Below, piece by piece: positions 1 through 64,000 of a DNA stretch of 64,000 bases. The stretch is from assembly GCF_002215035.1 (NCBI RefSeq), contig NZ_NKFP01000006.1, positions 199,083-263,082 on the forward strand, given 5' to 3'. The translations under genes were made by a program, and so were the position numbers. The notes under the pieces were generated by a model. It made no database searches and was not told where the DNA came from. It was given only the letters and a program-made list of their open reading frames with translations. This DNA is from Leptolyngbya ohadii IS1. Lineage in GTDB: Bacteria > Cyanobacteriota > Cyanobacteriia > Elainellales > Elainellaceae. Every line of letters begins with the position of its first letter. The first letter of the stretch is position 1.

Positions 1-53
1 TAGGTGAGCTACGTTGTAAAGACAAATTTCCAGTTGAGTCGCGCCACTCCTAA

Positions 54-247
54 CGCCCCCTAAATTCCCCACTTGTTTTTTGCCGCGCTTGAAGCGCGAG
101 TTGGGGGACTTCCACTCCCTATAGGTTAGGCGATCACCTCCGGAAGCTGTGCAAAGCGATCGAGTCGTTCTATAGGCAGAATACATTCCTGTTCCACAAG
201 AGAAACTGGAAGATTCAAAGTCTCCCAGAATTGGGGATTGAGGGGGC
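54..247. repeat. Diverged MITE-like palindromic element downstream of gcvP
   Basis: The 375 bases left of gcvP hold no credible gene. A CGCCCCCTAAATTCCCCAC arm starts at 54, with an internal hairpin around GCGCTTGAAGCGC, and a rough inverted partner (TTGGGGATTGAGGGGGC) ends near 247. The same arm sequences recur in cleaner copies at 29861-29972, 48541-48680 and 56083-56217, so this looks like an old member of that family. The middle (120-220) is not recognisable. Confidence 0.5.
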
Positions 248-375
248 AGCAAGACCTTGAACGCCGACAGACTAAGCTGTATGTACACATCTGTATGTGT
301 ACAAGTAGCCCAATTGGGGAGAAGGATCTGGGGGATGAGGTCTGCTGCACATAGATCGATCGCCCTAACCTCCGA

Positions 376-3349
376 CTACTCTTGATACGCTTCCATAGGC
401 AGACAGGAACACACCAAATTTCGATCGCCATAGGCATTGTCGATTCTTGCCACGGCTGCCCAGAATTTATTGGTCTTTGTCCAGGCGGTCGGGTAGGCGG
501 CGCGTTCGCGGGAGTAAGGGCGTTCCCAGGTATCCGTGAGTAGGGCGGCAGCGGTGTGGGGTGCGTTCTTAAGCAAATTGTTTTCGCGATCGACTTCTCC
601 GGCTTCAATTTCACGGATTTCTTCCCGGATAGCGATCATGGCATCGCAGAAGCGATCGAGTTCTTGCAGGGATTCGCTTTCGGTCGGTTCTACCATGACT
701 GTACCTGCCACGGGCCACGAGACAGTTGGGGGGTGGAAGCCGTAGTCAATCAGCCGCTTGGCGATGTCGTCTACTTCGATGCCTGCCGTCTTTTTGAACT
801 GCCGCAGATCCAGAATGCACTCGTGCGCCACTAAGCCATTCTTGCCCTTATAAAGGACAGGATAGTGACCCTCCAGGCGCTTGGCGATGTAGTTGGCGTT
901 GAGGATTGCCACTTCGGTTGCGCGAGTCAGCCCAGAGCCGCCCATCATGGCGATGTACATCCAGGAGATTGGCAGAATGCTGCCGCTGCCCCAGGGAGCC
1001 GCCGAAACTGCGCCGATGTGGGATTGCTCAGAATTGCCGAACATCTCGACGATCGCATGACCCGGCAGAAAGGGAACTAAGTGAGACTGTACGCCGATCG
1101 GACCCATGCCCGGACCCCCGCCGCCGTGGGGAATACAGAAAGTCTTGTGCAGGTTCAGATGACACACATCCGCGCCAAAGTCTGCGGGACGACATAATCC
1201 CACCTGGGCGTTCATATTCGCTCCGTCCATGTAGACCTGTCCGCCGTTGGCGTGGACGATTTCGCAGATCTCACGGATGCCTTCCTCAAATACGCCGTGG
1301 GTCGAGGGGTAAGTGACCATCAACGCCGACAGATTATCCCGGTGCTGCTCTGCTTTTTTGCGTAAATCTTCGATGTCAATATTGCCTTCACTGTCGCAGG
1401 CGATCGGCACCACTTTCATCCCTGCCATGACTGCACTCGCCGGATTGGTTCCGTGGGCAGATTCGGGAATCAGACAGACCTTACGATGTCCCTCACCCCG
1501 CGACTCGTGGTATTGACGAATTACGAGCAGTCCGGTGTACTCACCCTGCGAACCCGCATTTGGCTGGAGGGAAATGCCTGCGAACCCAGTAATTTCTGAG
1601 AGCCACTGTTCTAACTGTCGGAACATCACCTGATAGCCCTGCGCCTGATCGATCGGCACAAAGGGGTGGATTTGCCCAAACTCTGTCCAGGTAATCGGAA
1701 TCATCTCCGAGGTAGCATTCAGCTTCATCGTGCAGGAGCCAAGCGGAATCATTGCCGTCGTCAGCGACAGATCCTTCGACTGGAGGCGATAGAGATACCG
1801 CAGCATCTCGGTTTCCGATCGATAGGCGGAGAAGACGGGATGGGTGAGGTAGGGGGTGGTGCGGGTGAGGGTGGAGTGGATGGGTGGATGGGTGGATGGG
1901 TGAGTGGGTGGATGGGAAGAGGGTGAGGAGGTCAGTGAGGTCTTGAGGAGTGGTGGTTTCGTCTAGGGTGATGCCGATCGCGTCTTTATCGATGGGGCGG
2001 AGGTTGATTTGGTGGGCGATCGCGTTTTCCAGGATAGATTCTTGCTGGTTGCCGACTTCGATGCGGAGGGTGTCAAAGTAGGTGTCGCTGACTTTGTAGC
2101 CCTGCTGCTGGAGTTGGGTGGCGAGGTAGCGGGTGAGGGTGTGGATGCGATCGGCAATTTGTTTTAAGCCTTCCGCGCCGTGGTAGACGGCATACATTCC
2201 GGCGATCACTGCCAGGAGGACTTGAGCCGTGCAGATGTTGCTGGTGGCTTTGTCGCGGCGAATATGCTGTTCGCGGGTCTGGAGGGCGAGACGGAGGGCG
2301 GGCTGTCCGAGGGCATCTTTGGAAACGCCGACAAGTCTGCCGGGAATCTGTCGCTTGTATGCTTCTTTGGTGGCGAAATAGGCGGCGTGGGGTCCACCGT
2401 ATCCAAGAGGTACGCCCAATCGCTGGGTGCTTCCAACTGCAATGTCTGCCCCAAATTCTCCGGGGGGCTTCAGCAGGGTGAGGCTGAGAATATCGGCAGC
2501 AACCGTTACCAGTGCGCCTGCGGCATGGGCACGATCGACAAATTCCTGGTAGTCAAAGATTGCGCCGTCTGTGGCGGGATATTGCAGCAGCACACCGAAT
2601 ACAGGTGTATCAAATTCAAAGGTGCGGTGGTCGCCCACAATTACGTCAATTCCCAGGGGCAGGGCGCGGGTTTTCACTACGTCGATCGTCTGCGGGTGGC
2701 AGAGTTCCGAAACCCAGAAAGCGTTGGCTTTGCCCTTGTGGAGTCCGTAGCTCATTGCCATTGCTTCCGCCGCAGCCGTGGCTTCGTCCAGCAGGGAGGC
2801 GTTGGCAATCTCCAGCCCGGTCAGGTCAATCACCATCGTCTGGAAGTTGAGCAGTGCTTCGAGTCTTCCCTGGGCGATTTCGGGCTGATAGGGGGTGTAC
2901 TGGGTGTACCAGCCAGGATTTTCCAGAATGTTGCGCTGGATCACCGGGGGCGTAATGCAGTTGGCGTAGCCCATGCCGATGAACGATCGGTAAATTTTGT
3001 TTTTGGAGGCGATCCCCTTCAGGTCTGCCAGTGCCTCTGCTTCGCTGCGAGGATTGTCAATTTGCAGCGGACGGTTCAGCCGAATCGAAGCGGGTACTGC
3101 CTGATCAATCAGGTCTGCCAGCGACTGAAAGCCGAGCAATGCCAGCATTTGCTGAATCTCTGCTTCGCGGGGTCCAATGTGGCGCTGCTCAAAATCGGCG
3201 GGTAGACCGGGAAGCGCAGCTTGGACTTTGCCATTCTTAGCGGCTGGGGTACTGCTGGCGGAGGATTCAGACGAACTCGCCTGAGATTGCGGTTGGGATG
3301 GCTCGGTCTCAGACAGGTCTTGCAGGTCGCTGTAGAAGGCTGACGACAT
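376..3349 (-). pseudogene. gcvP: Glycine dehydrogenase (P protein), frameshifted in an octamer repeat
   Basis: This is the pyridoxal-phosphate decarboxylase of the glycine cleavage system. The N-terminal half (3349 down to about 1870) carries family features such as [13 protein letters not shown], followed by [18 protein letters not shown]. The C-terminal half (about 1870 to 376) continues in another frame with [23 protein letters not shown] and includes the cofactor-lysine region [17 protein letters not shown]. The two frames meet inside a tandem octamer array at 1874-1915 (minus-strand unit CCATCCAC, five units, one variant). Adding one unit, or losing two, would restore a single reading frame of about 990 residues, close to the family length. 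As given, the first frame ends at 1541, giving a truncated 602-residue product without the lysine site. A sequencing or assembly slip in the repeat is the main alternative to a real, possibly reversible, mutation. gcvH lies 250 bp upstream; gcvT is not in the window. Confidence 0.9.
1874..1915 (-). repeat. Intragenic octamer tandem array in gcvP
   Basis: On the minus strand the units read CCATCCAC, CCACTCAC, then CCATCCAC three times. It lies where bacterial P proteins have the variable linker between the two halves. Because 8 is not a multiple of 3, each unit gained or lost changes the frame. Confidence 0.85.
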
Positions 3350-3596
3350 AGCGGAGGACGCAGATAGGGGGATAGAAAACAGATCGGTTTCGCGAAGATC
3401 AGCTTACAGATCAGAACGAATCTGAAGGATCGGAAAAATCCTTGCTCGACAGTATGAACTGAAGCGATCGATTCTGCAACAATCCGAAACAAATTAACCT
3501 GCAACAACTATAGCGCAGTCCCCCCTGAGGCGTCTTTTGCCCAATTCGCCCTCCAATTTTTGCCTTCAATCTAGTCGGCTTTTATTGCCTTTTTAC

Positions 3597-3986
3597 TTAC
3601 TCGCCTTCAACCTGGGCGCGATACTCGTTCGCTGACAGGGCACCCTCTAAGTCAGACGCATCGGCAATGCGAACCTTGAGCATCCAGGCTTGCCCGTAGG
3701 GATCGTCCGCCAACTGCTCCGGTGTATCCAGCAGGGGATCATTCCGTTCTACGACCGTTCCCGTCACAGGCGCGACCAGATCTTCCACGGCTTTCACCGA
3801 TTCCACCGTGCCAAAAGCCTCGCCCTTTGTCAGTTCCGCGCCCACTTCCGGCAGTTCCAGAAATACGATGTCGCCGAGCTGATCGACCGCAAAGGCGGTA
3901 ATGCCGATCGTCACCATCTCCCCTTCTAAACGGGCATACTCATGGGAGTCCTGATATTTCAGGTCTTCAGGATAGTCGAATGCCAT
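3597..3986 (-). CDS. gcvH: Glycine cleavage system H protein
   Basis: This is the lipoyl-carrying shuttle protein of the glycine cleavage complex, 129 residues from the chosen start. The lipoylation lysine lies in [12 protein letters not shown], the family signature. The ATG at 3986 (MAFDYPEDL) is preferred over a start six codons upstream, because AGAGGGA sits just before it as a ribosome-binding site and homologues begin here. The gene lies 247 bp upstream of the broken gcvP on the same strand, so the two may be cotranscribed. No glycine riboswitch could be recognised in front of it. Confidence 0.95.
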
Positions 3987-4231
3987 AGGTTCCCTCTTCA
4001 ACAAAAATCGAGCGCTACCTCACCAGATAATAATGAGTACAGCGGCAAGCAATACAACTTGTATCTGATAAGCAGTTAGAAACACCCTCCAACCATACCC
4101 TAGAATTATCCGATCCGTGGAGGGGCAACACTTAAAGACTTTTAGAGACTGCTAGCGTTGCATCCGTCTATCCTGCTTTTCTATTCCGCTCGATCGATCG
4201 CGTATTCGTGCATCCCGTTAACAAAAACTCT

Positions 4232-6340
4232 ATGGGCGTTCGCTATACCTACACCTACGGCAACTTTCAGCTTGCCCACGGCAAAGCATTTCCGTTTGGG
4301 GCATCCGTTGTGCCGGGGGGTGTCAATTTCTCGATTTACTCCAACCATGCCACCGCAGCCACGCTGGTTCTCTACCACAAAGGGCAGCCAGAGCCATTCG
4401 CCGAAATTCCCTTTCTGCGGGAGTTCCGGCTGGGCAACGTGGTCAGCATGGTTGTTCTAGATCTGGACTACGAGAATCTGGAGTACGGCTACCGGATTGA
4501 CGGTCCCTACAGTCCGCGTGAGGGACATCGATTTGACCCCACAAAAATTTTGCTTGACCCTTACGCCCAGGCGATCGGCGGACGGGAAATCTGGGGCGAA
4601 ACGCCTAGAAGCAACGATTTCTATCCCTACCGTGCCCGGATTGTGACGGAGGACTTTAACTGGGAGGACGATCGCCCCCTGGAGATTCCAACGGAAGATC
4701 TGGTGATCTACGAAATGCACGTTCGAGGGTTTACCCGTCATGCCTCCTCCGGTGTGAGTTCAGACAAACGAGGCACCTACGCGGGACTGATCGAAAAGAT
4801 TCCCTACCTGAAGGAGCTGGGGGTAAACTGCGTTGAGCTAATGCCCATCTTTGAGTTTGACGAACTGGACAACCCGCGCCAGAATCCCCTCACGGGCGAA
4901 CGGCTATATAACTACTGGGGCTACAGCACGATCGGCTTTTATGCGCCCAAGGCAGGCTATTCCTCTGCACCCGGTCAGCAGGTGAACGAACTGAAAACCC
5001 TGATTAAAGCCCTGCACCATAACGGCATCGAAGTGATTTTAGACGTGGTGTTTAACCACACCGCTGAGGGCAACGAACAGGGCGAAACCATCTCCTTTCG
5101 CGGGTTGGACAACAAGACGTACTATATGCTGGCTCCCGACGGCAGCTATTACAACTTCAGCGGCTGCGGCAATACGCTCAACTGCAATCATCCGGTCGTT
5201 CGTAACTTTGTGCTGGACTGCTTGCGTTACTGGGCATCGGAGTATCACATCGACGGATTCCGGTTCGACCTGGCTTCGATTCTGGGACGGGCACCCAACG
5301 GAGAACCGCTGATCAATCCACCGCTGCTGGAAATTCTGGCGTACGATCCGGTGCTGGCAAAGTGCAAGCTCATCGCAGAGGCATGGGATGCGGGCGGTTT
5401 ATATCAGGTGGGATCGTTTCCCCGCTATCACCAGCGGTGGGAAGAGTGGAACGGCAAATATCGCGATGCGATGCGGAACTTTCTTAAAGGCACAGGAGAT
5501 GTTAAAGAGATTGCGCTGAGGTTGCAGGGTTCACCAGATTTATACGCCAAATCGGGCGGCACGGTAGATAGCTCGGTGAATTTCATCACAGCACATGATG
5601 GATTCACTCTGGCAGATCTGGTTTCATATAACGAGAAACACAACGAAGCAAACGGCGAAGATAGCCGCGATGGTGCAAACGATAATGAAAGCTGGAACTG
5701 CGGCGTAGAAGGTGTGACTGCTGACCCGGATATTTTGAATTTACGCCAGCGGCAAATGCGAAACGCGATCGCCCTCCTGATGGTGAGTCAGGGAATTCCG
5801 ATGATTCTGATGGGGGATGAAATGGGTCGATCGCAGCAGGGCAATAACAACACCTACTGTCACGATTCGGAATTAAATTGGCTGAATTGGAATCTGCTAA
5901 AAACCAACCTCTCTTTCTTCCGCTTTGTTAAAAACTGCATTGCCTTCCGTCATGCTCACCCGATGCTGCGGAATCGGCAATTCTTCACAGGAGAAGACTA
6001 CATGGGCTTTGGCTTTCCCGACATTAGCTGGCACGGGGTCGAAGCCGGAAAACCTGACTGGGCAGACTACTCCCGCGCCCTCGCCTTTCTGCTCTGCGGC
6101 AAATATGCTAAAGGCGGCACGGAACACGACGATTTTATCTACGTGGCAATGAACACCCACTGGGAACCCCATTCCTTTGAGCTTCCCAAACTTCCCCCTG
6201 GCTTAACCTGGCACACCTTCATCAACACCTTCGCCAAATCTCCGCAGGACATCCATGAACCGGGGACAGAACCGTCGATCGTGAATCAGAAACAAATTTT
6301 GGTCGGAGAACGATCGGTTGTGGTGCTGTTGGGGAAGTGA
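4232..6340 (+). CDS. glgX: Glycogen debranching enzyme (isoamylase type, GH13)
   Basis: The enzyme hydrolyses alpha-1,6 branch points of glycogen in the cytoplasm; about 702 residues. The N-terminal CBM48 domain covers roughly residues 20-120, followed by the GH13 barrel. Counting from a possible GTG start at 4208, the nucleophile is Asp354 (GFRFDLAS), the acid/base Glu391 (EAWDAGG) and the transition-state Asp464 (AHDGFTLADL), all present. The ATG at 4232 (MGVRYTYTYG) is a plausible start, but no strong ribosome-binding site decides between it and the upstream GTG. Downstream, after the stop, is a short GATGGGTG octamer patch. A second GH13 gene lies at 28165, so storage-glucan metabolism is represented twice in the window. 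Confidence 0.93.
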   Translation: MGVRYTYTYGNFQLAHGKAFPFGASVVPGGVNFSIYSNHATAATLVLYHKGQPEPFAEIPFLREFRLGNVVSMVVLDLDYENLEYGYRIDGPYSPREGHRFDPTKILLDPYAQAIGGREIWGETPRSNDFYPYRARIVTEDFNWEDDRPLEIPTEDLVIYEMHVRGFTRHASSGVSSDKRGTYAGLIEKIPYLKELGVNCVELMPIFEFDELDNPRQNPLTGERLYNYWGYSTIGFYAPKAGYSSAPGQQVNELKTLIKALHHNGIEVILDVVFNHTAEGNEQGETISFRGLDNKTYYMLAPDGSYYNFSGCGNTLNCNHPVVRNFVLDCLRYWASEYHIDGFRFDLASILGRAPNGEPLINPPLLEILAYDPVLAKCKLIAEAWDAGGLYQVGSFPRYHQRWEEWNGKYRDAMRNFLKGTGDVKEIALRLQGSPDLYAKSGGTVDSSVNFITAHDGFTLADLVSYNEKHNEANGEDSRDGANDNESWNCGVEGVTADPDILNLRQRQMRNAIALLMVSQGIPMILMGDEMGRSQQGNNNTYCHDSELNWLNWNLLKTNLSFFRFVKNCIAFRHAHPMLRNRQFFTGEDYMGFGFPDISWHGVEAGKPDWADYSRALAFLLCGKYAKGGTEHDDFIYVAMNTHWEPHSFELPKLPPGLTWHTFINTFAKSPQDIHEPGTEPSIVNQKQILVGERSVVVLLGK

Positions 6341-6366
6341 GGGGATGGGTGGATGGGTAGATGCGG
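6341..6366 (+). repeat. Short GGATGGGT octamer patch after glgX
   Basis: About three units of the octamer family follow the glgX stop codon directly, and G-rich sequence continues to about 6420. The spacer to the next gene (6341-6542) contains nothing else recognisable. Confidence 0.7.
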
Positions 6367-6542
6367 GGGAACAGGAAGGGCAGGGAAGGGGTAGGACACA
6401 GATTGAGCAGGGGGAGAGGAATTTAGGGAAGGGCACGAGGCATCTGGCTAAAGCTGGATGTTTTTCGGTCGATCGTTCAATTATCTTCGTGATGATGAAT
6501 ACAGAAAACATTAATAGCCCTGAGGATTAGTGGGAGTCAGTT

Positions 6543-7427
6543 TTGAGCGAGAGTTTGATTGATAATTTAGTTGATCGGCTGAAGGAACAGTTTAACGGCA
6601 AGATCCTCGACTGGCAGGAACAGCAGATCGGGCAGCAAACGGTCGTGTTTAGAACTGAATCAATTCAGTCCGGATCGGGGACGCTGTTTTATCGGGCGGC
6701 GGGAGATTGGCAGATACAAACGCCGATTTTCTTTTTGCATGGGTGGGGTATTTCAACGGAACCCTATCAGGAAGTGCTGTCGCTGTTTGCTCGCGATTAT
6801 CCGATCGTTGCTCCAGATTTGCCCAGCTTTGCCCGATCGAGCGATTCGCAATTGTTTACCAGCTATCGCAGCTTTGCCGATCGCCTGATCGAACTGCTGG
6901 ATCTCCTGGGTCTGCCATCCGTGCATCTAGTGGGGCATTCCCTCGGTGGTGGGATTAGCATTTGGCTGGCAGCACATTATCCCGATCGCGTCAAAAGCCT
7001 GACCCTGATCGACAGTACGGGGGTTCCGTCGGGTTCCGTTCCTGAGGTGCTGTTCAGAAGAACGATCGAGATGCCGCTGCAAATTTCCCTGCCGAAATTG
7101 AAGCTTCAGTTTGTCGATATTCCCCAGGTGTTTGGCACAAATTTACTGACGAATCTGCCCAACGTGGTGAGTGCGCTGCTGATTTCGCTGATGGAAGATG
7201 AAACGAGCTTCCTCTCCCGCATTCAGGCTCCTACCCTGGTTCTGTGGTCTCAGAAAGACCTGACAACGCTGCCGCCCTGCGCCGAGACGATGACAGCGCT
7301 GATTCCCAACTCTCGACGAGTTTTTGTGGAGGAGGGCTATCACGAGTGGGGACTGCTCTACCCCGAAAAAATGACGGCGATCGTGCTGGACTTTGTGCGA
7401 TCGGTTATGGCTACGCAGGCAGGATAA
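6543..7427 (+). CDS. Alpha/beta-fold hydrolase
   Basis: A 294-residue protein of the alpha/beta hydrolase superfamily. The oxyanion-hole region is FFLHGWG (about residue 63), the nucleophile elbow GHSLGG places the catalytic serine near residue 133, and EGYHEWG near the C-terminus supplies the histidine. The substrate cannot be inferred. The start is a TTG preceded by GGGAG, because no ATG fits the conserved N-terminus. The last 17 bp overlap the 3' end of the convergent response-regulator gene. Confidence 0.85.
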   Translation: MSESLIDNLVDRLKEQFNGKILDWQEQQIGQQTVVFRTESIQSGSGTLFYRAAGDWQIQTPIFFLHGWGISTEPYQEVLSLFARDYPIVAPDLPSFARSSDSQLFTSYRSFADRLIELLDLLGLPSVHLVGHSLGGGISIWLAAHYPDRVKSLTLIDSTGVPSGSVPEVLFRRTIEMPLQISLPKLKLQFVDIPQVFGTNLLTNLPNVVSALLISLMEDETSFLSRIQAPTLVLWSQKDLTTLPPCAETMTALIPNSRRVFVEEGYHEWGLLYPEKMTAIVLDFVRSVMATQAG

Positions 7428-8439
7428 AACAAAACAGGGTGCCCTGCCCGGAAGGAGACTCGACCCAGAATACGCCCCCGTGCCCTTCCACAATGCGGCG
7501 ACAGTCCGCCAGGCGAATGCCCTCTGCTATATCCGGATCGCTGCCGTAGATGCAAAACTGCCAGCCCCTTCCTCCATCGCTGACCGAGATATAAATTTTG
7601 GGCAGTTGTTCGGGAGAGGTGGACTGAAGCAAACGATCGATCAGGGTTTGGAAAAGCTGAATCAGCAGGATTTCGTCCCCCGGCAGCGTGGGGAGCTGTT
7701 CCGCCTGAAGATTGATCTGCTTCGTCCCGATCGAAGCCTGTAAGCGATCGATCGCCTGCTGGAAAACACGATTGCAATCCACCCATTCTCCAGGCTGCTG
7801 AAAATGAACGGGCGTATCCTGCTGCTTGCCTTCAATTAGGGTTTGCATTCGCTGAGCCGCTGCTCGCACTGAACTGGCTGATGCGGACAGAGGGCTGTCT
7901 GTACCCTTCGCTGTGCCCCGTGCTGTGCCTTTCGCTGTCCCCATTAATTGCTGTAGCGTCCGGCATTCCTGACTCAATGCGGCGACAAACTGCCCCCATT
8001 CTCGATGCGATCGCACCAGGCTTTCCTGATAGTATCCAAGCTGCTTTTGCATCCGGCGAATCTTGAGATGATGCTCCACTCGCGTCAAAATCTCCAGGTC
8101 TTGAAACGGCTTGGTGACAAAATCCGCCCCACCTACTGAAAATGCCTTACCCCGATCGATCGCATCATCGAGGGCAGTCAGAAAGATCACCGGAATTTCC
8201 GCTGTGCGCGGGTCGGCTTTGAGCTGTTCACAGGTTTGATAGCCATCCATCTGCGGCATCCGCACATCCAGCAGGATCAGATCCGGCGGTTTTGCCTGCG
8301 CCGAAGTAATTGCCATGCGTCCGCTCAGGGCTTTTCGCACTTCATTTCCATGCTTTGTCAGCACAAGAGACAGCAAACGTAGATTGTCGGGCGTATCATC
8401 AACGATTAAAATATCGCCTCTCAGAGTTGAATCAAGCAT
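7411..8439 (-). CDS. Response regulator with degenerate kinase-like C-terminus
   Basis: 342 residues. The N-terminal receiver (about 8-125) has the acidic pocket (VDD), phospho-acceptor Asp58 (LILLDVRMPQMDG) and Lys in VTKPF. After a coiled segment comes a region resembling a histidine-kinase core: HREWGQFVAALSQEC sits where the H-box would be but lacks the usual S-H-E-L/F motif. The last 100 residues resemble a HATPase fold (GRGWQFCIYGSDP, GHGGVFWVES, GQGTLFCFIL) with poor ATP-binding boxes. The linker has a small Gly-Thr-Ala repeat (GTAKGTARGTAKGT). It probably acts as an output or adaptor for the large hybrid kinase upstream on the same strand, 26 bp away. Confidence 0.85.
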   Translation of the reverse strand: MLDSTLRGDILIVDDTPDNLRLLSLVLTKHGNEVRKALSGRMAITSAQAKPPDLILLDVRMPQMDGYQTCEQLKADPRTAEIPVIFLTALDDAIDRGKAFSVGGADFVTKPFQDLEILTRVEHHLKIRRMQKQLGYYQESLVRSHREWGQFVAALSQECRTLQQLMGTAKGTARGTAKGTDSPLSASASSVRAAAQRMQTLIEGKQQDTPVHFQQPGEWVDCNRVFQQAIDRLQASIGTKQINLQAEQLPTLPGDEILLIQLFQTLIDRLLQSTSPEQLPKIYISVSDGGRGWQFCIYGSDPDIAEGIRLADCRRIVEGHGGVFWVESPSGQGTLFCFILPA

Positions 8440-8889
8440 AGGTTGACTTAAGCGTTCCTCATGCCTCAGGTTAACTGAGCCGCTTCAGCCAGGATCATCA
8501 GCTCCTCAAACTGGAATTCATTAACCTTTCTGAGCAGGACATCCGCGAGTCCCTCATGTTCCGCAGGAATTTGGTCGATCAGCGTGAGAACCGCACTCGA
8601 ATTCAGCTCGATGCAGAACTGATACAGTTGCTCAATCCAGGCGATCGGCATGACTTTTAGCTGCTCAGCAGTCAGGGAAGGCAGCGACAAATCAGCCAAG
8701 CTAAAACTCATTGAGGACAACCGATCGTTCATCCAGTGATTTGTATAAACATACTCGATCTCCAGATGTTCAGCCAGCTTCTCCAGCAGCACCGCCTGAT
8801 CAAACGGCTTGGGCAAAAAATCATCACAGCCGATCGCCAGCATTTTTTCCCGATCCTCCTCGAAGGCATTTGCCGTCAGGGCGATGATT

Positions 8890-9001
8890 TTGGTGGACAG
8901 GTGGATGGGTGGATGGGTGGATAAGTAGGTAAGGAGTGATCGGTAGGATCATGCGGTTGATTGCTCCCCTGCTCCCCTGCTCCCCTGCTCCCCTGCTCGA
9001 T
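8890..9001 (-). repeat. Double octamer insertion inside the kinase receiver
   Basis: On the minus strand, four full GAGCAGGG units plus a partial one (about 8964-8999) are followed by about 40 bp of unique sequence, then CCACCCAT-type units (about 8893-8922). The insertion falls between the fourth strand and helix of the receiver, where the intact paralogue ending at 33965 has only a short loop (AAEQQAGNAP). Confidence 0.85.
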
Positions 9002-11784
9002 CGCTTCCAAACGACGAATCTCCTGCACGGCACGATCGCCGCTCATTACGGGCATTCTCATATCCATACAAATCAGATGGGGTCGCCAGGAACGCCATTG
9101 TTCGATCGCTTCCTGTCCGTTCGTGGCTTCGACGACGGCATAGCCAACCTGTTCCAGCAGCGTGACCAGCAGTTCGCGATTTTCTGTCTGATCTTCAGCA
9201 ACAAGAACGCGATAGGTGGGCTGATCGGTCGCCAGACGGCTAACCTGTTTTGCAGTTGCGATCGAATCGGGAAACTGGGCGATCGTGAGCGGCAGATAAA
9301 CCGTGAACATTGAGCCTTGCTCGATCACGCTGCTGGCAGTCAAATCACCCCCCATCAGGCGAGCAAACTCACGGCTAATCGGTAATCCTAAGCCGGTACC
9401 ACCCTCCGGAGAAGTCCGTCCGCTCTGGGTTTGCACAAAAGGTTCAAACAAAATGCCCATTTCCTCTGGCGCAATGCCGCTCCCTGTATCTTCGACCTGA
9501 AATCGCAGAAACACTTTATGTCCAGTGTCCAGTTCATTGGCAAAGGCAGCAGATAGCCCAGATGCCCGATCGCTCTGAGGGGCTGAGGCTTGGGACAAAT
9601 GACCGGGCAGGCTGATCCGCTGTACGCGCAGCACCACCCGCCCCTGAGCTGTGAATTTGATGGCGTTATTCAGCAGATTAATCAGGATTTGGCGCATCTT
9701 GCCCTCGTCCCCCTCGACATAGCGAGGCAGCTGATCGTCTAGCTCAAATTGGAACTCCAATCCCTTAGAGGCAGCCCGCAGCCGCAGCATTTCGTGCAGG
9801 GATTGCAAAAGCTGGGGCAGGTCAAAGGCGATCGAATGCAGCTCGGTACAGCCCGCCTCGATTTTTGACATTTCCAGGATGTCGTTGATCAGGCACAGCA
9901 AATGTTCACCGCTGCGGTTGATGATATCAATCTGCTCATACTGGTCGGGGGTCAGACCCGGATCGCGGGACAGCAGCTGGGTAAAGCCCAGGATCGCATT
10001 CAGAGGAGTTCGCAGCTCGTGGCTCATGTTTGCCAGAAACGTACTCTTCGCAGTGCTGGCAGCTTCGGCAGCCTCTTTGGCGGCTCGGAGTTGGGCAGTC
10101 CGTTCTTCTACCCGCTGTTCCAGCTCGCGATAGGCAGCCTGGAGCTTTTGTTCAAACTGCTTCCGCTCAGTAATATCCTCCACAATGCCAGCCACCCGCA
10201 ACAAACCACCCGATTCGTCGTAGACCAAAAAGGTTCGATCGCGCACCCAGCGGACTTCTCCATCCGGACGCACAATGCGAAACTCCTGGTCATAGTTTTC
10301 CTGCAACTGCTGCGGCAGAACGCTCAGCACCCGATCGCGATCGTCTGGATGAATGGTTTCAAACCAGGCTGAACCCGATCCATACAGCAGATCGATCGGT
10401 CGCCCCCAGATCTGAGCAAAGGCAGAATTGACGTAGAGATAGTTCAATTCCCGCACTTCTCCTGGAATCGGCTCTGCCAGCCAGAAGGCATCCTCGACCG
10501 TTTCAGCCAGCTGGCGGAAGCGATTCTCACTTTCCTGGAGGTCTGCCTGGATCTGCTTCAGTTCACCAATATCCCGCGCCACGACCAGAAAGGAAACCAC
10601 GTTCCCGGCAACATCAAACTCCGGCACAATTTTTGACTGGTAGTACAGCTCACCCCTTGCCGTCAGGGTTCGATATTCAATCTGCTGCTGCTGCCGAGTG
10701 ATATAGGCGCGATCGACACTTGCCTGCCAGAGAGATAGCAAATGGGACGGCACTCCCAGTTCGTAGGGTGTCTTGCCCAAAATTTCCGCCGCCGGAAGCT
10801 GCAAGTTTGCCTCCAATACAGGGTTCACATAGAGGTAGCGCAGCTCGCGATCAATTCGCAGAATCAGATCAGGGGAATTTTGCACAAGCGATCGCAACGC
10901 CTGTTCACGCTGGTTCAGGGCTTCCTGCGAAGCAAGTAGGGCTTGGGTTCGTTCCTGTACGCGATGTTCGAGTTCCTGGTTGAGCTGCTGAAGGGCAAGT
11001 TCAGTTTGTCGCCGTTCGGTCATATCCGAAACAATGCCCTGGTAGAACGTGACCTGCCCCCTTTCATCCCGGCAAAAGCTGATCTTGTCGTACAGGTAGC
11101 GCACTTCTCCATCCGGGCGCACAATCCGGTAATGGAGTTCCACCCCAGATTGCTGACCCGCCCACCCCTCCTGCAATGCCTGTAACGATGCAGCACGATC
11201 GTTTGGATGAATACAGCTCATTAATCGAGCGGGATTGTCCTCCAGGAAGAATTCGCGCGATCGTCCAAATACTGCCTCAATGGCTGGATTCAGGTAAATA
11301 AACTGCTGGCTGTTGCCATCCACCAAATAGATAATGTCGCTGGAATTTTCTGCCAGCATTCGATATCGCGACTCGGACACCTGAAGTGCCAGCTCTAGCT
11401 GCTTGTAGGAGGTAATATCGATCAGCAGACCATCCCAGACCGTTTCCCCAGTGGTACGACGATGCGGGCGGGAAATGCCTAAAAGCCATTTGATCTCCCC
11501 GGCAGGAGTGATTGTGCGATAGCTACAGCTCCAGGTCTGAAGTGTCTGAGCACTGGCAGCGATCGATTCCCGCATGGCAAGGAGATCGTCCGGGTGAACG
11601 AGCTTCCACAGCAAGCCTGCGTCCTGAATACCAGCCTCCACTTCGTAACCGCAAAGCTCCCGAAAGCCAGGACTGAGATAGGCAAACTCATCCCTTCCAT
11701 CAGGATGCAGCACATAGCGGTACAGGAGTCCCGGAATCTGGGCAACCATTTCCTGAAACTGCACTCCAAACTGAGTTCTCGCCG

Positions 11785-11844
11785 GAACATCGGCTTGGAT
11801 GCCAGACTGAATGCCAGACTGAATGCCAGACTGAATATCGGCTT
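11785..11844 (-). repeat. In-frame 12-bp minisatellite in kinase linker
   Basis: Five 12-bp units (GACTGAATGCCA-like) encode a run of I-Q-S-G / I-Q-A-D tetrapeptides between the CBS and first PAS domains. Units of 12 bp keep the frame, in contrast to the octamers in the same gene. Confidence 0.8.
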
Positions 11845-12391
11845 GCCCATTTGACGCTGAAACATCCTGCCCCTTCAGAACCTGCCTTTGTAAAAACAGC
11901 TGGGCGATCGCTCCGGCAGAGATAACCCCAACCGCCTGCTGCCGATCGTTTACCACAGGCAGGTAGGGCTGAAGCGTGAAATCCTCTCCCCCCTGAGCAG
12001 CCAAATCAGCCACCCACGCAGCAACCCGCTGAGCAACCGTGTCTCCTTCTACACCCGCATCCGATTCGAGCAGCTCTAATGGTAGGCAAAACCCACCCGA
12101 TCGCATCCAATCTGACAGCGTTTGTGCCGCCTGCTCCGCCAATCGTGTTCCGGCTGTCAGTGCCCGCACTGCATCCTGGCTGCTAAACATTCCCAGAAAG
12201 CGAGACGACTGAACCAGAATGCAATCAACCTGGGACGGCTGGGCGGCTGCGGCTTCACTCAGGACAGCGATCGCCTGCTCAAGGGGGGTATCGGGAGGGA
12301 GAACAATGGCAGGCTGCACCAATCGAGCAGCTTGGGGTCGCAAGCAGCCATTTCCCTGCTCAGGGAATCGATTGTCTGGAGATCGCAGCAT

Positions 12392-13180
12392 TCGGGTACT
12401 TTCGCAACAGGGCAGGGCTACGGGACGTCTGGTTCTTCCTTCATTCTTCCTATCTTTAGGTCATATCGAACAGAGGATTTTGCATTTTCAACCTGATATC
12501 TATGCGTATTTAGAGGAGCAGAAAATAAAGTTCACCCGTTTCCGCCCTGCGGATGCTCGCTATTACGAGCCCAATTAACCCTCATTAAACCTTCCTGATT
12601 AAATTTCCTACTCAAGTTTTCTGGTCAAGTTTCCCTGATTATTTTTTTGAATAGAATTTCAATATGCCCTGTGGAGCAGACCTCAATGGTATTCCAAGAG
12701 GTGGGCAATTGACTCCAGTTCCTTAGCGGTATTTCTCAGACGTATTTCTCCTTGCCAGTAGCGCCAGTCCACCGATCGCCGAAGAGTTCCGCAGAAACAC
12801 ATACAACCTACAGGCTCGAACACAGCTCGGCTGAGCATCCTCTCTATCTTGCAGGCGATTAGTTTGCCGCAATTTTACGGAGGTAGTACAGGATACATGA
12901 AGAGTGTTAACGTTTGATGAGGCTTAGGTTCACAAATTACAATTTTGTGAGACAAATAATTACATGGCTTAAATTGCGATTGCCCTATCTCACCGCAACA
13001 AAACCGTGATGATAGCCAGTGTGCTCCCTGTTTCAAACAGACATTAATCTGAAGAGTGCAGTTTCCCTGATCCGGTGAGCAATCTACCGGATGATCTTCG
13101 TTTCCTTGCAGGCTTGAGATCTGTGTCTATTCGCTGTCCTTGAGTTGGAATGCAATCTACGTTTCTGCAAAGACCTCAAG
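12392..13180. other. Long divergent intergenic region between two kinase genes
   Basis: No gene is supported here. It should hold the promoters for the minus-strand hybrid kinase and the plus-strand sensor kinase. The 3' two-thirds is AT-rich. A GTA-N8-TAC match to the NtcA consensus lies at 12883-12896, but no matching -10 element was convincing and such a match is expected by chance about once per 4 kb. No RNA gene was recognised. Confidence 0.5.
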
Positions 13181-15067
13181 ATGTTTACGCCTATACTGCC
13201 TGATTTTTCTGGGTTTGATGCTTCAGATATTCATTACTACAAGGGGAAAACAGCTTCTAAACCTATCATCTTGGTCGTTGAGGATGATTTGGCTGTACGC
13301 GAACAGATCTGCAATGCCCTGCAACAGGAGTCCTACTGGGTTCGCAGGACAACCAGCGGCAAAGCGGCGATCGAGCAGTGTCTTAAAGCCCGTCCCGATC
13401 TAATCTTGATGAGCAGCAGCCTATCGGACGTCAACGCATTGGACTGCTGCAAAACCCTGACCCAACCATCCAGACTGCGGGGACAAAGACAGTTTGGGAT
13501 CGAGGGTGCAGTGCCCGTGGTCATGCTGCTCTCTTCTGAGGATGAAACGTCTGTGGGTCTTGCCCTGGCGGCAGGGGCGATCGATTGTATTGCCAAACCT
13601 GTGAGTTGGGCATTGCTGAGGCAGCGGGTGCGTCATATTCTGCAAGTCAACCGGAGGATCAATCAACTGCAAATCAAAGAGCAGCAGCTCTGGCAGCGGA
13701 CGATCGCTCTTGAAGAAACCCTCGCCTTTGAAACCACCCTGCGTCGCATCAGCGAGCAAGTTCATCGCAGTCTGGACATCGATCAAATCCTGCAAATTGT
13801 TGTCCAGGAACTAACGCGCACCTTCAGCGATCGCGATTGCAGTATCCATCTTTTTTCCCCAGAACCGCAGCAACCTTACAGTCCAACTTCCGTGCCCCAT
13901 TCCGTGCTCCATCGTGCCGTAGGCTGGCATTCCTTCCGGGGCAGCTTTGGTGAGGAGAGCGAAATTGAGCAGCAGATTACCGCTGTCGCTGCCGACCTCG
14001 AAGCAGATCTACCGCATACTCAGGGAGCAGTGCAATTTTGTTTACTGACACCGCAGGGGTTGCAGCATCCTGTTTCTGTATTGTGGTGCCCCCTTGTGGC
14101 TCAGGAGCGTCACCTTGGGTATTTGTGTGTGGTAATTCCGGCACATCGCAGGCTGAGTGTAAAAGAGGTTGATTTGGTACAGCAGGTTGCTCACCAGTGC
14201 GGCATAGCGCTGCAACAGGCATTGCTTCATCAAGAGGCACAGTCCCAGATTGCGGAACTTGAACAGCTGAATCACCTCAAGGATGATTTTCTCAGCACAG
14301 TCTCCCACGAGCTGCGATCGCCCATTTCCAATATGCAGTTAGCCATCCAGATGCTTGAGCGTTATTTAGGACATCGGGAGCCGGGGCAATCTGCATGGGG
14401 TCAGCCAGATCAGTTTTTCTCCCACACCGAAGCCGCAAGTGAAACCTGTCCCCTGCTGCCGCAAGGCTGTCGCGCAGCAACCTACCTGACCATTCTGCGA
14501 AACGAGTGCGATCGAGAGATGATGCTAGTTAACGATCTGCTCGACCTGCAACGGCTCGAAACCTGCGATCAGGACATTGATTACACCCTCAACTTTGATC
14601 TGATTTTGCTAGAGGACTGGCTACCGCAGATCGTGATGCCCTATGCAGAGCGGGCTACCCAGCGTCAGCAAACCCTGAAATTGGAGCTTGCCCCCCTGTT
14701 GCCTCCCCTTTGCTCCGCCCCCGATCGCGTGCAGCGTATCCTCACCGAACTGCTCCACAACGCCTGCAAATACACCCCACCCCACGGCTCCATTACGCTG
14801 ACTGCCGCACCGACCGCAGAAACGATCGTCTTTCGGATTACCAACACGGGTGCGGTGATTGCCCCTGAAGAGTCTAGCCGCATTTTCGAGAAGTTTTATC
14901 GCATTCCGGGCGGCGATCTGTGGCAGCAGGGTGGGACAGGTCTGGGATTAGCGCTGACTAAACGGCTGGTGGAGTATTTGGGTGGGGCGATCGGAGTTTC
15001 TAGCCAGGGAGGGGAGACTTGTTTTTGGGTGGAGTTGCCGATTGGGGGGTGGGGGAGTAGGGAGTAG
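13181..15067 (+). CDS. Pseudo-receiver / GAF / histidine kinase
   Basis: 628 residues from the ATG at 13181. The N-terminal receiver-like domain (about 28-150) keeps the acidic cluster VVEDD and the lysine (AKPVSW), but the phospho-acceptor position is serine (LILMSSSLSD, near residue 78), so it probably cannot be phosphorylated in the usual way. A GAF-like sensor region follows (about 190-350), then HisKA with the phospho-histidine in FLSTVSHELRSPIS and a HATPase ending in GTGLGLALTKRLVEYLGG. There is no transmembrane segment, so it should be cytoplasmic. A TTG start at 13145 is possible but would add a poorly conserved tail. It is divergent from the large hybrid kinase and may work with it. 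Confidence 0.87.
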   Translation: MFTPILPDFSGFDASDIHYYKGKTASKPIILVVEDDLAVREQICNALQQESYWVRRTTSGKAAIEQCLKARPDLILMSSSLSDVNALDCCKTLTQPSRLRGQRQFGIEGAVPVVMLLSSEDETSVGLALAAGAIDCIAKPVSWALLRQRVRHILQVNRRINQLQIKEQQLWQRTIALEETLAFETTLRRISEQVHRSLDIDQILQIVVQELTRTFSDRDCSIHLFSPEPQQPYSPTSVPHSVLHRAVGWHSFRGSFGEESEIEQQITAVAADLEADLPHTQGAVQFCLLTPQGLQHPVSVLWCPLVAQERHLGYLCVVIPAHRRLSVKEVDLVQQVAHQCGIALQQALLHQEAQSQIAELEQLNHLKDDFLSTVSHELRSPISNMQLAIQMLERYLGHREPGQSAWGQPDQFFSHTEAASETCPLLPQGCRAATYLTILRNECDREMMLVNDLLDLQRLETCDQDIDYTLNFDLILLEDWLPQIVMPYAERATQRQQTLKLELAPLLPPLCSAPDRVQRILTELLHNACKYTPPHGSITLTAAPTAETIVFRITNTGAVIAPEESSRIFEKFYRIPGGDLWQQGGTGLGLALTKRLVEYLGGAIGVSSQGGETCFWVELPIGGWGSRE

Positions 15068-15210
15068 GGAGTGGAGAGTGGAGGAGCAGATCGATCGCAT
15101 CCATTGGTGATATCTATCGGCACGATAAAAACAGCACAATAGAAACGGCACAATAGAGAGATGCCATAACTGGGCTGTCAAAACGGGCTGCCATAACTGG
15201 GCTGCCATAC
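15052..15210 (+). repeat. Short direct repeats in the leader of the ABC exporter gene
   Basis: GGGAGTA-type heptamers occur at about 15052-15080. They are followed by duplicated blocks with CACAATAGA-AACGG and CTGCCATAACTGGG up to 15210. No gene or known regulatory element was recognised. Confidence 0.55.
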
Positions 15211-15235
15211 TGTGCGAATTGAGGAATGCGATTTG

Positions 15236-17107
15236 ATGAAGGCTCGTCGTTCTGCTGATGGTTCGTCTACCCCTATTTCCACCACTCCTTACATTGCTCC
15301 TGAGGTTCATCCGCTGCGGCGTCTGCTGGAGTATGGGCGTCCCTATCGATCGCAGATATGGCTGGCGACGATTTGTTCAATCTTGAATAAGTTTTTTGAC
15401 CTGGCTCCGCCGGTGCTGATTGGGGTAGCGGTAGATGTGGCTGTGAATCAGCAGGATTCCTGGTTGGCGAATCTGGGCATCGTGGGGGTGCGATCGCAGT
15501 TTGTGGTGCTGGCGATTCTCACGTTCATTATCTGGAGCCTGGAATCGGTCTTTGAGTATGCCTATGCGCGGCTGTGGCGTAATCTGGCGCAGAAGCTTCA
15601 GCACGATTTGAGACTGAATGCCTACCAGCATTTGCAAGAGTTGGAGCTGGAGTATTTTGAGGCGCGGGATAGCGGTCGGCTAATGGCGATCCTCAATGAC
15701 GATATTAACCAGCTTGAGCGATTCCTCGATTTTGGCGCAAACGATATTTTGCAGGTAATTACGACGGTTCTTGTCATCGGGGCGGGCTTTTTTATCCTTG
15801 CGCCCAGCGTGGCATGGATGGCGATGCTGCCAATTCCGTTTATCCTGTGGGGATCGATCGCCTTTCAAAAATTGCTGGCTCCTCGCTATGCGGACGTGCG
15901 GGAAAAGGTGAGTCTGCTCAGCAGCCGTTTGTCGAATAATCTGGGCGGCATTGTCACGATCAAGAGCTTTACCACCGAGGCGTATGAGGTCGATCGGCTG
16001 CGGCAGGATAGTCTGGCATATCGGCAGAGCAACGGTCGGGCGATCGCGCTAAGTGCGGCTTTTGTGCCGCTGATTCGGATCATTATTTTGATTGGCTTTA
16101 CGGCGCTGCTGGTATTTGGCGGTCTGCAAACGGTGGAGGGCAAACTGGCGGTCGGAACCTACAGTACGCTGGTGTTTATGATTCAGCGGTTGCTGTGGCC
16201 TCTAACTCGCCTGGGCGAAACGCTAGATCAGTATCAGCGAGCAATGGCATCGATTAATCGGGTGATGGGTTTGCTGGATACGCCGATCGCGATTCATTCT
16301 GGAGAGATTGTGCTGGATCGGAATGGCTTGAACTCTCTGGACAACGGTTTCCATGCCTCGACTTCAACAGTGCGCGGCGAACTGATGCTGAAGGACGTGA
16401 CCTTTGCCTATCGCGATCGCTCTCCGGTGATTCAAAATCTATCGCTGCACATCCCTGCCGGAAAAACGATTGCGATCGTCGGTTCCACCGGATCGGGCAA
16501 AAGCACCTTGGTGAAGCTGCTGCTGCGGCTCTACGAAATTCAGTCGGGCAGTATTACGCTGGATGGCATTGATATTCGCGACCTAGAACTGCGGAGTCTG
16601 CGGCAGGCGATCGGCTGGGTGAGCCAGGATGTGTTTTTGTTTCACGGTTCTGTGCTGGAAAATATTATCTACGGCAACCCCAGCGCCAGTTTATCGGATG
16701 CGATCGCCGCTGCCAAAATTGCGGAGGCACATGAATTTATCGAACAGTTGCCGGAGGGCTATGACACGATCGTTGGCGAACGAGGACAAAAGCTTTCTGG
16801 CGGTCAGCGTCAGCGATTAGCCATTGCCCGTGCCGTCCTCAAAAATCCGCCAATTCTAATTCTGGACGAAGCCACCTCCGCTGTCGATAACGAAACCGAA
16901 GCTGCGATTCAGCGATCGCTAGAATACATTACCCAAAACCGCACAACAATCGCGATCGCCCATCGACTCTCAACCATTCGCAACGCCGATCGAATTTACG
17001 TGATGGAATACGGCAAATTAATCGAACAGGGAAACCATGAGGAATTGCTCGATCGACAGGGCGTGTATGCAGGTTTGTGGCGCGTGCAGTCAGGAGTGCG
17101 ATCGTAA
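15236..17107 (+). CDS. ABC exporter, fused permease and ATPase
   Basis: 623 residues. The N-terminal half is a six-helix exporter-type transmembrane domain (about 30-330). The C-terminal half is the ATPase, with Walker [10 protein letters not shown], signature LSGGQRQR, Walker [13 protein letters not shown] and the H-loop in IAHRLST. It would act as a homodimer or heterodimer exporting a lipid, peptide or drug; the substrate is not predictable. The ATG at 15236 follows GAGGA, so it is preferred over a GTG 24 bp upstream. It is followed by an acetyltransferase gene on the same strand 74 bp away, which may be cotranscribed. Confidence 0.92.
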
Positions 17108-17181
17108 AGATAATAGTTCGTTGATGATGGATTTATTTTCATCAAATCTAATTTTCTATTTGTTTGTTTACGAGAAATTGA

Positions 17182-17739
17182 ATGACATCTACCCGTCAAA
17201 CCACCATCACCATCTGGTATCTGGAACTAAACGATCGCGCTCAATTTCGCCCCAGCCAATTCCAACCAGAGGACGTAAAAATCGAACAGGCAGTGATTCC
17301 CTCCCCGGAATTAAGCCGTTTCCTCTATACGAGCGTCGGCGGCGACTGGTACTGGCTCGATCGCCTTCCCTGGAATTACGATCGCTGGATGCAGTATCTC
17401 GATCGCCCGGAACTCGAAACCTGGATCGCCTATAAAAAAGGGACTCCCGCAGGCTATATCGAACTGGAAGTGCAGCCGGACGGCAGTGTGAAGGTTGCCT
17501 ATTTTGGCTTACTCAAAGGCTTTATCGGGCAGGGCATTGGCGGCTATTTATTGAGTTTCGGGATCGATCGCGCCTGGAATTTGGGAGGCAATCGCATTTT
17601 TGTCGATACGTGCAGTTTAGACGGTGAGTTTGCGCTGAAAAATTACCAGTCTCGCGGCTTTCAGATTTATAAAACCGAAACGGTGGAGAAGGAATTGCCG
17701 AGTCGGGCGATCGGACCCTGGGAAGGGGCATATTTTTGA
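17182..17739 (+). CDS. GNAT-family N-acetyltransferase
   Basis: 185 residues. The acetyl-CoA binding region is visible as GLLKGFIGQGIGGYLLSFGID, the GNAT motif A with its Q/R-x-x-G-x-G/A pattern, followed by the FVDTCSLDGEFALKNYQSRGF segment typical of motif B. The acceptor is unknown. It lies just behind the ABC exporter on the same strand and ends 11 bp before the convergent prepilin peptidase gene. Confidence 0.85.
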   Translation: MTSTRQTTITIWYLELNDRAQFRPSQFQPEDVKIEQAVIPSPELSRFLYTSVGGDWYWLDRLPWNYDRWMQYLDRPELETWIAYKKGTPAGYIELEVQPDGSVKVAYFGLLKGFIGQGIGGYLLSFGIDRAWNLGGNRIFVDTCSLDGEFALKNYQSRGFQIYKTETVEKELPSRAIGPWEGAYF

Positions 17740-17750
17740 ACTTCAACAGC

Positions 17751-18569
17751 TTATAGTGTGGGGAAAAACAGCCGCACATAGGCAGCAATCATTGCATCTC
17801 CAAAAAACAGCGCAATTCCAGCCCCGATCGCCAGAAAGGGACCAAACGGCATGGGCTGACGACGATCGATTAAACCCAGCGCCATTCCACCACCACCCAC
17901 CAATGCACCGATCGCACAGGCAATAAATCCAGCGAGCAGAGTAAGTTGCCAGCCCAGCCACGCGCCCATCATTGCTGCAAGTTTGGCATCGCCGCCGCCC
18001 ATTGCAGTTTTCCCAAAGGCGATCGATCCGAGAATCGAAATGATGTCGAATAGCCAGATCGCAACCACTGCGCCCACAATACCCGATATGAGAGAGGCGA
18101 TCGCGCCTGAAAGTCCACCTGCCGCCCAGCCGATAATTAATTGAAAGACCAGTCCGGCAATCAGTCCCGACTGCGTGAGGGAATTGGGCAGCGTCATTGT
18201 ATCCCAGTCGATTAGCGACAGAGCCAGCAGCCAACTCACAAACGCCCAGTAGCCTAATCCCGGTAGGGGCAAACTGAATGCCCAGAAGACCAGTACAAAC
18301 AAAAGTCCTGTCGCGGCTTCGATCGCCGGATAGCGAGGCGAAATTTTCGTTTTACAGTGGCGACATTTGCCCTTCAGCTTCAGCCATCCCAGCACCGGGA
18401 CATTATCGTAGGGCTTCAGCCGATGCAGGCATTTGGGACAGCGGGACGGCGGATGCAGCAGGGACAGACCCGCCGGAATCCGGTAGATGACTACATTCAA
18501 AAAACTGCCGATGCAGGCACCGATCGCAAAAACTAGCAGGCTCAAGATGCCCGTAAACAGCAGTTCCAT
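17751..18569 (-). CDS. pilD: Prepilin peptidase / N-methyltransferase (A24)
   Basis: An inner-membrane aspartic peptidase that cleaves and methylates type IV pilin precursors; 272 residues with about eight hydrophobic segments. The N-terminal domain has the two CxxC pairs (Cys44/47 and Cys69/72) of the methyltransferase zinc site. The two catalytic aspartates are in LSLIDWDTMTLPN (about 121-123) and in the GGGDAKL motif. It is needed for pilus-based motility and DNA uptake. It stands alone, without other pil genes nearby. Confidence 0.93.
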   Translation of the reverse strand: MELLFTGILSLLVFAIGACIGSFLNVVIYRIPAGLSLLHPPSRCPKCLHRLKPYDNVPVLGWLKLKGKCRHCKTKISPRYPAIEAATGLLFVLVFWAFSLPLPGLGYWAFVSWLLALSLIDWDTMTLPNSLTQSGLIAGLVFQLIIGWAAGGLSGAIASLISGIVGAVVAIWLFDIISILGSIAFGKTAMGGGDAKLAAMMGAWLGWQLTLLAGFIACAIGALVGGGGMALGLIDRRQPMPFGPFLAIGAGIALFFGDAMIAAYVRLFFPTL

Positions 18570-18607
18570 AAGCAGAAAGTCCAGCAGTGCGTCCAGAGAT
18601 AGCCCAT

Positions 18608-19069
18608 TCAGGCAGGAGGGTTCGGCTGTAAATAATCCGGCTGCAAATTAGGACAAATGGTATGGATGTCCTGATCCGTCAGCATAGGTTCCTGCCACCC
18701 CGCTAGGATACCCTGGAGCTGCGATCGAAGTAGCTGAAGGGACTCAATTTGTCGCGTAATTTCAGCCACTTTGTCTTCTAAGTAATGCTTCACCTGACCG
18801 CAGGGCAACTCTCCCTGATCGTGAACGGACAGAATTTGCTGGATTTCGTTGAGGTGTAGCCCCAGAGATTGCGCCCGTTTGATGAAGGTAAGGCGATCGA
18901 GGACATCTACGCTGAACAGCCGATAACCCGTCTTCGATCGCTCTACCGTGGGAGCCAGTAAACCAATATCGTCGTAGTAGCGAATGGTTTTAATCGGCAG
19001 TCCGCTTTCCGTCGCAACTTCCCCAATTTTGAGCAGTCTTTCCGATTCGATCGTGTTGCTGGTGATCAT
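18608..19069 (-). CDS. MerR-family, probably metal-responsive, regulator
   Basis: 153 residues. The winged helix-turn-helix is at about 12-80 (LLKIGEVATESGLPIKTIRYY, GYRLF), followed by a dimerising coiled coil. A cysteine in ELPCGQVKHYLEDK and a second one near the C-terminus (HTICPNL) follow the pattern of heavy-metal-sensing members such as ZntR/CueR relatives. No metal transporter gene is adjacent, so the target is not visible. The pilD gene starts 38 bp downstream of its stop, on the same strand. Confidence 0.85.
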   Translation of the reverse strand: MITSNTIESERLLKIGEVATESGLPIKTIRYYDDIGLLAPTVERSKTGYRLFSVDVLDRLTFIKRAQSLGLHLNEIQQILSVHDQGELPCGQVKHYLEDKVAEITRQIESLQLLRSQLQGILAGWQEPMLTDQDIHTICPNLQPDYLQPNPPA

Positions 19070-19077
19070 GGCTTTAA

Positions 19078-19341
19078 TTAGGATTCGCCTCGCTGTTGAT
19101 TCAGGAGGATGTCTAAAATGCGGCGATTCTCGGACTGAATGCCCCTGATCTCAGATTGCATATCATCCATTTTCTCAGCCAGCGTGCCGATCATGGAAAC
19201 TGTATCTACTACAGAAGCTCTGAGGTCATTAATTTGCCCCTGCTGCTGATTGATCTGACTCTGCTGCTGCTGGATTGCGAGCAAAATAGTCTCTGCTAAA
19301 GCTTCAAGACGGTCGAGTCTAGAGGGTTCACTGACGGTCAT
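19078..19341 (-). CDS. Small coiled-coil protein, function unknown
   Basis: 87 residues, almost entirely heptad-patterned and rich in Gln and Glu (LLAIQQQQSQINQQQGQ, ending with RILDILLNQQRGES). Proteins of this look are common in cyanobacteria, often with no assigned role. It lies 8 bp upstream of the MerR gene on the same strand, so the two are likely cotranscribed. Confidence 0.7.
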   Translation of the reverse strand: MTVSEPSRLDRLEALAETILLAIQQQQSQINQQQGQINDLRASVVDTVSMIGTLAEKMDDMQSEIRGIQSENRRILDILLNQQRGES

Positions 19342-19458
19342 AGAATTCTTGCTTGTACTGGTGTACTAACTCCGTAGAGATAGCTTACCGAAATTGTAGG
19401 CGAGGTTCAAACGAATTCATTCAAACTTGACCTAACCGATTAGCTTTAGTCTATCGAC

Positions 19459-19776
19459 CTAAACCTTACGGGCATCCACATCGATCGTCACCAGGTGGGC
19501 ATCGGAATCCGGCAAAAAGCGCGATCGCCGCTCCTGATATTTCGATTGATGTTTAGATTGCGGCTGATTCTGGGGCTGCATGGATTCCCGACGAGTTTGC
19601 TGCATCAGCTTCCAGCGCATCCCAATCGCTAATCCTGTCGTGCCCAAGCCGATCGCCAGCAACATTTGATAGCCTCCCGTACCACCAATAAAGGCATCGA
19701 CCAGACCAGCAGTGAGCATGAATCCGGTAATGGGTTCTCTGCGGTAAAGCGATCGAATATTTCTCGTCCAGTTCAT
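19459..19776 (-). CDS. Small membrane protein, function unknown
   Basis: 105 residues from the ATG at 19776, which has AAGGAG seven bases upstream; an upstream start is less likely. A hydrophobic stretch (FMLTAGLVDAFIGGTGGYQMLLAIGLGTTGLAIG, given here as a region around residues 18-50) could form one or two membrane helices, followed by a basic, Gln-rich tail. No family was recognised. Confidence 0.65.
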   Translation of the reverse strand: MNWTRNIRSLYRREPITGFMLTAGLVDAFIGGTGGYQMLLAIGLGTTGLAIGMRWKLMQQTRRESMQPQNQPQSKHQSKYQERRSRFLPDSDAHLVTIDVDARKV

Positions 19777-19885
19777 TTCAGGCTCCTTGCCAGGAGACGG
19801 GGCTTGGGTATTTCTCCTCACTTTTAACTTAGCTTAGGGAGTGGAGAGGAGGGAGTGGGGTTTACCGGAATGGGGGTGTGGGGAG

Positions 19886-19936
19886 TGGATGGGTGGATGG
19901 GTGGATGGGTAGATGGGTGGATGGGTGGATGGGGTG
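19886..19936 (+). repeat. GGATGGGT octamer array upstream of ABC-2 permease
   Basis: Six consecutive octamer units, one with A for G, lie about 55 bp before the permease start codon, preceded by G-rich degenerate sequence from 19845. Confidence 0.85.
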
Positions 19937-19991
19937 GGAGATCGATAGGATAAAGGGAGTTCACCTTTGAATTGCGGTTGCGGAATTTTTT

Positions 19992-20765
19992 ATGCTTGCT
20001 CTGTTTTTTGCTGAACTTCAGCGAAGCTGGCTGCTCCTGCGGCGCTATTCTTCCGAAGTGATTGGGGGTGTGATTGGGACAACCGTGATTTTTTATGGGC
20101 TGTTCCTGAGTGCGAAGTATATTGCCGGACCGACGTTGCAGTTTGGCGATCGCTTAGATTCGATCGTGGTGGGCTATGTGCTGTGGACGCTGATGCTGTT
20201 TATCCAGGGGGATGTGGCAGGCGGACTTCAGCAGGAGGCACGGACAGGGACGCTGGAGCAGCTTTTTCTCACGCCCTACGGTGCGCCCAGAGTGCTGTTT
20301 ATTCGGGCGATCGCGAGTTTGTTGCTGAATCTGGCGATTAACCTGACGATCCTGCTGCTGATTCTGGTGATTACAGGCAGTCGGCTTTCCTTTTCGCCGA
20401 TGCTGATTCCGCCCTTGCTGGCAGTGTTGATGGGGGCATACGGGCTGGCTTTTTCGATCGGTTCCCTTGCCCTATTGCTCAAGCAGGTGCAGCAGTTGCT
20501 CAGTTTGTTTCAGTTTGGGCTAATCTTCCTGTTCACTACTCCAGTCGAAACCTGGACAGGGGGACTGCGCTATCTGGGATGGCTGCTGCCGATGGCTCCG
20601 GGGGCAGGTCTGCTGCGATCGGTGATGGCGCGGGGCGAAGGGCTACAGTGGGGCAGTTTAATCGTGGCGCTGCTCAATGGAGCCGTTTATTTAGCGATCG
20701 GCTTGACGCTGTTTCGTTGGGCAGAACGGGAAACCAAACGACGGGGACAGTTAGGCGGTTATTAA
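19992..20765 (+). CDS. ABC-2 type transporter permease
   Basis: 257 residues with about six hydrophobic segments and the conserved GGLQQEARTGTLEQLFLTPYG region seen in ABC-2 permeases. It would form the membrane channel of an export ABC transporter, but no ATPase gene lies next to it, so its partner must be encoded elsewhere. Its upstream region carries an octamer array. It converges with the DUF3891-like gene, six bases away. Confidence 0.85.
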   Translation: MLALFFAELQRSWLLLRRYSSEVIGGVIGTTVIFYGLFLSAKYIAGPTLQFGDRLDSIVVGYVLWTLMLFIQGDVAGGLQQEARTGTLEQLFLTPYGAPRVLFIRAIASLLLNLAINLTILLLILVITGSRLSFSPMLIPPLLAVLMGAYGLAFSIGSLALLLKQVQQLLSLFQFGLIFLFTTPVETWTGGLRYLGWLLPMAPGAGLLRSVMARGEGLQWGSLIVALLNGAVYLAIGLTLFRWAERETKRRGQLGGY

Positions 20766-20771
20766 AGGTCT

Positions 20772-21566
20772 TTATGCCGGGTAGAGCGTTGTGGCGATCG
20801 TCGTCCAGGGGGCATGGGTGAGGCGATCGCGCATCGTTTCCTCGTCGGTAGATTTGTCCTGGAGAATGCGTCCCTCAAAAACGACCGTAACCTGATTCGA
20901 TCGGAAGCACCACGGCTCTAAGCGAAGTTGGGTAGGATCGCCATCAATCGGAGTCAACGTCAGGGTCAGATCCTCATCGACGGAGGGAACCTGCTCGATC
21001 TGGCGAGGCTGGGTGACACCGATACAAATGGCAAGCGAGAGAGCATCCATTGTCGCGACGAGTTTTTGATTGCGGGCGATCGTTTCGGGTTCTACATATG
21101 GCTGGTAAGCCGGGTCTAGTTTGAGGCGATCGATCAACTGCTGCTGAAAGGCTTTCTCCTGCTGCAAAAAGGCTTCCACCACTCGCGTCGCGTCGGGGGA
21201 TTTGCGCCAGCCCGTAAACCGTTCGTATAGCCCTGTCCCATGCAGCGAAACCAGCAGTGCGGCGTAGCGTCCCATTGGCATTGCCAGATGTTTTGCCCCT
21301 GCCCAAAGGCGCGTATGCACTTCCGGCGCAATTTCGGTAAAGCCGTGCGGAAAGCCCGTTTCTGGATTTAGCGTAGGAGCCGTTTCCCAGGGTATCCAGC
21401 CGATGTCATGCTGCTCTGCGCCTAAACAGACTGCTTCAAAGGGGGCGATCGATCCAAACTGCTCATTGCCCCACAGTTGCGCCATCTGTCCCGATACCCA
21501 GGCGTGAGTCGGTTGGGTAATACAAATTCGGCTAGCGCGATCGGCGTTAACGGTGCGATACAGCAT
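20772..21566 (-). CDS. DUF3891-like protein
   Basis: 264 residues from MLYRTVNADR. The conserved pattern AEQHDIGW, followed by HGTGLYERF, is what I recognise as the DUF3891 family, possibly a metal-dependent HD-like hydrolase because of the conserved His/Asp pairs; that role is inference. A start ten codons upstream is possible, but homologues begin at MLYR. Confidence 0.75.
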   Translation of the reverse strand: MLYRTVNADRASRICITQPTHAWVSGQMAQLWGNEQFGSIAPFEAVCLGAEQHDIGWIPWETAPTLNPETGFPHGFTEIAPEVHTRLWAGAKHLAMPMGRYAALLVSLHGTGLYERFTGWRKSPDATRVVEAFLQQEKAFQQQLIDRLKLDPAYQPYVEPETIARNQKLVATMDALSLAICIGVTQPRQIEQVPSVDEDLTLTLTPIDGDPTQLRLEPWCFRSNQVTVVFEGRILQDKSTDEETMRDRLTHAPWTTIATTLYPA

Positions 21567-21646
21567 ATTCACCCCCGTCTGATTCTCCTTACTCAAAGGC
21601 TAGACTGTATCAGGGGTTACTGTCCTCATGCTGGAGTATTTCTTAA

Positions 21647-23539
21647 TCAATCCAGCAGGAAGTTTTGAATAAACAGAATGGTGGAATAAAACTGAAAATC
21701 GATGTTTGGCTTTTTCGCGAAACCGTGTCCTTCGTCTTTTGCCACCAAATACCAGACAGGAATATTGCGTTCCTTTAGCGTTTTCACAATCTGTTCGGCT
21801 TCGTTGAGCGGCACACGCGGATCATTTGCCCCGTGAATCACAAACATTGGTTTCTGAATTTTCTCCGCATTGTTCACCGGAGAGATTCGCAGCAGGAATT
21901 CCCGCATTTCCGGATCGCGTTCATCGCCATATTCCACTCGGCGTAAATCGCGACGATAGCCTTCGGTTTTCTCCAGGAAGGTGACAAAGTTGGAGATGCC
22001 GACAATGTCAATGGATGCCCGAATTCGATCGCCATAGTGGGTCGCCACTGCGAGGGACATATAGCCGCCATAGCTGCCGCCCGTCACGAGAATCCGATCG
22101 CTGTCCAGATCAGGCTGAGTTTTGATCCAGTCAAGCAATGCGCCGATATCTTTGACGGAATCCTCGCGCAGGTAGCCGTTGTCGATCTTCAGGAAGGTTT
22201 TGCCGTAGCCGGACGACCCGCGCACATTGGGGTAGAGTAAAGCGACGCCTAATTCATTCAAATAGTAGTTGCCGCGTCCGAGGAAGGTAGGGCGAAATTG
22301 CCCTTCGGGTCCGCCGTGGATGCTGATGATGATCGGACGTTTGCCCGTGAAATGGGATGGAGGACGGTAGAGGAAACCGGAGATGGGGCGATCGTCAAAG
22401 CTGCGCCACTCGACTAATTCCGGTTCAGAAAAACTGCTGGTATTCAGTCCGCCAGTTTCGCTTTCTGTCCAGCGATCGATCTGCCCTGTGGTGATATCCA
22501 GCGAATAGACATCGGAACTGGATTGGGCAGAGGTGAGGGTAAAGCCCAGATCGCAATTGTTTCTGTGCCACTGCAAGCCAAATACCTGCCCCAGGGGCAA
22601 CTCGGCGGGCAAAGGAATTTCCTGCTGCGTTGCAGTATCGAGCAAATGCACGGCGCTAATGCCATTTTCGTTCGCGGTAAATGCCAGCAGACGTCCATCG
22701 TGGGATAGGGCAATCTGTTCAATGTCCCATTCAATCTGGTTGGTTAAAAACGTATATTCCTGCGTCTCCAGATCCAGATGCGCCAGCCGCAAAAATTCCG
22801 AGTCGCGATCGCACACCACATATAAACCGTTGCGATGTTTATCAAAGATAACTGCCTGATACGCCACGGGTTCGCCGCCTTTGGGCGTTAGCAAGCTCTT
22901 TTCACCCGTCTGGACATCCACCAGCCATATGTAGGTTTCCGTAATCGAAATATATTCAATCACCGCAATTTGGCGATCGTCCGTTGACCATGCCGCAGGA
23001 AACCAGCCTCCGCCCTCGACGGTCATGAGGAGCCGCTCCTGTTCGGGCTGAAGCGGATCGATGATGTACAAATCTGTGTCTTGCCCTGTGCGGCGCGTGG
23101 AGGTGTAGACCATCTGCGTTCCCGCCTGTGACCATCTGCCGCGACTGTTTTTAGAAGTGCCGTCTGTCAGCAGCGTAATGTCTCCCGTTGCCAGATCGTA
23201 GCGATAGTTCTGGCTAAATTCATTGCCGCCAATGTCTTTACTGAAAACAAAGTATTCGCCCTGCGTTTTTTGATAGGTTGCGCCTCTCACAGGTTCCGGG
23301 AAAAAGGTCAACTGCTTGCGGCTGCCCAGCGGAAACTTTACCTGATGCACCTGTGGCGTCTGTCCAAACCGCGTAGAAATTAGCATCGATCGCTCAATCG
23401 GATGCCAGCTTGATAAACTCGCCGATCGAAACTCGGTGTAGCGATTAACGGTTTCGACGATCGATTGGGGAACAGCAGGGATACCGTCCAGGATTAAGTT
23501 ATCGCCCGGTTTGAGTTCGGTTGAAGTAGGGGCAGGCAT
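21647..23539 (-). CDS. S9-family serine peptidase (acylaminoacyl-peptidase type)
   Basis: 630 residues. The N-terminal part (about 45-350) is a beta-propeller of TolB/WD-like blades. The C-terminal alpha/beta hydrolase domain holds the catalytic triad: Ser489 (GGSYGGYM), Asp573 (GANDPRVP) and His605 (DEGHGF). There is no signal peptide, so it is probably a cytosolic oligopeptidase. It stands alone between a DUF3891-like gene and a TIGR02588-like gene, all on the minus strand. Confidence 0.92.
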   Translation of the reverse strand: MPAPTSTELKPGDNLILDGIPAVPQSIVETVNRYTEFRSASLSSWHPIERSMLISTRFGQTPQVHQVKFPLGSRKQLTFFPEPVRGATYQKTQGEYFVFSKDIGGNEFSQNYRYDLATGDITLLTDGTSKNSRGRWSQAGTQMVYTSTRRTGQDTDLYIIDPLQPEQERLLMTVEGGGWFPAAWSTDDRQIAVIEYISITETYIWLVDVQTGEKSLLTPKGGEPVAYQAVIFDKHRNGLYVVCDRDSEFLRLAHLDLETQEYTFLTNQIEWDIEQIALSHDGRLLAFTANENGISAVHLLDTATQQEIPLPAELPLGQVFGLQWHRNNCDLGFTLTSAQSSSDVYSLDITTGQIDRWTESETGGLNTSSFSEPELVEWRSFDDRPISGFLYRPPSHFTGKRPIIISIHGGPEGQFRPTFLGRGNYYLNELGVALLYPNVRGSSGYGKTFLKIDNGYLREDSVKDIGALLDWIKTQPDLDSDRILVTGGSYGGYMSLAVATHYGDRIRASIDIVGISNFVTFLEKTEGYRRDLRRVEYGDERDPEMREFLLRISPVNNAEKIQKPMFVIHGANDPRVPLNEAEQIVKTLKERNIPVWYLVAKDEGHGFAKKPNIDFQFYSTILFIQNFLLD

Positions 23540-23604
23540 AAGCGGCGAGAAAATTTAGGACTTCAATAATTTTAACGTCAGGAAACGATGTGAAGAATGG
23601 GAAA

Positions 23605-24021
23605 TTATGGCACCTTATAGCTCGCAACCCGAATCCTCAGCTCTCCCTGGCGCGGATCGCGGCTAAACACAAACGCGCCCTCTTCCACCTCGTCCCTGGA
23701 CAGAAAGTCGATCGTCTGATCACCGGATTCCATTTCGCCGTTACTCTGCAACTCACCCACAATTTGCACAGACTCAGCCGTTTCGCCGCCCTTATTCGTG
23801 ACCTCATAGGGAACATAGAACTGTCCGTTGGCTTCTCGAATTTGCTCCACCTGCGGCTGTACCGACAGCACGGGAGGCGCATCTCCTTCGGTAAACCATG
23901 CCAGCAGCACCAGACCAATAATGGTCGCCAAAATCAGACTGGCGATCGCAAAACTAACCTGCTCTGCCGTAATGCGACGCTGTTTTTGAAAAGGGGACTT
24001 GGGGCGAACGGTGTTTCTCAT
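23605..24021 (-). CDS. TIGR02588-like membrane-anchored protein
   Basis: 138 residues with one transmembrane helix (about 24-44, ASLILATIIGLVLLAWF) and an exposed beta-rich domain (YVPYEVTNKGGETAESVQI) that resembles an Ig-like fold. I recognise it as the TIGR02588 type, which is usually next to a TIGR02587 membrane protein, as here. Function unknown. Confidence 0.75.
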   Translation of the reverse strand: MRNTVRPKSPFQKQRRITAEQVSFAIASLILATIIGLVLLAWFTEGDAPPVLSVQPQVEQIREANGQFYVPYEVTNKGGETAESVQIVGELQSNGEMESGDQTIDFLSRDEVEEGAFVFSRDPRQGELRIRVASYKVP

Positions 24022-24039
24022 GGCAGTGTTTGATGAAGC

Positions 24040-24107
24040 GCAATCGTTTTATTGCGATCTTGTTTTATTGCAATCTTGTTTTATTGCAATCTTGTTTTAT
24101 TGCGATC
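24040..24107. repeat. 16-bp tandem repeat between TIGR02588 and TIGR02587 genes
   Basis: Three units of GCAATCTTGTTTTATT (first unit with GCG) are preceded by a 14-bp partial copy. The array fills most of the spacer between the two genes. No known element was recognised. Confidence 0.8.
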
Positions 24108-24152
24108 GTCCTGTCGGGATTGTCTTATAGTCATTGTCTTGCTGAACTGCGG

Positions 24153-25115
24153 CTAGATCGCAATGCGTCCGGCAGCACCCCCGATCGTGGCGGGCAATCC
24201 GAGCAGCAAAACTTGCTCCAGCCAGGAATTCCAGGGATCGCTGAAGTCGAGCCGCTGAAAAAAATACAGCATTACCGCAGCCGTGATCAGGGCGATTAGA
24301 TAGGAAATAACTGTCTCTGTCACCGGATTCTGAAAGAGTCCCTGCTGCTGAAGTCTCCGGCTTTGGGTCGTGAAACCTGCTGCAAATACAATGGCGTAGG
24401 ACACAAGCAAGGAGGTCGCAATGACTGCCAGGAGCCAGGGAGGAGAGGTCGCTGCCGCCAGCATCGGAACTTCATCGGTAGGGGCAATACTAAAGGCAAT
24501 AAAGATACTGCCAATGAGCGTCGCACCCACATCGGCAACGGTTGGGTTAAAGTCTTCAGGACGGGAAGGTTGTTTCTGTGATTGTCCCTGCGATTGCCCC
24601 TGTGATTGTCCCTGCGACTGTCCTTGCAACTGTCCCTGTGATTGTCCCTGATCCTGCTGCTGATCTCTTCCGCCCGGATCACCTGCCAGGATCGATCGCG
24701 CCAGTCCAACCCCGATCGCAAAGGGAACTGCTTCAAACACAATCTTGCCCAACGCCTCATTAAGAGAAGTGTTCCAGGTAATTTCTCGCAGCAGGATCAG
24801 CACCCAGGTAACACAGACTAGGGCGATCGCCATTGCCTCTACGCTGTCCATCAGGGCTTGCCCTGTCCGATCGGGGTCTTGCTGCCGAAAGCCATCTGTG
24901 CGGTTGAGGAAAAAGACGATGATGTACGTGGCGATTAGCACTTCGAGGAGGTCGATCGGGTTAGCGTAGGAGCCAATCCACCACACTTCCATGGTGTAGA
25001 TCAGGGGAATGCCAAACAAAAAACCGCCAGCCAGCCCCCGCACCACGTCTGCCAATTCCGATCGCCACTCTCGCCCCGTGGGAAGCGCTAAACGAAGCGT
25101 TAAACGTCGAACCAT
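24153..25115 (-). CDS. TIGR02587-like integral membrane protein
   Basis: 320 residues with about six to seven hydrophobic helices (for example LLAVIATSLLVSYAIVF). A central polar loop near 150-180 is a repeated Q-G-Q-S tetrapeptide encoded by a 12-bp minisatellite. I recognise it as the TIGR02587 type, paired with the downstream TIGR02588-like gene in the same direction. No function is established for the pair. Confidence 0.75.
   Translation of the reverse strand: MVRRLTLRLALPTGREWRSELADVVRGLAGGFLFGIPLIYTMEVWWIGSYANPIDLLEVLIATYIIVFFLNRTDGFRQQDPDRTGQALMDSVEAMAIALVCVTWVLILLREITWNTSLNEALGKIVFEAVPFAIGVGLARSILAGDPGGRDQQQDQGQSQGQLQGQSQGQSQGQSQGQSQKQPSRPEDFNPTVADVGATLIGSIFIAFSIAPTDEVPMLAAATSPPWLLAVIATSLLVSYAIVFAAGFTTQSRRLQQQGLFQNPVTETVISYLIALITAAVMLYFFQRLDFSDPWNSWLEQVLLLGLPATIGGAAGRIAI
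24575..24646 (-). repeat. 12-bp in-frame minisatellite in TIGR02587-like gene
   Basis: Six units of CCTGTGATTGTC and close variants encode the Q-G-Q-S loop. Unit length keeps the reading frame. Confidence 0.85.
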
Positions 25116-25375
25116 TGTCCCCCTTCAGGAATATAGGCTTTCTGGCAGTAGAAACACCCTGCACCTAGAAAAGCACATAGAAACGATAGGGTTTAGTTCC
25201 CACCCATGCGATGAGAGCTAAACCCTAGGCAAAAGACCATTCAGCAGTGACTAAGATTGCACTTGGAACCTGAGACGCTGCTTTTACGATGACACCGGAC
25301 TCATTCGGCTTACTCGTATTGTTTCAGGATTAATGGGATTCAAATATCGTCCTAACGGGTCGTTCCAGCGGTCAA

Positions 25376-25645
25376 TTAGACTGCACGACGAGTCAGCAGA
25401 CCCCAGATAAACAGAGCCACGATCGCGCCGATGATAGCCACGATCAAGCCAGGAATGCTCAGCCCAGCTGCGGTCAATGAGAGTGATCCAGTTGTGAGGA
25501 GCGCATAGAGGCTACCGCCCACAAATGCACCAATGATACCCAGAATGATGGTGCCGAGAATACCGCCACCCTGATTACCAGGATAGATTGCTTTGGCGAT
25601 CGCACCTGCTAACAAACCGAGAATAATCCAAGCAAGAATGTTCAT
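25376..25645 (-). CDS. GlsB/YeaQ/YmgE-family membrane protein
   Basis: 89 residues, three hydrophobic helices, with the GLLAGAIAKAIYPGNQGGG and TIILGIIGAFVGG patterns of the transglycosylase-associated/YeaQ family. Members are linked to stress responses in other bacteria; the exact role is unknown. It stands alone with 260 bp upstream that hold nothing recognisable. Confidence 0.88.
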   Translation of the reverse strand: MNILAWIILGLLAGAIAKAIYPGNQGGGILGTIILGIIGAFVGGSLYALLTTGSLSLTAAGLSIPGLIVAIIGAIVALFIWGLLTRRAV

Positions 25646-25780
25646 GATTTAACCTTATCTCATTCGCAAGTTTTCTACTGTCAGATTATCAAATTTGGCT
25701 CGAATTTCTTTTCTACCAAAGGGTATAGCGAGCATCATCCTTGGAGAGAATTAATGGTAGAAATTGAGCGGTTCATCCTG

Positions 25781-27151
25781 CTAAAATCCTGCGCCCACCT
25801 TGCGCTTTCCTTTGCCTTTTTCCTTTCCCTTTTCCTTACTGAGTTCCTGAATCGCTTCCTGGAAGAGGTTATGCAAATGAATTGGAACGCTGGCGATTTC
25901 TGGCAGTTCCGTTTCAGTGGATTTGTCAAATTCCTGCAATAGTGAATTCAAATCATTGTTGAGGTCAAATCCAGGACGCTCCAGCACCGATCGCAGCACC
26001 GTTTCTAACTGCTGAGGATAGGTTTGTGCCAGGTGATACCAGACAAAAGCAGGCACTTCCGGATCTCGCAAATAGCGATCGACCCAATTTTGACCGTTAG
26101 GAACCGCTGTCCAATCCTCTGCTTCCAGCAACGCGCAAAACTGATGATAGGTTGGCAAAAATGCCTGTCCCCAGCGTGGATGGGTTAGCACCGTAACCTG
26201 CTCCGCTTTCTTGAGGCGATCGGGAAGATCCACCTTAGGAGCCACCATTTTAGTTTTGCCCTTACCGTCAAAGAATTGGGCAACCTGCTTGGTATCTGCC
26301 CCCATTGCTTCTGCCGCTTCTTCGATTTCCGTTTGGGTGACACCGGCTTCGGCGGTCAGTTCTTCAAGCGACTTGGAATCATCAATTCCGGCTTCCGCCA
26401 ATCGCTTCTGAGTCATCACTTCCTGAAATTCCGCCAGCTTTTTGTTAAGCTGATATCCCGGCATTGTGATCTCGGCAGATCCAAAAAAATCCGTGAATTC
26501 CTGATGATATTTCTCTACGGATTTCCACGCTTCGGCTAACAGTTCAGGAGCATCGCTGTATAAATGATTCTTGTAATTTTCCTTAAAGTTACCGATCGCA
26601 ACTGCAAGTTTGGGTTTGCCCAGTTTGCCCATCTGCACAGGTGAACTAAACAGCATCCAATCTTGGCGATCGATCGGCGCAATCTGAGCCAGAATAATTT
26701 CCCCTTGCTTAAACCGCTGCATCTGTACCGGATTATCCGCAGAGGTGAAATAAACCCGGTACGATTTGGCGGTCAGCCAGTTCATCAGTTCAAAGCCATC
26801 GGGATAAACCTGTTGAACCGCAAACAAACCGACAAAGCCACGTCGCCAGTCCTGAATAAGCCGCCGATCGTCCTCCGTCAAATCGGGATGATCCGCCATA
26901 AACAGATCAATTGGCGTTTGTGATTCCACACAGCCTTCTGCAATAAATCGATCGATTACCAGACTGCGCTGGTGCATATCCTGCTGTTTCGATCGCTTCA
27001 TTTGTTCTGCGCTAAAGGATTCCAGTGCCGTCGCCAAATCTCCTTCCGCATCCAGCACGTAGTCCGCTAGCGCCTGCTTTAACTCACCCGCACGCTGCAA
27101 ATTACTATCCACAATCTCAATCCTCAAACGACCCACAAGTACTGGTTTCAA
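25781..27151 (-). CDS. Conserved cyanobacterial protein, function unknown
   Basis: 456 residues, soluble and acidic, with a very basic Lys/Gly/Glu tail (KEKGKEKGKGKRK). The central segment (about 250-300) is helical and charged, and no catalytic motif stands out. I do not recognise a named family. It is a single gene, with a convergent-like terminator region upstream at 27240. Confidence 0.75.
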   Translation of the reverse strand: MKPVLVGRLRIEIVDSNLQRAGELKQALADYVLDAEGDLATALESFSAEQMKRSKQQDMHQRSLVIDRFIAEGCVESQTPIDLFMADHPDLTEDDRRLIQDWRRGFVGLFAVQQVYPDGFELMNWLTAKSYRVYFTSADNPVQMQRFKQGEIILAQIAPIDRQDWMLFSSPVQMGKLGKPKLAVAIGNFKENYKNHLYSDAPELLAEAWKSVEKYHQEFTDFFGSAEITMPGYQLNKKLAEFQEVMTQKRLAEAGIDDSKSLEELTAEAGVTQTEIEEAAEAMGADTKQVAQFFDGKGKTKMVAPKVDLPDRLKKAEQVTVLTHPRWGQAFLPTYHQFCALLEAEDWTAVPNGQNWVDRYLRDPEVPAFVWYHLAQTYPQQLETVLRSVLERPGFDLNNDLNSLLQEFDKSTETELPEIASVPIHLHNLFQEAIQELSKEKGKEKGKGKRKVGAGF

Positions 27152-27240
27152 CGGTAGGCGGTTCAGGAACGCTCCGCAAACCTCCTGGGATAGATCCTGC
27201 GCCAGAGAAATTTAAGAAACCAGAATTTGACTAAGACAAG

Positions 27241-27268
27241 AAAAAAGGCACCCATTATCGAGTGCCCA
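27241..27268 (-). terminator. Rho-independent terminator after the holin-like gene
   Basis: Read on the minus strand: GGCACTC, loop GATAAT, GGGTGCC, then six T. It lies about 90 bp after the stop of the minus-strand gene at 27357. Confidence 0.75.
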
Positions 27269-27356
27269 TGCTATCGCATTCACCAACTTGTCTTGCTGCA
27301 TTCCAAATCCGTCAGACTTAGGTTTGATCCCCATTTGAGAGGATGCTCAAGAGAAA

Positions 27357-27731
27357 CTACGCCTGACTCTTAAGATTCAGATTCGGATTGCGCTCTGCAA
27401 AATACTTGCTCAGGAACGTGTTAACAAACGAGAGGATCACCGGACCCAGAATAATTCCCAGTAAACCGTGAACCGAGAATCCGGGTACGAAGGCGGCTGC
27501 TAACCAGAAGCAAATCCCGTTCACCACCAGCGAGAACGCGCCCAGCGTCAAAAAGTTAATCGGCAGAGACAGGGCAGAAATAATAGGGCGGATCACTGCA
27601 TTCACAAAACCGACTGCCACTGCTGCCAGCATTGCTGCAACGAAATTATCGATATCTACACCCGGAACCACCAAATCAACCACTAACAGGCTAAGTGCAG
27701 TTGCTAAAGTTGTTAAGAGAGCGCCTAGCAT
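27357..27731 (-). CDS. Phage-holin-IV-like (PF04020 type) membrane protein
   Basis: 124 residues with four hydrophobic helices and the AVAVGFVNAVIRPII and GICFWLAAAFVPGF patterns of the family. Despite the name, it is a common chromosomal protein of unknown role in cyanobacteria; nothing nearby suggests a prophage. Confidence 0.85.
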   Translation of the reverse strand: MLGALLTTLATALSLLVVDLVVPGVDIDNFVAAMLAAVAVGFVNAVIRPIISALSLPINFLTLGAFSLVVNGICFWLAAAFVPGFSVHGLLGIILGPVILSFVNTFLSKYFAERNPNLNLKSQA

Positions 27732-28164
27732 AAATTGTCCTCAAACTTGCTGAAGTTGTATTTCAATTCACCGTTGTTTTAATGTGCAGCTGCCTTAATT
27801 CGCTGCTTTAGCCTGCTGCTCCAGTTCGCCACTTTAACCAACAGACTGTAACAAAATCGCTTTTTCTTAATTCGACTCTCAATCGCTATTGCGGCAAGAG
27901 CAAATTCAGTTACTCATAAATATTGATCTCGTAGAATCGATCTCGCCGATAACGGCTGTTTTTTCGAGTTAATTCTTTTTGTCTATGCGTCCCATTGTGC
28001 CGGGAAGCTACGACTTTAGCCTCTACAGCAGGACAGATCTGCACAAGCAACCGATTGCCCCAAAACCTCTGCTAAAAGTTATATTTCCTTTGCCAGATTT
28101 ACACGAATAAATTCTTGCCAGGAAAATACCCTCATCATAAATACCTCATTCCTTCAGGAGTCCT
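27732..28164. other. Divergent intergenic region, no gene seen
   Basis: 433 bp between a minus-strand membrane protein and the plus-strand GH13 gene; AT-rich in part. It should hold both promoters. CAGGAGT precedes the GH13 start. No RNA gene or riboswitch was recognised. Confidence 0.6.
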
Positions 28165-29823
28165 ATGGCACGCCCCATTGAATTTAACCTGTTTGCTCCC
28201 TATAACGAAGGGGCTGCTTTGATTGGGTCTTTCTCCGACTGGCGGGAGATTCCCATGAAAAAGGGTGAGGACGGCTACTTCCGCGTCACGGTGGATCTGG
28301 AAGACGGATCATATGAATACAAGTTTAAAGTGCAGTCAAACTCCTGGTTCTTTGAGCCGGATCAGTGGGTGACGATTACCGACCCCTACGCCACAGACAT
28401 CAACGGCATGAGCGCCGAGGAAAACAGCATTGTTCACATCAAAGATGGTGAGCGCATTGTTGATACCTATGTCTGGCAGTATGACGATCGCCCCCTGCCT
28501 GCCGACCATGAACTGGTGATCTACGAAATGCACATTGCCGATTTTTCCGGCGGAGAAGCCGATCCCTATCCACGCGGCAAATATAAGCACGTGATCGAAA
28601 AGCTGGACTACCTGTGCGATTTGGGCATTAATGCGATCGAACTGATGCCCGTGAAGGAATATCCGGGCAGCTATAGCTGGGGCTACAATCCGCGTCACTT
28701 CTTTGCAACGGAATCGAGCTACGGCACAACGGCAGAACTAAAGCAGCTCATCGATGAATGTCACGGTCGCGGCATTCGCGTGATTATGGACGGGATTTAC
28801 AACCACTCCGATGCATCGGCACCCCTGACGCAGATCGATCACGACTACTGGTATCACCACGATCCAAAGGACGCCGAATTCAACTGGGGACCAGAATTTA
28901 ACTACGAGCATTACGACGAACATCTGCAAACCTATCCGGCACGGCGCTTTATCGGCGATACGGTGCGCTACTGGGTGTCTGAGTTTCACCTTGACGGCAT
29001 CCGCTACGATGCATCCCGTCAGATTGGCAACTTTGATTTCATGCACTGGATTGTCCAGGAAGCGAAGGATACCGCAGGCGCAAAGCCCTTCTACAACATT
29101 GCTGAATATATTCCCGACGATCCCGCTATTACGAACGTGGATGGACCAATGGACGGATGCTGGCACGACAGCTTCTATCACACTGTGCTGCCCCACATTC
29201 TCGGCGATACGTTTGACCTGGAGCAGCTCAAGGACGTGCTCGATCCCAAACGGCAGGGCTACCTGGGCGTTACAAACGTGATCCACTACCTGTCGAACCA
29301 CGATCACAATCACGTCATGGCGGATTTTGGCGATCGGGGGATTCTGGGTGAAGCAGCCTTCCGGCGGCGAAAACTTGGTGCCGTTCTGGTCATGACCTCT
29401 GTGGGTGTGCCAATGCTGTGGATGGGCGAGGAATTTGGCGAATACAAACCCAAAACCACCGATCCCGCCAAGCTGGACTGGCAGCTGCTTAAGAACGACG
29501 AGAACCTGGGCTTGTTCAAGTACTACCAGGGCTTAATTTCCCTTCGCAAACACAACCATGCGCTGCACACGCCCAACATCCATTTCTTCCACGAAAATCC
29601 CGATGCCAAAGTCTTTGCCTACGTTCGCTGGAATGATGAGGGTTCACGGGTCGTCGTTGTCGTGAATCTATCCGATCAGTTCCTCGCAGGCTACCGCATC
29701 CCCAATTTCCCGGAGAACGGCGTCTGGCACGAATGGACAAAAAACTATGACATCGAAGCCAGTGAGGATTCCCTGACGATCGATCTGGGTGAATACGAAG
29801 CACAGGTGTTTGTCTGGCATTAG
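28165..29823 (+). CDS. GH13 alpha-amylase-family enzyme with CBM48
   Basis: 552 residues. The N-terminal CBM48-like domain covers about 1-95 (GSFSDWREIPM, YEYKFKV). The GH13 barrel has nucleophile Asp282 (LDGIRYDAS), acid/base Glu314 (YNIAEYIPD) and Asp380 (YLSNHDHN). It acts on an alpha-glucan; branching, debranching and trehalose-releasing activity cannot be told apart by eye. The ATG at 28165 is preceded by CAGGAG. Together with glgX at 4.2 kb it points to active glycogen turnover, which could supply reductant for nitrogen fixation at night (inference). Confidence 0.88.
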   Translation: MARPIEFNLFAPYNEGAALIGSFSDWREIPMKKGEDGYFRVTVDLEDGSYEYKFKVQSNSWFFEPDQWVTITDPYATDINGMSAEENSIVHIKDGERIVDTYVWQYDDRPLPADHELVIYEMHIADFSGGEADPYPRGKYKHVIEKLDYLCDLGINAIELMPVKEYPGSYSWGYNPRHFFATESSYGTTAELKQLIDECHGRGIRVIMDGIYNHSDASAPLTQIDHDYWYHHDPKDAEFNWGPEFNYEHYDEHLQTYPARRFIGDTVRYWVSEFHLDGIRYDASRQIGNFDFMHWIVQEAKDTAGAKPFYNIAEYIPDDPAITNVDGPMDGCWHDSFYHTVLPHILGDTFDLEQLKDVLDPKRQGYLGVTNVIHYLSNHDHNHVMADFGDRGILGEAAFRRRKLGAVLVMTSVGVPMLWMGEEFGEYKPKTTDPAKLDWQLLKNDENLGLFKYYQGLISLRKHNHALHTPNIHFFHENPDAKVFAYVRWNDEGSRVVVVVNLSDQFLAGYRIPNFPENGVWHEWTKNYDIEASEDSLTIDLGEYEAQVFVWH

Positions 29824-29824
29824 T

Positions 29825-30004
29825 TGAGAGGATGTTTGAACAGTCTCAAAGATCCTGCATCGCCCCCTAAATCCCCCACTTGTGGGGGACTTTGAAATGT
29901 TCAGATTGTCCGTGGCAAATAGACTACCTGCATCAGCTTGGTTCCCCCCAGAATTGGGGGGTTAGGGGGGCGAGTCGGAGATAGCAACCTTCATAGCATC
30001 CTCT
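29825..30004. repeat. MITE-like palindromic element between GH13 gene and nifV
   Basis: The core is 29861-29972, with termini CGCCCCCTAAATCCCCC and GGGGGGTTAGGGGGGCG. It is flanked by an outer inverted pair, AGAGGATG at 29826 and CATCCTCT near 29996. It carries no ORF. Related copies lie at 48541 and 56083. Confidence 0.75.
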
Positions 30005-30035
30005 GAGTTTGAATAAGATTGAAGTCAATTTCAAA

Positions 30036-31148
30036 TCAGCCGTGCTGCACCAGGGCTACCAGTTCCTCTGCGGTGAGGCTCCGCTTGAGCTGGGTCGATC
30101 GCTGGCGGACAATCTCCAGAACGGACTGTGTTTCCTGGGCATTCAGGAAAACCCCGTGCTGTTGCAAGAGATTCACGATCGCATGGCGTCCAGAATGTTT
30201 GCCAATCGCTAACCGATGCTGCTGCCCGATCTCCGCCGGATCGTAGGGCTGATAGGCAATCGGATTTTTGAGAACCCCATCAGCGTGAATCCCCGACTCA
30301 TGCACAAAAGCATTTTGACCCACGATCGCTTTCCAGGGCGGCACGGAACTTCCGGAGGCTTTGGCAACAAGCTGGGAGAGTTCAATCAGCTGATGGGTGG
30401 CAATTCCCGTTTTAATTCCATAGATCTGCTTTAATCCCATTACCACTTCTTCCAGTGGTGCATTCCCTGCCCTTTCTCCTAAACCATTCACGGTTGTATT
30501 GACGGAAACTGCCCCTGCCTTGACCCCTGCCAGCGCATTTGCCGTTGCCAATCCCAGATCATTATGGGTGTGCATTTCAATATCGATCGTCGTCGAAGCC
30601 ACTAAATCGCGCACTTTTTCATAGGTCATAAACGGGTCAAGAATGCCCACCGTATCGCAAAACCGAAACCGCGACGCGCCCCATTCCTGCGCCTGAAGCA
30701 GAACATCCAGCAGGAAACTAGCATCGGCTCTGGAGGAATCTTCACCGCCGATCGCCACATACAAATCCTGATCTTTGGCATAGGCGATCGTATCGTGCAG
30801 GCGGGCAAACATCTGCCGACGATCCCCCTGAAACTTGACCTGAATTTGAATCTCAGACACAGGGATAGAAATATGCACCCGCGTTAAACCACAGGCTAGG
30901 GATGCCGCAATGTCCGAAATTACTGCCCGGTTCCAGCCAATGAGTTCGGCTTTCAGTCCCAGATGGCGAATTGCCATAATTGCCTGCATTTCTGCCTGCC
31001 CCATTGCCGGAATGCCCACTTCAATTTCCGGTACGCCGATCGCATCCAGGAATTGGGCGATCGCGACTTTCTCTTCTAGCGCAAAGGCAACCCCCGCAGC
31101 CTGTTCGCCATCCCGTAAAGTTGTATCGTTAACCTGGACGAGAGCCAT
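30036..31148 (-). CDS. nifV: Homocitrate synthase
   Basis: The enzyme condenses acetyl-CoA and 2-oxoglutarate to homocitrate, the organic ligand of FeMo-cofactor; 370 residues. The N-terminal motif [16 protein letters not shown] is characteristic, and the metal-site [12 protein letters not shown] region is present, as is [14 protein letters not shown]. The ATG at 31148, with AGGAG in front, is preferred over a much longer reading frame whose N-terminus looks non-coding. NifV lies some 5 kb from cnfR and 11 kb from the end of the main nif gene train, unlike clusters with nifV next to nifZ/nifT. Confidence 0.92.
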
Positions 31149-31532
31149 ATAGTCACTCCTGAATCGCCTTGCTCTTATTCTGATTTGACTTTTGCGGTAC
31201 AGCAGTTCCCGTCTCAGTTCTTTGCAATTCCTCTTAAAACAACACAGATTTTCTTCCAACGTGACATAAATTCTGATAAGAATGAATCCAATTCCAGGCG
31301 GTTCCCCTTCCCAGTCCAACGCCAGGAAGAAGGCAGTTTCCGGCGATATCAGCGAAATTTAGAGCAGCCCTGAAATGGGCAAAACGCTCTCCAGGAAAGG
31401 GATTGAGCGAGTTCGTTGCTTCGTGACCGGAAAAGGGAACACTTCAAGATAGGATAGGAGTCCTAGAGTTTTGTTTGCAGCAGCATTTTAGGAACCTCGC
31501 CTGTCTCTCACTGGCTCTCCCCTTGCTTCTTC
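31149..31532. other. Divergent intergenic region nifV / hybrid kinase
   Basis: 384 bp that should contain the nifV promoter. No TTGAGTAC copy and no GTA-N8-TAC site was found, and no gene was recognised. Confidence 0.5.
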
Positions 31533-33965
31533 ATGCTGAGTCATCTGCCGCAACGTCTTCGACATGCTGGTATTCCTCTGCGCTGGATGCTGATGGTTCC
31601 TTTTGTGCTGCAAACCGTCAGCACAGTCGCGCTGATTGGGTATCTATCCACTCACAACAGACAGGCAGCAGCGACAAATCTAGCCAATCCTACGCTTCTT
31701 TTTTGTGTATTCACTTTACTGGGGTCGATCGGGCTGAGTTGGCTAACTGCTAAACGCATCATAAAACCGATCGCACAACTCGATCAGGCGAGCCGGGCAC
31801 TGGCAGAAGGGCTATGGCAGAAACCTCTCTCGGAGAAAACGCCGATCGCCGAGCTGAAAAACCTGATTCATTCCTTTAATCGCACCGCAGCACAGTTCCG
31901 GCAATCCTTCGATCGCGTCAAAACAGGATTGGAGCAAAGTGAAGCCCGGTTCCAGAAGCTAGGGGACGCATCACCGGCGGTCATCTACACAGTCGTTGAA
32001 GACCCAACTCAGGGCATTACTCAGTTTGAATACCTGAGTCCCGCAGCGGAAGAAATCCATGAGCTACCGATCGCGAAGCTGATGCAAGACGGCTCACTCG
32101 TTACAGCGCAAATTCATCCAGACGATCGGGGAGGGTATTTGCAGGCGGTTGTCGCCAGCCTTGAAACAATGCAGCCGTTCACCTATGAGTGGCGGATTAT
32201 TACCCCATCGGGCAGGATTAAGTGGCTACAGGCTCATTCCCGTCCTGAACATTGGGAAACCGGGAAAACTGCCTGGCATGGAATTGTAATAGAAGTCACT
32301 GAGCGCAAGCGCGTTGAAGCAGAACGCCGCCAGGCTGAACTTGCCCTGAAACAAACGCTCCAGGAATTGCAGTCCCACATCGACAATTCGCCGCTGGCAA
32401 CGGTTCGCTGGAGTCCGGACTTTCGGGTTGAGTACTGGTCGAAGCAGGCGGAGCATATTTTTGGCTGGAGCGCAGCGGAAGTTCTGGGAAAAACCTTCCA
32501 TGAGTGGCGGTTTGTCTATGAAGAAGATTTAGCATACGTCACGCAAAAAGCAGACGGAGTTCACCCCGACGCAGATCGAATCACCATCAACCGCAACTAC
32601 TGCAAGGACGGGTCGATCGTCTTCTGTGAGTGGTACAACTCTATTCTGTTTGACGAGGCGGGCAATGCGGTTTCCACTTTGTCACTGGTACAGGACATTA
32701 CAGAACGCAAGCGAGCGGAACAGGAGCTTCAGCAGACAAAAGAAGCGGCAGAAGCCGCAAACCAGGCAAAGAGTACTTTTCTGGCAAACATGAGCCACGA
32801 GTTACGCAGCCCCCTGCACACGATTCTGGGGTTTACCCAGCTCATCCAGCGCGATCGCGCCCTTTCTGCCACCCATCAGAAACACCTTCAGCTGATCTAC
32901 AACAGCGGCAACCATTTGCTGAAGCTGATCAACGAAATCCTGGATTTGGCAAAAATTGAGGCGGGAAGGCTAAGCCTGCAAAACCAGCAATTTAACCCGT
33001 TTGAACTGCTCAGTTCCCTGGAGGCGATGTTTAGTCCACAGGCAGCTAGCAGAGGGCTAACGTTTCGTCTTAACGTTCTGCCGAGCGTGCCGCGATCGAT
33101 CATTGCAGATTCACAAAAGCTTCAGCAGGTGTTAATCAATCTCATTGGCAACGCGATAAAATTTACCGCTCAAGGTCGAATCACACTATCCGTCAGTGCA
33201 ATACAGGATGTAGAGCAGGGTGCAGCCACGGCGGGGCGAGGGCTATCTGCCTTAGCAGAACAAATTTCATCGAATCCGCTTGCGGTTATGCTTTGCTTCC
33301 AGGTCGAAGATACGGGCGTGGGCATTGCCTCCCAGGATCTAGACCTGATTTTTGACGCCTTCGCTCAGGCACCCGCAGGGCAGGCACTTCAGGAAGGAAC
33401 CGGACTGGGTCTGACGATCAGCCGCAAACTCGTGGAGTTAATGGGCGGACAGATTACGGTTAACAGCAGGCTGGAACAGGGCAGCACGTTTCAGTTTACA
33501 CTCCCCGTACAGATCGCCGATCCCGCTCCCCGCCTTTCACCCAGGCAGCGCATCATCGGATTGGCTCCCCACCAGCCCACCTACCGCATTCTCGTCGTCG
33601 ATGACCAGGCAGACAATCGACTTTTGCTCGTTCACCTGTTTAGGTCACTGGGGTTGGAAGTTCGAGAAGCCAGCACGGGACTGGAAGCGATCGACCTCTG
33701 GAAGGCATGGCAGCCCCACCTGATCTGGATGGACATCAGAATGCCGGAACTGAACGGAGACGAAGCGACACGACAAATTCGAGCCGCAGAACAACAGGCA
33801 GGCAACGCACCTATCATTATCGCTCTGACCGCACAAGCTGCCGAAGCCGATCGCACACTCGCCCTGACCGCAGGCTGCAATGATTACATCAGTAAGCCAT
33901 TTCAGGAGGAGATGCTATTGAATACGATGAAAAGATATCTGGGAATACAGTACGTTTACGGCTGA
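31533..33965 (+). CDS. Membrane-bound PAS hybrid histidine kinase
   Basis: 810 residues. Two N-terminal membrane helices (about 19-40 and 54-73) are followed by a HAMP-like stretch, two PAS domains (about 140-255 and 280-395), HisKA with His422 (NMSHELRSPLH), HATPase (about 530-660, GTGLGLTIS) and a complete receiver (686-800) with Asp734 (IWMDIRMPELNG) and Lys in SKPF. The two membrane helices are close together, so little is exposed outside. Its receiver is a useful comparison for the broken receiver at 8.9 kb. It is divergent from nifV; a functional link is not shown. Confidence 0.9.
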   Translation: MLSHLPQRLRHAGIPLRWMLMVPFVLQTVSTVALIGYLSTHNRQAAATNLANPTLLFCVFTLLGSIGLSWLTAKRIIKPIAQLDQASRALAEGLWQKPLSEKTPIAELKNLIHSFNRTAAQFRQSFDRVKTGLEQSEARFQKLGDASPAVIYTVVEDPTQGITQFEYLSPAAEEIHELPIAKLMQDGSLVTAQIHPDDRGGYLQAVVASLETMQPFTYEWRIITPSGRIKWLQAHSRPEHWETGKTAWHGIVIEVTERKRVEAERRQAELALKQTLQELQSHIDNSPLATVRWSPDFRVEYWSKQAEHIFGWSAAEVLGKTFHEWRFVYEEDLAYVTQKADGVHPDADRITINRNYCKDGSIVFCEWYNSILFDEAGNAVSTLSLVQDITERKRAEQELQQTKEAAEAANQAKSTFLANMSHELRSPLHTILGFTQLIQRDRALSATHQKHLQLIYNSGNHLLKLINEILDLAKIEAGRLSLQNQQFNPFELLSSLEAMFSPQAASRGLTFRLNVLPSVPRSIIADSQKLQQVLINLIGNAIKFTAQGRITLSVSAIQDVEQGAATAGRGLSALAEQISSNPLAVMLCFQVEDTGVGIASQDLDLIFDAFAQAPAGQALQEGTGLGLTISRKLVELMGGQITVNSRLEQGSTFQFTLPVQIADPAPRLSPRQRIIGLAPHQPTYRILVVDDQADNRLLLVHLFRSLGLEVREASTGLEAIDLWKAWQPHLIWMDIRMPELNGDEATRQIRAAEQQAGNAPIIIALTAQAAEADRTLALTAGCNDYISKPFQEEMLLNTMKRYLGIQYVYG

Positions 33966-34300
33966 GTTGCTACAGTTGAACGATTGAAGCTACAGGAATT
34001 TAACGCCTCAGAGTTTAAGCAATCAGCGCAAGAGCTGGCTTGAAAGAGCAAAAAAGTAAAAAAATGGAGTAGCCGCTAAACGACTACCCACAAAGTTTTT
34101 CCCGAAATTCATTCTGTATCTAAAATATCATTTCTGTCTGGCGAAATCCTTGTTTTAAAGGAAGTTAATGATTCGATGCAGTTCGACAACGATTATTCTT
34201 CTAACTTAATCTATGCTTTCAACTGAACCTATCTTCCGTCTAGAGAATTCTTCTAGATTAGGAGTAGAGTGAAGTCGATCTGCTGATTCATCAATCCACA
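33966..34300. other. Intergenic region with possible weak terminator
   Basis: A near-palindrome, GTAGCCGCTAAACGACTAC at about 34072, is followed by TTTTT a little later and could end transcription of the kinase gene. The rest (34110-34300) shows nothing recognisable. Confidence 0.4.
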
Positions 34301-35767
34301 ATGGCGATTTTAAGGACGGTTCAACCTACCTTCTTCAAGAAAGCCGCCCTGCAAACCAGTAGCCTGCCACCCCAGGACAAGGTAAGCGTTGCGGTGGGAC
34401 AAACGCTGGACGTGCAGTATGCGTTTCGTGTGGGAAACCACTGCCTGGTTAACCTGGTGAGACCGCTGGGCACGGTTGGTCAACTGGGATATTTTTTTCT
34501 GCCCCACGTTCAGGTGACGCTTCAGGAATTGCGGGCAGTCTGGTTGACCAATGTAGATAGTGAAGTCCTTAACTCTCGCAGCAATCTTCAGCAGGCTTTA
34601 GCAACCTTGAATGCGCTAGGATTTAACACCCTTTATCCGGTTGTCTGGAATCGCGGCTTTACGCTCTACCCCAGCTCGATCGCCCAGGAATTCACGGGAG
34701 CATCCGTGATGCCCAATTCCAGCTTTGAAAATCGGGATATGCTGGCTGAATTAATCGAGGCAGCAAAGCCATTCAACTTTCGCGTCATTCCCTGGTTTGA
34801 GTATGGCTTAAAGGCACCGCCCAATAGCCCGATCGCCGCTCGAAATCCTCACCTGATCACCGCTGACGTGCAGGGAAATGAGATTAAGAACGATACGGTC
34901 TGGCTGAATCCAACCCATCCAGAAGTTCAGCAATTCATGATCGATTTAATTGCTGATCTTGTGGCTCGTTACGAGGTGGCGGGCGTTCAGCTAGACGACA
35001 ATTTTGGCTTGCCAACCGAGCTAGGATACGATTCCTTTACCAGGGCACTGTATCGCCAGACGAATCAGGATCAGTCAATGCCGCTCAATCCGCGTGATCC
35101 GGTGCGGGTACAATGGCTTACCGACCAGATTACGGGCTTGTTCAGGCGCATTTTCCGAGTCACCAAATCCCGACGAGACGCGCTCATTTCCCTGTCGCCG
35201 AATCCGCTGGGCTTTTCCCGGCAAAATTATGCGGTAGACTGGCAGCTTTGGGAGCGGGAAGGGCTGGTCGAAGAATTAGTCCTACAGGTCTATCGATCGA
35301 GCCTGGCAAGCTTTACGGCGGAAATTGATAAGCCTGAAGTGACTGAAGCCCGTTTTCATATTCCCGTAGCGATCGGTGTTTTAACCGGACTCCGCACCCA
35401 AGCGGTCAGCTTCAGTTCAATCCGGGAGCAGGTACAAACGACGCGACAAAAACAGTTTGCGGGCAGTTCCTGCTTTTTCTATGAAACTCTCTTCTATGAG
35501 CAGCTCTCGCCTCAAAAAGTTGTTCGCAATGCCAGCGACTTGCAGACCCTCTTTCCCGCAAATTCCGCGACTCGTGGCGCTGATCTGCAAAAAACGACTG
35601 TTCCTGATGCAAGTCAGGACGCTCCGCTTCAAGAATCTATGCCTGACCTGATTGCAGGCAGAATTGAAGCAGAAGTAAAACCTCAATCGAATTGGATTGT
35701 TCTTATCTCTCGTTTCATCTCAAGTCTCCTGTCAAGTTTCATCTCAAATCTCACCTCACGCCGTTAG
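34301..35767 (+). CDS. GHL10-type glycoside hydrolase-like protein
   Basis: 488 residues. The segment LNALGFNTLYPVVWNRGFTLYPS and the later VAGVQLDDNFGLP and ALISLSPNP motifs match the glycosyl-hydrolase-like 10 (GHL10/DUF187-type) family common in cyanobacteria, a TIM-barrel with acidic residues in the expected strands. No signal peptide is visible. The C-terminal 60 residues are Ser-rich and hydrophobic (SRFISSLLSSF). Substrate unknown; a role with cell-wall or storage polysaccharide is only inference. Confidence 0.82.
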   Translation: MAILRTVQPTFFKKAALQTSSLPPQDKVSVAVGQTLDVQYAFRVGNHCLVNLVRPLGTVGQLGYFFLPHVQVTLQELRAVWLTNVDSEVLNSRSNLQQALATLNALGFNTLYPVVWNRGFTLYPSSIAQEFTGASVMPNSSFENRDMLAELIEAAKPFNFRVIPWFEYGLKAPPNSPIAARNPHLITADVQGNEIKNDTVWLNPTHPEVQQFMIDLIADLVARYEVAGVQLDDNFGLPTELGYDSFTRALYRQTNQDQSMPLNPRDPVRVQWLTDQITGLFRRIFRVTKSRRDALISLSPNPLGFSRQNYAVDWQLWEREGLVEELVLQVYRSSLASFTAEIDKPEVTEARFHIPVAIGVLTGLRTQAVSFSSIREQVQTTRQKQFAGSSCFFYETLFYEQLSPQKVVRNASDLQTLFPANSATRGADLQKTTVPDASQDAPLQESMPDLIAGRIEAEVKPQSNWIVLISRFISSLLSSFISNLTSRR

Positions 35768-35925
35768 CGATAATTTCATGCTTCTGCTAGCGATCGGATT
35801 TAGAACAGCAATTCTATGCGAATGTTTTTGACCGATCGACATAGAGAAGCCTGTATCCGAGGGAGGATTCAGCGAACCATCGGCGTAGCGTACAAGTAGA
35901 TACTGATGGAACAATAATGTAGCTT

Positions 35926-36366
35926 ATGAAACTAAACTCCTTTACAAAGCGGATTTCGATCGCAGGACGCTGGATTGCAGCAGCGCTGCTGTTTGTTTGT
36001 GCAACGGCTTTTGCATGGCAGGGTGCCTTCCTGGCTGATTCGGCGGCAATGGCTGCACCTCAGGGAACGCTAATTGCAGCAGATCTGGGCAACGAAGCTA
36101 AGAGCGGCACGGATGACGCTAAACGCGCCAACAAAAACTTCGTGCGAGATACCAAGAATACGGTTCAGGACGCTGCACAAAGCAACTCTGAGAAAGTGAA
36201 AGATGCTTTTGGTGATGATAGTGCGGTTGGTCGTAAAGCAGGCAGAGATGCTCAGCGAATCGTAAATCGTGCGAATGAAGATGCTTCCCGGACGCAGAAA
36301 GCGATCGACAAAAACCTGGGCGGCGTGAAAGGTGCAATTAATCGAGTTAAGGACGCACTTGACTAA
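35926..36366 (+). CDS. Small exported helical protein, function unknown
   Basis: 146 residues. It has an N-terminal signal peptide (hydrophobic core about 14-30, probable cleavage after AAMA near residue 43). The mature part is hydrophilic, rich in Lys, Asp, Ala and Asn (KNTVQDAAQSNSEKVKDAF), and would form amphipathic helices as in LEA-like proteins. Resemblance only; no family assigned. Confidence 0.7.
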   Translation: MKLNSFTKRISIAGRWIAAALLFVCATAFAWQGAFLADSAAMAAPQGTLIAADLGNEAKSGTDDAKRANKNFVRDTKNTVQDAAQSNSEKVKDAFGDDSAVGRKAGRDAQRIVNRANEDASRTQKAIDKNLGGVKGAINRVKDALD

Positions 36367-36578
36367 TTAATTTGACGCATCCAACAAAAGGTTGAGTTGG
36401 TGTCAGGAATCAGCGATCACAGGAGCAGGTAAAAACGGGAGAACTCAAAATTCCCTCAATTCTCCGCTCTTTAACTAGCGCTTTAACTGACAAACTCTAA
36501 CTGACCAATAGGGGAATCGCGCAGATCGTTTCTGTTCAAGGAATTCGATCGCTCGAAGCCCCTTTGTTTATTGAACGC

Positions 36579-38252
36579 TCAACGATCGCTGACGGTCTCC
36601 AGCGAATTCTCGATCGCCATTTTCATAAAGTCCCCGTCTAAGATCTGGCGCAAAAGCTGCTGATCCTTCGCGTTGACCTGCAATCGACCGTTTTCAATAT
36701 CCCGCACCCAGCTTTGGCTCTTTCCGACATAATTGGCAAGTTCTCGCTGGCTAATCTGCAACTTCTTCCGGGCATTGACAATTTGCTGTCCCGTGAGCGG
36801 CAGCGGACCACTGTGTTTTCGGTGAGGCGATCGTCCTGCGGCAAATTCCTTGTGTCTTGTTTTTCGAGACTGCTTTGATGCAGATTGGGCAGACTGAGCT
36901 TTCCAGCCTTCGGGCAATTCAAAGCAAAGCAAACGTGCCTGCATTAATCGATTCCACTTATCGCGCGGTGCTGCATCTGTCAGACGGTGTTCGCTGCTGC
37001 CGTCGTTCGTCCAAAAGTCCAGTGCCGCCTCCGCATCGTCCGGCAGATCGACCAGCTTTGCCCAGAGGGGCTGAATTTCGATCGGGTAGGTGACAGGGTC
37101 AAACTGCGGTTTCAGTCCATAGTGGTTCAGCATTTCCAGATCGCTTTCAAACGATCGCAGCAGTCGTTTCCGTTCTTCTCGCTGGGTTGAAGCTTGCAGC
37201 AGTTTGGCTTCGCCATAGGCAATTCGCATTAGCGTAGGAATCGTTAAGCGCTGTTCGACGCCCATTTTGGTTTTAAACAGCAGCCATAGCATAATTCGGG
37301 CTGCGCCTTCGTGCTGCTGCCAGATGCTCGTAACCGTCCAGAGCAGAGATTTGGGCAGACTGCTGTACTGATAAAAAGCCGTGCTATTTTTTGCCCCTCG
37401 CTGATTGAGAAAATACTTCGCCCACTCTCCTGCCCGGATGCGAAAGGTTAGCCCCGTTAAATGCTTGTAGCCGAGTTCGTCCTCTTGAAAATGATGCTGA
37501 ACTTCGAGTAGATGCCATACCCGACTCTGCTCTAGCCTGAATCCTGGCACTCGCCCCTGCTGAAACCACTGAAGATCAAGAACGAGTTTACAGGGCTGCT
37601 GCACCAGATCGTTAATCAGGGTTAGCTTGGCAAGCCGACTCAAATCCTTGCGCTTTTCCAGTCCTAGATAGTCCTCAATCTGGCGATCGCTAATCACAAA
37701 TTCACTGTCCCAGGGCTGCTCCGAGCCGATCGCATGGGCTGCATAGATCAAGTGCAAACAGGCAACACGCACATCCCATCTTGCCATTTCCGCTTCGGCG
37801 GTTTCTTGATCAAGCAAAGCCCCTGAGTCGGTCTCACAGGTGAAGGCAAAGGCGATCTTGCCCCGTCCACTGTTGACCTGCCGCTCATAGCGAAACTGTC
37901 CAGCCGCGTCGGTTTTCCAGGGCAGGGATTGACGCTGCGCCAGCACATTACAGGCTTCCCAAATGACGATCGCCGACGCAAACGGACTGCTCTTTCCATT
38001 CACAAACAGATCGGGACTGGGCGGAATTCTCACGGTCGTTTTACTGCGCCCTTTCTTTGCTTGCAGAGGCATAGGCGGCAAATCGATCGCACAAGCCGTA
38101 ACGCATCGGGGGACTTCCGCGTCACCCTGGCAGTCATTACAGATCATTGGATCGATCCACAGTTCTCCAGCTTCAGGCTTAATTGCATTCTGTGGGCATT
38201 GTGGAATACAGTCGCCGCACTGATTGCAGCGATTTGTAATTGTATGTGCCAT
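36579..38252 (-). CDS. cnfR: CnfR/PatB-type nif transcriptional activator
   Basis: 557 residues. The N-terminal ferredoxin-like module has eight cysteines in two clusters (Cys9/12/15/19 and Cys38/41/50/54), fit for two [4Fe-4S] clusters. A long middle region of unknown fold follows. The C-terminus (about 495-545) is a helix-turn-helix of Xre type (ISQRELANYVGKSQSWVRDIENG). This architecture is that of CnfR, described in Leptolyngbya boryana as the activator that turns on nif genes at low oxygen, and of PatB in heterocyst formers. The clusters presumably sense oxygen. It is transcribed from the long region 38253-38963, away from the PTPA-CTERM gene. Its DNA target is probably in the nifB-nifP region. 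Confidence 0.92.
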   Translation of the reverse strand: MAHTITNRCNQCGDCIPQCPQNAIKPEAGELWIDPMICNDCQGDAEVPRCVTACAIDLPPMPLQAKKGRSKTTVRIPPSPDLFVNGKSSPFASAIVIWEACNVLAQRQSLPWKTDAAGQFRYERQVNSGRGKIAFAFTCETDSGALLDQETAEAEMARWDVRVACLHLIYAAHAIGSEQPWDSEFVISDRQIEDYLGLEKRKDLSRLAKLTLINDLVQQPCKLVLDLQWFQQGRVPGFRLEQSRVWHLLEVQHHFQEDELGYKHLTGLTFRIRAGEWAKYFLNQRGAKNSTAFYQYSSLPKSLLWTVTSIWQQHEGAARIMLWLLFKTKMGVEQRLTIPTLMRIAYGEAKLLQASTQREERKRLLRSFESDLEMLNHYGLKPQFDPVTYPIEIQPLWAKLVDLPDDAEAALDFWTNDGSSEHRLTDAAPRDKWNRLMQARLLCFELPEGWKAQSAQSASKQSRKTRHKEFAAGRSPHRKHSGPLPLTGQQIVNARKKLQISQRELANYVGKSQSWVRDIENGRLQVNAKDQQLLRQILDGDFMKMAIENSLETVSDR

Positions 38253-38963
38253 AGGATTGCACGATGAAAGACTAAAGGGTCAATTCTGATGGCGAACCGT
38301 TCACGTATCCCATGCAGAGCTAGGCTGACAAAGGCTATACTCACCAACGTCAGTCTATCCAGAGATAAACCACCAAACTGCGGTTAATATGTTTCGGTTA
38401 AATCCTGTTCACCCTATAGTTGTAGAGTAAAGGTGCTGACTCATTTTGTTCAGTCTAAGCGATTAAATCTTTTCTTAAGAGTTGTAGACGGGTCAGCAGC
38501 AGCTTTAATCTCCTATCGCTCTCTGACATTCTCACCTACATTCTCCAACTTAAGAAGTTTCTTTAATTAATTCAAAAAATTAATTCACAATTTCAAATCC
38601 GCTCCCATTCTCCAACCCAAACTTACAAACGGTTAACAATGGCATCACGGTAGGGCGTAGTCTTCTGATTTCTTCAATGTAGTTTATGTAAAGTTGCGGA
38701 AAAACACTGGTATTAATGATGACTCTTACTTAAATTAATGACAGATCGCGGCGACTCAGCGGGATGGGTGCAGAGCATCGCTACAGCTCGAAGTGTGCTT
38801 CTACCTGAGACCCTAATTAGGCGATCGACTTTGACATTTGTTACTTTCATACTTCGATGTCGTGTAGTGAACTAATCTCTGCACTTGATTTTGACCAGAA
38901 ATAAGGCCGCGATCGAGCATTCAGGGACTCCTACCATTCATTCACTTTCTTAGGAGTTGAACA
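38253..38963. other. Long divergent intergenic region cnfR / PTPA-CTERM gene
   Basis: 711 bp, AT-rich in 38380-38720. It must hold the cnfR promoter. No GTA-N8-TAC (NtcA) site and no TTGAGTAC motif was found. No gene was recognised. Confidence 0.55.
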
Positions 38964-39779
38964 ATGACTGTAGCTGTAGCCTTCCGAAAATTGTCAATCA
39001 CTGTTGGGCTTTCATCGGTTCTGTCCATTCTAGGACTGGCTCTTCAGACGGCAGCAGAGGCAACAATCGTTAGAATCAACCAGTCTGCATTCACACCTGC
39101 GGCTGGATTGATCACGTTTAGTGAGAAGCCGCTAGGAACACAAAATCCAGTTTATCTTCCAGCTGAGTATGGTGGGGCATTTGGCGCTCCCATCGTCTCT
39201 TTTGGTGGAATCTTTGCCGGTCAGACTGTAGGGCTTCCCCCCATTCCACCGGGTGCAATTGCTTCTGGAGTTGTCAATGGAGCGCCAAACAACCCATTAG
39301 GTGTAGTAGGCACTCCCGCAACATTCATTGGGAATGATGGAGCTAATCCGACATCTCCTGTTTTATCCGGCTCTCCCATTTTTAATGGTCCCATCAGCAT
39401 CTTATTCAGTGAGGATGTGGCAGGTGTTGGATTAGACGGAGGATTTTTTAACGCTATAGGAGGAACCGCTATCAAGGCATTCGACCGGAATGGCAACTTG
39501 CTAGGTCAGGTATTGAATGAAGCAACCGGTATTGAATTCTTAGGGTTGGTAACTGGAGATGGCGCGAGCAGAATTGCTGGTTTGCAATTTAGCTTAGTCG
39601 GTGCAGAGCCTGCTGGGTTTGCAATTGACAATTTGCGCTTTGGTACAACTGGTCAGGTAATTCCCCCTACCGAAATTCCAACCCCTGCTTTATTACCGGG
39701 TCTAGTGGGAATGGGTCTGGCAGTGCTACGCAAGCGCAAAGATGAAGAAAACCAGGCGACAGAGTCTGCTGAAATTTAA
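38964..39779 (+). CDS. PTPA-CTERM sorting-domain protein
   Basis: 271 residues. An N-terminal signal peptide (ending near ATI, residue 36) leads into a Gly/Pro-rich beta domain. The C-terminus has the sorting signature IPTPALLPGLVGMG, a hydrophobic helix and the basic tail LRKRKDE, the PEP-CTERM-like PTPA-CTERM variant recognised by an exosortase. It would be exported and anchored or processed at the cell surface. No exosortase gene is nearby. AGGAG lies before the ATG. Confidence 0.85.
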   Translation: MTVAVAFRKLSITVGLSSVLSILGLALQTAAEATIVRINQSAFTPAAGLITFSEKPLGTQNPVYLPAEYGGAFGAPIVSFGGIFAGQTVGLPPIPPGAIASGVVNGAPNNPLGVVGTPATFIGNDGANPTSPVLSGSPIFNGPISILFSEDVAGVGLDGGFFNAIGGTAIKAFDRNGNLLGQVLNEATGIEFLGLVTGDGASRIAGLQFSLVGAEPAGFAIDNLRFGTTGQVIPPTEIPTPALLPGLVGMGLAVLRKRKDEENQATESAEI

Positions 39780-39801
39780 TTGAGCCAAATTAATACCCGT
39801 T

Positions 39802-39899
39802 TATAGCCGTAGCTATGTTGTAGAACAAGGAGTTGGGAAACCCCGTACGGGGAGAAAACCTACACTTCCTTAAAAGCAACAAAGCTATCTACAGCTATA
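39802..39899. repeat. Palindromic MITE-like element
   Basis: Imperfect inverted arms TATAGCCGTAGCTATG and AGCTATCTACAGCTATA enclose a perfect CCCCGTACGGGG palindrome (39841-39852). It may also serve as a terminator for the PTPA-CTERM gene. The remaining spacer to 40103 shows nothing else. Confidence 0.65.
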
Positions 39900-40103
39900 C
39901 CTGCATCTATTAACCAAGTTTAATTTCCACGCTGTGTCTCTCTATATGGGAAACACAGCTTTTGTATCTTGGGATACTGCTAAACATCTTTTACAAGCAA
40001 CTTACAATTGCGCTTTTTGATTGTGCTGTTTGTACATTTACAGAATGGGAAACTATGCTAAGCTTTCCTCGCATTCCAAGGAGTGACATCAAGGATCGAA
40101 ATT

Positions 40104-40313
40104 ATGGAAATTAGTGCGCGTAATGCTTTGAAGGGAACTGTACAGAAAGTTGAAGCGGGTGCCGTTAATACCGAAGTAACGCTAGAAATTGCGCCCGGTG
40201 TTTCGATTACGGCAATCATTACGAAAGCCTCCGCCGACAAGTTAGGGCTCATTGAGGGCAAGGAGGCATATGCAGTTATCAAAGCGAGCGATGTCATGGT
40301 AGCGATCGATTAA
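40104..40313 (+). CDS. Mop/TOBE-domain molybdate-binding protein
   Basis: 69 residues, one Mop domain (ISARNALKGTVQKVEAGAVNTEVTLEI, with VMVAID at the end), the size of stand-alone molbindins that store or buffer molybdate. The ATG at 40104 has AAGGA upstream; an earlier GTG at 40083 is too close to its own possible ribosome-binding site. It converges with the last gene of the nif train, and molybdenum supply for nitrogenase is the likely reason for its location. Confidence 0.88.
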   Translation: MEISARNALKGTVQKVEAGAVNTEVTLEIAPGVSITAIITKASADKLGLIEGKEAYAVIKASDVMVAID

Positions 40314-40396
40314 AAAAGTTTAGTATTGGGTTTCGTTCGCCTCATTCATCATGTTTAGTATTGAGGTTTATCTATCTTATTCATGGTGCTGAGTTT

Positions 40397-40418
40397 GGTG
40401 GGCAGTGCCCACCCTTTT
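40397..40418 (+). terminator. Hairpin between convergent mop and methyltransferase genes
   Basis: A perfect GGTGGGC / GCCCACC stem with a three-base loop is followed by CCTTTT on the plus strand. It would end the mop transcript and may slow the opposite one. Confidence 0.6.
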
Positions 40419-40423
40419 CATCT

Positions 40424-41086
40424 TTAAATACGTCTGCGGGCGACGATGTGAAAAATATGCCAGTCTTTCTCCTCGCCGATCGCCGTTACGCCGGGATGCT
40501 CCTCTTCCTCCAGCCACTCCACCTCAAAGGACTGCAACAGAGCTTCTACCTGTTCGCGAGTATGGTGCGATCGCCCTGGATATTTCACCCAGGAATCTCG
40601 ATCGCCAAACAGATGACCGCAAAACCGTCCGCCAGTTCGTAACGAGGAGACGATGGTTCTCCAGAGGTGCTGAAAGCGATCCGGAGGACAGAAAGGCAGA
40701 CAAAAGCTGGCGTTGATCAGATCCACGGCGTCAGGCAGCGTTAGGGCTTCAAAGCGCATCTGCCGGGTTTGCAGACGGTCAGCAAGCAGATCGGGACGAC
40801 TGAGGAGGCGATCGAAGGCTTTTGGCTCTCCATCAATGGCTAAAACGTGCCATCCGTGATGCAATAGTTCGATCGTATCGCGTCCATCCCCACAGCCCAG
40901 ATCGACGGCAAATCGAGGACGATCCAAAGGTTCAGTGACTTCTGCGTCAAACTTTTCCAGCGCTTTTAGCAGGGTTTCCCGTGGCGGACGACCTTCCACC
41001 GCTTTGTAGTAGGTGTCCCAGCTATGAGGCGGACGATCTATCGAAGGCGGTTGCGCGGAGCGGTCGGTGTTTGGAGTCGAATTCAT
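40424..41086 (-). CDS. SAM-dependent methyltransferase at the end of the nif train
   Basis: 220 residues, class I fold: motif I AVDLGCGDGRDT (about residue 62), the acidic loop LAIDGEP, then DLINASFCLPF. A WLEEEEHPG segment near the C-terminus matches tellurite-resistance/TehB-like small methyltransferases. It lies 35 bp behind fdxB on the same strand and so is probably cotranscribed with nif genes. The substrate is unknown; methylation of a thiol or metalloid compound is a guess from family resemblance. Confidence 0.8.
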   Translation of the reverse strand: MNSTPNTDRSAQPPSIDRPPHSWDTYYKAVEGRPPRETLLKALEKFDAEVTEPLDRPRFAVDLGCGDGRDTIELLHHGWHVLAIDGEPKAFDRLLSRPDLLADRLQTRQMRFEALTLPDAVDLINASFCLPFCPPDRFQHLWRTIVSSLRTGGRFCGHLFGDRDSWVKYPGRSHHTREQVEALLQSFEVEWLEEEEHPGVTAIGEEKDWHIFHIVARRRI

Positions 41087-41121
41087 CGTAAATCAAACCT
41101 CACGCGACGACTGATTTGATT

Positions 41122-41418
41122 TTATGCCAGAGCCAACTCTGCGTGGGTTTGGCAGTCTTTTGGACAGACTCTAGAGCAGGCTTCGCAGCCAATACAGTTT
41201 TCTGCGTTGGCGATCGTCATCACCTTCCGTTCCACTTCGTCTTCTTCTTCGTCCTCCACAAATTCGCCTTCTTCGTTTAATGCGCGGAGGGACATGACAT
41301 TACGTCCGCAGGCTTTCAGGCATCTGCCGCAGCCAATACAGCGCTTTAGATCGATCGCTTGCAGAAATTTGGGCGTCCAGGCTTTGCCGCCAAAGGTCAG
41401 CCCTGTGAATGTGGTCAT
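41122..41418 (-). CDS. fdxB: Nif-specific ferredoxin III
   Basis: 98 residues with two [4Fe-4S] motifs: [13 protein letters not shown] and [13 protein letters not shown], separated by an acidic insertion ([12 protein letters not shown]) typical of FdxB. It is an electron carrier for nitrogenase or cofactor assembly. It follows feoA; the spacer between them carries a GGGAGCA heptamer patch. Confidence 0.93.
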
Positions 41419-41461
41419 ATTGTTCTCCTTTCAATCGGTTTCTCAGTGGCTTGGTTTCCCT

Positions 41462-41500
41462 AAGCAGGGAGCAGGGGGGCAGGGAGCAGGGGAGCTAGGG
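41462..41500 (-). repeat. Degenerate GGGAGCA heptamer patch, feoA-fdxB spacer
   Basis: AGCAGGGAGCAGGGGGGCAG continues as GGAGCAGGGGAGC, giving four to five imperfect units in the 102-bp spacer. Confidence 0.75.
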
Positions 41501-41520
41501 GGATCTTCCAGGTTTTCCCT

Positions 41521-41775
41521 TTAGCGATCGACTACTCGCACATAGAGGGCATTAATCGCGGCTTCGTCCAGAGCATAGGAGTTACCGTTGGTGGAAATCA
41601 TGAAGCGGGGAAATCGCTGAGTCAGGGTGATCTTTTGTCCGGGCACAAGTCCCATTCTTCGTAGATTTTGAGCGATCGTATCCTGTTGGGCATTGATGCG
41701 GGTAATCACACCCTGTTCACCGGGATGAAGCAATTTGAGCGACGCGCCTTTGACCGAAAATCCTGTGGTCAGCAT
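41521..41775 (-). CDS. feoA: FeoA-domain protein
   Basis: 84 residues from the ATG at 41775 (MLTTGFSVKGASLKLL). An SH3-like FeoA domain is visible (GEQGVITRI, LRRMGLVPGQKITL). A longer frame reaching upstream is not used because it runs back into fdxH. Such a gene lies behind fdxH in many cyanobacterial nif clusters, with a presumed role in iron supply or in modulating a protein partner. No feoB is adjacent. Confidence 0.85.
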   Translation of the reverse strand: MLTTGFSVKGASLKLLHPGEQGVITRINAQQDTIAQNLRRMGLVPGQKITLTQRFPRFMISTNGNSYALDEAAINALYVRVVDR

Positions 41776-41867
41776 GGGTGGTTGCCTGGAATGACGGGGA
41801 GATGACGGAAGAAATGAAAACAGAAATACAAGACAGAACGCAGATGTAGGCAGAAAGCAAACCCCAA

Positions 41868-42167
41868 TTAGACAAGATAGGCTTCCTGGTGAGTACGAAT
41901 CGTACAGTCCGATCGCGGATAGGTGACACAAAGCAGCACGAATCCTTTTTCTACCTGCTCATCATCTAGAAATACCTGATCAGACTGATCGATTTCACCC
42001 TCAACCAATTTACCTACACAGCTAGAACAGGAACCAGAATGACAGGAGAAAGGAAGATCCAAACCCTGCTCCTCTGCGGCTTCGAGAATGCTAACGGTAT
42101 CTTCTACAGGAATCGTGATGTCGATCGATCGTTTCTTGTTAATCAGATGAACTTGATAGGTTGCCAT
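41868..42167 (-). CDS. fdxH: Heterocyst-type [2Fe-2S] ferredoxin
   Basis: 99 residues. The plant-type cluster ligands are Cys42, Cys47, Cys50 ([12 protein letters not shown]) and Cys80. FdxH is the direct electron donor to the nitrogenase Fe protein in heterocystous strains, and the same type occurs in Leptolyngbya. It is encoded between hesB and feoA. Confidence 0.94.
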
Positions 42168-42215
42168 GATGAAATTCTCCGTTATGAACTCTGGAACGAA
42201 TACTTAAGGAAGGAA

Positions 42216-42581
42216 TCAGGAGCAGGGAGCCGCAGCAGGAGTACAGTCGCCTGCCTGGAAGGATTTACCGCAGCCGCAGGTGTCAGTCGCGTTAGGGTTG
42301 GAGAACTTGAAACCGCTTTCCATTAACCCGTCCATAAAATCGATCACAACGCCTTGCAGCAGAGGCGCAACTTCAGGATCAATGTAAATTTTGACTCTGC
42401 CCTGCTGCTCAATCAAATCCGTCGATCGGGGCTTATTGGCAACGTCGATCGTGTACTGGTAGCCGCTACAGCCCCCATCATCGACACCCACACGGATGCC
42501 TTTATCTTCGGAAGGATCGGCACTGCCTTGCAGGAAGGCACGAAGGCGAAATTCAGCTTTTTCGGTCAGGGTGACAGTCAT
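42216..42581 (-). CDS. hesB: HesB/IscA-type Fe-S assembly protein
   Basis: 121 residues from the ATG at 42581 (MTVTLTEKAEF). The A-type carrier cysteines are present: GGCSGYQY in the middle and the C-terminal DTCGCGKSF. A 35-residue upstream extension in the same frame is rejected because it runs into the neighbouring gene's leader and lacks conservation. It serves Fe-S cluster delivery for nitrogenase. Confidence 0.93.
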   Translation of the reverse strand: MTVTLTEKAEFRLRAFLQGSADPSEDKGIRVGVDDGGCSGYQYTIDVANKPRSTDLIEQQGRVKIYIDPEVAPLLQGVVIDFMDGLMESGFKFSNPNATDTCGCGKSFQAGDCTPAAAPCS

Positions 42582-42618
42582 TGGATTCTCTCTTGTGTGA
42601 ATTACGGGGTGGATACTT

Positions 42619-42855
42619 TTAGCGATCGGTAGGAGAGCTTTGAACTTGTTGCAGATTCGAGGAACGGATGGCAGGTGTGATAACAATTGCTAGAACAAGC
42701 AACAATTTGATGAACCAAGCAGAAGACATAATGCTGAATAACAGACTGAATACTCCCGCTAATAGGATGAGTAATGCAGTGATTTCATCTGTTGCTCTAT
42801 AGCTGAGGTGGAAGGCGAGCAGGGCGATCGCCAGGGCTAGGAATGAGAATAGCAA
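42619..42855 (-). CDS. Small membrane protein between hesA and hesB
   Basis: 78 residues, two to three hydrophobic helices ([45 protein letters not shown]). It starts 19 bp inside the end of hesA, so translation is probably coupled. I do not recognise a family; its position inside the nif train argues that it is real. Confidence 0.65.
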   Translation of the reverse strand: MLFSFLALAIALLAFHLSYRATDEITALLILLAGVFSLLFSIMSSAWFIKLLLVLAIVITPAIRSSNLQQVQSSPTDR

Positions 42856-43712
42856 GGCTCTTCCTCCGCTGTAATACTCGTCAGTCTCCGGCTCAGTCCC
42901 CCGCAGGTTGGACAGTCGGGATCGTGATAGGGATGGCGTTTTGAGAATTCGGCGCGGCTCAGATCCATCGTGAGTAGCTGGGACAGGAGGGGTGTACCCA
43001 ATCCGGTAATTAGCTTAATTGCCTCCAGAGCCGTCAGACAGGCAAGCGTTCCAGAAACCGCCCCCAGTACGCCAAAACCACGCTTATCCCAGTCCGGCTT
43101 TTCGGGGAAAATGCAGGTGAGACAGGGTGTTAAACCCGGAACGATCGTGGTTAGATATGCCTCCATGTCATTCATCGCGGCTTCCACCATTGGTTTCCCC
43201 CAGCGGACACAGGCAGCATTCAGCAAATCCCGCTCGATAAAGTTATGGGCACAGTCAAGCACGATATCAGACGATCGCACTAACTCATCCACGTTATCGG
43301 GCGTAACATATTCACGAATGGCTTCAATTTGCACATCTGGATTGATCGCCTCCAGCGTTTCCTTTGCCTTAAACACTCTGGATTTACCAACCCAATCGTG
43401 CGTCATCAAAATCTGCCGATTCATGTCATCAAGCCGCAATTCACCCCCGCGCAGCAGGATCAACTTACCGACTCCGGCAACTGCTAGATAGAGGGCTGCG
43501 GTTCCGCCTAATCCGCCTACGCCCGTCACCAAAACGGTTGCATCTTTGAGTCGCTGCTGGGATGCCTCGCCGAAGCCAGGAAGCATGATTTGCCGCCGAT
43601 AGCGATCGAGTTCAGTGGGGGTGAGGTGCTGCACGGGATGGTCTCCGGTTTGCAAATGAAATTTCGGGTGAGAGGTTAAATCTAAGCTATGCGATCGCCT
43701 AATCAGACCCAA
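42837..43712 (-). CDS. hesA: HesA, ThiF/MoeB-family adenylating enzyme
   Basis: 291 residues. It has the nucleotide-binding [19 protein letters not shown] motif, R/N residues in [11 protein letters not shown], and the zinc-type CxxC pairs (PCLTCIF and DCPTCGG). It resembles E1-like enzymes that adenylate sulfur carriers. HesA is a regular member of cyanobacterial nif clusters, with a role in metallocluster assembly or molybdenum use that is not settled. It overlaps nifW by 14 bp. Confidence 0.92.
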
Positions 43713-44016
43713 TCTGTGAAAGCAAAACCACGTTTTTCGGCTTGTCGTTGAAGACCTTGAACAGTTTTTCGGTCAACGGCGACGAAGTGAGGAACGTATC
43801 ATAGGCTTCCTGGAGAGCCGATCGATAACGATCTAGCAATTCCGACTCGGATAAATCGGGAGATTGGGAGGCGATCGGTTTAATCAGCGCAGAGAACTTT
43901 TGCAGGATATGTAGGCGGTTTACGTTCACGACTTGCGGATCGTAGGGAAGCTGGAAAAACTCGAAATACTCTTCCGCATTCACGAGCTGATTGAATCCAT
44001 TCAGGGTCTGAGTCAT
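43699..44016 (-). CDS. nifW: Nitrogenase-stabilising protein NifW
   Basis: 105 residues with the family features [26 protein letters not shown] and FKVFNDKP. NifW binds and protects the MoFe protein. It overlaps DUF683 (upstream) by 4 bp and hesA (downstream). Confidence 0.94.
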
Positions 44017-44225
44017 GATTTCTGCTCCGATTGCTTCAACTGTTGCTTGAGCTGATTGATCTGGTGGTAGATCTCGTAGGTTTCGGTCGCGGCTTCAATC
44101 AATCGTTCGTAGTCGGTGGGTAAACCTTCTGCCAGGTCATGCAGATCCATTTTCATTTGCCCCGCTTTGCTGTTGAGGCGTTTGATCTGCGTCTTTAGCT
44201 CGTCGGTGTCTGTGGCTTGTACCAT
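44013..44225 (-). CDS. DUF683 / CCE_0567-type protein
   Basis: 70 residues, two predicted helices ([22 protein letters not shown] and [13 protein letters not shown]), the helical-hairpin family regularly found between the DUF269 gene and nifW. The conserved LHDLAEGLP segment is present. Precise role unknown. Confidence 0.9.
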
Positions 44226-44247
44226 CGGTTTCTCCTATCGGTTTCTC

Positions 44248-44715
44248 CTAGAGCTTGCCGACTTCAGGAAAACGATTCGCCATTGCAATTCCCGACTGAA
44301 CAATCTTCTCGCCCTCCTGCTCGGTTTTTTCGAGGGAATCAAACCCGAATCGCTGAGCATCCCGCAGAGTTTTTGCGACGACCAGCAGACGACCGGAAAA
44401 GATCAGTGCCCAGCCGAATCCCTCGTGGCTCAGGTCAATGACTACCTGACAGAGCAGCCCAGTTTCTTCCTCAATGCGGTGAGCGATGCTGCGATAGAAT
44501 GCCAGAATTCGTCCTTTCGTAATTGGATCAACGTCGCCATCGATCGAGATTTCGCGCTTTTGTGCCTTTGTTACCACGTAGGGCTTCAGCAGCAGTTCAT
44601 CTGACCAGTTGCGATAGGTGCCGTAGGGATCGTTGGCGCGAATTTGCTGAGTGATTGCCTTCAAGAAAGGTCCGATCGCCGTGGTTTCTGTAGTGGTTTC
44701 TGTGGTCGTCGTCAT
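44248..44715 (-). CDS. NifX-associated protein (DUF269)
   Basis: 155 residues with the family patterns IRANDPYGTYRNWSDELLL and GWALIFSGRLLVVAKTLRDAQRFGF. It is encoded just behind nifX with a 4-bp overlap. Members are linked to FeMo-cofactor synthesis or storage; the biochemical role is not settled. Confidence 0.92.
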   Translation of the reverse strand: MTTTTETTTETTAIGPFLKAITQQIRANDPYGTYRNWSDELLLKPYVVTKAQKREISIDGDVDPITKGRILAFYRSIAHRIEEETGLLCQVVIDLSHEGFGWALIFSGRLLVVAKTLRDAQRFGFDSLEKTEQEGEKIVQSGIAMANRFPEVGKL

Positions 44716-45131
44716 ACTGTGGTTTCCTCTAATTCGTTCTCAAGATCGTCAAAGTTGGGGCTGCGCTGCTGTAATGCTTTCCTCAACCAGGGGGGCGGAC
44801 TGCCATTCAGGGTTTGTACCAGTTTCGTTAGAACATCGCTGATTTCCTGATCTTCCGACTGTGCCTTTACAGGCGTAATGCGCTTCTTAATCAGTCTTGC
44901 CGCTGCACTTCCGCCGATCGCTGATACATAGACGATCGTGCAGTCATGCAGTGCTTCGATTTTGGGTAACAGCTTGTCTTCGTTGCCGTCTTCTTCGAGG
45001 TTGCCGTCAAATCGGAGCGTTTCAAAAAAGGTATAGCCGTCGGTATTCACTTCGTAGACATCAATCTTTTTAGCGGAACCAAAGTGGGCATTGATATGAA
45101 CTTTGTCGCTGGTGGTGAAGGCAATTTTCAT
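44712..45131 (-). CDS. nifX: NifX, cofactor-binding protein
   Basis: 139 residues, NifX/NifB C-terminal-type domain (MKIAFTTSDKVHINAHFGSAKKIDVYEV). NifX carries NifB-co or the VK-cluster between NifB and NifEN. The spacer to nifN holds a heptamer array. Confidence 0.94.
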   Translation of the reverse strand: MKIAFTTSDKVHINAHFGSAKKIDVYEVNTDGYTFFETLRFDGNLEEDGNEDKLLPKIEALHDCTIVYVSAIGGSAAARLIKKRITPVKAQSEDQEISDVLTKLVQTLNGSPPPWLRKALQQRSPNFDDLENELEETTV

Positions 45132-45193
45132 TGCGGTGTCCTCCCGGTGGAGTGGTGGGTTTTAAGAGTGGGGAATGGGGAGTAGGAAGAGGG

Positions 45194-45228
45194 GGAGCAG
45201 GGAGCAGGGAGCAGGGAGCAGGGAGCAG
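45194..45228. repeat. GGAGCAG heptamer array in nifN-nifX spacer
   Basis: Five exact tandem heptamers, with degenerate G-rich sequence on both sides (45168-45240). Confidence 0.9.
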
Positions 45229-45257
45229 GGGAGAGAAAGGCGTCCAATCAAAAGGGT

Positions 45258-46562
45258 TTAATGTTTTGCGTGGGATTCTTCTTGTTCGAGGAATAGATTG
45301 CCAAGATCGAAAAGCAATTGCATCATGCCGCGATAGCCGACGGTAGAACGCTGTCCGTTGCCCAGTCGATCGAATATGGGGAAGCCCATGCGATAGAGGG
45401 GGGTATTTAACCGACGAGAAATTGATGCGACGTGGGAATTGCCAATTAGCAGATCCGATCCGGCGGCAAGCTGCTCAAAGTCCTCTAAGTCACCGATCGT
45501 CACTGACTCAACAGGTAATGCTTCCAGCAACGGTGATTTTGTGGTCGTCACAGCTGCCTGAATCTCGCTGCCCATGCTTTGTAGAAAATGCACCGTAGAC
45601 CACAGCAGATCGGGTTCCAACGCGAGGGAAACCTGTTTGCGTCCGAAGAAGAAATGGGTGTCCAGCATGGCATCCTGCACCTGTGCCCGCTGGCGGTAAT
45701 ATTTCTCCGGGACGGGTAAGCCGCTCAGGTCTGCCAAGCCTTCGATGAAGCTGTCGATCGCATCCAGATTGGACAGGCTGGGAAACACTTCGTAGGGAAT
45801 GCCAAACTGCTTTTGCAGAGCTTCTGCTGCGCCGCGCATACTTTCGCCTAACACCAGGGCATAAACTGAACTTCCGATCTCCCGCAGTTCCGCTAAGGTT
45901 GTACCACCGCTGGTGACGGAACCGGAGTTGTCGTCTAGATGACCGTCCATTGAAAGGGACAGATCGGGAACAACGATCGCCGTTAAGCCAAAGTCCGCGA
46001 TCATTTCTTTGATTGCCTGCACATCACCAGGGGCGAAGGCAGAACTCACGAGGAGGGTAATCTGATTCGGACGGGTTTCGCCGGGACGCGGTAATTCTTT
46101 GACAATGCTTTCGACGGTTGCTGCAAATCCATCCTGCAATGCGCCTTTGAAATCGGGCGTGGATACAAAGACGATCGGCAAATCGTACAGTTCGGGATGG
46201 CGTTTGCGAATGCTCTGGAGAATGCCCTGCATATCGTCGCCGCGTGTTTCGGTTAATCCGGTGGTACAAAGTCCGATGATTTCCGGTTTCGACTTTTCAA
46301 CCAGCGTCAGGATCGCCTGCTCCACATTGTCCTCGCCACCCAGCACCGTACTCACTTCCGTCATAGCAGTCGTGGAAAGGGGAATTGCTTCCCGAAAGTG
46401 GCGAACCAGCATGACTTTGGCGAAAGCCGTGCAGCCCTGGGAACCGTGGAACAGCGGCATCATTCCTTTTAAGCCGAGAAACGCCAGAGCGGAGCCGAGC
46501 GGCTGACTTTGCTTGAGCGGGTTAACGGCGACAGACTTGCGGCGCGTTGCGATCGTAGCCAT
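45258..46562 (-). CDS. nifN: NifN, FeMo-cofactor scaffold subunit
   Basis: 434 residues from the ATG at 46562 (MATIATRRK). It is homologous to NifK: NPLKQSQPLGSALAFLGLKG and HGSQGCTAFAKVMLVRHF near the N-terminus. It forms the NifEN scaffold with NifE. A start seven codons upstream is less likely. Confidence 0.94.
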   Translation of the reverse strand: MATIATRRKSVAVNPLKQSQPLGSALAFLGLKGMMPLFHGSQGCTAFAKVMLVRHFREAIPLSTTAMTEVSTVLGGEDNVEQAILTLVEKSKPEIIGLCTTGLTETRGDDMQGILQSIRKRHPELYDLPIVFVSTPDFKGALQDGFAATVESIVKELPRPGETRPNQITLLVSSAFAPGDVQAIKEMIADFGLTAIVVPDLSLSMDGHLDDNSGSVTSGGTTLAELREIGSSVYALVLGESMRGAAEALQKQFGIPYEVFPSLSNLDAIDSFIEGLADLSGLPVPEKYYRQRAQVQDAMLDTHFFFGRKQVSLALEPDLLWSTVHFLQSMGSEIQAAVTTTKSPLLEALPVESVTIGDLEDFEQLAAGSDLLIGNSHVASISRRLNTPLYRMGFPIFDRLGNGQRSTVGYRGMMQLLFDLGNLFLEQEESHAKH

Positions 46563-46672
46563 GACATCACCTCTGGATTTCAATTACGGCAATTGGAGCA
46601 ATGATGGAAATTTGTCGAATTGGGAACGATACAGGGGTTAGTGGGAAATCCCACACGAATCGCTAACTGCTT

Positions 46673-48067
46673 TTAATCGATCGCTAAACCGGGTTCAGCG
46701 GTTGCCCACGGAGCAGGTTTACGAACCTGTGCCCAGACGGGACTGTGTAATGCTTCGTCGAGTTCTCGCGCCATCTCCACCATGCCCACATAGCCTGCGT
46801 AAGGATGGTGACGCTCTTGATTGATATCGAGGAAGGGAATCTTTGCTTTAAGTGCGGTGTATTGGTTGCGTCCGCCCGCGATCAGCATATCGGCTCTCGT
46901 TTGGGCGATCACGCGCAAGAGTTCCTGAGCATTTCCCTTTTCTAACATGATTCCATCTTTGCCCAGTAATTCTTTAATCCGAGCTTTATCTTCCTCGGTA
47001 CTTTTCTTCGTGCTGGTGGCACAAACTTCCATACCCAGATCTTTGGCTGCGGAAATGATTGACCAGCTTTTCACGCCACCCGTGTAAAGCACAACCCGTT
47101 TGCCTTTGAGCCTTGCACGATAGGGGGCTAACGCTTCGTCTAATTTTGCCGTTTCTTCTGCGATTAGTATCTCAACTCGTTCCTGGAGATTACGATCGCC
47201 TATCTTCGCTGCAATGTTTCGCAGACAGCGATTCATGTCCGCAACACCATAAAAAGATTCTTCCACGTAGGGTATTCCATAACGTTCCTCCATTTTTCGC
47301 GCCATATTAATTAACGCCTTGGAGCAAATCATCACGTTCAGCTTCGCCCGATGGGAGCAGGCAATATCCCTGTAGCGTCCATCTCCGGTAATCTGTGCTA
47401 ATACCCGAATGCCTAATTTCTCGAACAGCGGCAGGACTCCCCACAGTTCTCCGGCAATGTTGTATTCGCCGATCAGATTGATATCATAGGGCGTGGTGTA
47501 TTCCGGTTCCTGACTGCCAACCACGTACTCTAGCAAACTCTCGCCGCCGACGCGATTCCCCAGATTCTTGCTGCCAATAAAGCCAGGAGAATTGACCGGA
47601 ACAACGGGTACGCCTGCTTTCTCAGATGCCTTTTGGCAAACCGCATCCAAATCATCGCCAATCAGGGCAGTCACACAGGTTGAGTAGACAAACACAGCGG
47701 CAGGACTATAGCGTTCCTTGACTTCCAGAATCGCCTTGTAGAGCTTTTTCTCACCGCCAAAGATAATATCGTTCTCGCTTAGGTCAGTGGTGAAGCCCAT
47801 CTTGTAGAGCATTGAACCAGAGGACTGACTGCCGCGACTGCCCCAGGAATTTCCGGCACAGGCGATCGGTCCATGTACCAAATGAGCCGCATCCGTAATC
47901 GGAACTAGAGCAATCATTGCGCCATCAAAGGCGCATCCGCCCTGTGCTGCACCGGGTTGAGCGACCTGAGTACAGGATTTATTCTTGCCTTTGCCCTCTT
48001 TTTTGTGGTTATGCTCACAGGCGGACTCGCTCAGCAGTTCATTAATTTTGCCTTGCGTGAGTTTCAT
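46673..48067 (-). CDS. nifE: NifE, FeMo-cofactor scaffold subunit
   Basis: 464 residues. The N-terminus has the Cys-rich segment with ESACEHN and [21 protein letters not shown], then [12 protein letters not shown]. It is a NifD paralogue and partner of NifN in FeMo-cofactor maturation. The spacer to nifN is 110 bp. Confidence 0.95.
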
Positions 48068-48134
48068 GGCATTCGGGAAAAGTGGTGTGGGTGGTGAACA
48101 AGGATCGGCGGTCAGAATGAATGATCGAAATGAA

Positions 48135-48455
48135 TCAACAATAGCGACTTACATCTTCTCCGCAGACTTCAGCAAGGTAGCTCAGGGCACGAAATCGCAG
48201 ACTGACAAACTCGTTGTAGAAGGGATTAAGTTCGCACAGCGGCGGTGTGTGAAAGCTGTTACCGAATAGCGTGAAGTGATGCTCAAAAGGACAAGTACAG
48301 GGAATCAATCGACAAACAATGTGGGCAATGCGCGGGGATTGAATTTGGAGACGATCGATCGAATGGCGGATCGGATTGAGTAGAGTATCCCAGCAGGAAT
48401 GGCGAGAAGGTGGGCTGGGAGTCAAGTTATTAGACGCAGAAGAAGCAGTTGACAT
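48135..48455 (-). CDS. Mo-dependent nitrogenase C-terminal-like protein
   Basis: 106 residues: [35 protein letters not shown], given here as features around residues 25-60, with [27 protein letters not shown] at the end. I recognise it as the small Mo_nitro_C-type protein commonly found between nifK and nifE in cyanobacteria. Function unknown. Confidence 0.88.
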
Positions 48456-48540
48456 GGCAGGGGTAGGGTGGTGAAGTAATCAGGTAGCATATCGACTTTT
48501 TACAGGTTTAAGGCTTTCAGATGGGTGGCAGAACGGTTGA

Positions 48541-48680
48541 GATCCCCCTAAATCCCCCTTTTGTGATTTGCCGCTCCTGAGGAGCGAGAAGGGGGACTTT
48601 GAGACGGTTAGCTTTCTATTTGCCAAAGGATTCTTTGAGAGGTTCGGTTCCCCCCTTCCTAAGGGGGGCTAGGGGGGATC
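48541..48680. repeat. MITE-like element directly after nifK
   Basis: 140 bp with inverted termini GATCCCCCTAAATCCCCCTT and AAGGGGGGCTAGGGGGGATC. One end touches the nifK stop codon, with no spacer. An internal short hairpin lies around CTCCTGAGGAG. There is no ORF. Confidence 0.85.
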
Positions 48681-50219
48681 TTAACGAACTAGGTCATAGG
48701 AAATATCCGTCTTCGCCGGAACGATCGTGTTGCGATCGAGTTCATCCAGAATCGTATTGACGACCCAGTTAAGGATGTTGATTGTGCCCTGGTAGCCGTA
48801 GGTGGAATAGCGGTGCAGGTGGTGGCGATCGAAAATGGGGTAACCGATACGGACGATCGGGGTATGGGTGTCGCGCCAGAGGTACTTGCCGTAGGAATTG
48901 CCGATGAAGAAGTCAACGGGTTCCGTGAACAGCAGCGATCGCAGATGCCACAGGTCTTTGCCGCCCCAGATGGTTGCGTTTGCACCAAACGGACTGGAAT
49001 CCAGCAGGGCACGCAGTTCGGTTTCAAACTCTTCGTTGCTGTTGGTGACAACGATGTGAACGGGTTCTGCGCCCACTTCCAGCAGGAATTGCGTCAAGCC
49101 AATCACCAGATCTGGATCGCCGTAGTACGCCACGCGCTTACCGTGCAGCCATGCCTGGGAATCCGTCAACGCATCCACTGCGCGACCTCTTTCTTCCTCC
49201 AGCTCCTTCGGAATCGGCTTACCTGTGAGGGCGGACAGCTTCATCAGGAACTCGTCTGTGCCACGAATGCCCACCGGACGGCTCACATAGGTCTTTTGCT
49301 TCCACTCTTTCTCGATGTATTCCCGCGTTTTGGTGGTGGAATATGCCTGGAAAGCGATCGTCGCTTCCGCGTTAATCGAATCGGCTGCTGCTTCGAGGGG
49401 CGTGCCGCCGGGATACATATTGTATTCGCCCGTGTTGGGGGAATCCAGGTATTCCGAGTTGTCTGCCAGCAAGGTGTAATCCACGCCCATCAGGTTCGCA
49501 ACGCGCTTGATTTCCCGCAGGTTGCCAATGTAGGTTTCAAAGCCGGGAATAAAGTTGATCTTGCCGTTAGTGGTTTCCTGCTTCTTGCCTGCCGTCAGGG
49601 TGTTGAGAATGCCCTTCATCATGTTGTCGTAGCCCGTAATGTGGGAGCCGACAAAGCTGGGCGTGTGGGCATAGGGCACTGGAAATTCCTGCGGTACAGC
49701 ACCCTCATCTTTCGAGGTTTTAATGAAGGCTTGCAGGTCATCCCCAATTACCTCTGCCATACAGGTTGTGCAGACAGCAATCATTTTGGGCTTGTAGAGG
49801 CTGTAGCTGTTTGCCAAACCTTCAGTCATGTTCTTCAAACCGCCAAACACGGCTGCATCTTCAGTCATCGAAGAGGATACGGCAGAGAACGGTTCTTTGA
49901 AATGGCGGGTGAAGTGCGATCGGAAATAAGCGACACAACCCTGGGAACCATGAACGAATGGCAGTGTTCTTTCAAATCCAACCGCAGCGAGAATTGCACC
50001 TAGAGGCTGGCAAGCTTTTGCCGGGTTAACGGTCAGTGCTTCACGGGCAAAGTTCTTTTCGCGGTATTCCCAGGTCTTTGTCCATTCAGCCGCTTCTGCA
50101 ACTACTTCGGGGCTATGTCCCCCTTCAAATTCTTTCTTTGCGGCAAAGAGTTCTTGATATTCGTCCTGGTGGAATAGTTCAGCGTGATCCTTAATTCTGT
50201 TTACGTCATTCTGAGCCAT
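48681..50219 (-). CDS. nifK: Nitrogenase MoFe protein beta subunit
   Basis: 512 residues from the ATG at 50219, preceded by GAGGAG. P-cluster ligands Cys70, Cys95 and Cys153 are present ([32 protein letters not shown]). A 61-residue upstream extension in the same frame is only translated repeat sequence and is rejected. It pairs with NifD; the nifD-nifK spacer is unusually long and repeat-filled, and a MITE abuts its stop codon. Confidence 0.97.
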
Positions 50220-50236
50220 GAGTTTTCTCCTCGGTA

Positions 50237-50350
50237 GGGCGGAGTGGGTGGATGGGTGAGTGGGTGAGTGGGTGAGTGGGAGGGCGGATGGGTGAGCGAG
50301 GGAGGGTGGATGGGTGGATGGGTGGATGAGTGGGAGGGTGGATGGGTGAG
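50237..50350. repeat. GGATGGGT/GTGAGTGG octamer array, nifD-nifK spacer (5' of nifK)
   Basis: A long run of octamers of the types GTGAGTGG and GGATGGGT with some disorder, starting about 17 bp before the nifK start codon. Confidence 0.9.
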
Positions 50351-50439
50351 CGAGGGAGGGATCAATGTGAGTGGGTGTGAGTGAGTAGATAAGGAAGAGC
50401 AAATAGATTATTCTTTGATCTCTTGATTGCTTTTTCCTT

Positions 50440-50491
50440 ACTCATCTACTCATCCACTCATCTACTCATCTACTCATCTACTCATCCACTC
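50440..50491. repeat. ACTCATCY octamer array directly after nifD
   Basis: Six tandem octamers ACTCATC(T/C) end two to three bases from the nifD stop codon. The sequence differs from the other arrays but has the same unit length. Confidence 0.9.
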
Positions 50492-50493
50492 CT

Positions 50494-51978
50494 TCACTCC
50501 TTCCAGGGTGCGCCGATCAAACCCCAGGTCGGGCTATTCAACGCCAGATCCATGTCGCGGGCGAAGATAGCGAACCCGTCGTAGCCGTGGTATGGACCGG
50601 AGTAATCCCAGGAGTGCATTTGACGGAAGGGAAGTGCCATCTTTTGGAAAACGTACTTCTCTTTGATGCCGGAGGCGATCAGGTCGGGCTTGAGTGCCTT
50701 CACAAACTCCTCGAACTCGTAGGCGGATACGTCGTCGTAAATTAACGTACCGTCTTTGATGTAGTGGGTGGTGCGCTTGTAGTCGTCGTTGTGACCGAAC
50801 TCATAGCCTGTCCCTACCAGTTCCATGCCCAGATCGTAGAAGGCGGGAACGACGTGGCGAGGACGCAGACCGCCCACCATCAGGGCAACGGTTTTGCCTT
50901 CCAGACGCGGACGATATTTGGCGATCACTTCTTCGGTTTGCTTCTGGTATTTGGCGATCACTTCCTCGGCTTTTGCCTGGATCGTTTCGTCAAACTTAGA
51001 GGCAATTTCGCGCAGGGATTCAGCGATCTTGGTGGGACCAAAGAAGTTGTACTCCAGCCACGGAATTCCGTATGCTTCTTCCATGTGGCGGCTGATGTAG
51101 TTCATCGATCGATAGCAGTGAACCAGATTCAGCTTCACGGAAGGCGTATTCACCATCTCGTGCAGCGTACCGTCACCCGACCATTGCGCCACAATCCGCA
51201 AACCGATTTCTTCGAGCAGAATCCGGCTTGACCAGGCATCTCCACCAATGTTGTAGTCACCAATAATCGCCACATCATAGGGAGTGCCTTCAGGAACGTT
51301 CCCTGCTTTCTTCTCCTTGTCGTATTGCGGGAATACCCAGTCGCGTACCGCGTCGTTTGCAATGTGGTGTCCGAGGGATTGGGAAACGCCCCGGAATCCT
51401 TCGCAGCGCACGGGAACGACGGTCTTACCGATCTCTTTTGCGGACTTCTTGGCAACCGCTTCGATATCATCTCCAATCAGACCGATCGGGCACTCAGACT
51501 GAATTGAAACGCCGCGATTGAGGGGGAACAGGGCTTCCAGTTCGGTGATCAGTTTGGCAAGTTTTTTGTCTCCCCCAAATACGATGTCCCGCTCCTGGAA
51601 GTCGGAGGTAAACTGCATCGTGCCAAAGGTATCAACGCCCGTCGTGCCAATGTAGTAGTTACGGCGACCCGACCAGGAGTAATAGCCGCATCCCACGGGA
51701 CCGTGGCTGATGTGAATCATGTCCTTAATCGGACCCCAAACCACCCCTTTTGATCCGGCATAGGCACAGCCACGGGTGGTCATCGAACCGGGAACGGACT
51801 TGATATTGGATTTAACGCCGCAATCGGCTTTGCCTTCCTGGTAAACGTTCAGGTGCTTTTCCCGCTTTTTCTTGCCTTTTTCGGGATATGCTTCTAGAAC
51901 TTCCTGGATTAGGGCTTTTTTATCAACTTCGGCTGCTTCGGCAGCGGTGTCTAGTGTTGCAGATTCGGGAGGTGTCAT
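50494..51978 (-). CDS. nifD: Nitrogenase MoFe protein alpha subunit
   Basis: 494 residues. P-cluster Cys71, Cys97 and Cys163 ([27 protein letters not shown]) and FeMo-cofactor ligands Cys288 (LVHCYRS) and His455 ([10 protein letters not shown]) are all present, so it should be Mo-type. The gene is continuous, without the excision element found in many heterocystous strains. Confidence 0.97.
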
Positions 51979-52319
51979 AGTCTGCCTCTCTGGAGTGAGT
52001 AGGTGGGTGGGTGAGTGGATAGACGGGTGGATGGGTGGATGAGTCGATGGATAAAGGTTTGAGGGAAGGAGTATTACAAGGCAGAGGTTGCTGATGGTCT
52101 ACCCTGCAATACTCAACTGTGGAACCAATCGTGAAAATTGTGCAATGAATTGTGGAACGAATCGTGGAATCGATCGCGAAATTAGCTGTGAAATAAAGGT
52201 GAAATGACTGTGAAACAAAAGTGGAGCTAATTCGATCGATTCATCATCAACTCAACCGTGGGAGAAGGTCAGAATGAATCTCTTGTGGGATGGGAATCTT
52301 CTGCCTTCCCTACAGTCCG
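51979..52319. other. nifH-nifD spacer with octamer array
   Basis: 341 bp. An octamer patch (GTGGGTGAGTGGATAG through GATGGGTGGATGAG) lies at 51989-52047, close to the nifD start. The part 52130-52250 has loose direct repeats (GTGGAA-CGAATC, GTGAAA). No gene was recognised. In other diazotrophs this spacer helps set the higher level of nifH mRNA. Confidence 0.8.
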
Positions 52320-53249
<930 letters not shown>

Positions 53250-53254
53250 TCATT

Positions 53255-53275
53255 GGTCGTCGGTCGTCGGTCGTC
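53255..53275. repeat. GGTCGTC heptamer triplet upstream of nifH
   Basis: Three exact tandem heptamers about 42 bp before the nifH start codon. Confidence 0.85.
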
Positions 53276-53485
53276 GGTTATCAGGAGATTGAAGCTTTCT
53301 GATAACAGCGTTGATGGCAATCGCAGGAGGCGATCGTTCAACCGGGACAAGGCAGGATAGATGGGTGTTCATAATTTAGGGAAGCAAGTTGTCAGAATAA
53401 TGAATGAGCACGTTGACAACCTGATGAATACTTTTGAGAAATTGCGAATAACGAATTGCAAATGACGACTACTCAACCGCTTCAA

Positions 53486-54373
53486 TTATTCGACGGCTTC
53501 AACGATCATGTTGGGTGAAACCCGCTCTTTAATCCGAACTTCGATCGCATTCTTCAGCGTGGCAGTACTGCTGGCACAGGAACCACAGGCTCCCTTCAGA
53601 ACCACCTTCACCACATCGCCTTCCACATCGTACAGTTCCACATCGCCACCGTCGGCAATCAGCACAGGACGCACTTCCTGTAAAACGCTCTGAATTAGTC
53701 CAATCTTTTGAACGGTGGTCAGCGGACGATTTTGTGCCTGGGCAACGGCAATTTCAGCAGCAACTCTGGTGGCAGTCACTTCTTTTTCCTGCTGTACCGC
53801 TGCGATAATATCCTCAATTTCTGCCCCGCAGGAGCTACAGCCGCCGCCTGCTTTCACGTAGCTGGTCACTTGCTCTACCGTCGTCAGATTGTTCTCAATC
53901 ACAACCCGACGAATCTTATTTTCACTGACTCCAAAGCAGCTACAAACTAATCGACCGTCATCATCTTCGTGCTGTTCAACTTCGATGCCGCGATACTTAA
54001 AAATTGCTGCCTCTAATGCTTCCTGTCCCATTACCGAACAGTGCATTTTTTCCTCGGGCAATCCGCCCAGATATTCGGCAATATCGCGGTTGCTGATGTT
54101 CAACGCTTCATCTAACGTGATACCTTTCACCAGTTCCGTTAACGCCGAGGAAGAGGCGATCGCGCTCGTACAGCCAAACGTTTGAAAACTCGAATCCAGA
54201 ATGCGATCGGTGTCTACTTCAATCTTGAGGTGCAATCTGAGTGCGTCTCCGCAGGCAATGCTGCCCACTTCCCCAAACACAACGGCAACTCCGGCTTCAT
54301 CACGGTCTTCGATCGCGCCCTGGTTTTTAGGATTGTAGAAGAGGTCGAGTACTTTTTCGGTGTATTCCCACAT
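53486..54373 (-). CDS. nifU: NifU, Fe-S cluster scaffold
   Basis: 295 residues from the ATG at 54373 (MWEYTEKVLDLFYNP). Three parts: IscU-like N-terminus (FGCTSAIASSSALTELVKG), a central [2Fe-2S] region (LVCSCFGVSE, GGGCSSCGAE) and a C-terminal Nfu domain with CGSCASS. It builds Fe-S clusters for nitrogenase with NifS, whose gene is 38 bp upstream. Confidence 0.95.
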   Translation of the reverse strand: MWEYTEKVLDLFYNPKNQGAIEDRDEAGVAVVFGEVGSIACGDALRLHLKIEVDTDRILDSSFQTFGCTSAIASSSALTELVKGITLDEALNISNRDIAEYLGGLPEEKMHCSVMGQEALEAAIFKYRGIEVEQHEDDDGRLVCSCFGVSENKIRRVVIENNLTTVEQVTSYVKAGGGCSSCGAEIEDIIAAVQQEKEVTATRVAAEIAVAQAQNRPLTTVQKIGLIQSVLQEVRPVLIADGGDVELYDVEGDVVKVVLKGACGSCASSTATLKNAIEVRIKERVSPNMIVEAVE

Positions 54374-54411
54374 GGCGGTTTTCCTGAAGTTGAGGGTGGT
54401 GAGCGGAGTAT

Positions 54412-55614
54412 CTATCTGGAACCAAGCACAGCTTCTTCGCGGTCTTGCAGCCACTCTGCCTGATCGTTATTAAATGGCGACATGGCGCGGAGTCTTTCGA
54501 CAATGGCGGGCATGACTTCTAAAACGCGATCGACTGCGGCTTCGGTAGTGTAGCGGGAGAGGCTGAAGCGGATGGAGCCGTGCAGAGTGGTATAGGGGAG
54601 ACCCATCGCCCGCAAAACGTGGGAAGGTTCCAGCGATCCGGAAGTGCAGGCAGAACCGGAGGAGGCACAGATGCCGAACTGGTCAAGCGAAAGAAGAATA
54701 GCTTCGCCTTCGATGTATTTGAAGCCAATGTTGGTGGTGTTGGGCAGGCGGTTTTTGCGATCGCCGTTAATTTCTGTGTCTGCGATGGCAAGTAAGCCTT
54801 TTTCGAGTTTGTCGCGCAGTTTCTTTTCGTGCTGGATATCGGCTAAGTGGAGTTGGGCGAGTTCGGCGGCTTTACCGAGTCCGACAATGCCAACCACGTT
54901 CTCTGTCCCGGCTCTGCGTCCCCGCTCCTGATGTCCGCCAATTAGTAAGGGACGGAAGCGGAATCCACGCCGCACGTACAAAGCTCCGACTCCCTTTGGC
55001 GCATGGAGTTTGTGACCGGAAAGGGTCATCAGGTCGATCGTGCTGTTCTTCAGGTTCAGGGGCAGTTTACCCACGACTTGAACCGCATCGACGTGGTAGG
55101 TGGCACCGTATTCTTTGACGATCGCCCCAATCTGCTCCACCGGGAAGACGGTTCCGGTTTCGTTGTTGGCGTACATGGTGGACACCAGAGCCGTATTGCC
55201 CGTCATGGCGGCTTCTAGCTCCATCAAGTCAAGCTGACCTTTGCGATCGACAGACAGATAGGTGACGGTGTAGCCCTGCTTTTCAAGCTGTTTGAACAGG
55301 TTCAGGACGCAGGCGTGTTCGACGGAGGTGGTGATCAGATGTTTGCGATCGGGCTGGGCGGCGAGGGCGGCACGGATGGCAGTATTGTTTCCTTCAGTGC
55401 CGCAGCTGGTGAAGATAATTTCGGACTCTTCTGCACCGAGCAGGGAAGCGACTTGACTACGGGCTTGTTTGATCGCTTTGCCGACCTGTCCGCCAAAGGT
55501 GTGCATTGAGGAGGGGTTGCCGTAATACTGGGTCAGGTAGGGCAGAATCGCTTCCACTACTTCTGGAGCTACCTGCGTCGTTGCATTGTTATCGAGATAG
55601 ATGACTGCGCTCAT
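54412..55614 (-). CDS. nifS: Cysteine desulfurase NifS
   Basis: 400 residues, PLP enzyme. The cofactor lysine is Lys202 (LSGHKLHAPKG) and the active cysteine Cys323 (SSGSACTSG). It supplies sulfur to NifU. The start overlaps the fdxN stop (ATGA), showing tight coupling. Confidence 0.96.
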   Translation of the reverse strand: MSAVIYLDNNATTQVAPEVVEAILPYLTQYYGNPSSMHTFGGQVGKAIKQARSQVASLLGAEESEIIFTSCGTEGNNTAIRAALAAQPDRKHLITTSVEHACVLNLFKQLEKQGYTVTYLSVDRKGQLDLMELEAAMTGNTALVSTMYANNETGTVFPVEQIGAIVKEYGATYHVDAVQVVGKLPLNLKNSTIDLMTLSGHKLHAPKGVGALYVRRGFRFRPLLIGGHQERGRRAGTENVVGIVGLGKAAELAQLHLADIQHEKKLRDKLEKGLLAIADTEINGDRKNRLPNTTNIGFKYIEGEAILLSLDQFGICASSGSACTSGSLEPSHVLRAMGLPYTTLHGSIRFSLSRYTTEAAVDRVLEVMPAIVERLRAMSPFNNDQAEWLQDREEAVLGSR

Positions 55615-56012
55615 GCGTTGACTCCCACGGATACGGGGGTAGAGGTTTGCAGTTTGTTTTGGAGATTAGAAATTGTTTGGGAATAGGTATTAAACCAGCG
55701 TTGCCAGTAATCGATCGGCTGCTCAGTTTCAGATGAATTTTGAGTTAATTGGGAGACGAGGCGGTTATAGGTATCGAACCAGCTATCCCAATAGCGATTG
55801 GATGCGCTGATAGATAGAGCGGTGAACGAAGTGCAGCCATTGTGAGTGGGACAGCTTGCCCAGCATTGCGGTACAGCATAATGACCCACACAATCATTAC
55901 AGCGTTCAGCATTAATTTGATACTGAGTTTCATTTTGGGTAATTGCCCCGGTCGGGCAAATTGACGCACAGCGATGACATTGAATGCACTGACTGGTGAT
56001 GGTGTAGGTCAT
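55611..56012 (-). CDS. fdxN: Nif-cluster 2[4Fe-4S] ferredoxin
   Basis: 133 residues. Eight cysteines: Cys9/12/15/19 and a second set in RCNDCVGHYAVPQCWASC. The C-terminal half is extra helical sequence with repeated WFDTYNRL / WFNTYSQ motifs. It lies between nifB and nifS and is not interrupted by an excision element. The cysteine module resembles the N-terminus of CnfR. Confidence 0.93.
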   Translation of the reverse strand: MTYTITSQCIQCHRCASICPTGAITQNETQYQINAERCNDCVGHYAVPQCWASCPTHNGCTSFTALSISASNRYWDSWFDTYNRLVSQLTQNSSETEQPIDYWQRWFNTYSQTISNLQNKLQTSTPVSVGVNA

Positions 56013-56082
56013 GGTGAACTCCTGTTTGCTGAGATTTCGAGTTCAGTTGTAAGAGGATGTTGGGTGAATGTTCGGCGTTTTT

Positions 56083-56217
56083 CGCCCCCTAAATCCCCCA
56101 TTTGTTCGTTGCCGCACTCAGAGCGCGAGGGAGGACTTTGAATCGTTAAACTGACCTGTTACAAAAGGCGAGTCTACGTTGGTTCGGTTCCCCCCAGAAT
56201 TGGGGGGTAGGGGAGCG
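56083..56217. repeat. MITE-like element in nifB-fdxN spacer
   Basis: Inverted arms CGCCCCCTAAATCCCCCA and TGGGGGGTAGGGGAGCG. An AGAGGATG copy lies at 56052, as in the outer arm of the element at 29825. It fills most of the 233-bp spacer after the nifB stop. Confidence 0.8.
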
Positions 56218-56245
56218 GTTCGGAGCCTCTAACGTTCTCTTTGTC

Positions 56246-57799
56246 CTAAACGTGAGAACCCACTGTTTCCCGCTCGATCGCCTTCTGCCCAGACTGATTC
56301 ACAGACTGATTCTGGAACCATTGGTCATAGAACTCTCGCGCCACCTTTTCGATCACGTCGTAAGCTTCCACGACCTGCAATCCGGCTTCTCGCAGTTCCG
56401 CTTTGGGACATTCGCCTACTTTGGAAACAAGGATGGCTTTACAGTCGGCGATCGCCTTAATTACAAACTCCAGCGTTGCGTCTTCGCCATAGCCGCCCTG
56501 ACAGTACTGGTCAATCTTGCGGTGTCCGACGAATTTGGCTTCGTTGGCATCCACTTCAAAAATCTGGAATTCCTTCGCGTGACCAAAGTGTTGGTTAACG
56601 ATGCCGCCGCCCTTCGTTGCTACAGCAACCAGGATCTTCGGACTATCCTTGACTCGTTCACTGGGCTTCACTTTAGCTTTCGCCTGCTTAATCTCTTCCT
56701 TGAATTGTTCGATGCCCTGATGGACTTCCTGCCGCAGTTCCAGATCGTATTGCGGAGCCATCTCCATGAATTTCTCTTTGGTAAACTCCTGGCTGCGATC
56801 TTCGCCCAGCAGACCCACCGCATCCGCACGGCATTGGCGGCAGTGGCGCATCATTTTCATATTGCTGTCGGCGCATTCGTCCTGGAGCTTCTTCAGTTCC
56901 TTCGGCGTGGGTCCACGCTGTCCATTTAGACCATAGTATGTGCCGTGTTCCGGAGCAGAAATCAGCGGCATGATGTTGTGCAGGAATGCCCCGTTCTGAC
57001 GGATTACCTGATCGACTTCTACAAGGTGGTCGTCGTTAACGCCAGGAATCATCACCGAATTGACTTTGCAGAGAATATCCGCTTCCCGCAGGGCTTGCAG
57101 ACCTTCCATTTGCCGCTCGTGCAGAATCCGAACTGCTTCAATGCCTTTGTAGCGTTTGCGGCGATAGTGAACCCAGGGATAAATCTTCGTGCCGATCTCC
57201 GGGTCAACCATGTTGATCGTGATGGTGACGTGATCGACATTCAGTGCCTTAATTTTATCCACATGATCGGGCAACATCAGCCCGTTTGTAGACAGACAGA
57301 GCTTAATATCGGGAGCCTTATCCGCAATCAGTTCAAAGGTGCGGAAGGTCTTTTCTGGATTCGCGAGGGGGTCGCCCGGTCCCGCAATTCCCAAAACCGT
57401 CATCTGGGGAATCTTCCCGGCAATCACCAAAACTTTGTGGGCAGCTTCTTCGGGCGTGAGCAGTTCACTCACCACACCGGGACGGCTCTCATTCGCACAG
57501 TCATATTTCCGGTTACAGTAGTTGCACTGAATATTACAGGCTGGCGCAACCGCAACGTGCATCCGGGCGTAGTGATGGTGTGCCTCTTCGCTGTAGCAGG
57601 GGTGCTTCGATATGCGATCGAGCATTTTCTGATCCATATTCGAGGCTGGACTGCTATTACTGCTACAGCCACAGCTATCGCCGCTCTTTTGCGTTACCGT
57701 ATTTTTGGTAATCGAAATCTCCTGAACTGATCCGATCGTCGTATCCTGAACAGTCTCGGTCTGGGAAGAAAGAACTCCGGAAAAGGGAGGTGGTGTCAT
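56246..57799 (-). CDS. nifB: NifB, FeMo-cofactor precursor synthase
   Basis: 517 residues. The radical-SAM motif is Cys88/92/95 ([15 protein letters not shown]). The C-terminal NifX-like domain (about 385-490, [21 protein letters not shown]) is also present. It makes NifB-co from Fe-S clusters and SAM. First gene of the main nif train; its promoter must lie in 57800-58830, where repeated TTGAGTAC motifs occur. Confidence 0.97.
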
Positions 57800-57886
57800 G
57801 GGATTCCGCAGGCTGGGTGGATATTGCCTACACTCATCGCATTTTCCCCAAGGAAACTTGATTTCTCACTTTTAATCTCTCACCTG

Positions 57887-57992
57887 ATATAGCAATCCTT
57901 TCTGTCTTGTATTTGGGGTGCAGGGGTTCCACCCCTGCACGGGGCGAAGCCCCACACCCCCCTTTCTCACAAATCATTTGTGATCGCTATAT
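57887..57992. repeat. Structured palindromic element upstream of nifB
   Basis: Inverted termini ATATAGCAATC and GATCGCTATAT enclose two strong hairpins: GTGCAGGGGT/ACCCCTGCAC (57919-57940) and GGGGCGAAGCCCC (57941-57953). It resembles small non-coding mobile elements of cyanobacteria. It sits about 90 bp upstream of nifB. Confidence 0.8.
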
Positions 57993-58153
57993 CTCGCTTT
58001 GGTTGCAAGCGGTTGTGAGCATATTATCAGTGGCTCAAGTTGAAAGAATGAAATCGGGAATGGGAGTGATTAGCGTTGAGCAATTTATAACAGTTGCCCA
58101 AAACCCGCCCGACTCATTTGCCGCAGGTCAGAGTTATTGAATTCATTAGCGGA

Positions 58154-58798
58154 GTACTCAAATCCCAGAACCCTTGCTATGTCAGCCTCAAAAATTTTTA
58201 TCAGATAGGGGTACGAGTATTTTTTAAATAGGGTGCAAGTATTTCCTGCCTGGGGCAATAGTATTTTGGGTACTCAGGCTAAAGCCTCACGACACAAGGG
58301 CTGAAGGTCACCTTTTGTTATTTCTTGAGGCGATCGAACCTGTACTCAAAACTATCTGAGAAGCAGTTCAGGGCACAGATTTGAACGAATTATTTGGTTA
58401 AGAATTAATAATGAATTGAGACTGCTCAATTCCTGTATCTAAAGTATCACTTTTCCCCAGACAAAGGTGATATCTACAATTTCTTAATAATTTGTTCGCA
58501 CTGAACAAAATGACTTACAAACGGAAGTGTTTGCTACCAAACAATGAATTTGAGTACTGCCCGATCGCCCTCAATTTTGCCTTCAAAATACTGCGACAAA
58601 TCGCTTGAATTCCAGGTTTAAGCTTGAGTACCCAAATACCTGTTCCTATCCTAAAAAATACTAGAACTCTCAACTTAAAATACTCGTTCCCCAACCCCTG
58701 CAAAAAACCGATCGCCGATAAACAATAGGGTTTGAGAGTTGAGTACAACGCTAATCAATCTAATCAGTTTGATGCAGAAATTTCTGCCGCTTGAGTAC
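58154..58798. promoter_or_regulatory. TTGAGTAC motif cluster in the nifB-nifP divergent region
   Basis: Exact TTGAGTAC on the plus strand at 58550, 58624, 58739 and 58791; the reverse complement GTACTCAA at 58154 and 58342, with a near match GTACTCAG at 58270. The two minus-oriented copies face nifB, the four plus-oriented ones face nifP. Chance would give about one copy per 33 kb counting both strands. A CnfR-binding element is the likely function; this is inference. Confidence 0.6.
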
Positions 58799-58847
58799 GA
58801 TCGACCTGATATAAGCAGGAAACCAAGCCGCGTTGTACCCGAAAGCA

Positions 58848-59714
58848 ATGCATCCCTCTCTTAACCTTCTCTGGTCGCCCGTTTCACGTTTCTTTACATC
58901 GATCGCTGGTTCCCAAAATTCTCATTCCAGTTCCCATTCGCAGTTCAACTATTCATTAGATTGTCTGAAGCGTCGATCGGATTCAGAGCTGCATTTCAGA
59001 CCCAGTTCAGGAACAATTTCTGCACTCCCCCAAAAACTGCTCTCTCGCCTATCCTCCTCCAACATCTGGCAGGCATTAATCTGGCAGACCTTACGCGAAG
59101 ACTTTCGCATTATCTTTGAGCGTGATCCAGCGGCGCATCATTGGCTAGAGGTGCTGTGCTGCTATCCCGGACTCCATGCCCTGCTGCTGTATCGACTGAA
59201 CCATTGGCTGCACGCTCACCGTGTGCCGTTTCTCCCGCGATTTCTGGCACACCTGACCCGATTTCTCACCGGAATTGAAATTCACCCTGGCGCAACGATC
59301 GGCAAAGGTGTCTTTATTGATCACGGCATGGGGGTCGTGATTGGCGAAACGGCGATCGTCGGTGACTACTGTCTGATCTATCAGGGAGTCACGCTGGGCG
59401 GCACAGGCAAGGAAACAGGCAAACGCCATCCTACCCTGGGCGATCATGTGGTTGTCGGGGCAGGCGCGAAGGTGCTGGGCAATATTCACATCGGCGACTA
59501 TGCCCGCGTCGGGGCAGGATCGATCGTGCTGCGAAATGTCCCGGCGCACTGTACCGCAGTTGGCGTACCTGGTCGCAATCTCTGCCGTCCCACGGTTGAG
59601 GATTGTCCTTTAGAACATGGTCAAATGCCCGATGCCCAGGCAGTCGTCATGCGCGTTCTGCTCGATCGGATTGAGGCACTAGAGCAGCAGGTTCAACAGT
59701 TAACCCAGTCCTAA
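58848..59714 (+). CDS. nifP: Serine O-acetyltransferase NifP
   Basis: 288 residues from the ATG at 58848. The catalytic left-handed beta-helix with hexapeptide repeats is clear ([47 protein letters not shown]). It makes O-acetylserine for cysteine, supplying sulfur for nitrogenase clusters. The N-terminal 80 residues are Ser-rich and variable. It is the first gene of the divergent unit with nifZ and nifT. Confidence 0.92.
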
Positions 59715-59733
59715 TTCACCCGGAGCTTATCCT

Positions 59734-59997
59734 ATGCAAACCGATGAAGTCGAACTCGATTCACCCCCCGTTTTTGACATCGGACAAAAGGTTCGATCGC
59801 GCAAACTGATTCGCAACGATGGCACCTTTCCCGGTAAAGACATTGGCGCAACGCTGGCAAAGAAAGGTGATGTGGGCTACGTGGTCAGTATTGGCACGTT
59901 CCTGCAAACCTCCTATATCTATGCCGTGCATTTCATGAGTACCGGATACATTGTCGGCTGCCGTAAAAAAGAACTCGAACTCCCGGAGGAAATTTAA
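59734..59997 (+). CDS. nifZ: NifZ
   Basis: 87 residues, with the FDIGQKVRSRKLIRNDGTFPG and FMSTGYIVGCRKKEL patterns of NifZ. It assists P-cluster maturation of NifDK. Its stop overlaps the nifT start. Confidence 0.93.
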   Translation: MQTDEVELDSPPVFDIGQKVRSRKLIRNDGTFPGKDIGATLAKKGDVGYVVSIGTFLQTSYIYAVHFMSTGYIVGCRKKELELPEEI

Positions 59998-60197
59998 TGA
60001 AAGTGATGCTGCGTCAGAATGCGATCGGACATCTCGTGGTGTACGTTGCGAAGAAAGATCTGGAAGAAGAAGTGGTCAATGAAGTGAAAGTCGATGGTGA
60101 GAAAATTCTGACGCTAGCAAACGGATGGGAACTGGCGATCAATGAAGCGGAACCCACCAAATTACCCCAAACCGTGGAAGCGCGACGGCTCTCCTAA
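59997..60197 (+). CDS. nifT: NifT
   Basis: 66 residues (MKVMLRQNAIGHLVVYVAKKDLEE, LANGWELAI). A small conserved nif protein without a settled role. Its end overlaps the convergent gene at 60162 by 36 bp. Confidence 0.92.
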   Translation: MKVMLRQNAIGHLVVYVAKKDLEEEVVNEVKVDGEKILTLANGWELAINEAEPTKLPQTVEARRLS

Positions 60198-60557
60198 AAG
60201 GCTCAGTTGGCTGTGCGTCTGCCAGTCCTGAATTCGGTGAGGATAGAAAATAGATGCGGCGCAGTTCAGGTTATCCTCTATGCCGTACACAATTACCATG
60301 TGTTCACCCTGTTCCAATCGTGCCTGGTAGCGATGCATCCGCTCTGTGCTAATTTCTAGCTCCTCAAGCCGATCGCATAATTTTACGCCCGCAAACTGAT
60401 CCTGGCGGCGGAAATGATTGGCAACCAGGGTAACTTGGCTGAGCGGAAAGCCGACGCTTCTAAGGCTCGTGATAGCATTCTCCAGATCGGACAGATGACA
60501 GAAGAAGCCAGTTCCATATTGCTGATGCTGATTTATTCTTGAATGGGCAAACCACAC
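60162..60557 (-). CDS. Small protein with a stress-protein-17M-like region
   Basis: 131 residues from a GTG with GGAGGG upstream. The segment FCHLSDLENAITSLRSVGFPLSQVTLVANHF resembles the N-terminus of general-stress-protein-17M-type domains. It overlaps nifT convergently. Weak family resemblance; existence is supported by the ribosome-binding site and a coherent sequence. Confidence 0.6.
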   Translation of the reverse strand: MWFAHSRINQHQQYGTGFFCHLSDLENAITSLRSVGFPLSQVTLVANHFRRQDQFAGVKLCDRLEELEISTERMHRYQARLEQGEHMVIVYGIEDNLNCAASIFYPHRIQDWQTHSQLSLLGEPSRFHGLG

Positions 60558-60802
60558 AAATCTAACCCTCCTTTCAATCCTTAAATATTCCTAGCCAGAA
60601 CACAAGTCAGAACATGAGTTGAAATACAAGTCAGAACATGAGTTGGAACACAAGCCAGAACAAGCCCAAGCGATCAAAACGCATCATTGTAATTGGGCTG
60701 TGAAATTGCTTAGGTTGCTAAATCTTTTGGGCAGACAGACCTTTTGGGCTGCCAAACATTAGACAGCCCTTGTCAGTCAATTTATGCCCCTACTCGCTTC
60801 CC

Positions 60803-61657
60803 CTAAATCCGCTTACGGCGACGTGAATCTGTGTCTTTGTCAACCACGGCACGACCCCGATCGTCGATATCCAGTTCCTCACGGCGAATTTCTTCCTCCG
60901 CCTTAACCGTGTCTCGATCGACCTCCTTGCGAACGTTGACTTCTTCCCGCAAAACCACTTCTTTCCGGATGTCGGGCGTTTCCTCGTAGACTTCAACCCG
61001 TGCGACTTCACCCTGGTCAAAGGTGGCTTCACCCGGCGCAACGGGTCTGCCTGCATCTGCTGGCGTATTTCGCTCAATCACCACCCGCTCTTTCTCGATC
61101 GGGACTTGAACCTGTTTCCGCTCCGTTTCAACCCGCTTGCCGACAATCACTTCCCCAGTTTTCTGCCGCTGTTTATTGGCAACCAGGCGCTCTTCATACA
61201 GGCGGAGATTTTGATGATCTCGATCGTTCATGCCGTACAGGGCTGAATCCTGAGCGTAGCGGTAACTGTCGCGATCGGTCTGGCGATTGGCTGCTGGACG
61301 ATCTACCGCTGGGCGATAGGTGTTTCTAACCTGCTCCTCATGCTCGTAGTCGATCGCGCTTTCGTGGGTGAATTCTGGCAGGGCTTCCACCTGGCTGCGA
61401 GATAACCCATCTGCAAACACTCTTTTTTCACTGTGGTCAATTCGAGCTTGACCGATCGGCAGTAGCACTTTTTTGCCAAAAATCCACGCGCCTGTGCTGA
61501 TCACTAAATAGCGGAAGCGTCCTTCCTCATCAACCAGCAGATCATCAACAGAGCCAACTTTCTCGTCGCCGCTGTAGAACGAAAACCCTACGACATCTTG
61601 ATTGTCGAAATGGTTACGATAGTCTGGATCAAAATCCTTAATGCGATAAAGTGCCAT
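60803..61657 (-). CDS. PRC-barrel and DUF2382 stress-type protein
   Basis: 284 residues. The N-terminal PRC-barrel (about 15-90) is followed by an acidic/basic linker, then a DUF2382 domain with repeated VEVYEETPDIRKEVVLREEVNVRKEV patterns. Such proteins are common in cyanobacteria, often under stress control; role not established. AGGAGGAC precedes the ATG. Confidence 0.88.
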   Translation of the reverse strand: MALYRIKDFDPDYRNHFDNQDVVGFSFYSGDEKVGSVDDLLVDEEGRFRYLVISTGAWIFGKKVLLPIGQARIDHSEKRVFADGLSRSQVEALPEFTHESAIDYEHEEQVRNTYRPAVDRPAANRQTDRDSYRYAQDSALYGMNDRDHQNLRLYEERLVANKQRQKTGEVIVGKRVETERKQVQVPIEKERVVIERNTPADAGRPVAPGEATFDQGEVARVEVYEETPDIRKEVVLREEVNVRKEVDRDTVKAEEEIRREELDIDDRGRAVVDKDTDSRRRKRI

Positions 61658-61993
61658 GAGAAGTCCTCCTAAATTAGGAAAAAATACAAACCAGAACAGC
61701 CCTAATTGCTGCGTCTAATGCAGGATTTTTACGGTTTTTGAAACGCTCTCTAATCAGACGCATTTCCCAATGAACAAGCCAGCAAGTTGAGATCTAGAAA
61801 ACCAAGCCAGGAATATTCGTTGTCTCGCTGCGTCGCTTGAATCATGGGCTGATCTGTCCCCACAGTATCAATCCCCTCTGGTCATCCCCTCTATCTGTCG
61901 TAATATCTAGCGAAGCAACAGAAATTTCTATGCAGACCTATGCAGCTTTTGTTTTTTCTCAGGGAATATCAGGTAAAAATTGATTCCCAGTCT
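61658..61993. other. Intergenic region, nothing recognised
   Basis: 336 bp between the DUF2382 gene and the recombinase gene. No clear insertion-sequence end, RNA or gene was seen. Confidence 0.5.
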
Positions 61994-62611
61994 CTATTCA
62001 GCCAGTTCTTTTGCAATGTCCATCAGCTTGTCAATAATCTTCTGATTTTTCTCATTGCGAGTACCGTAGAGCCGTGCTGAAAACACTGTAATAATTTCCA
62101 TAATATCTTCAGCAATATCGTCCTCAAAGTCTTCCAGCGAATTGATATTCATGATCACCACTTGCGTCTGAAAGTTTTCGCAGAGGGCAAATATAAGATC
62201 TACACCAAATCGCAGCAATCGATCGCGGTTTGTCATCACCAGTCGTTCCACATCGCCATCACAAATTCGCTGAATCAGCCTTCGTAAGCCGCTTTTGTGG
62301 TAGTTCACTCCAGAACCCAGATCTTGAATTAGCTCAAAGTCCCAGCCATGAGTGGTGCAGAACGAGTGCAGATGGTTAATTTGCTCCTTGAGGTCTTTCT
62401 TCTGACTATGATGGGATACTCTGGCGTAGGCGATCGTGACCCGCTCAGAACGGCTTTTGTGGGGCACCAGTTCCCGGAGTTGTGCCATATCGTATCTGCG
62501 GTGTCCTGATGGCGTGCGCTCAACGGTAATTTTGCCAGCCGCTTCCCAACGGCGCAGCGTATCGCGAGATACCCCCAATTCTGATGCCGCCCGACCAATT
62601 CCAACTTTCAT
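61994..62611 (-). CDS. tnpA: Lone IS607-type serine recombinase (TnpA)
   Basis: 205 residues from the ATG at 62611 (MKVGIGRAASELG). A MerR-like helix-turn-helix (about 5-45) precedes the serine-resolvase domain with the nucleophile in AYARVSHHSQKK and the later VMTNRDRLLRFG motif, the IS607 order. No TnpB gene or recognisable element ends lie within reach, so it may be a remnant or a domesticated recombinase. An upstream start 20 codons earlier is possible. Confidence 0.88.
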   Translation of the reverse strand: MKVGIGRAASELGVSRDTLRRWEAAGKITVERTPSGHRRYDMAQLRELVPHKSRSERVTIAYARVSHHSQKKDLKEQINHLHSFCTTHGWDFELIQDLGSGVNYHKSGLRRLIQRICDGDVERLVMTNRDRLLRFGVDLIFALCENFQTQVVIMNINSLEDFEDDIAEDIMEIITVFSARLYGTRNEKNQKIIDKLMDIAKELAE

Positions 62612-62897
62612 AACCTCTCTCAGCAAGCCTTTTAGTGCAGCATAGCTTACTAAAGCTGCATAGGTTTGCATAGATTAGTGTTCTATCCTAGGAGGTATAT
62701 ATTTGGATAGATCTAACCCTTTAAAGCGGTTTTTGCAGTTGAAATCCCCGCAAATTATCAAATGATTTGAAGGTTTTTTGAAAATAAAAATACTTGCCGT
62801 CCCCAGCAGACAAAACTATACAAGCAGAGGTTTTATCAACCCCTTGGCTGGATTCTCTAAAAGTCTCCCTCATTGAGGTGTAGGAACCCTAAGAACC
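62612..62897. other. Intergenic region, nothing recognised
   Basis: Under 300 bp, AT-rich, between the recombinase and the edge kinase gene; no element ends detected. Confidence 0.4.
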
Positions 62898-64000
62898 TTA
62901 AGACAACGCGATCGACAACGTGACATGAACCGTTATTTCCTGCTGATAAATACTGGAAATGGTGAGTTGTCCCCCCCATAGCTCGACCACCTTTTTCACA
63001 ATTTCTAGCCCCAATCCCATTCCTTGCTGTTCATATTTTTCTCGTTCAAACTGCATCAGGGCACCAACCCTGGCAATTTGTTCGTCGGTCATGCCCCGTC
63101 CAAGGTTACAAATCCAGAGGTGAAATATTCCGTCCTGACATTCACCCTTCAGAATGACTGGCGTGTTGGGCTGAGAGAACTTGAATGCATTCTCAACCAG
63201 CTCATCCGCTAGCAGCTGGAGATGTTCAAAAGAAACCTTTACATTAGCCTCTTCAAGTTTGCAGGTGAGATCTTCAGCACGTCCCATAACCTGGGCGATC
63301 GCCCTTGCCCGCTCAGCCACAATGCTACTACAGGAAATCTGATCCTCTCCCTTGCCGCTATTGGAAACCTGTTGAAGATCCAGCGCGGCGATTTCCAGAC
63401 GGCAGTAGTGTAAAAACCTTTGAGTTAATTTATTTAATCGACAGCTTGAGCTGTGCAGGATGCCCAATAACTCATCCAGGATTTCAGATTCTAAGCCCAT
63501 CTGATGAATTTCATGCATCAAAAAGTTGACTGCTCCCAACATACCGCTGAGGGGAGTCTTGAGTTCATGACCCAGTTTGGCAGTAATATTACCGCGTAGC
63601 TCTTGCAGATTGTCTTTGAGAAGAAATATCGTTCTCTGCTGGAATTGGGATAACGATTGAATTTGATCATATTGGCGTTTAATTCGCAGCATGGAATGAA
63701 TTCGAGCAGACAATTCCAACCGATTCACAGGCTTGCTGATGAAATCATCGGCTCCAGCCTCCAGGCAACGGGCAAGGTCTTCCTTAGCATTGAGGGCAGT
63801 CACCATAATGATGGGAATCGCCGCCCATTTCGGCATGGCTTTGATCTTTTGGCAAACCTGTATCCCGTCAAGTTCAGGCATCATGACATCCAGCAGGATC
63901 AGATCCGGTTGAAACAGGTCTAGTGAGTCGATCGCTTCTGCTCCATTGGAAGCATAGTGCAGGGTATAGGGCAGATTGGACAGCAAAAGTTCAACTACAT
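62898..64000 (-). CDS. Response regulator fused to histidine kinase, cut by window edge
   Basis: The frame stays open to the right edge, so the N-terminus is missing. The visible part starts inside a receiver (LILLDVMMPELDG, ISKPVNRLELSARI), then a coiled coil, HisKA with the histidine in KLGHELKTPLSG and a HATPase (LVENAFKFSQP, GMGLGLEIVKKVVELWGGQ). A cytoplasmic sensor of the receiver-kinase type; the partner is not visible. Confidence 0.88.
   Translation of the reverse strand, partial: VVELLLSNLPYTLHYASNGAEAIDSLDLFQPDLILLDVMMPELDGIQVCQKIKAMPKWAAIPIIMVTALNAKEDLARCLEAGADDFISKPVNRLELSARIHSMLRIKRQYDQIQSLSQFQQRTIFLLKDNLQELRGNITAKLGHELKTPLSGMLGAVNFLMHEIHQMGLESEILDELLGILHSSSCRLNKLTQRFLHYCRLEIAALDLQQVSNSGKGEDQISCSSIVAERARAIAQVMGRAEDLTCKLEEANVKVSFEHLQLLADELVENAFKFSQPNTPVILKGECQDGIFHLWICNLGRGMTDEQIARVGALMQFEREKYEQQGMGLGLEIVKKVVELWGGQLTISSIYQQEITVHVTLSIALS

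Follow-up and report, generated by a model that had tools for sequence, protein, structure and literature searches.

The Octamer Cluster between nifB and nifP

The region between the divergent nifB and nifP genes of Leptolyngbya ohadii IS1 carries repeated copies of the octamer TTGAGTAC. The window, which is the whole 64,000-nucleotide stretch of DNA that was analysed, contains nifB (TIGR01290; positions 56246–57799, minus strand) as the first gene of a minus-strand run in the order nifB-fdx-nifS-nifU-nifH-nifD-nifK-orf-nifE-nifN-nifX-orf-nifW-hesA-hesB, where fdx denotes a ferredoxin gene. The ORF after nifK is unnamed, the ORF after nifX is NifX-associated, and the last two genes are hesA-like and hesB-like, respectively. 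On the plus strand, a family match identifies a nifP-type serine O-acetyltransferase gene (CysE family, cysE) at 58848–59714. The ATG at 58848 is preferred as the probable start of nifP over the TTG at 58833, and the N-termini of relatives resemble the ATG version. The window also contains nifV at about 30051–31139 (minus strand). A protein of 557 amino acids with an N-terminal 4Fe–4S ferredoxin domain and a C-terminal XRE-type HTH is encoded on the minus strand at 36579–38252. This protein was identified as CnfR because of its domain make-up and its linkage to nif genes, and its gene is the sole full-length copy of cnfR in the genome.

Seven copies of TTGAGTAC were counted in the window, at 58154 and 58342 on the minus strand and at 58550, 58624, 58739, 58791, and 32428 on the plus strand. 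The copy at 32428 lies inside a histidine-kinase ORF and is unrelated. The remainder confirm the initial annotation, which had reported six exact octamers at 58154–58798, two directed toward nifB (minus) and four toward nifP (plus). Whole-window shuffles contained 0.98 copies on average and never reached seven. In the whole genome (7,902,459 bp), the octamer occurs 144 times and the reversed control word 170 times; the word is therefore not generally enriched. When 144 sites were placed at random in 20,000 trials, the biggest cluster within 645 bp contained three sites, and the expected number of clusters of six within 645 bp is about 4e-11 genome-wide. The observed six are far above chance, as had been claimed. 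The search of the window also agrees with the earlier statement that TTGAGTAC is absent upstream of nifH, nifV, and cnfR.

Two Divergent Promoter Modules

The region consists of two divergent, back-to-back promoter modules of fixed geometry, one per operon, together with one extra box, and not of an array in which six equivalent sites are accompanied by weak ones. In the nifB module (minus strand), boxes with the core TGAGTAC are located at 58342–58348 (S1), 58270–58276 (S2), and 58154–58160 (S3), with an S1–S2 pitch of 72 bp and an S2–S3 pitch of 116 bp. Three AAATACTnGnnCCCC-type repeats with a 22-bp pitch follow S2 at 58252–58266, 58230–58244, and 58208–58222. S3 is followed by a conserved TAATnAATnnAATAA stretch (58134–58148) and, after 64 nt, by an extended –10 of the form TGnTATAAA (58084–58092). 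The nifB transcription start is predicted to be near 58077. A G+C-rich inverted repeat (GGGTGCAGGGGTTCCACCCCTGCAC) is present at 57914–57962 in the predicted nifB leader.

The nifP module (plus strand) has the same layout. S1, S2, and S3 are located at 58551–58557, 58625–58631, and 58740–58746, respectively, with an S1–S2 pitch of 74 bp and an S2–S3 pitch of 115 bp. The three AAATACTnGnnCCCC-type repeats are found at 58634–58648, 58656–58670, and 58678–58692, again with a 22-bp pitch. S3 is followed by TAATCAATCTAATCA (58752–58766) and by an extended –10 (TGATATAAG) at 58807–58815, 63 nt after S3, and the predicted nifP start is near 58822. The distance from the element to the start site in Leptolyngbya boryana is said to be 76 bp (Tsujimoto, Kamiya and Fujita, 2016), and this agrees with the S3 box, 63 nt, and –10 of the window.

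Boxes of the two modules account for five of the six octamers. The S2 box of the nifB module was missed by the exact count of TTGAGTAC, since its TGAGTAC is preceded by C (CTGAGTAC). The sixth octamer, at 58791–58798 between S3 and the nifP –10, lies outside of the conserved module and is an idiosyncratic extra; it was rejected as a module part, as TGAGTA occurs between S3 and the –10 in just 2 of the 134 modules analysed below. The initial annotation had also listed several near matches as a larger array of weaker sites. These near matches are real, but they are the S2 box and 22-bp repeats instead: the nifB S2 box (GTACTCA, 58270–58276) is part of GGGTACTC at 58268, and third repeats account for the other two, TACGAGTA at 58212–58219 in the nifB module and ATACTCG at 58680 in the nifP module.

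Module Grammar

Upstream of cyanobacterial nifB genes, three copies of the word are found at fixed distances, and a grammar was derived from 134 distinct modules. The order of elements is S1, S2, as many as three AAATACTnGnnCCCC repeats, an A/T tract, GG-TTT, S3, TAATnAATnnAATAA, and the extended –10. The S1–S2 pitch is 70–75 bp. The AAATACTnGnnCCCC repeats start near S2+9..11, +31..32, and +53..54, and a pitch of 22 bp was observed in 168 of about 203 intervals. At the score used, at least three repeat copies were detected in 78 modules, two in 44, and one in 11. In each of the 134 modules, the sequence TGnTATAA begins 61–65 nt past S3, compared with at most 1.25 hits per position in shuffled DNA. 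In an alignment of 55 diverse modules, S2, S3, and TGnTATAA are all invariant, where S2 and S3 were selected by the search pattern and TGnTATAA was not. No conserved –35 was found in these 55 aligned modules. Both modules of the window likewise combine three sites with an extended –10 that lacks a –35.

The S2–S3 pitch was searched from 107 to 137 bp and falls into two classes, 113–118 bp in 85 modules and 124–129 bp in 49, with none of the 134 modules at 119–123 bp. The class means of 115.5 and 126.9 bp correspond to 11.0 and 12.1 turns, respectively, at 10.5 bp per turn, and the S1–S2 mean of 72.3 bp corresponds to 6.9 turns. The difference in length is located between repeat 3 and S3 (62 vs 73). 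On the NifB tree, the short and long classes require at least four changes, two of which are forced by well-supported branches. Both classes also occur in single genomes; G340 has the long class at nifB and the short class on the divergent side, and G379 has the opposite arrangement. The pattern fits the gain or loss of a single helical turn, lengths in between having apparently not been kept. Helical phasing is likely but not proven, because the sequences are related and the independent cases are few. Both the grammar of three boxes and 22-bp repeats and the division into two length classes come from the present analysis, and the two-class rule was not found in the CnfR-element literature examined.

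Conservation and Specificity

In 56 cyanobacterial loci, TTGAGTAC has a density of 1.44 per kb upstream of nifB vs 0.03 elsewhere in them, and no copies were found in 23 non-cyanobacterial nifB loci. The module was identified by its spacing, with at most one box mismatch, at 40 of 56 cyanobacterial nifB regions (55 loci and the window). A sequence-only profile that spans S2 to the –10 recovered it in all but one of the other 16, for a total of 55 of 56 by the strict pattern or the profile. With this profile, no hit was obtained among 24 non-cyanobacterial nifB loci. The element is retained at the orthologues of both nifB and nifP. In lineages whose CnfR-like protein is just 39–42% identical, the module is still recognisable at 40–53 bits. 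In G022, where nifB is split, neither a full-length CnfR nor a module was found within the 10 kb examined.

Within the L. ohadii genome, the two modules of the window score 107.6 and 96.5 bits and are the only strict three-box modules in 7.9 Mb. A third match to a looser pattern (C6:548653) contains TGAGTAG and gave no profile hit. One other cluster of octamers (three copies in 814 bp, C6:1590162–1590975) was also rejected; its copies fall in ORFs, without module spacing or a profile match, and are thus consistent with chance. The next partial profile hits are 29.1 and 25.5 bits. The first is a half-module (repeat 3, S3, and TAAT) at C6:3059730 (L201:1501-1730), about 2.8 Mb from the window, upstream of a TIGR01616 nitrogenase-associated (Spx/ArsC-like) gene. 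The second, at C6:1892654 (L202:1501-1590), precedes an ORF without a family match.

The half-module has repeat 3 and S3 without S1 or S2, as would be expected if only S3 and the –10 formed the real activator site and S1, S2, and the extra copy were decoys or relics. A published observation that activity persists in part when one of the conserved sites is lost points the same way (PMC8510180). However, more than 110 strict modules from dozens of genera have preserved the three boxes together with their pitches but not most of the DNA between S1 and S2, and this reading is considered improbable.

Among 390 genomes of the class, the strict pattern matched 78 and the reversed pattern matched one. 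nifB is present in 76 of these 78 genomes (Fisher p about 7e-43) and a full-length cnfR in 72. The six module-bearing genomes without a full-length cnfR hit are four fragmented or incomplete assemblies, G340, where the hit covers a C-terminal stretch only, and G053. The strict-pattern hits of G053, which lacks nifB, were rejected as a module, as they belong to an irregular TTGAGTACAA-type array with a profile score of just 18.8 bits; this array is located at L144 (G053:C88), in a genome of the same family. The strict modules occupy 116 places, of which 63 aim at nifB within 1.5 kb and 31 aim away on its other side. Most of the others that were examined stand in front of a nifP-type gene, which nifV and a NifZ-like ORF commonly follow.

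Two further arrangements were observed. At L204:4376-5878, a CnfR-like regulator beside nifV/nifB keeps the HTH without the N-terminal ferredoxin domain, and its genome still has a recognisable nifB module (44 bits). At L134 (G382:C1:3886700-3893300), the module is separated from nifB by about 6 kb of DNA that includes a weak phage-integrase-like ORF. The insert possibly represents a nifB-leader element that is excised during development.

The distribution of the module also bears on a rival reading, in which the boxes would belong to a different nitrogen regulator, most notably NtcA (GTA-N8-TAC) in its usual promoter layout. NtcA is general in cyanobacteria and governs their nitrogen genes. 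The box contains GTAC, and GTAN8TAC is mildly enriched upstream of nifB, with 21 occurrences seen vs 8.7 ± 3.2 expected. The module is nearly confined to genomes with nifB and cnfR, unlike NtcA, and GTAN8TAC is found anywhere from S1 to the –10 in just 6 of the 134 modules. An NtcA-activated promoter, which would carry GTA-N8-TAC at the activator position, was rejected on this low count, and assignment of the boxes to such a regulator is very unlikely.

Probable Assignment to CnfR

The literature describes CnfR as activating nifB and nifP through an element in their upstream regions, and the modules precede these two genes in L. ohadii, a cyanobacterium with cnfR. In L. boryana, CnfR recognises motifs I–IX of the nifB/nifP element, a multi-motif element with the same two divergent promoters that is conserved among diazotrophic cyanobacteria (Tsujimoto, Kamiya and Fujita, 2016, cited in PMC5943405). 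In Anabaena variabilis, three conserved elements upstream of nifB, CS1–CS3, are thought to be CnfR sites (PMC8510180). These elements precede the extended –10 promoters of nifB1 and nifB2, which lack a –35, as in the modules of the window (PMC8510180). Expression of nifB1 fell by 50–75% upon removal of sites (PMC8510180). A figure legend of an additional report gives the conserved word 'TGAGTATA' at three places, which, as printed there, is one letter off TGAGTACA; a TGAGTA-type word at three places is also the arrangement in the window (PMC4284476). Two differences are apparent. The window has a second module that serves the divergent nifP, compared with A. variabilis nifB, and the S2–S3 pitch is long at nifB in the heterocystous relatives examined (124–128) and short in L. 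ohadii IS1 (115–116).

The earlier reading of the octamers as CnfR sites is very probably correct. It is supported by the promoters, the conservation at nifB and nifP, the absence from non-cyanobacterial loci, the co-occurrence with nifB and cnfR, and the published descriptions. The repeats do occur in both orientations within one intergenic region, but they are direct and not inverted within each module, the boxes and repeats are upstream of the predicted start sites, and the –10 position relative to S3 is fixed, so that a function as RNA or DNA structure (leader hairpins or attenuation) in place of protein sites is scarcely credible. The region very probably comprises two complete CnfR-responsive promoter modules, arranged back to back as a bidirectional nif control region. 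The window is filed as a putative new example of the published CnfR element because the position, the number of sites, and the promoter type match the published work.

Proposed Mechanism and Regulon

Under low oxygen and nitrogen starvation, CnfR would occupy the three TGAGTAC boxes of each module and perhaps also the 22-bp repeats. We infer direct contact of the L. ohadii CnfR with the boxes. The boxes and repeats would lie roughly on one face of the helix, where a same-face nucleoprotein assembly may form. This assembly would activate RNA polymerase at an extended –10 promoter without a –35, about 63 nt past S3. One promoter would drive the nifB...hesAB operon and the other would drive nifP.

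In heterocystous-type genomes (L187–L198, L126, L128, L135, and L136), the module precedes an operon with several unnamed ORFs and a luciferase-like (LLM) monooxygenase. All 12 of the fetched homologues of a small ORF from this operon (family f32 genomes) have a module upstream, at 85–108 bits. In several further genomes, such as G118, G220, G247, G318, and G370, homologues of one small ORF of the LLM operon adjoin cnfR. Membership of the LLM operon and of the TIGR01616 gene in the CnfR regulon is predicted.

A broader proposal is regarded as evenly balanced. The CnfR element may be a rigid nucleoprotein scaffold in which the three boxes and the three 22-bp repeats share one face of the helix and the length between repeat 3 and S3 may change only by one full turn. 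This design would have been conserved throughout the nif cyanobacteria tested, from the most divergent to the heterocyst formers. Its regulon would extend beyond the annotated nif genes to a flavin-monooxygenase (luciferase-like) operon in Nostocales and to the Spx/ArsC-like nitrogenase-associated gene of L. ohadii.

The CnfR element type itself is already published, as motifs I–IX in L. boryana and CS1–CS3 in Anabaena, and in other respects the window shows a known control region in an ordinary, well-preserved form. Efforts to move cyanobacterial nitrogen fixation to other hosts have used CnfR as the activator. The exact grammar of the element, with its boxes, spacings, and –10, would guide the building and trimming of CnfR promoters and the prediction of the regulon from sequence.
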